Part shown: piece by piece, positions 1 through 64,000 of the stretch | How the letters are laid out: every line of letters starts with the position of its first letter | Position numbering within the stretch: the stretch's first letter is position 1 | Assembly (NCBI GenBank): GCA_003342815.1 | Contig: PTEX01000273.1 | Coordinates: 186,001 to 250,000, forward strand | Length of the DNA stretch: 64,000 nt | DNA from: Eudromia elegans | Taxonomy: Eukaryota; Chordata; Aves; Tinamiformes; Tinamidae | Reading direction: 5' to 3' | Program-made: the position numbers and the translations under genes | The notes under the pieces: generated by a model | The model's database searches: none | Told to the model about the DNA's origin: nothing | The model's input: only the letters and a program-made list of their open reading frames with translations

Positions 1-48
1 GTCGAAGGAAGAGCAGCCTATGCTTTTTCCTATAACTGAAAAACTTAC

Positions 49-172
49 AGTTTAGATTGATGTCCCCATACGGCAACGGCAGTAACGGCGAGTGCAACGG
101 ATGATGAGTGTAACGGAGAATAGGGTTTCTCTTATAAATTTGTTCAACCACTTCGGCATTCAGGCAGTTCTC
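49..172 (-). CDS. MYO10: MYO10 window exon 31: start of MyTH4 domain
   Basis: 124 bp, residues about 1514-1554: [20 protein letters not shown], then [20 protein letters not shown] and N plus one base. This is the opening of the MyTH4 domain, which with FERM binds microtubules, integrin tails and netrin receptors. Acceptor TTAAACAG, donor GTAAGT. The rest of MyTH4 and FERM lie outside the window. Confidence 0.95.
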
Positions 173-3100
173 CTGTTTAAGAAAGATGAAAAGGTTAATT
201 TGAGGTACAGCACTAGCAGTAATGCAATACCTAGTGTCTGTAAGACACTAAGTAAGTAACTGTAAGTAGCTGTAGAAACATGAGTCATTGGTGTGAACAA
301 CAGTATCTGGTGCTAAATCCAGCTGTGGGCCCTGTGGCTGCCTTGGCACTCTGCACACTGTGAACGCTCAGGGGCTGCTGACCTCGGGCCTTGCGTAAGC
401 CTGCCTTATCTGTGCAGCACAAAAACACAGCAGAGCTGCAGGGGACGAAAACGCATTTTCATAGAGCTTTCTGAGAGGTGTTTTCATTCGGCAATTGTTT
501 TTATTGAAGTCTTTCATAACAGGAATTATATCAAGACATCAATTTCGAGTTTTCTTTAAAAATGTTTCTCTACCATAACTAACCATCTTTTTCACAATCA
601 CCGTAACAAAACAGTCCAGAAAAAGAGCTGCTGTAAACCTGCTGCGCCCATTCTGCCCCTGATGGCTGAGCACCATTCTTAGTCAAGGTCTGACAGATGT
701 GTGAGAACTGTCTCCTGTTACTTCTGAACTTCCTTATATTTTCTACCGTGCTAAAGAACAGGTTTCACGTTCTTGAAATGGAGGATTTGATGTGCCTTTT
801 CCATAGGGAAGAGAGAGGAACCACTATGGAGAAAGGTTAGTATCTGATCTTATTCCTTCTCCTTCTCTTTTGGTGGGGGACCTGGCTAGTCCACATGCTG
901 GCAAGCTGCTTACTGTGGACACAGCCAGTCCCATCCACTGACCCACGAATCTCCACACTGCACTCTACTGGCATAGTGGCCTCTGTTAAATCACACAAGC
1001 CAATAAAGCCTATTACTGTTTTCAAGGGGGAAAAAAAAAAAAAAAAGGTTATCCTTCTTTCCCTTCAACTGATACCACCTATTTTGTTCATAGAGTGCTT
1101 CAATACAACTTCGTTTAGCAGGTAAATGACTACATTCGAGTTCTGCAATTCTCCACGCCATAGTCTGCAATAGTTCTTGTCACTGTGTGATTAAAACTCA
1201 CATTTTCTGCTTGGCAGAAGGAACATAAGAAAAAGAGACTGATTTCAAATATCTAACTGACCCTTCTTTCCCATCCCGCTCTGGTTTGGTTTGTTCCTAC
1301 CTTAATATCCTGAATAAGCTGCTGGGTTGGTGTGTCAATCGGTGCTTTTGTGTCAATCACGTTCTGGATGGCGCTCGACCAACGGGTGGCCTCATTAAGC
1401 AGTTTTGTGTGCAGGCGGTAGCAGTGTTTGCGTCCGTACACAGTCACGTTCCAGTAGCCTAGCACGACAGTAGAAATTATTTCAAAAATAATTTTTATAT
1501 TAAAAATATACCTGTAAAAATACCTCAACTCCTAGCTAAAAACAGGTGCAGTCTCATCAGACCTTGGCTGCTGTATTCCAGGACCTGCTAGCAGTTTCAT
1601 CTTTTTTTTAGGAACTAAGAAGTTGCACCAGTAATAACTCTCCTAAAAACGGACTGCAACTGTGAAAGAGAGAATGAATGCAGAAGGGTAATACCAGAAC
1701 ACAGCTACCAGCATGCAGCACTCATGGACAACATGAGGCAAGTCAATATGAGAGTCTGGTATTACATGTGAGAGTCTTCCAGCAGCAGCTGTGGCACACA
1801 CATAAACAAAGCACATTACTACCTGTAGTAACAGAGCAGTCATTCATTTCACACAAAGGAAGTGGCAACTATGAGAAGAGCAGCACTGCAGCTCATCTTA
1901 TCTCCCTACATCACAGCACAGGCTTTTTTTACAAAGCAGTTCCAACTAAAGGAAATCTAATTAATCTTTCACTATCAAAAACCTCTTTGAAGTGCCCGTG
2001 ACCCCAATGAGGTAACACAGGACAGTCGGCTGTCACATCTCATTTGCAAACAGCCACATCAGAACTGAAAACCAGTTTTGAAAAGGCGCTCCAGAGCTGA
2101 CTCAGATGCAGTATGTAGGTTAGCACAAACTGGACGGTTGCTCTAGATCTTCTCATCCTTGCCCCACCAGTGGCGGTCCTCAGAGCTCTTCTGCCCAAAG
2201 TCATTTAGGGAAAGCGTGCTGCCCAGATGCCTCTCCCTTGCCTTTGATGTGTAAGCATAAGCATTCAAGCTACACTACAACAAGCGTCAGGCTGAGATAG
2301 CTCAAACGTTGCTAAGAACAAGTTTTACTACTGTATACATTATTACTACTGCCTCTTGCCTAGTATGTCCCTGCATTATGCCTCAATGACTTAGGATTTG
2401 TCCAAACTGCCACCTGAGTACTCCACTCGAAATGCCTTTATACACTGTTTGTGGCACAAATAAGGCAAGAGGCAAGCGTACTCCAACACTCACAGACCAG
2501 TACCTGTCTCTTTGAAGATTTTTTCATCGGGTGGGACGACAGAGCAGAGGCTGTTTAGGACCAGCGTCCCCAGCTTCAAAGCGTTCTTCTCCGAGCTCTT
2601 GTAATAGTCCAGAGAATTGTGTGTCAAAACAAACCAGCGCTTCTTTAGTTTTAATGACGACATCTTTGGGTTGTTTTTAACTTCCTTGTGGAGCCATCCT
2701 GTTAAAAACAATCTGAATTGCACTTTCTTTCCTTTGTGGAGTTGCACAAAATTAAGTTGCTAAAAAGTGAGTTGTTTACCTTTTACAGCAAAAATATGCT
2801 GTGTTCAGCCCACATACTAAACAACTTTGAGCAAAATTCTCAAAAAATAGAATGCTTAAAATATTATATAAAATCTATATGGCAAATTATCAACACTGTT
2901 GTTTACCCAGAAAGTTGTTTTGTCAAATTACAAAAATGCTTTTGTGATCATTACAGTGACTTACACAGTACCCTGGGACTGTAATTTCAGATGTATTTTA
3001 TTATGAGTAAACTGCATGATACAATGTAAGAATCCAATATGGCCACACTCTGCTAGCATGTTTCACAGATTGCAATTTGGGAACAATCCCTTAAGGAAAA

Positions 3101-6100
3101 CAGATCTAACTCACTCCAGTATTACTCAGTTCTTACCTCTCACAATGAATTCTTGCCCCTCCACTCTGGTGTCCCCCTTCGACCTCTGCAGTAGGGTTAT
3201 CCAGTGATGCATCTCTTCAGGGGTGTCAGCATTACAGTGAAGAACACGGTTAGCAGTGATGATCACAAATGAATTGGGTCTACGAAAAGAAAAGAAGACT
3301 GAAAAAGCCTCTACAATAAGAGCACACACTGTTTACCTTGTTTGCCAAACAGTTGCCAATGTTTGCATTTTTTATTCAGACACATACCGTCTAGCTCTAA
3401 AGCATTTATTTCAACTCCGCTAAACCTAAAAAAAATACTGGGCATTTGAGAAAACTTAATGCTGGATTTACACTAAAATGCTAGGGCTCCAAATGGTGAG
3501 AAAGTTTATATTAAACTGCAGTTTGTCCTATCTCAAAATAAAACCATGGTGAGAAAGACCTCCAGTCTTTCATCAGCCTTGGATATGAATCAGAACTGTA
3601 TTTTGGGGTCAGAGCTATTTAAAGTGTCTGCTTCAGTAGTCACATTAGCTAAAACCAACTACAGAGCTCCACAATGAAGCAGTGTGTGAACACCGATCCT
3701 GTGGTTCGGATGCGGCGCAACTCAATTTGCAGCCACTACAACCTCCTTTGAATGGGAGCCTGGCTTTCACCCAACCCTCCAGCAGGATTTACCGAAGCAC
3801 GACCAGCGAGCCCAAGTGCAACGTGCTGCGAGCTCTCGGCATCAGAGCGCAGGTTTCCCTGTCTACAAACCACTTGCTTTAACCCTTTACTACCACCAGT
3901 GTTTTCATCCTGGAGCACTCGAACCTTTTAAGAACTGTGTCAGATAGAGCAAAGAGGAGCAACTCAGCCCAGGCTGTTCTGTGGACAGGGACTTCATTGT
4001 ACAGGTCTAACAAGGAAAGCGTCGGGTAGAGCAAGGAACTACCAAATCAAAATGTTTATGGGGGAGGAGATGCTCACCCAAACGTTCTCCAAAAACTGTA
4101 CATGCCATTTAAAGGCCAGATTGAGAATCAATGGAAAAAAAAAGATAAAAAACTAACATTAATAAAATGTTTAGGAGATAATAACACATGGTGAAGGGAC
4201 TCCCCTACAGTAAACCAAGCGACAGATGAGAAGCATGCAGCTAAGCTCTAATGATGTAATAATAAATAATAATAAACAATAATAATAAACAATAAAAATC
4301 AGCGGCCTTTGGAGATCCTTTATAGAAGGGGGAAAAAAATATTTAGTGTTGTGATGATCACTGCCACAAGATGGGTAAGGAGTGAACAGAGTTTTGGTCA
4401 CATTCACAATGGAGAAAGTGTCAAATTGTTCTAGGAAGAGTGGTGAAGGAGGACACTGGGACAGACGTGAACCAAAGAACTCTGTCTTTTAAGAAGTAAC
4501 TTAAAACCAATTGTTTCACACATTGGCAATCAGCAGACTGGAATGAACTGTTACAATGCAAATAATTTCTCACAGCCAGTAATGTTATAACTGGTCAAAA
4601 CTCGGACCCAGATGACATTTTTTCTCTTAGATACTGTGACCAGATTTTTGAGGCCACATTGTCGTGTTTGTTATAAAAACACTCACTCACACACGTGGTT
4701 CTATTCTGGAAAATATTTTTCATCCAACTCACTATCCTACAAGAAATATTCCCATCCTGCACAAGGAGATAAATGGCAAAATGTTAAGAGAATTTTTATG
4801 CCTACCGTGTCGCTAAAGGAATGGAAAATAAGACTTCTCTTTTCAGAAGCATTACTTGTATAACTAAAAGACATACTTTAGGGTCACTTTAGTAACAAAA
4901 TTGCTGAACTGTGCATATATGGAGCAATGAAGCTCCCACAGAAAAAAGGCAAAATTCCCACTTTTCCTTTGTATTTGATACTACCACAAGGGAGGCAATA
5001 ACAAACCATTTTCCTGTGTGGTTGGTCAGCAGAATATGGAGACTAACATATAAAGCATCAGATTTCATTTAGAGAAAGGAGAAAAAGAAAGGAAGTTACC
5101 AGCATGGTTCTGACTTACCTATCTGGATTGTCAGCAGCACACACAGAATCAATCAGTCCTACATCGAGAGTACCCTATAAATAAATACCAAACCAGAAAA
5201 GGAGGAGGACATTTACTATGGTATTACTCACTGTACACTGCTCAAGAGATAGGTGAAAGGAGTAGCAGCAAAATGAGCTGCAGATTTTGACATTACTTCT
5301 TCCTAACCACTAAAATTACAGAGAGGAAAAGTAAGACTGAGATAAACAGATCTGATATGAGATTATATTGTTATGTTGGAGTCAGCTCCAAAATTGCCCC
5401 TATTTTTCTATGCTTGCAAACCTGCTTTAAGTTTTGACCTGAAAGTGCCATCTCATTGTAAATAGCATCCTCTCAGAATAAATGTATGCAGTCATTATTT
5501 CCCTTGCTTGATAACAGGTTTTACATTTTCCACACTATTTCCAATACATATTGTATAGCATGATGAAGGCAGCACTGGAAAATTTGCTCTTGAGTTTGTA
5601 ATTTACTCATTAACTGTATCTTCTGCAAGATTTCACATTCCAGATTGAAGTAGTCTGACAGAGAACTGGACCTAAATAAATGAATAATTAAATAAATAAA
5701 TGCCACTGTGACTTTTTGTCAAGGTGAATGAAAGAGGGCATAGGAACTCTGTCCCTACCCTTCTGTACGTGCAAGGCATGGCTTGCAGCCTGCGGTCAGT
5801 GTCACAGCTACCACTACACTTAAGGAAAAACAGGTTGTGATCGACAGAAGCTACATATTCAAGTCGACGGCCACCACAGTGTCCCTTCTTTTCTAAAAAC
5901 TCTTGCTTTGCAAAGCTCTTCTTCAGGTCTAGACTTACCACAGCATTCTGCGGATTTGCCTGCTCATCGTGCATCTCTCGGATCTCTTGCTCGGTGGACG
6001 CATGCACTTGACTCAGGACACTAAACCACTGGCTGGGGAGAGAAAGGCAGCAGTGTAAGTGGGGTGTTGCTCGGGCACAAGCCTCTCGTCACCTTTGCTC

Positions 6101-9100
6101 TGCAGAGACCTAACAGGTTCTTCAGGTTTTTGACGTTGCTTAAGATCCCTGTTGTCAACAGGCCTGAAAGCAGCAAGGCCTTATGTTGCTTGAGGTGACC
6201 TGGGATACTAACAAGTCCCCTCAGATCTCCCCTTCAAATTCATGTCGTAGCTCTCTATCTGAAGGCAAAAATCAGGTAAAAAGAAGTGGGATCATTGAAA
6301 AAAAAAAAAAAGGAGTAATCACACTGCAATGCCTGAATGATCAGGACGCATCCTAACCACACATTCTACACATTTAATCCTAAAACCCCAACATCATGAG
6401 CCACACACAGAAAGCCTTTTGTCAGACTCCCAGCCCCCAAATGATAAATTCTGCTGCACTGATGATGGGAATGGCAGTAGTTTCTTACAGCGATATTTCT
6501 GCGAAGTCCACCAAATCTTCTGTACAAGACCAAACGAGAGGGGAAGAAGAAGAATCCCCCCAAGCAACTATCTCTATGTTTTACATCCAGCTGCTAGAAG
6601 GCCTGGAGTCAACTTGTGCCACTCCAGCAGCCTTGCATTTTCCCCGGGAGATTGGAGCCATGTTTCCAGTACTCCAGTGCCTCGTGGGGAGCAGTACTTG
6701 CACATTTTAATTGCAACCACACCTTCTGCTTCTGGGAAATCTCTACCCTCCTGGCACTTGTATATGATCAAGTTCAACTGCTCCGAGCAATCCCACTGAA
6801 ATTTGAGGGCAGAGCTTGGCCTGTTTGGCAGGTTCCTGAATGCCATTCGTTGAGATACAAATTTGCCATTCTAATGAAAGTCACCTGGGGCCAAGTTTTC
6901 AAAGGGCTGCAAAGCCCAGCCTTTCAAATTGACTCCTCACTTCTCTGCAGAGAGCTCCTGCCAACGCCAGTGAGGGAACAAATGCAAAATTGCTGGCTTT
7001 ATAGTTAAAGCTGTCTTCTCTGCAAGTGCTCATAGTCACAGAATTCATGCCTATAATGCTGAATTGCTGCTTATGTTTTCACTAGAAATATCACAATGTG
7101 TGAAGAAAAACAACAATTCAGAGCATGTGACAGCAGAAAAGAAGATGGGAACGCACTTGACTTGTTTTCCCAGAAAGCTCTTTCGTTAGGACTCAAGGGA
7201 TGCCCGCAGACGGGCCGTGCACGACACTCGCTGTGCGGAATGGCAAATGACATGAGACGTGGCCACTGGAAACCCCTCCGAGTGCTCCGAGCGGAGCAGA
7301 CCCGGACAGGGGAACCAGTGAGCAGAGGAGCCTTCACCCCAACTACCAAAGTTTCCCCACAGATTAAATCCAGCTTTCCCTTTGGGATCAGTAATTGCAA
7401 ATCTATTTAAAAGTCCCTCTTTTTTAAAAAAAAAAAAGGATTCCATCACACTGTATGGCCAGTTATTACTGGCTTTTAAAAACCAGTACCGAGTTTTCCT
7501 AGTCTCATGTACTCTTTGGTTTTTTATTATCTTTTGTTTCACTTCCTAAAATTCAGGAATATAGGAAAAAAATGGATCTGAAAGAAGTAAACTCACCAGA
7601 ATGGCTAACAATTCATTATTTCTCCAAATAGACTTCCATGATTAAAACAATCTTTTTTGTTTTTGTTGTTGTTGTTGCTTTTTGATTTTCATGTTTCTGC
7701 CTTTTTCCATTTCATAGAAAAGCAAACTCAGAACATTCCCTGTCTGAGCGCAAAGTTTTTCAGGGCGAGTGTGAAAAACAAACTAACCAACAACAGCAGC
7801 AGCAAAACACAAAACTGGCCAGCAGAAAGCTGAATTATGTGTATTTTGTTTACTACACACAATGACAGTGAAATACTCCTCCATGTTTAGGAAAAGAGAT
7901 ATACATGACAACAGACATAGAAGTCTGGTAATTTGCTATTGGTCCCTGTGGAAAATTTATTCTTCACTTTTAAACTTTATCACATCACACAAGAATCTTA
8001 ATGCTAGAAAGTTCATACTTATTTCAAGTGTAATTTTAGCAATGCCTAAAAATGAGCAGCAATTCTACACTGTTAGCACTGCTAAATTTAAATACAGTAT
8101 CCTGTGATATAGGGAAGTATTTTACTTATTTAAATAAAAGTATGAAGCAACTTTCAAGCCTGTAGAGCAAAACTAGCTCAGGTAATTTTGACATCCTCTA
8201 TCTGGCCTTGGGGCAGCAAGATGGTTGGATAATACTATTAGATTACTGAGTTCACTAAAAATATTTGATTTTATAAAAGTTCTCATTTATATGAGAGCAA
8301 GTATGTTCACAGAAACTGTAGTGTGGGGGGTTTTGGTTTATTTTGCTTTTTTGAAAGACACTGCAACCTATCGGACAAGTTAAGCTTGCTCCTCACCTAC
8401 CAGCCTTGCAGTTTTCCTCCGGAGTTTGATATGGATCCTTTAGAAACAAAAGCCAGGCCCTTTTTAGGGCAGTAGAAAGGGCAATACTATGTTGCATCCT
8501 CTTCTCATTCATGAACATGTTTTCACCCTAAATCCTGTGACTGCATTACAGCTTTTATCTGAAAATATTTTAGGCCTAAAGAACAGGACTTTATTTCAGA
8601 GATGACAGGGTCCTAATTACTGAATTAATCTTTTCTACAGGCAGGAGAATGACCAAGAAAAGCAGCCCAAGAAAGGCAGATTATTGTCCCTCTTCGGACA
8701 CATTGTATGTCAGGGAGTTCCAATAACAAATGGGGAAGTCACACACAGTCACGTTCTCGACAAAGTTCCATTGACAGTTTGACTCTTCCCACAGGTTTCT
8801 TTTCTCAGCAGCCTTTCAAAAGTGTGCCAAATGCAAAGTGCTTTCCTCAACTTACCTCTTTTGTGATAATGGGCAAACAGAATGATGAGCATGAGTTAGA
8901 ATGGTATGGAGATCAAGAAAAACAAAACCAAAACCATTATTTTCATACCTTGCATCCTCAGGAGACTCAGCAACCAAATGATAGGTTCTGTCACCCATGA
9001 TTAGATCAATACCATTTTCTTTGCCAGTATTATCAACAATCTCTCTGAAAACAAGACAAACAGAAAGATTTCATATCAGAGATCTTCAACATATTTTGGA

Positions 9101-12100
9101 AATGCCGTTACCCTGCAAGGCTCATGAATTACTGACACCTAAATCTCCAGCAATTAGCATTAAGCAGGCTCATTTGCAGAACGCACAGCTGGATCAATTA
9201 TCCAAAATCTAATTGCAGCGTTTTCTGGCACACATTACAAATATTGATAGTGCTATGAATGTCACTATTCCAAGTTGACTATTCTCTTAGTGTTTTAATA
9301 AGAAGTAAAGAAAAAGTATTATCAAAGCTTGAAAGAGGCAAAGAGCTGAGAAATGGACTCATTTATGAACTCACTGGAGTGGTGAAAGGAAAGCTATTAA
9401 AGAATAAGTAAAATAAATAAATAAAAACACTGATTAGTAATTCTGTGCAGGAGTCAATGGAGTCCATTCAAAAAAACTATTTTGAAAAAAACCTGAGTAC
9501 TCATCTTCTGAAAAACATCTTCCTGATAATTTAGGCATCCAAATACTGCTATATTAAAAATCATGAACTATAAAGGACAAGATTCTTAAGAAGTAAACTA
9601 AGTATTATGTAACATTTGGAACTTTCTATTTCAATTTAACACTTTGCCTAAGCTTAAAAAATCAGCTTGTTTTTCTTTCTGCTGTTTTACCATACTTGTC
9701 TGAGGCATGTTATTTCCTTCTTAATTATCTATACTCCCTTCTCAGTTAGACTGTTCTCATAAATCTCTCTCCTACATACCAAGTCTGTAAGCAACATTTA
9801 TAGGCCTCACGAGGAAAATTTCTACATCTTCTATTGAAATATCATTCTGCATATTTTTATTTAATTTTGCCTCCTTCTGTCCAAAGACAGTGTCTGCAGA
9901 GTTCACTCCAGTTGTGAATTTTAAGTGAAGGAGCCCAGGATTTACTTTATTTGTAAAGGCTCCCTAATATGGAGTAGTTAATTACGTAAGATGTATGTTA
10001 GGAATTTGCTCTGTGAATGTTAAATTTACCTAGAAAAAGTATTGCTTATTTCTCATAATATAAAACAAGTAGCTTTTATTTTAGTAATTTTATCTACAAA
10101 TACTCATCGATTGCATCTATAGTTCAAGTTAAATCCAAGAATCTTTGCACGACTATTTTAAAGATAAGTTTAACAATAACAAAAAATTCTCCAGGCTACA
10201 GTCAGTAAAATTGTATGGATAACAAAGAAGGATTAAATTAACTAAAAAAAAAAAGCACTAAATAAATGCTATATCACATGAGGCAATCAAATTCAGCTGA
10301 AACAAACAAAAAAAGGTGGTAGGAACTTGATTGTCTTCTCAGAGATTTACTTGCCAGCCAGCTGCCCATTGCTTCTACATGAGCAAGTCAAGATACTCAC
10401 TGAGTGCGTTTACTTTGTTCTGCTTGAATTAATCTAAGCTTTTAATTTAGGTTAAATACTCTGTACAATTAACGAAATAAAGCAGATAGTGGCAGTTTAC
10501 AAGGAGCAGAGTGAAACTGAGCATTACAGGCAAACCTACTCGCTTCTAGCATGAAGGACAGCTTAGGTACACTTTAATGCATAAACTGGACTACCAACAG
10601 TAGCAGGCTCTGAGTTTTTTAGATAATCCACAAATTTATAAAATGCGCTGTTTAATAGGGAATTCACTATCCCTTAAAAAACTTTTTTGATGCATGCCCA
10701 AAGAAACCTCAATCAGTTAAAATTGTAAGGCATCAGGCACTTTGCTAGCGAGACATAAGTCGTTAAACTAAATATACTAATTCTAAATGTTTGAAATGAA
10801 CATATGCATTCTAAACACTTCTCCATCAAACTGCTCCATAACTGCTTCAAAGATATAAAGAAATCCTAAGTAAATTCAGAAGTACAAGCTCTGACCCATG
10901 CAAGCTTGAGTATATTCACGGCATATTAACTCCACCCATTTGAGGTTTGCCTATAGCATCAGACTTGGCAGTGTGCCCCAAATTGCCTTGGGGATGATTA
11001 CTAAGGCTAAGCAGGGCCTCTAGTCTGAGGGAACACACAGATGGGTTCATTACAGACACAATTTTCCCAAGTATTCAACACTGGCTTAACTTTGGGCACT
11101 CTGTGGACTTAAGAGAGAGTCAAGTAAAGACAACATTTACTTTCAAGATCTTTGTCACACATATGCCCAAGCTTGCACACATGCAGTTTGAAGTCAGGGC
11201 ATTCAACATGACATCAGATTAAGCCCCAAGAAGCCTTTAGGAGGAACTATGACACATATAAACCTACTTGGCTGTTCGGACATCAATGGCACCTTTTAGC
11301 TTTTCTTCACTGTCATTTTCAAAGTACATCAACCTGGACTGTCTGAGAACAAACCATCGTTTCTTCCAGTTCCTTCTGGAAAGCGTAGACGATCCACCCC
11401 CCTTTTTGTGAAGCCAACCCTGTTTAAGTGCTTCCTGCTTGGAACGAAACCACAGGAAGGTCTCATCTTTCAGGACACACCAGCGTCGCTTCCATGTGTT
11501 TATTAAGCCACCTGCCAAGAGAGACAGACATTTGTTTATAAGCAGTTAAGCCAAGCAATTGTATCATAAAACAAAAGCCGTTCCCAAACCAAGACTGGAA
11601 GACGATGATCAATAATGCTGCAACTAACCTGAGTCTCTGCTGAGAGCCATGAAACCAAAGATCTCATTTTCACATATTCTGAAGACCACCTTATTGATTG
11701 CAATCTAAAGGTCCCTAAATTATGAAACAGTCTTACTGAAAACAAGAATAAGATCTTCAACACTACTTTCAATAGATCTCAATGATAATCCAAGAAAAGC
11801 TATAAGTGTTCAATCCTTTCCTCTCATTTTCTTAAACACTTACGGTTAGTAAAAGGGAAATGCAAAACCACAAAATCTAAAAACCTGCACTTAAGAGTTG
11901 AAAATATACTAGGGTCAACTGAATCACGACAAAGCACCTGTACAGTTTAACTTCATGCAAGGTTTGTTATAGGTTTTCAGGGACAGGAAGCCACTTTCTC
12001 TACTCAAAATTTGGTACAACTTGACTTTGGGGGTTATTCTGCTATATTTGCACTGGATATTTCATTGTTTATGAGCCAGGAAAGACTTCATATGAAACAT

Positions 12101-15100
12101 AGGCAGACCAAAAATATTTCCAGAGGAGTAAAATACTGCCAAATGTGGGTCATGGCAAGTAACTTAATTTCAGAGCAGTTCTCTCCAGACTTTTCTGTTG
12201 CCCATTGAAAAATTAGCAAATACTTTAATTCTACAGGTATGGGAGCACAAGGTGTACTAAACATTTCCAGTTATTTTTCAGCTTTATCCAATTCTGATTC
12301 ACCCAATACCTTTCATGTACAGAAAACTGTGGAAGTAGGGCAGGCTGACACAGCTGTAGACTGAATCCCTCCGGTAGGAAAGTTCATCATCTGTATCAAA
12401 CCTGGAGTCAAAGTCTTCTTCACTGTCTTCAAACTACAGAAGAAAAGAACACAGGTGAAATGACCTTTAAGGAAAGAATTTAGAGAAAGCAGTTTTAGAA
12501 GACCAAAGCCAAACCATCTTATGATATATGCTAAAGAGCAGCAATCCTGGCTGTGTTTTGTCCACCTTCCTGAGGGGAGCACGCTTTAGTAGGTGGAATG
12601 AGTCACTAGGATAAGTTAAAAATTGAGAGTGCTCAGCATTTTGCAGCCTGTCCTCTTTGATTATACCCTAGCCCTAATTTAATGTAACAAATCTATGAGA
12701 CAGCTTCGTAGCTGACTAGGGAAGTTCTCCAGAAGCAGGGACCAGGTAACTTTCCGTTCTGTTTCTCACTCACACCCCCAGCCACGAAGTCCAAAGCAGT
12801 CCTGACCAGAGGCAATTGGAAGTGTTCTCCGCAGAGACAAGAACATCAGTTCATCCCCAGGACCAGGACAGATAGATCAAGACAGCTCTCTGACTGCATT
12901 TCATTATCTCAGTTGTAATAGTCATTTTAGTGTTATCATTTTCCTCAGAAATATGTCAATGTTGCTGAAATACCTTTTCTCATTTACCCAATCACATAGT
13001 CTCAGAGAATTAACCTGGGGGTGATAGAGGAAATCATGTTCTTGTGAAAATATTTTTAAGAATAAAGCGCACAGTATGTTCAGTAGGCACTGAAGAGCTC
13101 TTCAAGATGAACGTGTGCCTCAAGAATGCCATTTCAAGAACCCCACAACATTTTCCATCCTGTGACATTAATTCACAAAGCGGTGTCAATACACATCTGG
13201 CTTTTCAGGGATGTTTGCAAGCTGCTTGTTTGGTTCCAACTTGCATGTATAACCAAAGACACTTTTTCTTTAAGTCATTTTCCCCTGTGTCCCTCTCTGC
13301 AAATACACAAACAAAAGAAGTTTGCTTGAGAATTGTATCCGAGGCCACACACAGAGGTCCTTGCCAAATGATGTGCAGTTCTGCATTAAACCAGATGGAA
13401 CAATATACTCGCAGAAGCGGAGTCTGGAAAAACTAAGGCACAATCAGCATTTGAGATGGTTCTAACTCTAACGCACTCACTCCACCAGCATCTAGATGGC
13501 AACAGATAGCTGTGCCCCAGTGCAGGGCAAGCATGTCTAACCTCATCCAACACATTCATAGAGCTATATCAATTATTAGACAACAAAACCACAGATACTT
13601 ACAGAAGACTGAGCCCCTTCAGAACTAAATCTGTATGCTCCAGAGCTGTTGTATGTCCCCACTGAGCACCGGTAGTCAGGGGACCACTGGCTACTGTGTG
13701 AATTAGAGAAGGTCACACTGCTGCCAGAAGTAATAGCACCATCTTCATAATCATCTTGGTCGTAATCATAGTCTCCATCAGGAGCAATGAGTTCCACAGA
13801 ATTCGGGGGCCTGCACGATACGTTCTCCGGCATGCAGTATGTGGATTCACCGCTTGAAGAGTTGTGCAGACTGACTGAGTCGTGGGCAGGAGGTATAAGC
13901 ATGGTGTTGCTAGCAGCAGGAATTGTTGGCACCACAGTATCATTCATGTAGGGATCTTCTTCTGAGGAATCATCACTTGTTCTGATGCCGCTCGTCCTTT
14001 GGTCAGAGTGGCCGTGCTCACTAGGGTTGGGCGAATCCTTAAACGCATCATCATCAGCTTCAAAGCCTTCATCTACCTCCTCCTCAGGATACGGCTGGCT
14101 GAAGTTAAAGTTGGGCTTCTCAATGCACGCGTTCCCAGTCCGTGCTGCGAGCTCCGCAGGGTACCCGCCCGCCACCGACAGCGACCTCTCGATGTTTCGG
14201 ACACACTCGTCGATCTCATCAAAGTTCAGCGATTCCAGAAACTCCTGGGCTGCCCGGCACGCCTCGTCCTCAAGCCGCCTGAGCTCCTCATCTCGGAGCT
14301 GCTGCAGCCTCTGCAATGAAGCCTCCGTCAAGGACAGCTCCTGCTGCTCCTTCATGCGCTGCAGGTCTTCAATTTCCTTTTCCAGGCGCAAGATTTCCTC
14401 CACCTGCCTGTTTTCCTTCTGCTTCTCCACCTCTCGCTTCAGCTCTGCCTCCTTCTGGGCTTTCTGAACGGCAGCCAGTTCCTGCTGCTTCCTCTCTTCT
14501 TCAGCCTACATTCAAAAAGAAAAAAAAAAAAAAGAAAGCAAAATAAAACTGCAAACCCAGGATTTCTTATTTTGATGTTACTAAAGCATTATACTCCAAC
14601 CATACTGCTCATTTAAAAGGCCCCTACATAGAAAAGAGTTGTAATTTCTCCTACTCACAGACCCTGGAAAACTCACGTATGTGCAGAAAGTCCAGTCTTT
14701 GCCAGAAATTAAATGAAGCATGAGGTGAAAGAAATTTCCATGCAAACAACTGTATCAGGTTTCCTTTGGCCTTTATCTGTCAACTACTGTAAAAAGTTCA
14801 GTTTAAATGCCACAGATGCCTTTATTTAATTACTTGTTTTTTAAAGGCTGGTCTGAGATATTCCAATAAACAGAATGGCAGAAAGCATTAAGTAACATTT
14901 ACCTGTTGGGCGAGACGCTCTGCTTCTTGCCTTAGTCTTTCCCTGAAAGTAAAGGAAGAAAAAAAAAGTTAGCAGATCAAGCTCAGCACAAGCTCATCAC
15001 ATACTTACACTGGGGCAATAGCTACATTTACAGAGATCATTTGCCACATGAAAAGGAAAGCCAAAAATAAGATCACTAAGGATATGTTTATGAAAACGAA

Positions 15101-17938
15101 ACCACTGTGAGAACTGCATGCTTCTTGCAGAATTAGAAGCAAAGATTTCCCAAATCACTGATTTTCCCTGAAGCAAAAGCTATTGAAAATGAAACCTAAC
15201 AGGGCATAGTTAGAGTGAAGAAGCAGTGCACCTACCTTTCTTCCTCCTCTTTTCTCCTTTCTTCCTCTTCTCGCCGCTTCTCCTCTAGCCGTTCTCTGTA
15301 GACGCGTCGAGCAAGCTGGCCTCGCCGCTGCTTCTGAAGGATTATGGCTGCTTTCTTCAGGCAAAGGAATCTTCTCCTACCACAAAATGCTCTGTAATTC
15401 TTCTGAATCACAACCACGCAGTACAGAACCTTTCTATAGCGCTTTCTGAAAAAAAGGAGAGAGCAAGTTTCTAAGGAAAGAAAGCTCTAATGGAATGGTC
15501 CTAAGAGGTTCTGCCATGGTGATCTGCAAGACTGGAAAAACATTTTATTATTTCTAGCCCTGTGGAACTTTCCTCACTGTGGCTCAAATTCTCTTCGTTA
15601 GGAGAGGATACAGCTTATGTCTCATTTTGGTGAGAGAACTGTCTTCATTAAGGAAGTGTAAATACGAGTCCTACGTGTCCTCAACCCTGGCAAGACGACT
15701 CTACAAGGTACAGCTTGTGTGTGCGCATGTGGAGGAAGAAGATACAAACATATCTGTCCCACATCTCGGAAAAGAAAAATTAAAACCAGAAGGAGAGCTC
15801 TGTCATTAAAAAGGGAACTGTCATTTTTCAGTAACATACTGGTCAGAATATGCAGACGAGACTAATATAAATATGAAAAGATATTATCTCATTATGCAAA
15901 CAAGTTTCCTTAAACTGCCCTCTAACAATTTAGCGAAAAACTAGAGCAATAAGCAGATGGGATGAGCAACTCCACCTAACAGCTAATGCACGAAGCCAGG
16001 CAAACACATAAAACCTGCTGGCTAATATCATGATTCTTCAGGTGCCACAGATACTGGTTGACCTCCCATCTTTGATACTGTCCTATTCATTATATTAAAA
16101 TAATTCAGACTCCATTTGGTTTCAGTTATGGGACTGGCAAAGACAAGAGTCGGTATTTTCAAAAGCTAATTACAAGATTTGGTTGCCTGGTCTCTGTGAG
16201 ATATTAAGATTTGTGCCAAAAGGAGGTAGCTGCCTACCACCTCACCAGTTTATTTAGAAGCATAACTATCAAATATTCTCAGCAAGTTACTCACCGAGCT
16301 GCATAACCTAAGATGTGTGCTCGGATAATCATTGCTGCCTTGGTGACTTCCACCTCCCGCTGCTTCTCCAACTTGTGTTCCAAGGATTCCCGGAGAAAAA
16401 CCTGTGCAAGTGAACGTTTGGCTTAAGAACTTGTGGTAGTGACATATGTAAAGGACATCGGTGAAGGTGTCGTTATTGTCGTTCTGAGCACAGCCCGAGC
16501 TCCAAATTCAGAAATAAATGTATAATTTCCTTAACAGAAAAAGCAAAATGTTTTCATTCTAAAGGAAAATATCTATGTTCCTCTCACTTTGGATTTCAGT
16601 GGGAAAATCCTGATTATGGCAATAGAATTTTCAATTAGGAGCAGGGGTTTTCCAAAAGCAACATAATTACTGGATTCATTAACCAGATTTTCCTACCAAA
16701 GAGCAACCCAGACCAAAAAAGGGTATGATTTAAGGTGAACAATCTCACTTGAGGGAAGGAAATAACAGCCCTGGGAATTCAGTGGCTTTTCTGACAGAGC
16801 AAGTTTCCACCACCTTTTATAAGCTTCACTCCTTCAAATGCCATTGGCATAAACGTGCAGATGCACACAGAAATGAGAGTGGTTTCATAATCAGATCGAC
16901 TGGACTCCTCTTCCTGCCATTATACCCCGAGACAGCTGCTGGGGAGCCTCTTGCAGAAGAGCTGCTCCCCAAGGCCATCTCTCATCTCTGCTTTGCCAGC
17001 ACTTGGGGAAACAGCAGCCACTCTCCAACACGGAATAGACGGAATAGCTGCAGCTCCTCCAGCAGATGCAACACTTCTTCCAGATAGAGCTGACACTAGT
17101 TTACAAGGGCAAGGGTGCCTTGATTAGGTGTGAAGGCAGATTATTTTTGCACAAAGACCTGAGGAAACCAGAGGAATTCTCCTACAGCGTACCACCTACC
17201 AATGCTCCAAGCCAGGCTCTTCAGCAGGATGGAGATGCCTATATCCTACCTGGACTACAAGAATTAAGCACAAGTAGATGCAAGCATAACGCTGGAAGGG
17301 ATGAGTTGGTATTGGTCTCTACACCATGGATATATTGAACAGCGTGTTCAGTATATCTGTTTTGATTCTGTTTTGTACCTCTACAAAGCGGTGAGGTATC
17401 CACTTTTTCTCATCAGTGCTTTTTCTCTTTCTCAACATTTGCTTTACAAAGGATGGCTCCTCTGGCACCAGCTAGAGGTGACAAGAGCCTGAAGCCCTGC
17501 TGCATGAGACAAGAGCAGCTGGAAAGATCTAGTGCAATGACACTTTGTCTAGGACCTGAGGCAAGCTACACACCACAGTGTGGACACAAGGAAATCCCAT
17601 GGACAGTGTGGGCTCTGCTAAGGGAAGAGTGCTGCAGTTGCTCTACAGGCTCAACTGCAGGAAGGCCTCATTGACGGGGTTTTTGTTTGTTTTTGGGTTT
17701 TTTTTTGTGAAAACAGAAAAAAGGAGGCCTTTGGGGAGTGCCAAGGTGGACACAAGGTATAGTTTTTCCCTCCATGTTTTGGGGAAAAGGTCCATCATCA
17801 GTTAGACCAGCAGCCCTCCAGAGTTCTGAGAGAAGTAATAAGGCGTTAGATTCTGCAACACACAACACCAACACATACTCACACAGAGAAGTCCCATTGG
17901 CTAGGAACTCCTCAGAGTCCAAGCTGCACTATGCAGCC

Positions 17939-17969
<31 letters not shown>

Positions 17970-20900
17970 GCCTTTACTCACATATATAAAATAGGCTTGT
18001 GATGGAAGAAGCCTTCTTTAGCACTCTGTATGCAGTCTGTCTTTGCTCTACACACACAGGCTTTAAAAACATACAGAAATTCACATTCAGAAAGGCCCTC
18101 ACCTACTTCCTGAACCAAGAGGGGTGCAAGGATGTGCTAAGCACAGACTATTGCATTTTCCTGAATGGGTGCACTGCAGCTACATTTACATGTACAGGGA
18201 CAGGGAAAATTCACACTGATGGCTAATCATCACAGTGTTGTTATTATTGTCCTTCACATGACATGGACAGGACAGTGCACTGCACTCTCTTCAGTCTGAA
18301 ACCGATGCCCTTTTCTTCTCTCCTAAAATAAGCTATTTAAGGAGCTGTTTAAGGACCCAGGCTGCACAGCTCCTGGGTGCAATTATTCCTGGTCTAGGTA
18401 AGTCATAAACAGAGCTCCGACTTCTCCTGAGGTTCTGACAAGAAGAGTTTCTTCTAATAATTTGGGACATTCACAAATGTATTTGTCTAATGTTTCAGGT
18501 ACTGTCCAGGGTCTAAAGCATTTGAAATTTTCTTGGAAGAAAAGACAAAGATGTCTGGAGGACACATACTGAGGCTTCATGTACCTCAGAAGATGAGTCT
18601 CGAAGCTGACCCACTGAGAGCTCAATTCTGTCATACAAATATCCTCCAAAATTTCATCCACTGAGCAGATATCATGCAAGTGGATCCAGACTGAATGGAG
18701 CCTCTTGCAGAAGGGGTAATTTACTTTATGTGCAAGATTCTTCTAACAGTGATAAGATCTAGCAACCACATTTTAAGCTCTGATCCTCATGTTCGTAATC
18801 TGACAGTGACAAAAAATTCAAGGAGACTCTTTCTCCATGAATAAATTTCCTATTAGTTTTCAGTGCATTAGCCACCAAACTCCTTACCAGAACTATTAGC
18901 TGTTACTATACGGTTTCAAGGGGACCTACAGGAGTGCTCAGCTTCTTCTCTGGTGAAAGGCAGTTACCACCACAACTAAAATGCTGCATCTGTGCAAACT
19001 CAATCCTGTCCCACAGGGTACAAGCAGGAGCTATAACATGCAGTCAGATTATTTTACCTTATTCTTTCCAAGCTGCCATTCAGTGCTTGTATTGTCATAC
19101 AGATGAAGGAGGACTGCACATTTCTCATTTAAGTCTTCAGGCAGAGTTAAGTTTCTCATGAGAACTTTATATCTGTCAATCAGAAAGTATTTGTATTATT
19201 TTGTGTAAGACGGAGAGAGATCTAGTTTTGCCATTTCATTAGATCTTCAATCTGTTCCTCAACAGACAAACATTGCTAGCGATGCCCATGACCCATGACT
19301 GATGTGCACAACTCAGCCTATTTACCTTTTATAAAAGTCTTGAAAGGGCCTTCGGACTGGGAAGCCAGCCCTTCGAATCCTCACCGTCTCCAGCATCCCG
19401 GAATAGCGCAGCTGGTTAAGCACCACAGTCTGATCAAACTGGTCTGGCATCTAAAACAAGCAGGTTCAAAATAAAGTTTGTAATAGCAACGGTTATCACC
19501 ACTGTAATTCGACAGTATTTGTAATGAGAGATGTCAGGGGAAATGAACAGGGTTATATATGAATCCAAAATGCACAAAGACTAAGAAACTAGCTACACAG
19601 TTTCTTAAATGCACTGTCAGCTCAAAACATACAAAAAGTTATCAGCTGCATGGAAATAAAAGGATATTTATACAATATAATCTCTAAAATTAGAGTATCT
19701 ACAGCCAGGTAACCCAATCAACTACCCCATTCCATTTCTCTTATATTTACTAACAGTTACTATACGGGAAAAAAAGATGGAAAAAAAAACCCAGAAAAAA
19801 TAAGTCACTAGCTCTAAATGTGATTGTTTCTTTAGGAGTTGAATTTACATTCTCTGGAGATGTCAAGTGGCAAAGATCTTAATCTAGTGGTTTGATACTC
19901 TTTAAGAAAAAAAACCAAAAATGCAGAAAAGAACTTATGATTTTAATTTTTCAAATGTAATGACATTTCATCTTCTGTTGGTAGTGGTAGAAGTTTGATA
20001 GTGCTGCTTCAACGTTTAAAGAAGCTATATTACAAAGAGCTTCCATTCACTACTAATTCTGAGCGGCAGAAATGTATTTTTCATCTGTGAACAGAAAGAG
20101 AAAACACTGTTTATATGAAATAAGTGCCCCTTCGCTTTCAGAGAGAACTTCTAGCGCCTTTTGTTCATTGAAAAAAAAAAACTAATCTCAACCAAGAAAA
20201 CCTGCAAACCATCATCAGTCGTGCTCCTATTCAGGCTCCTGGGATCCTCCAAGCCACCCGCGCTTTGGCCATCTGCCGAGATAAGCCAGTCTCAGCCACA
20301 GCCACACAAAGCTGCTCAAGTTGGTGCTAATGACTATCCTGCAAAACGCTGACACCTCTGATACTGAGGTAACAACACATGTAAACGGGCTGCTCAATTC
20401 CGCAGCCCGGCTATCCACCCAACGGCCCTCCGGGCCCGCCTGCACCCTGAGGGGCAGGATTAGAGCGCAGAGCAGCAGTAATTCAGGAGGCAGGAGGACA
20501 CATCTCACACGTAGGGCAGCAGTAATTCAGGAGGCAGAGGACACATCTCACACGTAGGGCAGCAGTAATTCAGGAGGCAGGAGGACACATCTCACACGTA
20601 GGGCAGCAGTAATTCAGGAGGCAGAGGACACATCTCACACGTACAGCGAATGGTGTCTACAAACCCACCGCAGCTCCCACTGCAGGCAGGGCCGTTTCTT
20701 CAACCAATGCAAGAGGCATCAAGGCCAAGCTTTGAGCACGGTACATGGGAGGCCTCCTGTGTTATTTGCAAACTGTCTTTAATGACGCTTCTTGTTCAAC
20801 TAAATGGTTCTCCAGATTTTAAATTACCAGGAGTAATTTTAGGAAACCACCGAATCAAAAGTCACTTTATCCAAACCCAACTTCTCCACTGGCTCCTGCT

Positions 20901-23900
20901 TCTGCATAAAGCAAGGAACTCCGTGCTAGCGACGGCTGCTCTGGTTGTCGCCTACCTAACGTCACATATAGCAACAGATCTGCTTCTCATTCCCCTCCGT
21001 AAAAGGCAAAATGTCTAAAACAGAGGGCTGGGATGGCCTCGTGCTCATTAGTTTAGTTGCTGGAGCAGCGTGAACGGGAGTCTCCTACCCTGTCGTGGAA
21101 CCCCATGGTGCAGCGGCTCAAACCCGTTCGGAAAAGCACCTCCGGGCCGACCTTTCCTCCACAGCTGAGAGCGCCCAGCAGGAACGAAAACAACCCGTGT
21201 TTCCAGAGGCGGCCGGTCACCGCGGCCCTCTGAGCGTCACGAGCTGTGCGCGGCCTCAGGACCCGGTCCTGTCGAGCAGGGCTCGGTCCCCACCAGCCTC
21301 CCAGCGCGATGGTGCCTGCCCGAAACCTGCTCGCCCGCCCCTGTGCGGGTGACGGTGAGGGCAGCAAGGAGCCTACACGGAAGCCAAGACGAGAAGCAAA
21401 CCCACTCTTGCCCTGCCTGAGCCGAGGTGGTTCGCGCCCCACGCTGACGCGCAGCAGAACATCTGCTTCCCTTGGACGCTGTCCCCGCTCTCCGTCCTGT
21501 CCCCGCTCTCCACCCAGGGGCTCCGCGGGCCGCGCTGCTCCCGCGACTCGACTCGCATGGAGGAGCGTCCTCAGCGGGCAGGCAGGCGGGTGGGCTATGG
21601 GGGCAGATGCTGCAGCGCTCCCCGCTTCACTGAGCGCCAACCCCCAGCACTCTCAAAGTCAGCAGTCAGCCCCAAGAAGAGCCTAAATCTCCTGCTGCTT
21701 TTTCTTCCCATTCCTTGTATTTCTATCTGTGTTCTGGGCGCAAGGGAAGAAGAAACATTTTCATGACTTTAATCCTGCGTCTACAGTCCTGTTTCCTCCC
21801 TGCGAACTGAGATTGTGCAATAACCGCTTCCCTTCCAAAGCCTGCATTTTTAAAGAAAAGCATGAAATCCTCCCAGGCATCTTAGCATACTACCAGCAGG
21901 GCGACATAAAGATCAGCAGGGTTTTAATCACAAAAGCTTACCCCTCCATTTTACATTAGTAATTATTTTAAATTGCTCACAGGCACATGAGGCTATTGAA
22001 TTGGAGGACTAAACCCTGCTCTGGTGCAGCACCAGAGTTAACAGGAGCAGCAAACCCGGCTTCCTTGCGAGTGAACCTGGAGAGCTGCTGGTAGGGAAGA
22101 CGTGCTGGGCTCTATCTTACACTGCAAATTTGGAAGACCAGGAGACAGGGTTCCTGCTACCCGTAGGCTTTGAAAGGTCCTGCCACCCTGACTGCTAGGC
22201 TTCCCCATGATCTTCCTGTCTTACTAAAAGGGAAACAATATCAACCAAGACATCCCAGGAACACTTCAGCCCTGAGCAATGACAAGAGATGCAGTAAGAC
22301 AGGAGGCGAAGGAGCCCAAATCCCAAACGTTCAAACGCATCCACAGCGTCCCACCCTGACTGAAAAGCACCCAAACACATAACGAGCACGGTGGTGTGCA
22401 CAGTGCCGGAGCACTCAGCATTATGTGTCTCACTACTGGGTGACATATTCCACGCCAGCTAGTTCTACCCCGTGGACGAACAGGATTTCAGCCTCAATCA
22501 CATAAACACAATCACTACAATTACTAACATTAAGCCTAACTTCCAGTCAGCACAACTCCCTCGTACTTAAAAATCAATTGCATATGCATTTCCCTAACCA
22601 GAGCATAAGCGCTGCCTGTACGTACCCCTATTAAACTGCAGACACTTCTAAAATGGAGCGTGATGATGGTCTCCAATGGCAGCACCTATGCTCAGCACAG
22701 CACCAGCAAGCTAAATTTGCAACCGTCTAAAAACTCCACGCTAAAGCACATTCTGGTCCATCTACTGCTATTCCTTCCGACTTGCTAGGATAAATAACTT
22801 TCAGATTTGTATCCAAAGCACATACAGCTGCATTCATCTCTAAGGTCTGGTAAACCTGTGGCAATATTGCTTTAAAGTGAACTTGCTTCATAAACACTTG
22901 CATGAACACTTGCAAAGAAACTGTACTCTGCAAAAATTTGCAAGTAGACAGCAGAACCATAACTGATTCTAAAACAATATCAAATTCACACGATCAAATT
23001 TATAAAGCCAAGGCCAACAGAAAAGGAAGTCAAGGAAGTCAATTTATGGCTTCCAACATTTTAAGAGGTGCAATCAACTTCAAGTCTCTTCAATCTTCAT
23101 GGTTTTTAAACTCTGATTTTTCTTTTTTTTTTTTTTTTTTCTTTCAAGACCGGCAGCACCACAAGCCCCTCTGACACGCACAGCCCCCAGACAACGACTG
23201 CTAAGTCACTTGGGTCAGAGCCACGTCAGGGCACGGAGCAACAGCACCTTGGAATTTCGTACGCTCTAATACCTGCAAGTCAGGACTGCTGTACTCGATA
23301 AAGGTGTGTGTTTGTGGTGTGCTCTTTCATAACACATCTTGCAATTTATCACTTCCCAAATCCAAAAGTCTCCCTTGAATGTGTGCCAGACAGCACCAAA
23401 GCCAAGGCTTTAACGTGACCCGGAGCCTGCGCTGGCGAGACTCTGGCTCCGTAAGGGCTAAATGCCTGCTCAGACCTGCTCGGAGCCTCCTAAAGGGCAC
23501 AGCCGCTGCCCCAAATCACAGCGAGCTGAAGCCACGAGGCCAGACATCCAACACCCACGCATGATTTTCCTTATGGGATAGTTCCTTAGATTACAGTGCG
23601 AGGTGTGAAAAAACAACTTCCCCTTTCCCTGGACAGGACACCGAGTGAGCCCACGTGAGTCACACACACACAGAGCCTTGAGTAACAGTGGGGTGTTTTT
23701 TTTTCTGTTGTCCTTTTTTGTTCTGCAGATCATTTGTTCAACTCAAATAAGGCAAATATCTGATCTTCCCCACATGGGAAAGGGACAATAATGCCTGATT
23801 ATAACAATCTCACAGAACTTATTTAGTCAGGAGGATCAGATCAGAAGAAGGAAAATAAAATAAAATTAAAAGAAGTCCAGCTCTTTGTTTCTAGATTTGT

Positions 23901-26900
23901 TTGAGAGAACTTGAGAAGGACTTTGCTGCCATATCTGGTAAGAGATAGAAATCTAAAGCTACAAAAATATTTTGCAGAAGACAGAGAGAAGAAAAAGGTT
24001 TTTTAAAAAAGGCTTAAAGGCCATTAAAAGTATGCTTTGTTTAAAAACAGCAGCTTTTCCAAATCCATTCTCCTTCACTCCTAAAATATAATCCTGAAAG
24101 TTCAGAGCGCAAGCAGCAGGAATTAAAAAAGTTTTCCTCCTGTTTCTGGTGGAGTTTGAACTTGGTTTTACAGTAATTTTTATTCAGACACAAACATAGC
24201 CCTGCTGCCCAGGGGGACTTATTAAGCCAGATCTTTTCTCAAACAGTCTCCATGGGCTTCTGCTCTTCAACACCAGCCCCACCAACCAGGACTAATGCCT
24301 GAATTTTATCCCAGTTGGATTTGAAAAATACAAATAAAATTACTTCTCATATAAAATCCATCTGAATGGATATCAACATTTTGGCACACCCGTTGTGGCC
24401 TTTCTAAATCCACATTATGATTAATGACCCTTGTCACACAGAGGACTCGGCAGCCTCGACTCCTGCTGAGAATTCAATCCAATCACCTGAAAGGAGGAGA
24501 AGGGAAACGTCTACAGTCACGACTGGAAAATACCCGGCCAGGTAGAGGCTGGTGCAACTTATCTATCAAATCTAGAGATTGCTGGTCACCTTACCTTGAA
24601 GAACTATCCCACACCCCAAGCCATCATTAATTCAGCTGTTGCACCCTTAGTTCTGACCAGGTCTGCTTATTCAGTAGGTTCAACTTCATGACTGCTACTC
24701 TTACAGCATATGGAGCATGCAAGACTGAATGCTGCCTGTCCAAGGTCCTACCAATTTAAGTACATGCATATTTCAAGAAAATAGCTCAAGAAATCCTCTA
24801 TGTTTTCTTCCAGCACACAGCTATTAGTAACTGTAAAAGATTCATACTAAAACATGGATTGATGCTTGCTTTGTTTTTGTACAGGTTTCCTTACGATTCC
24901 AGAACACGGGTGTCCAGAGAGACAAGCACCATGTGAGTAAAGAACTATAAAAAGAAGGAACGTGGTGCAGTGAGTATTCCCATTCTATCGCAGTGCGAAG
25001 TCAAGGAATATTTGGGTAAATAAGAAAAATCAGTAAGTATTTTGCATGTCCAAAATGCTCCTGGTCTTTAGCCTCATGTCTTACAAAAAAAATCAAAGTC
25101 TTTAGAATAGATCACTAATACTGCTGGTGGTAACTTGCCAAAAAATAACGTGGGTATGTTAAATGAACACATATGCCTTACAAAAAATTTGTTGCAAACT
25201 CCAGGCCAGATTTCACTGTTAACTCAATAATTATATGCTGGCTCTTTTATACAATCTCTACAGGTCTGAACGTGAAAGTGCTGCATTTACCAGCAGCAAG
25301 CATTCACACGATTTGCTCATCTTCTCTTTAATTCCAGTTACTGCATCTGATCTGCATGACTCATCTTCCAATGCTGACTATTTCTGATAGGTGACAGACT
25401 TCAGAATTTAGCCACTATCATTCCACAGGTTAGAATTGCTTGTGCTAAAAATAATGCTGTATAAAAGCATCACTGTAATTTTAGACTTCTTCTACTGTAC
25501 CAAGATAGTCAAAGGAGTCAAACTCAATAAATGGATATGAAAAATGTTTCTGCATTTATATTCAGCCTGTCATCCTGATTACTTTACAAGCAAGGGTATC
25601 TCGAGGATATTTGTAGGACAGCAACCATTTCAGAGCTGTGGGGCAGTACACTTATCACACTGACCCTTTGCACTGGTGGTTGAAGGCTTCAGTTAGGACA
25701 AGACATTACTGAATTAGGCCCATCTACAAATGTGTCTCTGTCACATTTCAAGTCCTGTGTTTCTGTAGCAAAGTCAAGAATTAGAACTAGCTTTACAAAT
25801 GGGAGGAAAGATGCTGAAATGATGCTGGCTTCTGGCCATGATTTCAATACTTTCATCAATGATGATGATGAACAAATTCACTGTTCTGGAGCCATTTAGA
25901 CTACTTCTCCTTAGTCAGTGTCACTGCCGTCTTGAATTTCACAGCAATTCCCCTTTTGCTTGGTTTGTATGGACTAAGCTCTACGCTGAGCATACCCAGC
26001 AGCCTTTCTGTGAACTTGCTTTCTAAAGGCATCAAAAGACTGAATTTATCCACCTCTCCCACTAATGCTGATATGCAAACCTAAAGGAATGCTATACTTC
26101 CCCAAACCAACAGTGTGTAGTTACTTACACACCAGCGTCAGAATCCATTCCTATTCCATGAAGTTTTAATGAAATACCATGAGACTTCTATGTCACCTAT
26201 GCAAATGTTTGGAGCTGTGTGTGTGCCTACGTGTTTGGCCGAGTGAGCCCATGTTGCTTGACTATATTATTTAGAGTCCATTGAAATGCACAGCAAGTCT
26301 CACGGGCTGTTTATCCCACAGCAGCAACTGCACGCCCATCCACGTGAGACAGATTATTAAGAGCATTTGGGAAAAGAGGGGATTTTAAGATTTGAGGCAG
26401 CTCTCACAGAGTCTCAGTGCGCTGACAGAAGGTGCAACTCGCAGCCCAGACCCCAGCTGGAAATCTTCACGGACCCTCCTTCTCCACCTGTGCATAATCT
26501 GTTGCCATTTCAGCTAAGGTCATCCTAATTTAAGCCTCCAGTCCCTGCACACTAAACCCCAGCCTGGCCTTATTCTCCCCACATTGTGATCAGTCAGTGG
26601 GCTTCTCCCGTAGCAAATTGATCAGGCTGCCTGAGAGCTGCAGACGCACCATGAAGAAACACGCTGTGAGGTGCTAACTACACGGGCAGCTGCCCTTCCC
26701 ACCAACGCCATGCCCAGACGGCCGACACCGCTGTCACCACCACTCCCGACAACGGTCAAGAGGCAAAGCCACGTGCCCGTGGAGGATGCTGCTTCGCATC
26801 CACCCCGGCCAAATACAAACCAAGCAGATGGGGCGAAGTCCCCACCCCTCCTCTCAGCAGCACCTCTAACTTGCACAGGCCAGGACCCCACCGTACCTAC

Positions 26901-29900
26901 CCTGGTTTATTCACTGCAATGTCGCTCCCTCACACTGGACTTCTAGCTGGGACTAACAGGTTTTTGTTAGCTGACAGTTTATTGACAGGCTGGGTGCATA
27001 AGCCCTTTTCTATATTTAAAAGTGGTCAACCACACTCTAGGACGGCTGCTGTAACACGATTACTTCCACCAAGAAAGCGGGGTTTCGTGTCACGTTGCTA
27101 TTCCTGAAAGGTATGAAGAGGTATCAGAGGATACAAAATTAAGACAAATACACTTGCGAGGACCTGTGCCAAGAAGTGTGTTAGATCCTGCATGACCGAA
27201 GTCTGATACAGCTGTAAAGCCTCTAACCATCCTTTTAAGAAGCTAATCCCTATATACTTCCCATATCTAGGGTTATATTACTACAAGTAATCTCACACTT
27301 CAGAATGTAAAGCCCTCCATGTAGCTAGTTCCCACCTAAGTGCTAACACACTATCATCTCAGCAGTGCATCCCCAGACAGTGTTGCTGAAATATCTTTGG
27401 TCCACATTAATCACGACTCTTTTTGCTTTTCCTGGGTGACATGAAGCTGAGCTTTCAGTGACTGTAGCTCTGCTTGTGGGGAGAGGTTCTAGGGACACTT
27501 TTCTCTTTCTCACTACTGCAAATAAGGACAGAGGAGGACAGGGAAATGGCTTGGAAGAACCTCGTTTCCAGCCACAAGAGCTCCTCATGAGAGGAGGCAG
27601 AAGGACAGAAGACACCAATTCATGGAGCACAAGAAGATGAGAAGAGGAACTGTAAATCCAGGTCTCACTTTATTCTCTGCTCTACTCCTGGGGCACTTGC
27701 CTGCCACTTCATCTGGTTACACTTTCATGCTTAGGACTGCATGCCTGAACACCTTTAGGACTTGAAAGTCCTCTTCGTATGTGGCACTGCTTTAAAAGGA
27801 CACTAAAAAATCTCTAGTAATTAGGAAGTCTAATCAGTGATTGGTGAGGTAGCCAGTGTTTCTCAGCCATGTGATTGCTACTGAAATACTGTGTCCAATT
27901 CTGTGGCGTAATAAAGGAGATGGCTAAACTGGAAAGGATTTAGAGAAGAGCTGTAACTATAAAGATCAGACTGAAAAAAAGACTTGAGGAGCTTACCAAT
28001 GAGAAAGGAAGAGAGCTTGATAATCTGCGAGTAGCTATACTGTGTACCTGAAACAGAAAATTCTAAAATATGGTAGAGAAAGACATAAGGACTATGAAAA
28101 TCAAAGAAAGACATATTCATATCAGAAGACACATTTTTCTCGCTGTGTAACTAACTATTGGAATAGTTAATCCTGGGTGGTAGGACCCTCTAAAACCACT
28201 GGAAACCTTAAAGAAAAACCTTAAAGAAACTTCCTCCAAGCAAGCGTTAAGCATTTCCTTACAGTTTGCCATGCTGTAGGTTAAATGATCTAACTAGTTC
28301 CCTGTATTTATGGAATAAGTACTACTTTTACTATTTAGAAACACTGATGACTTCCTTATCTTCAATATTGGACTTCCTAGAGGCTCAGTTTGTATCAGAG
28401 ACTCCAACAGACACAGTCTAGAACTGCACTCCCAGCGTTCAGGCTCCCTCCTGGCAGTACACAAGCTCATGGGCTACAAAAGCATTTGACAACGCAGCAA
28501 GGGAAGTTTGGCTGAGCCTTTACTGCGGGTGACTGTCTATTAAGAGGCAGGCTGCTTGGATTAAGTCATTAGTTGGCCTGCACACATTCACTGCAAGGCA
28601 ACAAAAAAAAAAGGAGAAAAAGACTCCACAGAATCAATTCCAAATGTTTGAAACAGGAAAAACCCTGCAACAGGCATGAATCATAGCTCTGAAATTTCTA
28701 AGGTTTGAAAATAATAAAAGTTTGAGTCCTTTTTTAATTAAAATAAAAGTGTAAAGTGTACAGGCTTGTTCACTGGTCATGAGGGCTGGCAACTTCCTAG
28801 TTAAAAACCATTAAAACATTCAAGTAATGTTAAAAAGCTAGCACTTGATCATAGGGGGTTTTTTTTATATTAAGGACAAAAACAGTTTTTCCTTCTCTGA
28901 TGTATTCTTCCTCTGCACACAATTTATTCTATTGGTAGACCCTAAAAGAGGCCTATAAAATACAACTCTGACATAATGCAGACTTGTTGCTCAGCATTTT
29001 CTTAAGCAGGCAAAATATTCCAGTGCAACAACTCCTCCAGAAAAGAAATAGAGATGAATTAAAAAACTGCCTCCTGAGAAGCCCTTTGTTTTTCTTCTCT
29101 GCATCTGAAAGTCATAATGGGAAATTAGCCAGGTTTAAATCACAGCCAATATTTGATATGTGTAAATCAGGAAGGCTACAAAATATTCCACTGCAGAGCC
29201 TGGAGTTGCTAGGGAACCGACGCTCGGGCCGCGCTCAAAGAGTGGATTATTCCCATCCTTGGGGAACACATAGGGCTCTGTTGAGCCCCGGCTGCGTGGG
29301 TGCTCGCTGCAAGGGTGCCACGACCCACTGCTCCCACGGCACGACCGGCCTTGGGCATTCCTGGATCACAGAAAGTCACATGAATCCCTTTGGCGAGTGC
29401 AGAAACCTTTTCTCTACCTGGCTTTTCTAGGCATGACAGCCTAGAAAAATGACTCAGCTTCACTCCATATAACCAAGATGCTGATTACTCCTCCATCTGG
29501 TCTCTCAGAACATCCCAGTGCCATTCTGACTTGGGTATTTTCCTTCCAATTTAGTCTATCATGCTCTTGCTCCCTGCATATTTTTACATTATAAATTCAG
29601 AATTTGTCTTGCAGATCTACAACCGACTAGGCAGCAAGATGCAAAGATCAAGTGAAATGTGTACATGTAGGTGTTTGTGTGAAGGAACACAAAATGAAGA
29701 TGCTTGTTTCTCTTTGTGCAGGCCCATTTCACAGGAAAAAGACCACAAGTATTGCTCTCCTTGAGCTGATCTGTTACAGTGCTACGGGTCTTCTCTCTTT
29801 TAATGAAGAATTGCAAAATCTCCTACTAAAGTAGGATGCTTGGATGTTTCTGAGAACCAGATAAGTATCAAGCCTTATATTTCTGGCAATTCTGAAATTT

Positions 29901-32900
29901 CCATCCTAAAACAAACATCATAGTGATCCAAAAGCCTCACACTGGTTTCTTCACATACTATACAAATGCAAAACTGAAGAGCACTTTATTCTCCCCGAAT
30001 GCAGATCAGACTTATTTGTTGTTCTGCTCAGTGCACACATAGGCCAATATCCAAAGCAGGATCTTAGCCACAAGTGGAGAGCTACCAAGGCTTACTACCA
30101 GAGCATTGCTGATAACCACATTTTGTAGAGCAAAACACCATTGTGGTCTCATTGTTATTGATTATATATGGCAAAACTTCCTAGTGAAAGTTGCCATATT
30201 TTTTTTCTGGTAGGAAAAAAATTCACATATTACTTGTTTGTTCCAGTTTCTAGGCCTCTTGTGAAATAAGAATTAACTACATACTAAATTATCTTTGTTT
30301 TAGCAGGATCCAGTATTGCCCCAAATCACACAGAGAGACTGAATGAATTATAAGACACGGTTAAATTAGATCAGGGAACTTAAGATCCAACCACTGCCTC
30401 AGTGAGGTAACGGGCTGCCTCTGCTCGTATCACATACAGCATGTGGGATTCACACGCAGACACTCACCAACAGCCCTTTGTTTCTTTTAAGGCATGTCCC
30501 ATTGCTGCTTAATTACATGAAGCACATACTTAGTTGACTCCTATCCATTTTTTAAGACGATCCTGTGGAGCTGAGGTCTCTTCTTACTGTTTTCTAGTCT
30601 GTTGTGACACATTTAAGTAAGAATATGACTCTCCTCTCCCTCGGAAGAGGATTTTCTCTGTCCATGTTCCCAAATCTCTGGTCATGCTGAGACTACAACA
30701 TTGAGACTCCATCATCACTGAGATGCATTTTCACTGCTGGCATGACAACAGCAGTGTTTCCTTGGGACTGGAGGGCAGTATGGACTTCACGCCACTGGAC
30801 CAACTCATGGACAAAGTCTTCCTTGTCCTTCTGCATAAGCAACTGGCAACGTTGGGCTGTGTACACACTTGTAAGCAGAGCTGCATGTACGCCCGGCTCC
30901 TCCTCAAAGGTGCGTGACAAGGTATCTTGGCTCTACGTACCCCAGCTAATCTGCTGGCCTGCACACCCACAGCTGCACAGAGCCAGCAATAACTTAAGCA
31001 AAGTAATCAGATACCTGCTCAGAGCTCACAGAAGCCAACAAGACGTGCATATGCTTTAACAGCTTTGCTGATATGAGCCATTCGAGGTTGTATGTGCAAG
31101 CAGTAAGAGGAAAGTGGTAGTCCTGAATGGCCAAACAACAGTTTCTTCTCTGAGAAATTCCGAGTCTGGTGTAAGCACACAAAACATAATCCTAATGTTT
31201 GAGTCAGAAACATAGAACTGGCCTTTCTAAACAGGTTTTCTCCTTTTTTTTGGTTGTTTTCTAATTTTCTATTATTTGCTATTGCAATTTCCAAGCTTGC
31301 TAATTCTTTGTTTATATTAAAATGCCTGTGAAGTAATTAAAGTGTGACTCCACTCTTAACAAAAAGCACCCCTTCTCCCATGCAAAGCCTGCTTAGGTTT
31401 TGAGATACTGTCACACTAAGGCTCAACAGTACCTCTTTTTGGCTAAATAAGAACAAATGGCATGACTGGCAAGCTGTAGATGGGCATAGTCAGCCTTTTT
31501 ATGCTGAATCTAGGGCAGCCATTCATTTGAGAAAGCTGATACCAAAGAGCATTTGGCAAATAACTAACTGGCTTTCTGAAAGTGGAAATTTCTCTCAGCC
31601 CATCTATTTTCTCTCAACCTATTCAATTCTGCTTAGCTATAAAAAGTTTTTAGATAGCAGAAAGCACGTATTTACTAGGTACTTAATGCTTAAGAGACTC
31701 TGGTTAACGTACAGTAAGTTTCAAAAATGCCATTATATATCCCATCATGTTGACTGTGAAAATACATCATTAAGAGTTTAGGAACAAACTTGTCTGCTTT
31801 TCCATTCAGCATTATGCAGTCCTCAAAGGTATGTGTGACAATTCAAAGTGGCAGCCAAAACTAAAGAGTTTCTCAGTATCCTGAGCTACTTACATGGCGC
31901 AAAAGATTTCTTGGCTCATGTGCACAAAATAAGCAACTGTGCAGAACTGAATGCCTAAAACAAATGTGGGTTTACCATGTTCTTGGGTGACGAAGAGCAA
32001 AATCACGAGTGCCCAGGGAGGCTGAGGGGTTCCACGGTGTGCGTGGGCTGCAGGAGCGGGGCCAGCATCTGCTGTCCAGCTCATCCACGGCTGAACGGGG
32101 AGTGCGCCCCGGGACCTATGTGCTGAAAGGCAGACTTATTGCTACTAAATTCCAGTTCATGCACTAAAAGCATCAGCTTGCTCTGTAATTCGAGCATTCC
32201 AAGCAATAACAGCATTGAGCATGCAAGTGCCTTGTTTTTTTAGGTTTACAAACTGCCCAGAACCACCAGGATCAGGAAGTTCTAAGCTTGACTTAGACGA
32301 CTAAGGTAAGATGCCTCGACGCGCTTCCAGAGAGCGCTCCCTGTCAAGAGGCGGCTGCAGATGTTTTGAAGTCCTTACAGTTTTATCACAGCAAAGCTTT
32401 TGCACCCTGAAAGTCTTGGCTTGTTCACACTATCCCGTGATTTGTTAAAGAAAAGCCACCTTCCCAAACCAAAACCACATATATATATACACAAACACAC
32501 ATGCATACACACATAGTTTTTCTTATGAGTGTGTACGTATCTATGTATATGCATGTATAAGTATATATATATACACACAGATAATATACAGATACAGTAA
32601 AGGAGAAAAAAAAAGCTTCCCAAAGCCAAACTCGAGCCTTCTCTACCACAGCACTATCTTTTGTCTTTAATAAATTCTGTATTTTGTGGGTAGCTCTGAC
32701 AAAAGACGTGGGAATAGTTGGGACAGTCCTATCAGTAATCTAGCTGTACTGGGAAAAAAAAGATATTGTTACTATGTTTATATTTATGCTGCAAGTTGTA
32801 CATGTTGTTAATAAAATGTTTTGAATAAGCAAATGACAATGAAAACCACAATGCATCTTTTTTGAAACTAAGCAGCTTTAGCAAAAGAAATACTAAATAC

Positions 32901-35900
32901 ATGTATTTGATGTTCCACAAAACAAAAATACTCACATTTTGACCTGTTGCCACAGTTAACGCCCGGTGCTTTAGAGGACCTATCTTAATATCAGTGAGAG
33001 TACAACTAGAAGTTATAAGAAACCCCCTTCCCCGTCCCATAGGCGCTTCATCAGATCGTATCACCTCCGGGGAGATTTGCAAGGCAAATTTATTTAGAGT
33101 TGCTCTTCTTGAGACCAGAATAAAGCTCCCATAGACTTGAGTGATGCAGGATCCAACCCATTCCCTTCGTAACAGGTTCTCTCAAGCATTTTTATCCTAG
33201 TTTTCTCCCCTGTGGCTGAATCCTAGTGTTTGCAGAGGCAAGCCCCTTAAGCGGGAAAGCAAGGAGGAAAGCGCAGATCCCCGGAGCAAAGGCATTCGGC
33301 CTTGCGGAGGGGGAGACTGGTGAAGAAACAAACTGTTTCACATGCCCGGCTGGGGGTTTTGTTTCCTTGCTGGGGCAGGGGGAGGGGAGTTGACACAGAG
33401 CAAATAAACTGCCGTGGTAATATCCCCTCCACTACTGCTACGCATTCTTTCTCGTGCTTTTTGCCGTTTCCCACGTTTCTATGGCGAAAGAAATATCACC
33501 CCAAATGTGGCCCATCAAGTTTCTCCAGTAGGACTGCGGAAGTTAATTCAGGCTCCGGGGTGGGTGCAGTGAGTCTCGTCACGCTCCCCCCGACACACGT
33601 GCCCGCTGTCACTGTCCTGCGCTGCAAGCAGAGCCGAACTGCAGCCATGCCTCACAACACCACAGGAAAGCTCCGTTCCCCGAATTTACACGAGTGTTTT
33701 TCCTACACATATGCCACGAACTGCTGAAGGACAGGAAAGGTCTTTCTCTGCAGAGCAGCTCATCAGTACAGCGCCCATCTCCCCCTCCTTGCACACATGG
33801 CTCTGGTGCTGCTGACTCCTTCCCTGCTCGCTAAACAAATCTCTCCTTTAACTTTCAAGCACAGTGTGGCTTATTAAAGCCGACTGCTTGGCTGGCAAGC
33901 TCTCCTGGCATTCAAAAATACGGTCAGAGCAATAATTTAGCTGTTTTTTCATAAACCTGATTGTGCTTGCTATTATCCTCTTTAAAAGCAAATGCGAGGC
34001 TAGAAACAGCTCCAACTTAGCTCACTCTGCCAAGCTCCAAACGCTTATCTGCTCTCTGTCCTCCAGTCCACTGCAGCACCAAGCACACAAGACGGGAAAG
34101 CTGCTAGAAGACCTGCAAGAATCGCCCCCCTTACCTTTTAAGGCTTCCTCCCCGTTCAGCGTTCGTGCATGGTGAAGAGGCGCGTCCTCAGCAGTGGCAG
34201 CTATGCACGCGCACGCGGACACACACACAACAGGGCTTTCTTCAGCTCACTGGTATTTCAAGTCTTTCATGTGATATCTTTGGCTGTACTTGCTTAATTC
34301 ATTCCTGCTGCTACTCAAAGGAAGTCATGCCTAGCGAGGGCTGGCTCTACAGCAACCGCTCTAGATATTCCAGACTAACAGGACACGGGGACTAATCTCA
34401 CCTTATAAGCATCAAGAATGTAAATATATTTCAAAGCTAGTGAATTCCTAAACCTTCAGAGATAAATTGCACAAAATGCCCTGAGACACAGTTTAGCAAG
34501 GGGTTTAGGAATGGTGAAGTTTTTGCAAGAAACAGTGTTTCCCCTGCAGTGCCCTTGGAGTTTTAACGATGGCTATTTACCATGGACTGTGCATATTCTC
34601 TTGTAGTAGTTACCATGAGAACACAGCAAACAGGATTTGAATGTAAATTGCCACCTAGAGATGCTGGGGGATTTTTTTGTTGTTGTAGTTAAAAGAGAGG
34701 ACTAGTCCCCAAGCCTGATGAAGTACACACTTTTCCATGCACGCATTTGCATGACAATGCGTGCAGTGCAGATGCTCGGTAGAGCAGGCAAGAAGGAAGA
34801 AAAGCCAAGTTTTTTGCTTGCTGCTCACAAAAGGCAAATACTTCAAACTTGTGGCTCACAGCTACAATCCCACAAATGCTCACCCATGTCATAAAATCAC
34901 ATATGCACCAATTCATAGAGTGCAAAGACAATCACTAAGTGTCACTAAATACAGAATTATTCCAGTGCCTTAACACACATGGAGGCAGCAGGACCCTTCC
35001 CGGGTCCGACAAGCCAATTACTGCAGCAGCCACCGTTCTTTTTGCTGCAAAATATTACAAGAACCGGCCCAGAAGAATCAAGTGCACAACAAGTGTTACA
35101 CTTGAAGACTTGGCTGCCCCTATGCGTTTTCCCTTCCCGCAGCGCTGCTGGGCACGGCGCAGGAGCCTCATGGCTCGAGCCACCCGGTTCCGGGTCTCTC
35201 TTCAAACAGGGCTCGGGGTTTACTCTCCATACATCCCCCCTGTCCCGCCCTGCCCGCAAGAGCACAAGACGCCGCCTTTTTGAGATATGAAAATTATTTC
35301 TGTCACTTGTAGGCAGGCTCTTACCAAATAAGCTTGCTGGGAAACTTCGCAACTGTGCACGTAATGCGTGGCAAAACATGCAAAGAAATCTATATGCTGG
35401 GAATCAGATTTGATCTGTGCAATGCAACGCAGTGCAAAATTTCCCCCATCCCCTAAACACCCCGTCCCATGCTTCTATCCCGAGCTTTAAGCACCTCACT
35501 TGCTAAACTCCTTACCCCGCAGTCACTGCAAGATGAATTCTCACGCGCCTTGCTAAGTCAGCCCTGCTTAGCAAACAACAAACCTTGACGGAGGAGGAGG
35601 AGGAGGAGAAGGAGGAGGACATGCCTGTCTGGGAGGCTGCGTGCAGCGCGCACTGACCTACTTCGGTGCCGCCGCGACGGGGACAAAGGCAGCACCGGGG
35701 CTCCCGGCAGCGCCGCTGACGCTGCCCCCGCCAGCGGCACGCACCGCGGGCGCTGCCCCCGCAGCACCAAACCCCACACCCAAGCTGTCTCCGTCTCTCA
35801 GTGCCCAATTCAGATCCCCGCGGCACATCACGGCTGGCACCGCAAGGCCAAGAAGCACTCCTGCCCTCCCGGCCACAGTCTTCATCACGTCTAGCTAGGG

Positions 35901-38900
35901 AGTCTTCGAGGGCCTGACCCAATTACTCATTGAGGCCAGGAACGGCGCGGCTGGGACGCACGCCGCGGGTCTCCATTGGAAGCCATGCAACTCTGTAAAA
36001 CCCAAGGCAACAAGATCCAGGTAGCTGAATTAAGCAGCGTCAGCTGGGCAGGACTCTGCGCCTTACGGCAGCGCCTTCCTGATCAAGCGCAGGAAAGCCT
36101 TATGCACTAATTAAAGATCCAAGAATAAATAGTTTATGTTTGGCCCCGTGCATTTGTGCCACAAGATGCACGAGTGGGCAAACACGGTTTTTCTGGATGT
36201 GGACGTCATGCTCAGAAGGACGAGCCTGAAGCTCCCGGAGCCCTTCACAGATCCTCTCTTACAGCAGTCCTGCTCCTGGCCTCAGGCCCTGGGGCTCGGC
36301 TTTGTCTGCAAGCAGTGGCTGCAGCAACCGGCTGTCAGACAGCCTGCTTAAAGCAAGTATTTGCTGCGAACAACTGAGATTAAAGAGAGATTTTTTAAAC
36401 AGACAGTGAGCTGCTCCTAATGAATGAGCAGTTATAAACCTGTCGGTGACTGCTACCAGACCTTTGCTTTCTACACATCCAACCGGTAGTTGTACCTGAG
36501 CCATATAATCTGCTCCCTTTACTTTCAAAGCATGACAGAGAAGCTGCTTCGATGGCAATCAGGCTTTCCATTCCCTTTCCCTTCTACATAACCAGCCCAG
36601 TTTTCCCTGTGACCTGCCTGCTCCCAGCCTCAAAGAACACTGCAGCCTCACAGGAGATGAGTTCTCCTGGGCTCTACCGCCGAGTAAACCATGAAGCCCC
36701 TTCCTCTTGGGTCCTACCACGTTTTTGAGATCCTCCTCGTTAGGGTTTGCCACTTTAAAGGCTCACAAAGGCATCAGCTCCCCAGTCTACAACCCTGGAG
36801 TGCGCTGACTGGGACTGCCGAATGAAGCATGCGCTGGGTAGAGTTGTAGCGGGATGTGCACTAAAAAGTGAAGCTGTGCTACTTCATTACTTTAGAGTAA
36901 CTTTTTTGAATAAATACTTTGCTGATTTTGTCTGGATGCACTGCAATGCTGTGTTGGAGCCGTGTGAGAACATCCTTGAGTATCAGTTTCCCTCCCTGCT
37001 TTTTTTTCCAGATTTCATGTCAATGCTGTCCCCTGTATAGAATCATTTCACTTGCACCACTGTCTTCACGCATGTTTTTACCGAGATCCCCCTACAAGGC
37101 AAACTCAGTGACTCGTGTTTTCAAAGCTCAAAACACCATCAGTGTAACCGCAGCCCACGCGCCAGGTCCCACACCGCATCCTCTGAATTTGTGCCTGCTC
37201 CGCACCCCACGTGCAGCCATCGTCACAGAGCGCACCGAGCCGCTCGTGCACTGCCCCTTCGCGCCACGCTGCGCACCCAGTCGGGGCTGAGGCTGCTATC
37301 AAGCTGCGCTCCTGTTTATAACACTTGAGAGCTGTTTCAGGAGCACGATTTTGTGTCAGACGCCAAGCACCACAGCTTTGCACCCTCCTCCACGTTAGGG
37401 GACGTGCTGCTTACTGTTCCACGGCGCGTCGTGGCTACTAATGGCCTAGGCCTCAAGGCGCACGGCAGGTGCCCGTGGCCATACCTTGATCCCCTTCGCT
37501 GCCTATGTCCCTGGCAGCTATGCTAGTAATCTTACTGCTTCGACAGCAGTTTTCCCAGAATAAATAAGCACCGTGATGACAGGTTTTACACCTAACCAGC
37601 AATAAGTCTCACAGGATGTATTACAGACTTATTCCTACCAGCCTTCCTTTGAATTGCAAAGTTATTACTAGTTTTACTCTTTCTGTCACTCCTTGTGACC
37701 CTTTCCCCTGCAGTAGGTTTACAATAGAGCTTTAATTTTGTCTCATTTCTGCACCTGACTGAATTAAACTGCAAGATTAAAAAAAATATAAAAATAACTG
37801 CGGGGAAACAGAATTGCCCTTTCAGATCAAAAGCTTCACAGAAGAGGGTTTGCATCTTGCCAGTGGAGAGCCTGTCCCTGCAACAGAAGAACGACAGCAA
37901 CGACAAACGTGCCGAATGGGAGGTGAGCAGAGGCACAGGAAAGAAAGAGAGTCCAAATCGAGAAAGGAGCTTGCTCCAGCCTGAGGTTAACTCCTCTCGA
38001 CCAAAAGGATTTCTGCTTCCAAGACAGCTAGCGCGGACAGTTCACATTTTAAATTTACCCTGAAAAGTCTCCAAGTGGAGAAAAGCTTAACAACTTTCTT
38101 GAAAGCTGGAAGAAACCATCATCTGAATGGTTCTAAAATTGGCTGTAACTTATTTTACAACATGCTTATCTTTTTCCCCCTTAAGTTGTGCAAACATAAG
38201 AGAGGAGGACAGAGGGCAAAAGGATGAAGCAAGGTCTTGGCGTGGGGAGCATTATGAGATGGACGAGCAGGCAGGAAAAGAAACATGAGGAGAAGAACAG
38301 AGAAAGATGTGTCGGAGTTCACCAGGATGAAACGATACACAGTTCTGAATACCGCATTGAAGCTAAGGGGAAGGGAGAAGAAAGATCCTTCATTAGCAGA
38401 AAATACTCATTAAGCATACCAAGTGGGGCAGTTTCGGCTTTATGGCTAGTTCCGAACAGCCTGGAAACTGGGCACACAGATCCACTGATTGTTTGGGGGT
38501 CTACCAAGGATTAATGGGACCTCTGTTCCTCCGTCTGCGGCCTGTTTGCTGAAATGCCTTGTGACAAAAGGTCATGGACTCTATGTGCTCCCTTTAGGAA
38601 ATTGCTCTAATGAGTGCAGATCCTGCTTTGATATGTTAATGTCTGGTGGCTTACTGCATATGGCGAATTGTTTTTGCTTGCCACTGTAACATATTTCAAA
38701 ATTAAACTTTTGATCAAGTAGAAACCAAATAATTTCTGCAAATTACCATATCTCTTATCCAACGTGACTAAAATTTAACGTCTAGCAGAGCAGTGTCTGC
38801 TGTACGTCCCGCCTTTCAAAGCTCTGAATTTGTCTTCCATTTGCTCAACCTCATTCACCTACAGAATTCAAACACGCTTATGAAGTAAAATAGCTCTTGG

Positions 38901-40415
38901 GCACCACGTTTCTTCCCCTCCAGAATTAAAAGGATGCTCAATGATAGGTGTGTCACCTATTTATGCCAAATCCAGAGGGCAATGAGCAGCTTGGGAGGCT
39001 TTGCTCCTCATGCCACAACCTCTGCTCTCTCCCAGTCTCCCTTGTCCACGTCTCCTTTAATGCACCTCTTTCAGAAAAGCAATTGCAAGGGCCCTTGTAC
39101 TCGCATCATTTGCTGTTTTGCAAGCAGTGTTTAAGCTAAATACTTTCTAAAGGGTGGTGTTTTAGCATTCCAGATCACTCTCACTGTCATTATGCCGAGC
39201 AAAAGCATGTTGTTAGTCATATCTTGCATCCACGGAATCCAGCTGAGCTGTGGAAGAGCTGAATGCAGCTCACAGCCCTGCTCCTGCACCAGCACTCTGA
39301 AAGCCAATGCCAGAGTAGGAACGTGTTCACTGCTGGCGACACCAGCATTAAACACCCCACTACATCCAAGACTGCTTTAGAAAGGTAAGAACAGGAAAAG
39401 GTGCTGGGGCAGGAAAAAGGGCTACAAGCACAGGAATTCTCAGGCACCCTTTCCTGCAGTTTCTGGATTAGTAGTAATTCTTTCATCTCGTAGTTTATTA
39501 ATATGTTTCTACTGAAGTTCAAATACAGTTTTGTAGCTGCAGAATGGTATTTCTATCTACAAATTGCAAAAAGATACATCACACCCTATCTATGAAACAG
39601 AGATGGAAACCAATAGCAGTGCACACTAGAAAATATAAAACAGCAAATCCCCAGAATGAATTCTGAGAACATTTCCCCGAGTGAAAATACCATTGACAAG
39701 TATTACACAGGCCCTTTCCTTCTCACTCCCTATCAAGTCTGTTACTGATCCCACAACAGGTAAAATGTGCGACACTTTTTCTCTGCTAGTTTCAGGTAGG
39801 ATTTCTTATTTGGTAAAGCCACTGGATTAAATTAAATTTACAACCAAACCAAAACAAAAAACAAGGATTTGCACCTTGTGTTAGATTTCACTGACAATGA
39901 AACACCTTAAACGTGACAATCTACAGTAATTTCCCAATCTGTTCCTCCATACAATCCTATAATTGCACACGGACAACTGAGGCTGTGGCAAGCTCCTTTA
40001 GACTGTCTGCTTTCATAACAGCCGACTTTTTTTTTTCAATGCTAGTAAAATGTACATGTGGATACAGTGGCACATGCCAAATTTAGCAGTGACGGACCAG
40101 TGTAGTGGGAAACGACTGCATGAGCAGCAGTGAATCTGGAGTGGGAACTCGGTGGTTTCCTTGCTATGCAAATGCAGCCTAATGCAACAAGCACTTGGTC
40201 CTGGCATCAACCATAGCAAATCCTTGCAACTTTTGCATACAGGGATGAGATCTCTCCTCCGTGTGTCTTTGGCTACCTGGTGCCTGCAAGGCAAGGCCCT
40301 CAGCAAGGTTGTCAAATGCACAGGGCAGCATTCTACCCTCCTTTTGCAGAAATCTTTGCAACAGGTCATTTATCAGAGAGTTTTGAACAAAGACCATTTA
40401 AAGAGTAACCGAAGG

Positions 40416-40450
<35 letters not shown>

Positions 40451-43400
40451 TGTGAGTAAGATAAACAAGCCTCTCGGTTCCAACACACAATGCCTCTTCC
40501 TTCAATTGACCAGAAGAAGTTCCTATTCAAAATCGGAAGTAATAAGAACCGAATGGCCGCAGGGGGAGCGGGGCCACGGGNNNNNNNNNNNNNNNNNNNN
40601 NNNNNNNNNNNNNNNNNNNNNNNNNNAAACAAATAAAAAAAAAAAAAAAAAAAATCCAGAAACTTTCTCTGCTGAAGGGCCTTCACCTTGCAGAGCCTCC
40701 TATATCATGAGTGCAGAATGCTGCCTTCTGCCACATGCAGAAGGAAATAACCAGATAGGCAGGAAAGGACGAAACATTTAGAAAAGCCAGGTGCAATTTC
40801 AAGTCTTACCTTCTGCACATTGGGTTTGATGCAGCGGACGAAGAAAGGATTTGAAGAACTCAGCGTTGCCATTAAAGAATGAAGCGATTCCTAAAAGACA
40901 GTTCGGAAGACTGCACTTTACAAGGGCACGTTTTGTACAAGCAAAACAGTGAAGCAAAAGTTCTCCGAGTTTAGCGTTGCAGACAACGTCCACTGCAACA
41001 CCTAGTGGCTCCCACCCGGAATTACAACCATACATAAACTATACAGTGAACAAAGAGAATAAACACACACATGTTGGTTTCCTCCATTGATCCCATTGAT
41101 TATAGCCATCACCACTACTTAACAGTGATCAAGATGTAGAGATTGACATGAAGAAATCTGTTTAGGAGGAAACACCAGCAAACTGGAAACTTGATGCTAT
41201 GAGTGTCTTTAGAATGACTATGTCTGCGGATCTATGTTCTCAAATCGTTGTACCCATGCAAGTCACACAACAACTCCTTAGGGAGTCTAAGGCAAAGCTA
41301 AGGTAAAACTAAAGTAACGACAAAGATGTAGGGTGACACAAAGGTGTGAGGGTGACAGAGCCCTGTCACAGGCTGCCCAGAGAGGCTGTGGAGTCTCCTT
41401 CTCTGGAGATCTTCCAAACCCGCCTGGATGCCACCTTGTGCCACGTGCTCTGGGTGCCCCTGCTGGAGCAGGCAGTTGGACTAGATGATCTCTAGAGGTG
41501 CCTTCCAACCTTAACCGTTCTATGATTCTGTGTAGGAGGAATCCTTTCATTACAATTGTCTCTCACACATTCATTTTCCATTTTCCCTATGATCAACAGC
41601 ATTCTGTGCACAAGACGTTATTTCTCCCCCCTACAATCTCTATCTTGCTTCACAAGGACACTGTGGTGATAAATATGAGCCAACAGAGGACAAAAGAATT
41701 AAAATGTTCCTCTCCCCTTGAAAAGAGGTATTTTAAAGGTGCAGTAACCATTGCTTTATCAATACTAAATTTTCAAACAAAATCTCGCAAATCAACAGAA
41801 ATTGAGTAAAGGATATAGTGGTAACATCTTCCTGCAAGATTACTGTTAACAGCATTAAGCAAATATTAACACAGTAATTCCATTTTATGACTAACTCCAT
41901 TTAACAATAAAAAGAAAGATTATAAGGTTCAAGTGAAATAAATCCTGGTTTTATAAGTCCAAATGAGCCAATACACATTAGACTACTAGTTATCTGGAGA
42001 TAAAAATCACAAAATCCCTCAGCCCTTCTTCTGATTATTATTTTAATTATACACCCATCCCTTTCTCTCCTGAGCCATCATTCCATGTCTTATGCCAGTT
42101 TGCCTCATTTTGCATCATGAAGTATGATACATTTTAAAACTGAAGCCTTATGTTTGCTTTGCAGAGATCCAAATCACTGCACAGGAGCAGAAGCCAGGCT
42201 CTAAAAAGCCTGGAGAGCGAGTGATGCTGATGTTTTATCCACAGAGATAATACAGAGCGAGCTGCCAGGGAGATATAAAATTCATTTTTTAAAGGAGCAG
42301 CAGTGTGCGTACCCACCATGTGCTTCTGAGTGTGGAATGGTAGCCTGTTACATGAAAACCTTGCTTTAATCTGCAAAAAAAGGGCTTTCTTGATGATTAA
42401 ACGTGACGCGATAGAGGCAGCAGGCAGAATGATGGCTATGCCCAAGAACCACTTCACAACCACGACAGCAAATTGTGGAGTGACTGGGAATACGATTGGG
42501 ATAGTTTTGTGGTTTGTTAGCCCACAATGGCTTGAAGTTGGGGCAGCAAATATTAAAATAGTAAGTAGGTATGAAGACTAATATTTTCCTGTAGAGACAA
42601 ATATTTATTCCTTAAAATTTAAAGGCTTCATTTTTATGAAGCCTATGCGAACATTACACTATCTACACACACTAAGCCAATACTCAGATATTCTAGCAAC
42701 ACAAGTTACCACTTGTAGAAACTGGAGAGTCAGTCACTCTAAACAAGTGAATTATTCTGCTCTCACATTCGACTCCGGATGCAGATGGCCAGATTCTGCA
42801 CGATGCTACACAGCTTTCAGCCCATGTAAGGAGCCTGTGCTAACTGGAAGTCAGTCCTGCCTGAAGCAGTCATACACTAAAGCAGGCCATCTCCAGCACT
42901 CCCCTCCAACCTCAGCTATTCTATGTTCATCTCTCAGGACGGCATCAGCGAGCATCCCGAATCAAGGATTTCAAAAGAAAACTGGTAAGTCAATAACAGA
43001 TCAATCTGTTTTAAGAATTCTGCTTTCACAGTTTCATTCTTCCCATCCTAAACTGGGATGAGACAAACTACTCCTTGGAAGGCTGTAAAAGAAAGCGAGA
43101 GGCTGTGCAGAGGAAGCAACCAAATCCTTTGGGGCGACACAACGTGAAGATCAACCTCTTCTGAAGGAGCACTGCTGCCAATGTGCTATTGCAGCTTTAT
43201 TTAAGAGGCAGCGATGCTTTGATCTGCTGTTTTATCATGCTTTCTGCTGTCCATGGCCCCTGGTGGAGCACAGGAGTCTACTCTACACTGCGTTCTACCT
43301 GGCAGGGTGGATGATATAAAAATACAGCTGATTTTTACATGGTAGCATTTTAGATTTGCTTTTCACAGGTACGTATGACTATATGGAAACAGTACCCTCT

Positions 43401-46400
43401 GCTATCCCTGGAGCTAGCAAAATAGCAGCACCTCATCACACGAAGTGGGTACTGTGTGAGGCCAGGGATGTTAGAATAAAGCAAGATGCCCATGGAACAC
43501 GAACATTAGTGTTTAAAAGAAGCTGTGTGCACCCCACCATACATTCCTCGCAGTTCTGCCTAACCATCAGCAATAGTCTGTTACGATAATGTCTGCCCTA
43601 AAGGGGTTCAAGTCTACACCCTTAAAAAATGAGAGAATGAACAGAGCATTAATTTGAGCAAAATAAAAGACAGCTAATCCAGACTTGTACTCCTGCAATT
43701 TACAGCAGATTTTGTGCCAATCACTCTCTTTTAAATAATTTGGAGATAGACTTTATGTTAGATTTCAATTTGGTGCCATTTTGGATGGCAGAGCTAAAAA
43801 GCTTCCTAAGAAGGAAGAAGGTACTTTCATAAAAGTACTTTCCAAACTCTAAGTTGAAAGGCTGGGCAACACCTTAATGAGATATGTACTCAGTACTTAT
43901 TTTTCATAGCGTAGAGGTATCGCTCTAGGGCTCTGTGCCATTTTGTGGTTGATTTTAGATTAGAAAGAAAGAAAAAAAAAAAAACGAGACGAGAGACTAG
44001 CTTCATGGAAGACCTTTAAAATAAGGACAAGGAAGCAAATGGAAAGCAAAAGTAATTCTCTGTGAATGCTGTAATATGAAGATTAGTTGAAGCTAGTACG
44101 GCCAAGTAGTTGATTAATAACTGCAGTTTCCTAGAAGAGACAGCAACGTTTTGGAGCTGAAGTTTTTAAAGCTTTAATCGCAATTGTTCTTGCCTGAACA
44201 GAGTTTATCTGTCACCCATTAGCTACGGAGCAGAGAGCACATATTAACCAACCTTGAACTGCAGGCTGACAGTGGGCTTTCGGTGCTTGCTGCCACATTT
44301 AAGAGTGTCTTGACTGTTGCGACTTGAAACGTGTTCAAATAGATCGTAGATGAAATCAAGACTGGAATGGGAAAGGAAAAGAAAATCTCAAATGTGTGTC
44401 CTAACAGACCACTATACAGTGGTCTCCCTTAAAAAACAAAACAAAACAAAACAAACCCCTTATGATTTCTAAACTACGACTCTTATTCACTGCAGAGTGT
44501 ATACAGGGAAAGCAAAAACGATAATCCTGGTTCTCTCCTCTATTCACAACATATCATTGGGGGAAATTCAGAGTGAAATCCTAGGGACACACTCAGCCAA
44601 AACTGCAGGTGACTGGAATGGGGACTACACTTGAACAGAGATTTAAAAAGATTTCCCGCTTGCTTTGGACTGTTTTACTACCAAAGGAAACACCCACATG
44701 ACCTTCACTTTCAGATACTGGCTATGCAAGCCATTTTTTACACCATCCGTTTTGTATTCTCCTGTTACCACTCCTACAGAAGCAGATGTCTTTTAACTTA
44801 AATATAATCATCCCAGACAGACATTGATGCAATTGCAAAATCAGGCCCTGCAGCTCTAACTCATTTATTACTTTTATCCACATACTTCAATTGACAGATG
44901 TTATGTCAGATATGTCATGAAAACAGAACTAATAACACAAAGATGGAAATATTTATTAATAGTTTCCATGTATCCAGGCGTTTAAGGGACTGTAAATGCA
45001 GCTACTCTCACAGAAAGACACCATGACTGGATGGGTTAGGGCAGCAGCCAAGAATGGAGACAATCGGAGTTCAGTTCCCTGTTTTTGTACGAAAACTCCA
45101 TGAAAACTCTTGGCACCTCCATCATACACGCAAAGAAAGGAGTAGAGCACTGCTGCAACTCACAGAGGTACTGTGAGAGCTACTGGATCTTACCTCACAC
45201 AGCGGAATGCCAGGAGGCACACAAGCACCAAGGACAACCGGGCACACACTTTCCATAACATAAATTCTTTGTAGAAATTCTCCTTTCTGAGACATTGTGA
45301 GATGGCAACTGGTACTGCATTTGTACTGCAAAACATACACTACCACTATCACTTACTTGTTCTATTTACAGGCACTGCTGCTATTCCTTCTCAGCTCCTT
45401 TTAGCTCTGCTATGCCATGTACTCAAACCCTGGCAGAACAAGGTGAGATGGCCCCCCCTTAAGACGAGGTTTAAACAGAAATCACAGCAACATACCTGCT
45501 ATCACGCAGCAAGTTTAGGAGATCATCTCTGAAAGTGTCTCTGTTCTTCTCCAGGATCCCTCGGACGTCGTACTGGACCTGGTGGGAAGCAGCGCGGGTT
45601 CAAACACAAAGCCAAGGCATCACGCAGCCCTCTCAGAGGCAGCGCCGTGCACAGTGCTGAGGGAACACAGCGTTTTACAGGATTCTGAACAGCCTCGGGG
45701 CTGTTAAATTAAGCTAATGAAAACTCCGCTTGCAATAATTTTGGAAAGTAAATTACCTCCCCAGCATAGTGTTTCACTCCAAAGTTGTGAACAGCAACTC
45801 TCGGTTTCACATAAAAAGGATTGCTCTAATGGGTGGGAAAAGAAAAGAGAAAAATATATTTGAGGGTCAGGGAGCATAACAATATAAAGAGCTACATTAT
45901 CCTCTCAGCCCAGATTTAAACAAACCCTTGTCTTCCAGTGAACTCCCTGGAAGATTAGTGCTCTGAAAGCAAACAACCAACTTATAATGATAATAGGATT
46001 TGTTAGTCTGGGTGACTGCAAATACAGCAATAACAGATTTATTGTATCTGAAAACGCATTATACTAAACCCTAACCCATCTGGTACAACCATCCATTAAG
46101 GTTGTACCAGAAACCATCTTTGAAAAAGAGGGACCAGTCTTAAGACAGGTGTTACAAAAATAACCATAACCTTGTATCACAGAAATTCCTGATTGCAATT
46201 CCAGGACCACAAATAAAGGTAAAAAATACGTGCCGTCAATTCAGTACATCAACAGACACTGAAGAGCTAAACAAACTGAGCTACTGCAGGTTGCCAGAGC
46301 TGTAAGTAAGAGGAAAATGTGGTGTTTCCAACAATGTAGAGCTCTTGAACTGGATGGTAACATGGGTAAGTTTTTTCAGGCAACTCTCTCAGTCCTGAAA

Positions 46401-49400
46401 GCAAATGACATGAATTGTCATGGAAGTAAGATCAGGCCCCACACATACAGTTACGCTTTCATATATTTGAATCAAGAATTTCTGCGGAAGCAAAGACACC
46501 CTCCATAATTTGCTCAAAACACATGAGCAGAGCATCACGTACGGCATGCTGGGCGTTCAGCTTCTCCAGTAAGGTGGAGTCAGTAGCCTGAGGAAAATGG
46601 CTCTCCTCGTTGATGAGTGCCAGCAGGCCAAGTTTCTAGAACAGTGAGAGGGGGAAGAAAATGAATTAGTGCACAGGTGGACACTGGCCTTGTCCACAGG
46701 TCACAAAAATCACAAAGTTCTTGAAATTATTGTGCACAGAGGCACCGAACAACCAGTATATGATAAGAAACCCACCGTCGTGGGAGATTGCAATCCTATT
46801 TTCCTGACAATACTCCTGCTAGAAGAAGAAATCTTCTTGATGTAGGGAGTTTTTAGGTGCATTTAGGGACATGACCACAGACACATGCCTGGCTTCCAAG
46901 ATCCCCAGTGAGCAGCTCCTCGAGCCTGAGGAGTTTGTGCAAACAGCCTTTCAAAAGTCTTCCATGAAATTACCTAATTGCTCTTTAAACCAATGCACAC
47001 TTTTAGCATCTACAGTACCCAGGGGCACAGCAAAAGTTTCTCAGTTTAACTATGCATTGTGTGAAACAGAACCTCTCTTGGATTGCATACGCATCTGCAT
47101 AATTTCCTTTGATGTTCCCCACTTCGCGTATTAGAAAAGTTGGTAAACAAAGTGAGTTATCTTATAGTTAATTAACGTGTCCAGCTAACTTTACATCGAT
47201 ATAGTCTCCCAGAAAACCTTAGTTCTCCAGGTGTACATTTTAATAAGCCATTTCCCCCTAGCCTAGGGCAGCTGCTGACACACTGCCTCGCAGCAGTCCC
47301 ATCCCGAGAGCTGAATCCTCTGCCCACGATTTCGACGAGACTTTCCGTGGTCATTTAAAGTCAAGCAACAACAGACCCCACTGCAGCGAGCAGCCCCTGC
47401 GACCCTCTTGAACTGCTGACAAAAGCGAATGGACTAAAACGAATTAGCACTGCTAATTCTTTGACGGAACGCTGCAGTCACCACTTCGAGGTGGCAAATT
47501 TGGGGCACCTCTGCCCCTCACTGCTGGCATTCCCACCAGCAACTGTGCAGATGCATCACTTTTATGGGCTTTTTTTTCTTCTTTTTGGTACAATAAGAAC
47601 ATGAACAAAATTACGGATAAACAAAAACTAGTAGGCAATGAATGATGATTACTGGCAGTTCAAGAAGAGTAATAATGTAGCAAGACATTGTCATTCCTTC
47701 CCCCCACCTCTCATGCAAGCAGCTTGTCATTCTTGTCTTTTTGGTCAAAAATCTTCAAAACAAAAATTTTCTTGATTTTATCTTTCAGTACTTAATACTA
47801 TGAACTTTATTATTTACATTTATTATTTTTACTATAAGATCTACTGAACATTATACACTAATAAATAAGAATACACACAAATAGGAGGGTAAGCTTTATG
47901 ACTAAAGACGATTTCTATTTCACCTTTGCAATCATATCAGAATATTGCTTTTGTCTTTAGTCACACAATGCTAAAAGCTATTTACATGCAAAGACAAGTA
48001 TATTGACCTTACCATATAACCTAGAATATGGCCCTCTGTGAGAACGATCACATTAAAAGAATATTGCTTAAACATGCATAAGCTACTTCTTCACTTGAGC
48101 TTTGTTTCAGCAGGGGCCTTAAAAACATTTCCTAACAAAAAGTAGAAATATGATTATAAAATACTTTATTACCTTTTCAATTAGATCCAAGCACTCTCCG
48201 TTGTCTGTCCAGTCAATATCTTCCCAAACTAATCCTTCCCTAGTAAAAATAAAGGAATGGCTTTTTATTGACAATTACATAAGTAAAGATTTTAACTATA
48301 GGAATTAAGGTTGCTGCTGTATTTCTACTTTCAAGGGAATATGCAGCAGCTGGGAGTCCAAATTTCAAAAGCTATTTTCTAGCTGCTCTCAAACTTCATC
48401 CGTAACTCTTACCTGCTGTATTCCAGTTGCTCCAAGGAAAAGATGTGTTTATTGAAATACTCCTGAAGCTTTTCATTTGCATAGTTAATATTAAACTGCT
48501 CAAAACGATTAACCTACAAAGACAAGAAACCTTCCACAATGAGCATGTTCAACATACTTTACTTTGCAAACAATGAACTAATTAAAGGAAAAACATGTTT
48601 AATAATCAAGAGAAGATGAAAAAGATATGTAGAATAATGAAACGCAAATGTCAGAGATTCCATGAGAACAATCTTGTCAACCTACCTCAAAGTTTTCAAA
48701 TCCAAATATATCCAGAATTCCAATGGACTTGAAATCTTCCTTGCTTCTGATCCTGCTGTTGATTTTCTTAATGACCCACGCAAAACACTGAGAATAAAGT
48801 GCCATAGCCATAGAATCTCTGCTATCTATTGCCTGCATTAAAGAAGCAACACACGTTAAAAGTAATAATCCCTGGAAGTGAGAAGTTAGCAGATTTTGGC
48901 AGTCGGTGTCCTTTGCACAGCATAAGGCAAATTATACCACACAGAGCTTTGCATTTCCATGCACCTTGATGGTATTATACTAGCAGTTGCTAAGAGTTCC
49001 AGTTCATGTTTTAACAGTGTAAGTTTGAGCTTTAACAGTGCATTTACATGGCTTTAACATTATATTTTAAAACTCAAGAATTCATGAAATAGGAAATGAT
49101 AGACCTAAGGTGAGGAAGAGGAAGAAGAGAAGGGCAGAAAATACTGCCTTTCACAGGTAAGCATAGTATTAATGCATACTTTTTTTCTTCTTACATGCTA
49201 CTAATGCATACCTTCTTCTTCCTCCTCTTTTAAATAACCAATGTGTTTTTGCTGAAAGTTTCCAAAATTGCTCACCTAACACAGGCATCCATAATTAAAA
49301 CTGTCAGCCTGCATGGCTACAGTTTAGAGAGAACGATAAGCAGCAAGCCAGAATAGTAAATCACAGGAGTCAGCTAGAAGCCCTGACCAGAATGGCAGGA

Positions 49401-52400
49401 TAAGATCTACAGAGATTTCGAAAAATCCAATTATACTCTCTTAAAAAATTAGGTAGTGCTCTCAATAGCAACACAATCTTGATGCATGAAATAACCTTCC
49501 GTTCCTAAGAGATCAGTGTTTTCACTGGACTTCAAGACTGAGCAATATGATTTAAAAGACCCTGGAAGCAAGTCAAAACTGAGATGCCTTTACCTGTTGT
49601 ATACTAAGAGGTGTTAGAATTTCTTCTCCCCTGAGTATCATTGACCTCTGTGTCAATGCTTCAGTTAGCTGTGTGGAGTCTAACCCCAGTAATTCGGCAG
49701 ATCGTCCCAGCGCTGGCAAGAGAGAAAGAGCCAAATATAAATACGTTCTTAAATATACAGGTGCTTGAAGCTCTGCTTGTTCTCTTATCATTATTATTAT
49801 TATTGCAGTGATCATCATTTAAGATGGTTTCAAAATGATAGGAATTGGAAATAAAAATACAAATAAAATATCTAAGAGCTGCGAAGAAGTACAGAATCAC
49901 AAATATGAACAGCTGAAGGAAATTAGTAGCACATATTCATCTCAATTATACCACAGATATTTATCTTCCTCTTAACATTGCAAGCTAAGGTTTCAAACAA
50001 CCTACTGCTTTCACCAACATATTTCTCCAGCTACAAGCAGTAATTTCCTCTTTGTCCACATGAATGTGTTTATGCTCCCCTCGGGATCATGAGAACAAAG
50101 AGAATCAATAAGCTAAGAAACCTATTCTTACATGTGCATTCCAAATTGCAATTTTGAAGTGATATGGTATATAAAGCAGTATGTAATGCTGCTGTTGGTT
50201 GCCATATTAGAAATTAAAAGAAAAAAACATGCTCATAAGCTCAGTCATTAGACATCACAGTACCTTGTTCCATACTGCAAATGAAATACCAAAAGCTCTA
50301 ATAAAATGCAGTTTATATGGAGAGCTCAGTTGTGGAAAATACTTATGCACATAAGTTCTACTATATTGAAAATACTCTAAGTCAGGAGTTAGTTAGAATA
50401 CAGGGAAATTTCATTAGTGTTAATGCAAAAATATGTACTCAAGTTTTTTTTCTAAGCTAAAAACTAGTGTTTGGCAGCAAAGTGTGGTTTGCTAACTTGT
50501 CAAAAACCCAAACCAACATTTTAATCAACATTTACAGAAGCTGAAAAGCCATCCGACCCCTTTCACTATCTTTGCTTTGGTCTGGTGTGCTAGCACTGGG
50601 TATAACTTCCACACCCCCAAGAAGCACTTACGTGCTGCAAGGAACCACAGCCTTCTCACCTGTTTTGAAGGACACCTGTGCCCCACCAGCAGTGATAAAC
50701 TCAATGTTTCCCAGATGCAAAATGCCAGCTAGTAGCCTCAAAACTTCTCGCACTTCCTCCTTGCTGAACTGCATCACTTCCATCGCAGTCTGGAATGACA
50801 TGTTAGCTTCATAAACACGAGGCGCATTAAAGCGAATCCGGAGTCATGGAAAACCTTGAACATGCAAGCATCACCTTTTTCACAAACTCCCCTTCCTTTG
50901 ACATTGGAGAGGCCCTGCTGCTTTCAGATACTCCAGTATGCTTAAAATTGTAAGACTCAAGTGCTTTACTGAGTTCCGTATCAGGCAACTTCATTCATTT
51001 GCTCTAGTAACTGATAATCTCTATTTTTACTAAGTTTTGCCAATTATTCACATGGGTGACAAGGCAGGGGGGAGGAAACACTGCCCCATACCAGCACTAG
51101 CCCTACTGCACATTTATTTTCTCAGCCACAGGGAATTTAAAGCAGGCACTCTGCAGCATATTGTGGGAAAGCAGTGAAGTCCAACACAGGTCTTACCAAT
51201 ATTCTCTCATCAAAGTTTGTTGAATTTATGAATTACCAACATGCCAATGATCGAGGCTTTACTATATAACAAAGGAAAAAGCAAATACTCATGTAAAGAA
51301 AGAGCTATGCATACTTTCATGTGATAGAGGGATTGTAAGTAATCCTCTGGGAATTACCTTAATTTCCCCAAAGTTAGTCGATTATGCTTCTGATTATTTA
51401 TATTCTGATTTATATATATTATCACAGAATCACAGAATGCTTAAGGTTAGAAGGGATCTCTAGAGGTCATCTAGTCCAACCCCCCCTGCACACGCAGGGT
51501 CCCCTAGAGCATGTGGCACAGGGTGATGTCCAGGCGGGTTTTGAAGATCTCCAGAGAAGGAGACTCCACCACCTCTCTGGGCAGCCTGTTCCAAGGTGTA
51601 AGTTATAAATCTATATATTCTGATTTATAATGTTATGCTTATGACAGGTGTCTGATGGAGGGCATACGACACATTTTATCTGTAATAAATCTGTCAGTCA
51701 CAAAGGGCAACCTCAGAACCTTCCCACAGCTGGGGAAGGTTAAAGCTGTAGATGGTGGAGGAGACCTTCCGCAAGGCTGCTCCAAGGAAGGAGGCAGCGC
51801 GGCTCCCGGGCACATCTCCAAGCCTACAGTGCAGTGCCTCCCTCCCCGGCCCCTTGCAAAAGGACAGGTACAAAGCAGAACAGCTGAAGGGAAGCTGCTT
51901 GAGCACTCATCTTGCTTCTAGGAAAGTGTCAGTACAGAAAGCATACAGAGGGATTGACTTAAAAAAGAAGTTTCACTTGAGTGACATTTCCAGGACTTAA
52001 ACTATACGGAAAAATATGGAAAGGGGATAAACAGAGTAGGAAAAGACCGGAGAGGACCACTGCAAACTCGTGGTCCCTTCTCTGTTCTAGGAAAGAAGAC
52101 TGGCAGCCTCCACTGGTGCTCCAAATGGATTGGTATTCACAGCAGAATAAAAACCTAACCTGTCAAGTTAACTTCATGCTCTGTGTGCTGTGAGATAATT
52201 AGCACAAATTAAATGTCATGCTAATCACCTTAAGCTATATGACCATAGTGTAGATAAACTGACAACCTTTCCAGCATCCCTTAACCACACTAGATTATGT
52301 GGTTTTAATGTAAAAATAACTGCTGCATCCACTACACAGCAGTTCTGCTAAAGACATTAAAATGGCTAAAAAAAAAAAAAAAAAAGTGAGGGGCATGAAA

Positions 52401-55400
52401 CATGATTTTTATTGATTTCTAAAGTCTATCGTATATCCTTTCAGTAATACAGCAAGCAATGAGCAATTCTCCTGTAAGTTAGTACACAGACTAATCACTA
52501 TAGCTAATTATCAACACTAATGTAGGTAAGAGAAACAAAGTTCTTCAAAGAAAGTCTCTATCAGGACCTATTTTTCAACCTGTGTTTTGGTTTTATTCAA
52601 CTGTTTTCTGTAAATTACTCCATATAATTGGATCTTCTAAGTCTAACATGGAACATTAGAAACACCCCCGTGCTGCACTGCCCACATTCTGCACTATGGA
52701 CTTGGGCCAACACACATTACACTATCTGTATAAAGCTTTAAAATGAAAAAGTAGTGAAAATACATATACATGTAATAAAAAACGCCTGATAAAACGTGTT
52801 ATATCAGACATCTCATAAAACAAGACTGCCTTCCCATAAAGGGCAGGTTGCCTCCTCACTGTTGCCTGTTTTTGAGATAGATAACTGATGAACAGACACG
52901 AAAATGAGCCTTTTTTAGAACTATAACCAGGCATCTCACCACTTCCACAGTAGCTCTACTTATACCGGAGGAGAGTGAAAAAGGAAAAGGAAATCCACTA
53001 CTCTATTTCTTGAGCTTAGGATTCAGGAACAAAGTGCAACTCTGTAGCCTGAGGACGCCTGGCACCAGCCAGACTTTAACGCGTGACACTCCTCCTACTG
53101 CGTGAGAACACTCGCGTTCACACCGCTGTGCGTTATCTGAGATACGGGATACCCTCACGAAGGGGTTACGCTCATGCTTACTCGGTAACATTATTCTTCA
53201 ACCAACACTAAAGAAGAATTTTGACACAAATACAAATGGAGACATTCGTTATTCTAAAGCCCTGTAAATGTCACCGCAGGTGAGCACGGATGGAAGGGCA
53301 AAGACGGGGGAATGTCCCACTGTCCTTCCAACTGGTACTCTTCTGATTCCAAAATGTAAGCATTTCACATGACCACAATTAGAAATAATAAAGTAAAATC
53401 AAATAGTGGACACAAGGCAGAGATACGCTCAAAACGGCAGTGAAATGTTACCAGAAAAAATAAGTCCCTACTAGTGCCTGTACCGTGCAGTAATGGCCGA
53501 ATGAGGAGGAGAGCACAGTAAGCCTGGGAAGCTTTGCGCCCTACTCTACGCACAGGTCCCCAGCATCTGCACTACCAAACACCCTTACAGCACAAAGAAT
53601 TAAGGGAACAACTCACAATGACTTCCTTGAAAGAGTCTTTGTCACTGATTGTCTTATCCGCTATACATCCAGACTGATTCAGGTAGTGGTAGTTCTCTGG
53701 CACAGATAAGTAAAAAGCATCTAATGAGGGGAGAAAAGAGAAAGAGTGAAAAAAAACATAAAAAACCACTCCACAAATTCTAACATGACAGTCAAATAGC
53801 TCACAATTCATTTGCTCAGAAATAAACATCACACACAAAGAGAGTTCACATTAAGAAGGATATGGGATTTTATTTCATTTTATTGCACTTTACTGAGCTG
53901 TACAATTGTGCTCAGGCTACTTTTTAGCATGCAAAGACAGCCCACAGGGAGGTGCCGAAACAGCCTTAGGCAATTTTGCACATATACAAATGGCATTTCT
54001 TTTGTTCAGTGGATTTATTCTTTATGAGAGGGGATTAGAGAAAACAAGAATTCTTCACTTAGTTGCTGTGGAGTTATTCAGTACCAGCAAAAATATTCAG
54101 TTTGAACAACGTGAAGCACATTTGTCCCCAAATAATTTTCCCAGGGCTTCAGCAGATGCTGGGAGGAAAATTGTCTGCAGCCTGACGACATTCTTCAGCT
54201 AAGTAGGTTGCTTTATGAAGCTGAGCTCAAATTCACACTCAGTGAATTCATACTTAATAAATAATCTATTTCTCTGCTTGGGTTATTGGATTCCTACAGT
54301 TAAATTTTCCACCACAGTCACCACAGCTGACAAGGGCAGAGAACGACTACAGTTGTGTCATTTGTGCTTTGCCACTCACCTTTCTCTTTTTCTTCTACCC
54401 CTGCCAGCAGAGCGTAGAATATATGATAATTTCTTTCCCCAGGGTTCTGCCTTACTACACGGTTCTGTCAAAGTAAAAGAGAGTTGCCATTTAAGGAATT
54501 ATTTTAGGGAGAATTTATTTATCCACAGCTTGCAAAAAAAAAGAAAAAAAGGAACAAAATTAGCTGAGCAAAAGCAAAGATCAACTTACTTTTTCCAATA
54601 AATCTACAGCCACATACAAAAAAACCTTCAGTCAAGGAATAAAGCAAAAGCCATTTAATGCACAAGCTATTTATAAACTCTCCTTACGCTTTCATTTCAG
54701 ACAGTAGGACAAGCCTCACAGCATTTTCTTTCAGCTTGCCTACTGCCAAAATAAGATGAAAAACAGCAACAACAATAACATTACAATAGTTCTAATACCG
54801 ATGTTTTTTCTCACCTTCTCTTTCTCCATCCCCTCCACAACTGAACTTGTCACATTCTGGATTTTAAATGGCATCTGCTTTCCTTTATTTTGTCTTTTCC
54901 CCACTAATGCCTGGGAAGAGCTTTAAGCATGAATTACAGACACTGCAAGGGCAGTTTACTCTCAAAAATACCAGGCAGCATGTGAGCAAGGGGCACCAGC
55001 AGCATATTTCCTCTATTTGGCTGGCCATATCCGACCACCCCTGCCCACACTGTGGGAATTCAGCAGCTCTGCTCTTTGAACTAGTACCTGAGACACTGAT
55101 CTTCAGCCACAGCGGCTGAGGGAAGCAGTTGAGAACTGAGATCAGACCCCAGGATTACAGTCTTGCCAGCTCATGATGTAGGGAGACACACGTGAAGCTC
55201 CATACCACAGCAATGCAAGATCTTGCATACGACCCTCCTTGCTACCTATGCACGAGTGCGTGAGTGCAAATTCAGCTGCACAGCTTGCCTTTCCCACCCA
55301 AACTAGATCAAGCAAAGCCTGTGTGTTGCTGGGTAGGGTGGAAGGACAGAAAAGCTTCTTCTCCTTCAGCATCCTGCAGACGAGGTGCATGCCAGCTGCC

Positions 55401-58400
55401 CCGAAATACTGAAGCTAACCACCAGACAAGGATACAATCTATAATTCTTCCTCCCTGAATGTTCCCTTTCTGACAGATGTTGAGCTGAATGAACTTCCCG
55501 AAGCGGCTCGAGTTGTTGTTGTAAACAGTCTTCGCGTTTCCAAAAGCTTCCATAATTGGACTGTGAAGATACATAAGAATGACAAGAGTTAACGTGTGGC
55601 TAGAGAGCTAAGAGCTGCCCAGGGGATGGCAAAAGGAATGTAAAAGCTCTGTGTAAAGCGCACTTTTGACATCCTCCTCAGCCTTAGCCTGTATCTTCAG
55701 CATTACTCTGACAACAAACATCTCTATTTGATATCAACCGATGCAATTAGTCAGGAAACAAGATTTTCCGTACGAAACTACTGCAGCGTTTAATTGATTG
55801 CAGTGCAGAAGATGCAAGTGATTCTCCTCACAGCACTCAAATTATGGCAAGGTGCTAGGCAGATGCAGGAAAAACAGTCCTTGTCCCATGTCAATCAAAA
55901 CCAAAAAAAAGTAGTTCTTTAAATGAGCATACAGCAAGTAAACAGATAGCGGTAATAGACCCTAAATTGACTTTGGTTTTAAATAGCTTAGAAACATATG
56001 CCATTTCATTTGAGCACTGACTTTTAGCTTGCATAGAGAGTCTGGTTTATCTGATGCATCTACTCTACTGTCGTACCAGCTTTCCTGATCTTCCTTTTCC
56101 TGAGCGTGCTTCTACCACATGCTCTCTTTACCCTTATTAGGCTCCATCTCCCTTGCCTTGTCCTCAGGCTACACACACCAAGCCAACAGTTCCTTTCCTC
56201 CATCACCATTTTCCCTTACTTGGATTAACTGAATTCAGCCTCAGGCAAAATGGGAAGCCACCATTAAGCCAGCCATCATCCATTTCAGAAATCTCCATCT
56301 ATTTCATTCATTAAGAGGTATCACTGTGCTCTTAAATTTCTAGAGCACCCATCTAATATGGTTTAATGGAAATTTCCCCATTTCTGATATTATTTTTATT
56401 GTTTAGTAAATTCATCTACATATTTGCAAGCTCTTTCATTTCACTGATAAGGTACATGTCTTCTGGAAAAAGATTTGTGTATTTACAGATTTGGAAAAGC
56501 AAAATCAATGAATTCCACATTAATTAAATATCACACCACTCGAAGTACATACTACTCCTATAAAATCAAAGAGCTTACATCACACTGCATATACACACCT
56601 ATCACATCATTTTTCACCGATTCAGTCTTTTCCTTAAAATGTGACCAAGACAATACAGGCAGTAATTTGTATAAATCTGTGCTCGGAAGAAAGCAAGTCT
56701 TCCTTTCTCAGTGAAATGGATTTCACAAGGGATGAAAGGCATATACAAGGGGTTCTTAAAAAAAACAAAAAACCACTAAAGACTCAAAAGACTCTATAGC
56801 CCCTAATAAGCTGTCTGAAGAACCTGTACATCCTCATAAATTTTGACCCAATAGTGTCTTTCAGTTAAAGAAACCATACCTTAACAGGTACTTAATGGCA
56901 ATAGGGCCTGTGGTATAAAACAGACTTTTTGTAAGGAAGTTTCCAACAAGAATGCAACTATCATGTAAACACATGAAGAATTGGTTTCTTTTATATGAAC
57001 AAATACATCCAAACTGGAATATGAACCTCTTAACAGGGCAAATTTACGCCTGTCAGTTCATTCCCTGGAACCAGCGTAAGACTTTTGCCTGATTTCTCCA
57101 CCCATGTTTGTACATTAACCGAGCTTTTAAGCATCTCAGTCCCCTGCGGCAGTCCCATCTCAGTAAAACAGACCCTTCTGTGCAACACACACAGGAATGC
57201 GAGTGACGTACCTGCTTTCAAGAATAGCTTGCTCCACGCAGAAGGTTTTCTCTCTGGAGGACAGCTCCAGTGAATGTTGGCTCATCGCAGATAAGAACTT
57301 GAGGATTAGCTTAGTGCTCTCTGTCTTCCCAGCACCACTTTCACCACTGAAAGAAGACGACACAGAAAGTGTTTTGACAACTCCAGCTGCTGGGGCTGAG
57401 TCCTTTGTCTGGGCAACCCTCTAAGACACTGGAAGCTTGGGAGACTGGGACAAGTATGTAAGTCTATTAAATAGCAGCAGGTAAGCAAAATACACCTTTA
57501 AACTTGCTTAATATGGCATTCACAAAAAAAAAAAAATCATATTAACATCACACTCTGCACCACTTTTCAGACAGTATTCCAAGGCATTTATAGAATACGG
57601 ATGTGTAGGAGATTAGGCTGAGCCTGATTCCTGTTCACTTCCTTGGGAAGGACGTACCCTTTGGCCTTGTTCTACCTTTTCCATTGCAGTAAGAGGGAGT
57701 TCAGTCATGGTCTTTGATGGAGCATGACTGGGCATATGCAACAGGCACAGTTTAGCTGACTGTCTCTTGTTGTGCCATTTTAAGTGGGGACTCTACTGGT
57801 TTTAGGTCATTATAAAGGATCATGATGGTTTCTAATGAAAAAGGGAAGAAGAAAGGCATAGCCCAAAGAAGCAGCAAGTCATTTTCCTGCAAATTAACAT
57901 GAACAATTTCAAAACCATGGAAGAAGCATAGGAAGCACATAATGAGAGACTAAGAGTCTTTTAACCAAGATTTGCTTCTAAACACTGCCCAGAAATAATT
58001 AGCAAGTCTTTAAAATTTCATAAACTCCATAATAAAAGACACACTAAATATTGTTATGTTCGAGTTATGTGTTTTTCATCCACCATATTTACCATCCCAA
58101 ACTATTTCTGCAGCGTGTTTATTTTTACTCGTGACACTTGGGATTTCAGCTCATAACCATCTTCTTTCCCCACGTCTGAGCCTTCTCATTATTTGTTCTC
58201 TTTCTCTTCACAGATCCACATCCATTCATGCTTCTTTGTGAAGGAATCAAATCTTTACTACATCCCATATTTGATGCTGCTTCCTTGTATCCTAAAAGAC
58301 CATCACAGCACAGTTCCTACTAGTTTTGAAATAAGTTCACACATGCCTGCATTACCTTTGCCCAGTGCAAAAGTTTCATTAAGTGGCACGTATCTCTTCC

Positions 58401-61400
58401 TGCTTATATTCTTACGCTTTGGGCACCACTGCAGGGAGCTGGGGTCACCTCTTCTGACATTATCCTTCACCTGTCACACCACCCCACAGCCTATGCTGAG
58501 GAACATTAACAGTTGTTTCATGGAAGCTGCATTAACCCAGAGTAATGGAGAGCAATTCTGTATGGGATATATTCAAAGCTCATTCAAAAGCATTTTATAT
58601 GGTTATTTCTAGTGCAGTTGGTATTAGGCAGGATTACATGCTCTTGATTTTTTTCTCAGAACACTAGAGGCAACACTGGGTCAGGCCAAAGAACCACCCG
58701 CTCAGCATCCTGTACCTGGCAGTAACCAAAAGGCAAGAGTCTATTTTCCCTTCCATACTCTTCCAGCTTCCCAGCATCTTGTAATCCTCAATGGATTTAT
58801 TGTCCATGAATTTCTAGCCACATTCCTCAAAAAAAATCATGAACTTTTAACACTCACAACATCCCACTGTAAAGATGATCACGTGTGGTACAGAAAGCCA
58901 CCTCCTCGTGATCTGGATCGACTCCCTATTAGCTTCATCTGATGCCACCTAGTTCTGCTATTGGAAGTAACAGCAAACAAAGCATCCCTGACGTCCCTCT
59001 CCCTGCTGCTGCCAACCTCACGGGCATCAATCACCCTGCTGCCAAGCTTCGTTAGCCATTCCCACATAACAAAGTCATTCTACACTTTCATTCCCTTTTG
59101 TTCTTTTCTGAAGTGTCTTCAGTTTCAACAAGCCTTCTGGGATATAAAGCAAGGGGGAAAAGACTCGTTCACAATGTTCAAGACATGAGTAAAGCATGGA
59201 TATACACAATGATCTCTGTTTTGTTCTTTATTTCTGTACTATTAATGACTAATTCTGTTCAGTTTTACAAATAATACAGAGCACTAAGTTGATTATGTCA
59301 CGAATCCCTCTAGTGTGACAAGACCTCCCTCCTGCACAATGCTGCTCAGCTCAGCACCCACCATACTGTATGTATGAGGGTAGCTTCTTTTTTCCCCATT
59401 GCAAAAACACTTCATAAAAGACTGCTGCAATTAAGAAGATGAAAACCAAAACCCAATATGCTAATCTTTCAGGTTGTTTATGTTCATGTTGTTACACAGC
59501 ACAAACATCAAAAGTAGGTTAGTCTGAGATCGATCTTTCTGAATTCATAGGGAGTCTATCCCTATAGCACGTTGGCAAGTGAAGGAAGGGGAACTTTTTA
59601 GCACATGCTCAACCTTTCCAGCAGCTCCTCTCCTCAGTTTAAACGGCCGGTTTACTCCACCTTGTTACACTCAGTATTCTGAACAAGTTAAGGATGACAA
59701 CCACCCACGAGGCCCTCATTTAGGAGACCTTTCATCTTTCTCCGTGACTTGCTCGACACAGGGCAGCTCACTAAGGGCACAAGCGTCTGAACTCCAGGCT
59801 GCTGCAGACAAAAAGGGTGTCAGTAACAGAACCTTCTCATTCTGAAGGACTTGGTGCAAATAAGGCTGGAGCAACACAACTCCCCATCACTTCTCAGTTC
59901 TTTCTCCTGGCTCTTATACCCCAAAGACAGACATGTCTGGACAAAATAGTCCTGCTCAGCAAACATAGTTTTTCCAAATGCACAAGAGAATTTTGGTATG
60001 TCACTCTCATAAGCAAGCCTGGGTCTTATCCAAAGAGTAGTGTGTTTTATGTTGATTTTCAAGCTGAACAACAACAAAAAAATCATCAGGCCACCAGATG
60101 ACAGATAAATAATAGAGAGAACAAACTGGTTTTTGACTGTGATTTCCCACTCGCAACATTGACCTGAGAACAGAACTCAGCATGGCTGTTGCCATTCCTT
60201 CTATTGCTCTATACTTCTTGGACTGCCTTAAGGGGGAAAAAAAAGAGTAACAAAAATACAACCCAAATATATCAAAACACCATCTAAACACGTGTGCTAA
60301 TCACGAACTGAACCCAGTCACATCTCTGGACCGCCTGGCTAACAGCAAGGGACCCCCTCCCTGCTCCTGCCAAGGGGCCCGGACCCACAGCGATTCAGCT
60401 CAAGCTGTTCATCTGGCTCTGCACCAACAGCAGCAGGGGAGCACAAAAATCAAAAGATGTTGCTAGCTTTATAACACGCCTGTGATGGATAACACCAAAT
60501 TAGACTGTGATGGGCTTTTTGCACGTCAGCTCCACTGCATCCCTCCGATGACAGCAGTCTATGTGCTACAGACTGCTAAATCATTCTCCTACAGCACTAT
60601 CATGAAGAGCACTGTGTAACACATACCCATAACCAGGCATCTTCAGAGAACTTCATGGAATATTACCCCTTCTATATTCCCTTTCTTTTCATCTTTACTC
60701 TGAGTGGCTATGTTAAGGAGGAAAAAAAAAAAAAAAAAGCTCTGGCTTTTATTTTACCTTCTATGTCATTGCTGGTGACAGTTTTTGATTCTCATCTTAT
60801 ACCACTCAGAAAAAAAAAATCAAAACATTTCAAAATATTCCAGAAGCTTTTTCACAGGCTTCTGAATCCAAATACCACCTCCTTAGAAAAGCATCTCCTA
60901 AACAAAGCTGAACAAATTCCGACCACCAGCAGAGGGCACTTCAAGTCCAGAGGAGCATTAAAAACACCACGAAAGTAAATATTCCGTAAGACAGATTCCA
61001 CTGGCTGAGTTTTTACATCCCCAAAGAAGGAACAGGTGAAAGCTGCACATCAGAATTTTAAACCTACTCTGACAATTAATATTTTAACTGAATATAATTG
61101 TTCATTATGTTTTCATGACAGAACAAAAATTTTCTTTTGTTTCCTTTCTTACATAGAATAGGATAATAAACTATTGGCCTGAATGCAGACATCAGCCAGA
61201 GCTCTGCTTGACCAATTCTTATTCTAAGACCAGGAGTAACCATGAAAACCTGACAGTGAGTAGCTCCAAAACGTCATTCTAAGGCAGTGCAATCTGCAGG
61301 CACGGGCGGGGTGCTGAGCCCAACAGGGAAATCGGGTCTGCCTCCAATCCGATGCCCCACGCTGAATTCTGCAGTCATGAAGACCGTCCTAAAATTCAGA

Positions 61401-63477
61401 CGGCCACTGAAATCATCTACTAACTTAAAACAACCACGCTCTGAGTCCTTCACAAGCTACTAACCAAGCTACTTCACTACTAAGCAAGTGGGTTATCCCG
61501 TTTTGCAAAAGGAGCTTTTATTTATTAATTGTAAATTGTAATTTGCTTCATAGTCTATAGAAATGGAAGGTGCTTCATGTAAGGCTGTAACGCTGCGCTT
61601 GTTGGAAACACTGAAATTACCCCAAATCATTGTTTTAGTCCAAGGCTATGGTTGGCTATTTTAAAACAGGCTGTTACTGTGAAATTTTTCCTTGCTACGG
61701 CTGGTCTGTACCAAGTCACAGAGTTTTAAGAGTAGAGACTGACAGAGACTCCTCTGGACCATCCCAGACTTTTATTTCCTTACCAGGACACAACATGCTG
61801 CTCTCTTGGTGGCTTGTGGAGAACTGGAGTGAAAGGTAGATACTTAGGCCAGTATATTATGGGATTATGGAAAATACAAACAGCCACTGGCTGGGCAACA
61901 GAGAGGATTTCAGTCCTGAAAATTTGGGGTACATTGGCTGTTCACAAATATTTACCTGACACTGTGCCATGATGTCAGGATTCTATGTCTCTTTTTTTTT
62001 TCAGATGACACATGCTAGCTGCCCATTTCATTTTATCACGGAGTGCTACCAGGACTAAGCTTTAACATACGTGTAAATGTAAATGGTAAATGTATGTGTG
62101 TATATATATATATATACACAAACACACATAAAGAAAAAAAAGGAAGAAAAAAAGAAAAGAAAAAAAGGAAAAAAAAAGAAGCAAGCTGAATAACTGAAAA
62201 TAGTTGAAAAATATACGGAGCCTCCCTCTCTCAGTGCCGTTATTAGACAGAAGCTGCCTGGGGAAGAGGACAGAGTGGGACTGCCCCCTTAGTAAGACCT
62301 ATGAGAGAAGTTGCAAACAGCTGTGCTCTAGCTGATCCATATTTCCCAGCACAGCGTGGGGTATTTTTTTGTTGAACCCAAGCAAACGATTTTGATGTGC
62401 CAAACCACCACCTTTTCCAGGAAACCTTGCAAACTGGTCTGCAATGATAAACACAGGTAGGAACCGCCCTGGCGACATCCCTGCCTGCTGCCTGGTGCCC
62501 AGGCACTGCCCTGGTGCCCCTGCTGTTGCAAGGACTCCCCCGGAGGCCAGGAGGGCCCCCATCACACCAGGTTGTGCCCCAGGAGCTCCCACTTCCACCC
62601 CGCTCCGCACACCCGGAATACTGCAGCCCTGAGAGAGGGGGCGAGGCGGGGGAAGAGGAGCTCTGCCCCGCTGCGAACCCTGCCCAAAAGCTGTTGAAAC
62701 GCCAACTGCTCGCCACGGCCATGTGGCAGCAGCAGGACTCTGAATGCCAGCTCCACAGCGGAGCAAAAGGGAAGCTATTAAATCACCATTAAATTAAAGC
62801 ACAATTAGCTTAAGCAAGGAGAATTAATCAGGCAGATTTAAGCAGTTGGAACGTGGAGGGCTTTCCCTTTTGCTGTTATTATTTACAGTCTTTCTCAAGG
62901 CTGGGGTGGGAGTTTGGTCTTTTTTCTTTCTCTCCAGATGCAGGGTTCAGGGTCTAGCAGCAATGAACTATCGAACTGCACACGAACCAATACATGCATG
63001 AATCAACAGGGAAAACATGAACCAAAAGCGAGAATAAGATGGGTAAGCAGCAAAATGCACACAACCAAAGTACTTTTTTCCATTGAATTTTAAGATGCAT
63101 AAGCAAATGAGTGTTATGTCAGAGGTCAACAAAATGACACAGAGCAGAATTTCAAAATCTCTTCCAGAACTTGAGGATTTGGAAACATTCTTTGTTTTGG
63201 AGTTCTCCTCTTCATTTGGCCCAAACACACGTTTCAGAGCAGCCTCCAAGAGCTCACTGGCAGGGATGATTTAAGCGGCAGCCACTTACCTGATGAGGAT
63301 GCACTGGTTGTCGTGGCGCTTCCAAAGGCAGCGGTAGCACTCGTTGGCCACGGCGAAGATGTGGGGCGCGATCTCTCCCATGTGGTGCTTGCTGTACTGC
63401 TCCATGGCAGTGCAGTCGTACAGCCCTGGGATGGGCTTGTACGGGTTCACGGAGGCGACGATGGAACCGATGTACGT
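49..63477 (-). CDS. MYO10: MYO10, myosin-X, partial gene (31 exons, spliced span)
   Basis: This is the span from the highest to the lowest coding exon found. The joined exons give about 1,461 codons in one open frame. They cover the motor (P-loop GESGAGKT, switch [11 protein letters not shown], switch [11 protein letters not shown]), three IQ motifs, an E/R/K-rich helix with coiled coil, an acidic PEST region, a PH domain split by a second PH domain, a third PH domain and the first part of MyTH4. That order is unique to myosin-X. The family's role is a plus-end actin motor that builds filopodia and carries integrins and other cargo to their tips. The order of domains fixes the minus strand. 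The first 93 residues (human numbering) and the C-terminal MyTH4-FERM part lie outside the window, so the gene is cut at both ends. All introns are GT-AG and all phases match. Exon numbers used below are window numbers counted from the 5' side. Confidence 0.97.
173..1300 (-). other. MYO10 intron between exons 30 and 31
   Basis: 1,128 bp. It contains a run of 16 A at 1031-1046. Nothing else recognised. Confidence 0.9.
1301..1458 (-). CDS. MYO10: MYO10 window exon 30: PH3 C-terminal part
   Basis: 158 bp, residues about 1461-1513: [20 protein letters not shown], then [20 protein letters not shown] and [12 protein letters not shown]. The tryptophan in ATRWSSAIQ is the conserved PH C-helix residue. 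Acceptor GTGCTAG, donor GTAGGA, phase 0 exit. Confidence 0.96.
1459..2503 (-). other. MYO10 intron between exons 29 and 30
   Basis: 1,045 bp of unique-looking sequence. Short reading frames here show no family resemblance. Confidence 0.9.
2504..2698 (-). CDS. MYO10: MYO10 window exon 29: PH3 first part
   Basis: 195 bp, residues about 1396-1460: [20 protein letters not shown], then [20 protein letters not shown] and [29 protein letters not shown] is the PH start signature. Acceptor TTAACAG, donor GTACTG after one base of the next glycine codon. Confidence 0.96.
2699..3136 (-). other. MYO10 intron between exons 28 and 29
   Basis: 438 bp, AT-rich, no feature seen. Confidence 0.9.
3137..3279 (-). 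CDS. MYO10: MYO10 window exon 28: C-half of PH1
   Basis: 143 bp, residues about 1348-1395: [20 protein letters not shown], then [16 protein letters not shown] and [11 protein letters not shown]. This is the second half of the split PH1 domain, with the conserved tryptophan (HHWITLLQ) of the C-terminal helix. Acceptor TTCGTAG, donor GTAAGA. Confidence 0.96.
3280..5118 (-). other. MYO10 intron between exons 27 and 28
   Basis: 1,839 bp. AT-rich AATAATAAAC-type low complexity at about 4254-4300; otherwise nothing recognised. Confidence 0.9.
5119..5174 (-). CDS. MYO10: MYO10 window exon 27: PH2-PH1 linker
   Basis: 56 bp: [18 protein letters not shown] plus AG, residues about 1330-1347. It connects the end of PH2 to the second half of PH1. 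Acceptor TTTATAG, donor GTAAGT. The near-identity to the mammalian linker supports it despite the small size. Confidence 0.94.
5175..5938 (-). other. MYO10 intron between exons 26 and 27
   Basis: 764 bp with an (AAAT)n-like stretch at about 5675-5702. The apparent extension of reading frame from exon 26 into this intron stops being family-like at the donor. Confidence 0.9.
5939..6032 (-). CDS. MYO10: MYO10 window exon 26: PH2 C-terminal helix
   Basis: 94 bp, residues about 1298-1329: [20 protein letters not shown] then [11 protein letters not shown]. It holds the C-terminal alpha-helix of PH2 (QWFSVLSQV) and the link back to PH1. Acceptor TCCCCAG, donor GTAAGT, phase 0 exit. Confidence 0.95.
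6033..8948 (-). other. MYO10 intron between exons 25 and 26
   Basis: 2,916 bp. A-run at about 6298-6311, T/A run near 7418-7437, GTT units near 7657-7677. Several reading frames of about 100-130 codons at 6.4-7.5 kb have no recognisable family. Confidence 0.9.
8949..9044 (-). CDS. MYO10: MYO10 window exon 25: PH2 C-terminal part
   Basis: 96 bp, residues about 1266-1297: [20 protein letters not shown], then [11 protein letters not shown] plus AG. It carries the last strands of PH2. Acceptor TTTTCAG (first base completes the lysine of exon 24), donor GTATGA. Confidence 0.95.
9045..11267 (-). other. MYO10 intron between exons 24 and 25
   Basis: 2,223 bp, AT-rich and almost free of reading frames. 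No repeat recognised with confidence. Confidence 0.9.
11268..11511 (-). CDS. MYO10: MYO10 window exon 24: N-half of PH1 and start of PH2
   Basis: 244 bp. It encodes [20 protein letters not shown] (PH1 first half), then [17 protein letters not shown] and [19 protein letters not shown] (PH2 start), ending DVRTA plus AA. PH2 is inserted within PH1, which is the characteristic split PH of myosin-X. The basic loop [17 protein letters not shown] forms the PI(3,4,5)P3 pocket. Acceptor TTGGCAG. The donor is AA|GTAGGT: the codon AAG with an apparent TAG stop after it is an artefact of the boundary, and the lysine is finished in exon 25. Confidence 0.96.
11512..12309 (-). other. MYO10 intron between exons 23 and 24
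   Basis: 798 bp, no feature seen. Confidence 0.9.
12310..12433 (-). CDS. MYO10: MYO10 window exon 23: acidic linker and start of PH1
   Basis: 124 bp, residues about 1144-1184: [20 protein letters not shown], then [20 protein letters not shown] and K. The last part is the linker leading into the first strand of PH1 (YMKGG..). Acceptor TTCTGTAG, donor GTATTG. Confidence 0.96.
12434..13602 (-). other. MYO10 intron between exons 22 and 23
   Basis: 1,169 bp, no feature seen. The plus-strand reading frames are not family-like. Confidence 0.9.
13603..14505 (-). CDS. MYO10: MYO10 window exon 22: helix, coiled coil and PEST region
   Basis: 903 bp, 301 codons, the largest exon. It starts [19 protein letters not shown], continuing the charged helix. 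A heptad-rich stretch follows ([19 protein letters not shown], then [17 protein letters not shown]), the segment that in mammals forms an antiparallel coiled-coil dimer. [17 protein letters not shown] comes next. The second half is acidic and rich in P, E, S and T ([37 protein letters not shown]), matching the PEST region thought to be calpain-sensitive. It ends [12 protein letters not shown] before donor GTAAGT. The acceptor AATGTAG follows a long T-rich tract. Confidence 0.97.
14506..14902 (-). other. MYO10 intron between exons 21 and 22
   Basis: 397 bp. On the minus strand it ends with a long T-rich polypyrimidine tract (about 14519-14534) just before the acceptor of exon 22. Confidence 0.9.
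14903..14942 (-). CDS. MYO10: MYO10 window exon 21: single alpha-helix, 40-bp exon
   Basis: 40 bp. Its first base completes an arginine codon, followed by [13 protein letters not shown]. This is a short charged helical segment between exons 20 and 22. Acceptor CTTTCAG, donor GTAAAT, phase 0 exit. The i/i+4 alternation of E and R continues the single alpha-helix. Confidence 0.93.
15236..15445 (-). CDS. MYO10: MYO10 window exon 20: IQ2, IQ3, start of single alpha-helix
   Basis: 210 bp, residues about 759-828. It starts KRYRKVLYC (end of IQ1), then IQ2 [19 protein letters not shown]3 [18 protein letters not shown], then an alternating E/R/K stretch [16 protein letters not shown]. That stretch is the start of the stable single alpha-helix that lengthens the lever arm. 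Acceptor TTTTTTCAG, donor GTAGGT after two bases. Confidence 0.96.
15446..16294 (-). other. MYO10 intron between exons 19 and 20
   Basis: 849 bp, no feature seen. Confidence 0.9.
16295..16401 (-). CDS. MYO10: MYO10 window exon 19: end of motor and IQ1
   Basis: 107 bp, residues about 724-758: [19 protein letters not shown] then the start of IQ1, [15 protein letters not shown]. Acceptor TGCACAG, donor GTGAGT, which splits an arginine codon. IQ1 is completed in exon 20. IQ motifs bind calmodulin or calmodulin-like light chains; CALML3 is the known epithelial partner in mammals. Confidence 0.95.
16402..19057 (-). other. MYO10 intron between exons 18 and 19
   Basis: 2,656 bp. It holds the (TA)n tract at 17942-17969 and a same-strand 119-codon open frame at 18383-18742 that is discussed in the findings. 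Confidence 0.9.
17942..17969. repeat. (TA)n microsatellite
   Basis: About 14 perfect TA units in the intron between exons 18 and 19. Confidence 0.98.
19058..19172 (-). CDS. MYO10: MYO10 window exon 18: converter
   Basis: 115 bp, residues about 685-723: [18 protein letters not shown], then [18 protein letters not shown]. Acceptor TTGACAG, donor GTAAAA, phase 0 exit. EWQLGK(T/N)KVFLR is the conserved converter end, completed by exon 19. Several substitutions from the mammalian sequence lie in the variable middle part. Confidence 0.96.
19326..19450 (-). CDS. MYO10: MYO10 window exon 17: SH1/converter; starts with headless-isoform ATG
   Basis: 125 bp, residues about 644-684: [18 protein letters not shown], then [18 protein letters not shown] and ending DFYK plus AG. 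It contains the SH1 helix and the start of the converter. Acceptor GTTTTAG lies directly before ATG, which is the first codon of the exon and equals human Met644. Headless Myo10, reported in rodent brain, begins at that methionine, so this exon can be a second coding start when joined to an alternative 5' UTR exon. Donor GTAAAT. A 21.4-kb intron precedes it. Confidence 0.97.
20473..20643. repeat. Minisatellite, four copies alternating 44 and 43 bp
   Basis: Four head-to-tail copies start at 20473, 20517, 20560 and 20604. Each opens CAGCAGTAATTCAGGAGGCA and runs to ACACATCTCACACGTAGGG. Copies 1 and 3 read GGCAGGAGGA while copies 2 and 4 read GGCAGAGGA, one base shorter, so an 87-bp dimer is duplicated. 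The last copy breaks off at ACGTACAGCG. Confidence 0.95.
21062..21650 (-). promoter_or_regulatory. CpG island 1.6 kb upstream of MYO10 exon 17 (candidate headless promoter)
   Basis: About 55 CpG dinucleotides by eye in 600 bases, GC-rich throughout, surrounded by AT-rich intron. It carries a GC box on the minus strand at 21334-21341 (GGGGCGGG). Donor-like sites on the minus strand follow: CAGG|GTAGGA with exon end at 21089 and TTAG|GTAGGC with exon end at 20956. It is the CpG island closest to the exon starting with the Met644-equivalent ATG. The long reading frames across it come from GC richness and are not taken as coding. Confidence 0.5.
23118..23143. repeat. Poly-T tract
   Basis: A run of about 20 T with one or two C interruptions, in the giant intron. 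On the minus strand it is poly-A, which can mark an old retroposed end, but no element was recognised next to it. Confidence 0.9.
27880..28310 (+). mobile_element. Ancient, highly diverged CR1-type element
   Basis: Blocks in the right order match the general CR1 3' region: ACTGTGTCCAATTCTG, then GGATTTAGAGAAGAGCTGTA and GATCAGACTGA, ACTATTGGAATAG, GGGTGGTAGGACCCTC, CCACTGGAAACC, and TTAAATGATCTAACTAGTTC near the end. Identity is low and the typical terminal octamers are lost. This is a memory-based family call. Confidence 0.5.
35591..35619. repeat. (GAG)n trinucleotide repeat
   Basis: Six GAG units, one GAA interruption, then more GAG/GA. It lies at the gene-downstream edge of the CpG island, between it and the donor-like site ending at 35516. 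Confidence 0.95.
35640..36000 (-). promoter_or_regulatory. CpG-rich island inside the giant MYO10 intron (candidate internal promoter)
   Basis: I count roughly 34 CpG dinucleotides in about 360 bases, against few in the flanking kilobases, with GC-box-like cytosine runs (CTGCCCCCGCC). On the minus strand an inverted CCAAT box lies at 35975-35979. Just downstream in gene direction a donor-like GCGGG|GTAAGG ends at 35516. Such a layout is expected of an alternative first exon that could splice to the ATG exon at 19450. No transcript evidence is available, and a promoter for an antisense or unrelated RNA is equally possible from sequence alone. Confidence 0.5.
40581..40626. other. Assembly gap (46 N) between two poly-A tracts
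   Basis: Forty-six N bases. A run of 33 A lies at 40416-40448 and a run of 20 A at 40635-40654, with a short G/C-rich segment directly left of the gap. The gap is intronic, 184 bp from exon 16, and does not touch coding sequence. Confidence 1.
40810..40890 (-). CDS. MYO10: MYO10 window exon 16: motor, last exon before the giant intron
   Basis: 81 bp, 27 codons, residues about 617-643: [20 protein letters not shown] then IKPNVQK. The [11 protein letters not shown] block is a universal myosin signature. Acceptor TTTTAG, donor GTAAGA. It leaves in phase 0, so the next exon starts with a complete codon, which is the ATG discussed under exon 17. Confidence 0.97.
41356..41532 (+). mobile_element. 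CR1 LINE 3' end, 5'-truncated
   Basis: The sequence has the recognisable CR1 tail order: GGCTGCCCAGAGAGGCTGTG, GTCTCCTTCTCTGGAGAT, GGACTAGATGATCTCTAG, CCTTCCAACC and the terminal TTCTATGATTCTGTG. It sits in the plus orientation, antisense to MYO10, in the intron between exons 15 and 16. CR1 is the dominant LINE of birds. Only about 177 bp of the 3' end remain, so it is not functional. Confidence 0.92.
42881..42930 (+). mobile_element. Degraded CR1 tail fragment
   Basis: GCCATCTCCAGCACTCCCCT followed by CCAACCTCAGCTATTCTATG resembles the last 50 bases of a CR1 element (GATCTCCAGAGGTCCCTTCC, CCAACC.., TATTCTATG). The upstream part is too diverged to follow. Confidence 0.5.
44253..44361 (-). 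CDS. MYO10: MYO10 window exon 15: loop 2 (actin binding)
   Basis: 109 bp, residues about 580-616. It begins [18 protein letters not shown] and continues with the basic loop [14 protein letters not shown]. This is the surface loop 2, which in myosins tunes actin affinity; the KHRKP cluster is preserved. Acceptor TTCCAG, donor GTTGGT, a weaker but valid GT donor. Confidence 0.95.
44362..45495 (-). other. MYO10 intron between exons 14 and 15
   Basis: 1,134 bp, with the AAAAC repeat at its gene-downstream end. Nothing else seen. Confidence 0.9.
44431..44456. repeat. (AAAAC)n pentanucleotide repeat
   Basis: Four AAAAC units in a row (AAAACAAAACAAAACAAAAC) within the intron between exons 14 and 15. 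Confidence 0.9.
45496..45578 (-). CDS. MYO10: MYO10 window exon 14: motor
   Basis: 83 bp, residues about 553-579: [20 protein letters not shown] then LNLLRDS. Acceptor CCCACCAG, donor GTATGT after two bases of the next serine codon. Confidence 0.96.
45757..45825 (-). CDS. MYO10: MYO10 window exon 13: motor
   Basis: 69 bp, 23 codons, residues about 530-552: [20 protein letters not shown] then AGE. The [10 protein letters not shown] motif spans the junction with exon 14. Acceptor CCATTAG, donor GTAATT. The first residues SNPF differ from the NNHF recalled for human. Confidence 0.95.
45826..46542 (-). other. MYO10 intron between exons 12 and 13
   Basis: 717 bp. It contains a perfect 12-bp stem-loop at 46079-46111 (see findings). 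Confidence 0.9.
46543..46635 (-). CDS. MYO10: MYO10 window exon 12: motor
   Basis: 93 bp, 31 codons, residues about 499-529: [19 protein letters not shown] then [11 protein letters not shown]. Acceptor GTTCTAG, donor GTACGT. The first part is the conserved lower 50-kDa GLLALINEE block. Confidence 0.95.
46636..48172 (-). other. MYO10 intron between exons 11 and 12
   Basis: 1,537 bp; AT-rich near 47.8 kb. No element recognised. Confidence 0.9.
48173..48239 (-). CDS. MYO10: MYO10 window exon 11: motor
   Basis: 67 bp, residues about 476-498: [20 protein letters not shown] then EK. The first base completes the arginine begun in exon 10. Acceptor TACTAG, donor GTAATA, phase 0 exit. Confidence 0.95.
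48413..48513 (-). CDS. MYO10: MYO10 window exon 10: relay helix region
   Basis: 101 bp, residues about 443-475: [20 protein letters not shown] then NKHIF and [20 protein letters not shown] is the myosin relay-helix signature. Acceptor TTTGTAG, donor GTAAGA after two bases (AG). Confidence 0.97.
48686..48832 (-). CDS. MYO10: MYO10 window exon 9: switch II
   Basis: 147 bp, 49 whole codons, residues about 394-442. It begins [20 protein letters not shown] and ends with the nucleotide-sensing switch [11 protein letters not shown]. Acceptor AATGCAG, donor GTAGGT. Residues SQCFAW replace the ACCFEW recalled for human; the catalytic DIFGFE core is unchanged. Confidence 0.97.
48833..49593 (-). other. 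MYO10 intron between exons 8 and 9
   Basis: 761 bp with locally repeated CTACTAATGCATAC-like and CTTCTTCCTC segments near 49.15-49.23 kb. No other feature. Confidence 0.85.
49594..49712 (-). CDS. MYO10: MYO10 window exon 8: motor with TEDS glutamate
   Basis: 119 bp, residues about 354-393: [20 protein letters not shown] then [13 protein letters not shown]. Counting 16 residues back from the DSMAM motif in exon 9 lands on the glutamate in RGEEILT. This is the TEDS-rule position, so the motor has a built-in acidic residue and should not need phosphorylation there. Acceptor CTTGCCAG, donor GTAAAG. Confidence 0.96.
49713..50659 (-). other. MYO10 intron between exons 7 and 8
   Basis: 947 bp. ATT-rich trinucleotide stretch at about 49788-49804; nothing else recognised. 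Confidence 0.9.
50660..50789 (-). CDS. MYO10: MYO10 window exon 7: motor
   Basis: 130 bp, residues about 311-353. It begins [13 protein letters not shown], contains [13 protein letters not shown] and ends FKT plus one base. Acceptor ATTCCAG, donor GTGAGA. The LAGILHLGN block is a conserved motor signature. Confidence 0.96.
50790..53616 (-). other. MYO10 intron between exons 6 and 7
   Basis: 2,827 bp with the CR1 insertion and its flanking 16-nt repeats, plus a run of about 17 A at 52369-52385. Confidence 0.9.
51421..51598 (-). mobile_element. CR1 LINE 3' end, 5'-truncated, minus orientation
   Basis: It reads ATCACAGAATCACAGAATG at the left end (reverse complement of the CR1 tail), then GGTCATCTAGTCCAACC, CAGGCGGGTTTTGAAGAT and CTCTGGGCAGCCTGTTCCA. 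It is about 178 bp long and inserted in the intron between exons 6 and 7, sense with MYO10. It is flanked on both sides by the same 16-nt direct repeat (51399-51414 and 51614-51629). Confidence 0.92.
53617..53720 (-). CDS. MYO10: MYO10 window exon 6: motor
   Basis: 104 bp, residues about 276-310. It encodes [16 protein letters not shown] followed by [13 protein letters not shown]. Acceptor CTCATTAG, donor GTGAGT, leaving in phase 0. The YHYLNQSG motif is typical of the motor upper 50-kDa region. Confidence 0.96.
53721..54379 (-). other. MYO10 intron between exons 5 and 6
   Basis: 659 bp, no feature seen. Confidence 0.9.
54380..54464 (-). CDS. MYO10: MYO10 window exon 5: motor
   Basis: 85 bp, residues about 248-275: [22 protein letters not shown], followed by a charged VEEKEK loop. 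The RNYHIFY block is a hallmark of myosin motors. Acceptor is TTTGACAG; the donor GTGAGT follows one base (G) of the next codon. The short loop differs slightly from the mammalian EHEE version. Confidence 0.96.
54590..54603 (-). CDS. MYO10: MYO10 window exon 4: 14-nt microexon
   Basis: The 14-base exon is ATTTATTGGAAAAA on the minus strand, between acceptor CTGTAG and donor GTAAGT. With the T left over from exon 3 it encodes Tyr-Leu-Leu-Glu-Lys, exactly the five residues (human-equivalent 243-247) missing between exon 3 (..RIID) and exon 5 (NRVVRQ..). Its length is not a multiple of three, and it changes phase 1 to phase 0, so skipping it would frameshift the motor. It is too short for ordinary gene finders. 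The downstream intron is only 125 bp and is U-rich. Confidence 0.93.
54604..55435 (-). other. MYO10 intron between exon 3 and the microexon
   Basis: 832 bp. It ends in T-rich sequence (GGTTTTTTTGTATGTGGCTG) before the microexon acceptor. No repeat seen. Confidence 0.9.
55436..55560 (-). CDS. MYO10: MYO10 window exon 3: switch I
   Basis: 125 bp, residues about 201-242. It begins [16 protein letters not shown] and contains the nucleotide-sensing switch [11 protein letters not shown], followed by [10 protein letters not shown]. It ends in the first base of the next codon (GAT T) before donor GTATCC. Reading through the donor gives a plausible-looking open frame, so this boundary was set by requiring a match to the following microexon. 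Confidence 0.95.
55561..57211 (-). other. MYO10 intron between exons 2 and 3
   Basis: 1,651 bp, AT-rich, no feature recognised. Confidence 0.9.
57212..57346 (-). CDS. MYO10: MYO10 window exon 2: P-loop
   Basis: 135 bp. Acceptor TTTCAG is followed by T, which completes the serine codon begun in exon 1. The exon carries the ATP-binding P-loop [12 protein letters not shown] and the helix [11 protein letters not shown], and ends ..AILES plus AG before donor GTACGT. It covers residues about 156-200. All P-loop catalytic residues (GESGAGKT) are intact, so ATP binding should be preserved. Confidence 0.97.
58672..59290 (+). mobile_element. Old amniote interspersed repeat fragment, probably CR1-related
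   Basis: Segments match, in order, a repeat I know from reptile and bird genomes: GGGTCAGGCCAAAGAACCAC, CAGCATCCTGT, CTTGTAATCCTC, TTTATTGTCCATGAATTTCT, CACAACATCCCACTG, CACCTAGTTCTGCTATTGGA, and AGTAAAGCATGGATATAC further on. The order and spacing make a single old insertion likely. I am not sure of the family name; a CR1/L3-type non-LTR element is my best guess. Confidence 0.5.
62092..62182. repeat. TG/TA/CA repeat followed by A/G-only tract
   Basis: TGTATGTGTG passes into TATATATATATATATA and then ACACAAACACACA, an imperfect palindromic dinucleotide block. About 50 bases made only of A and G follow. Intronic. Confidence 0.95.
63290..63477 (-). CDS. MYO10: MYO10 window exon 1: motor N-terminal part
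   Basis: 188 bp, entered in phase 0 after acceptor CTTGCAG; it ends with two bases (AG) before donor GTAAGT. It encodes human-equivalent residues 94-155, starting [14 protein letters not shown] and ending HDNQCILI. This is the conserved myosin motor segment leading to the P-loop. The preceding exon (ending ..RNQIY in mammals) was not found in the last 520 bases, so it lies outside the window. Confidence 0.97.
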
Positions 63478-64000
63478 CTGCAAGCACAGAGTTCCCCCAG
63501 GGTCAGTGCACGTGCAGTGCAATAGAGCAAAAGCCAAGAGAAGGACAAGGAATACACGTTTGCAAAAGCTTAGCCATCCTTGTGGGGTTTGCATATAGGT
63601 GCTAACATTCTTCCCTGCTTTTTCCCCTTTGATAAAAGCAACAGAAAGGTGAAAACTTGTCTCCACCTCCATCATGTTTCCATGCTTACCCCAACCCATA
63701 GCACAGCCCCTCACTCGGGTAGGCACTAACACCATCGTATGGCCAAGTGCCCCAAGAAGAGAATGTGAGCAGGCAGGTGATGCCAGGAAAACGAGCGCCT
63801 GCTACTTCATTTACTACTGCTTTGATGTACAGGGGCAGTGTGATGAGGCATTCATTGCTAGCACACGCAATTACAGAGCACATCAGCTAAAACCACCCAG
63901 GTAGCAGTTTAAGCCCGTTCCCCCTGCCTGAACTCATTAAGCTGCGGTAACATGATCATTTGCAACAGCCTATTCGCACCGCCCTTCATTTTCTCAGTCT
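63478..64000 (-). other. MYO10 intron upstream of window exon 1
   Basis: 523 bp to the window edge. The exon that should encode the preceding residues was looked for and not found here. Confidence 0.85.

Follow-up and report, generated by a model that had tools for sequence, protein, structure and literature searches.

We found that the MYO10 gene of the bird Eudromia elegans has, directly in front of the codon for Met644, a phase-0 exon border at the end of a large intron holding three CpG islands, and that among the readable paralogs of this genome a methionine at that place is confined to MYO10. We read this as the layout by which mouse makes two proteins from one gene: an intronic promoter would give a transcript whose untranslated first exon is spliced to the acceptor at 19450, and translation would start at Met644. 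We put the probability of this reading at roughly 0.63. Judging from the layout, birds can probably make a headless Myo10. Headless Myo10 is already known from mouse, and our finding is a probable further case of the mouse layout, modest in novelty; the CpG islands in the intron and the contrast between MYO10, with Met, and its readable paralogs go beyond the first-pass annotation.

The Met644 exon of bird MYO10

MYO10 is read on the minus strand of the window, by which we mean the whole stretch of 64,000 nucleotides that was analysed. The window belongs to contig C194 of an assembly of 944 Mb in 723 contigs, and the avian keratin family (PF02422) had 26 matches in this assembly out of 34 scored candidates, every one above the cut-off, against none in 14 control genomes. 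Other sauropsids also carry this family, and it is together with the genome size that it points to a bird. A motor exon of 81 bp (40890-40810, minus strand), the equivalent of mouse exon 19, is in phase 0 at both ends, codes for 27 residues corresponding to human 617-643, and ends in AAG/gtaaga, the slash marking the splice border. It is followed by a giant phase-0 intron of 21,359 bp (40809-19451, minus strand; GT at 40809-40808, AG at 19452-19451), the equivalent of mouse intron 19. The next exon, of 125 bp (19450-19326, minus strand), is equivalent to mouse exon 20; its acceptor reads cttgttttag/ATGCCAGACCAG... and its 3' end AAAAG/gtaaat. The first codon of this exon is an ATG (19448-19450, minus strand), the putative headless start codon, which stands directly after the acceptor, and the TAG of the acceptor forms an in-frame stop immediately 5' of it.

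When the two exons were joined, the resulting 68 residues aligned without a gap to human Myo10 617-684 (PDB 5i0h) with 62/68 identical, and the ATG fell on chain residue 644, so that this codon is Met644. In the chains of PDB 5i0i and 5kg8, where the numbering is shifted by two, it aligns to position 642. The best match of the motor exons was myosin-X (5i0h, E 1.4e-37, versus 5.2e-19 for myosin VIIa), and the Pfam family MYO10_CC was found at 13579-14505 of the window (minus strand, in an open stretch of 309 codons), which identifies the gene as MYO10. Part of this coiled-coil open stretch, 13969-14409, is GC-rich enough to count as a CpG island.

The first-pass annotation had the upstream exon leaving in phase 0 and the downstream exon opening with ATG at 19450 directly after its acceptor, which is correct to the base, and our measured intron agrees with its figure of about 21 kb. 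It had reached residue 644 by counting codons, and the alignment to 5i0h upholds that number. Its exon numbers, 16 and 17, are valid locally in the window; their counterparts in the mouse gene, published with 41 exons, are 19 and 20. Two further features of the intron were seen. A run of 46 N bases (40581-40626) is found past the exon 19 donor, some 180 bases downstream and near a long T run (minus strand), and a 44-base tandem repeat in four near-identical copies (20472-20643) precedes the Met644 exon by about 1 kb.

Comparison with mouse headless Myo10

The mouse Myo10 gene has 41 exons and its headless isoform begins at exon 20, according to PMC5725431 and PMC6345916. The former describes a start site approximately 8.6 kb into intron 19 that gives a pure 5' UTR first exon spliced to exons 20-41, with a protein expected to begin at M644. 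It also reports two further starts predicted by NCBI, approximately 13.9 and 29.5 kb into intron 19, and one NCBI-predicted start adds a single Met in front (PMC5725431). The headless form is approximately 165 kDa in neural cells, versus approximately 237 kDa for the full-length form, and has been proposed to act as a natural dominant negative or as a scaffold (PMC5725431). The statement in the first-pass annotation that a rodent headless Myo10 starts at this residue is borne out by this source, which has mouse transcripts arising from intron 19 with initiation at M644. Two mouse headless transcripts are confirmed, and PMC6345916 reports that one of them, NM_001353142.1, lacks exons 20 and 21, which means that even in mouse not all headless transcripts use the Met644 border. 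The same source reports that deletion of mouse exon 19 preserves the reading frame (PMC6345916), as expected of the 81-bp exon found here.

The bird gene and that of mouse headless Myo10 are the same gene, and in both a large phase-0 intron precedes an exon that opens with the same residue. In mouse the headless transcripts and protein have been demonstrated, whereas the bird case is known here from gene layout. The bird intron, at 21.4 kb, is shorter than that of mouse, which must exceed 29 kb since one start is placed approximately 29.5 kb into it. The positions within the intron also differ, with the bird islands lying 3.2-5.3 and 19.1-19.8 kb in and the mouse starts approximately 8.6, 13.9 and 29.5 kb in. 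No headless isoform in birds is mentioned in the titles and abstract openings of the papers found by searches on headless Myo10 and on chick or avian Myo10, which is weak evidence of absence, nor in the available portions of PMC7968926, PMC3583005 and PMC4539528.

Myosin paralogs in the same genome

Of 53 candidates scored in a whole-genome search with the 68 residues, 20 were matches, and 17 places were taken as genes. Read from the DNA, an acceptor at exactly the Met644 codon boundary is present in 6 of the 17; the donor side of this border was read for MYO10 and the C91 gene, and the acceptor side only for the other four. The residue that opens the shared border is Met in MYO10, Ala in C91, and, in the myosin genes C202, C118, C114 and C424, Glu, Lys, Leu and Leu, respectively. 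Six genes have no intron at the Met644 place (C315, C41, C99, C18, C135 and C633), and in five the border lies further on: three codons later in C217 and C173, a few codons later in C45, and by eye in C480 and C336. The residue equivalent to Met644 was readable in 13 of the 17 genes and was Met only in MYO10, the other 12 having Ala, Glu, Lys, Leu, Ser or Gln. The intron border is thus common to several myosin genes, and Met at this place is, among the genes that could be read, found in MYO10 alone. A first codon for Met would be unremarkable by chance alone; its weight comes from its being the published start residue and from its absence from the readable paralogs.

The closest paralog is a MYO10-like gene at C91:6297204-6298412, which is 79% and 67% identical over two matched stretches. 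This gene shares with MYO10 the 81-bp exon, phase 0 and the same border. However, it has Ala in place of Met, an intron of 1,003 bp, a GC-AG donor and an intron CpG o/e of 0.17. A Met644-type start is therefore unavailable in this paralog, and the MYO10 intron is 21x longer. With the same border, no Met and a short intron, the C91 gene provides a natural contrast to MYO10.

The first-pass annotation had held that the avian gene keeps the headless layout. The border, the residue and an intron with CpG islands do match, but the border alone says nothing on use, because the same acceptor position is common to five other myosin genes here. The word "keeps" moreover presumes an isoform older than the bird-mammal split. 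If birds do make headless Myo10, the isoform would be at least that old, and the chick embryo would be a system in which to study its neuronal role.

CpG islands in the intron

We scanned 224 kb (contig 106001-330000) with a 200-base window in one-base steps and defined a strict island as at least 400 bp with a GC content of at least 0.55 and a CpG ratio of at least 0.65. This gave 12 strict islands, of which 3 lie inside the MYO10 intron, so that the border directly before the Met644 codon is preceded by a large intron with room for a promoter of its own. Island A (20968-21730; 763 bp, GC 0.630, o/e 0.76) lies 1.5-2.3 kb upstream of the Met644 exon, island B (35475-36127; 653 bp, GC 0.605, o/e 0.76) lies 4.7-5.3 kb into the intron, and island C (37042-37597; 556 bp, GC 0.559, o/e 0.82) lies 3.2-3.8 kb into it. 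All three are candidate promoters, concrete places in which to seek one, and B is the candidate that we would favor. In a search that passes over simple repeats and very frequent words, no further copy of island A was found in the assembly, and none of island B apart from two matches of 31 bases in a simple run.

Among sliding windows of the length of the intron, 95 of 4053 held three islands, and every one of these overlapped the intron; none of the 3198 windows clear of the intron did so. Across eight sets of thresholds the Poisson P for the island count lay between 0.003 and 0.10. The count was reached in 2 to 5% of sliding windows, among them those of the intron itself. The clustering of islands in the intron is thus suggestive and only moderately significant, and it is not strong evidence because the intron is also richer in GC than its surroundings (0.451 versus 0.413).

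Of the nine strict islands outside the intron, one is in a coding exon and several are in other presumed MYO10 introns. The longest (contig 327542-329066) holds at 328204 the motif MDNF, a MYO10-type start, and an exon at contig 298315 presumably carries the next part of the protein. This serves as a positive control, a partial one since so short a motif, of four residues, can also turn up by chance over this length of DNA. What is presumably the first MYO10 intron holds a further strict island (C194:300286-301014; 729 bp, GC 0.61), about 2 kb upstream of the 298315 exon and possibly another start site. In chicken, predicted CpG islands are reported to mark non-methylated DNA well (PMC3583005).

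Candidate first exons

Donor-like sites were scored with a generic nine-position table that was not trained on this genome, so that the ranks are rough. With a cutoff of 3.5 we found 12 sites in the intron on the minus strand versus 15 on the plus strand, the latter serving as control. This indicates that donor-like sites are not enriched on the strand of the gene. The two joint best sites on the minus strand score 7.33, above the true donors of the two exons that flank the intron (6.85 and 4.72). One is at 34135, which would be the last base of a candidate first exon (AAG/GTAAGG), 1.3 kb downstream of island B; the other is at 24595. Another minus-strand site, at 34402, scores 6.72 and is 1.1 kb downstream of island B. 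Inside island B itself are minus-strand sites at 35516 (GGG/GTAAGG, 4.36; last base of a candidate first exon) and 35500, and in island C there is one at 37485. No site above 3.5 was found on the minus strand in island A or from island A to the Met644 exon.

In the mechanism that we propose, the canonical first-exon promoter would give full-length myosin-X, and a second promoter within the equivalent of mouse intron 19, most likely near 35-37 kb of the window, would give a separate transcript. The untranslated first exon of this intronic transcript would be spliced to the acceptor at 19451/19450, and ribosomes would begin at Met644, yielding a protein that lacks most of the motor but has the neck and tail. 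We infer that one of the islands has promoter activity (B or C being more likely than A), that an exon uses the 19450 acceptor, and that the use is neural.

Alternative explanations

One alternative to a promoter within the intron is that the islands may be enhancers, orphan islands, or starts of noncoding or antisense RNAs, and not a source of transcripts that include the Met644 exon. Of the 12 strict islands, nine sit outside this intron, and the donor-like sites are moderate in islands B and C and absent in island A, all of which would fit. However, in mouse the starts in the equivalent intron are described as spliced to the Met644 exon, with the exception of the one transcript said to be without exons 20 and 21. 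Searches of the window against Rfam gave no match at the gathering threshold, and none of nine of the longer intron ORFs matched Pfam at E 0.01, which also argues against noncoding starts. We regard this explanation as unlikely, if one to be taken seriously, and islands of this kind would in any case be compatible with a headless isoform made from a CpG-poor promoter. Slightly less probable in our view is a coincidence around an old intron: the border would be ancient among myosins, the motor fold would account for the retained Met, the size of the intron would have other causes, and birds would make no headless form, which would be a gain of rodents or mammals. The same acceptor position in five other myosin genes speaks for such a coincidence. 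The conserved Met needs no special cause, because the whole stretch around it is conserved (62/68 identical to human), and it is mouse in which the cited papers, in their available portions, describe the isoform. Against it stand the Met, found at the border place only in MYO10 among 13 readable genes, and an intron that is 21x the length of that of the closest paralog and holds CpG islands.

A headless protein might also be made without any spliced intronic exon, either by internal initiation at Met644 or from an unspliced transcript running from island A into the exon. Island A is indeed close and has no good donor either within itself or further downstream, and the acceptor TAG would place an in-frame stop just before the ATG. 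Nevertheless, separate spliced headless transcripts are described for mouse in PMC5725431. Internal initiation would moreover face the many AUGs that precede Met644 on the full-length mRNA. We consider this route very improbable.

Assuming instead an intronic promoter and a spliced untranslated exon, as we favor, the isoform could be ancestral to amniotes. Met644 and the swollen, island-bearing intron would have arisen after the split between MYO10 and the MYO10-like gene, so that a shared intron became an isoform switch with a promoter of its own, and birds would use island B or C, or perhaps A with a short coding leader, in neural tissue. We offer this only tentatively, at somewhat less than even odds.

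A speculative coding first exon of this type lies at 21106-21089 (minus strand). It has an ATG in a good Kozak context and six codons, MGFHDR, which end at a weak donor (AGG/GTAGGA, 2.18) and are in frame with Met644. This leader is probably due to chance. Counts of frames running from an ATG to a donor were 15 on the minus strand, MGFHDR among them, versus 5 on the plus strand.
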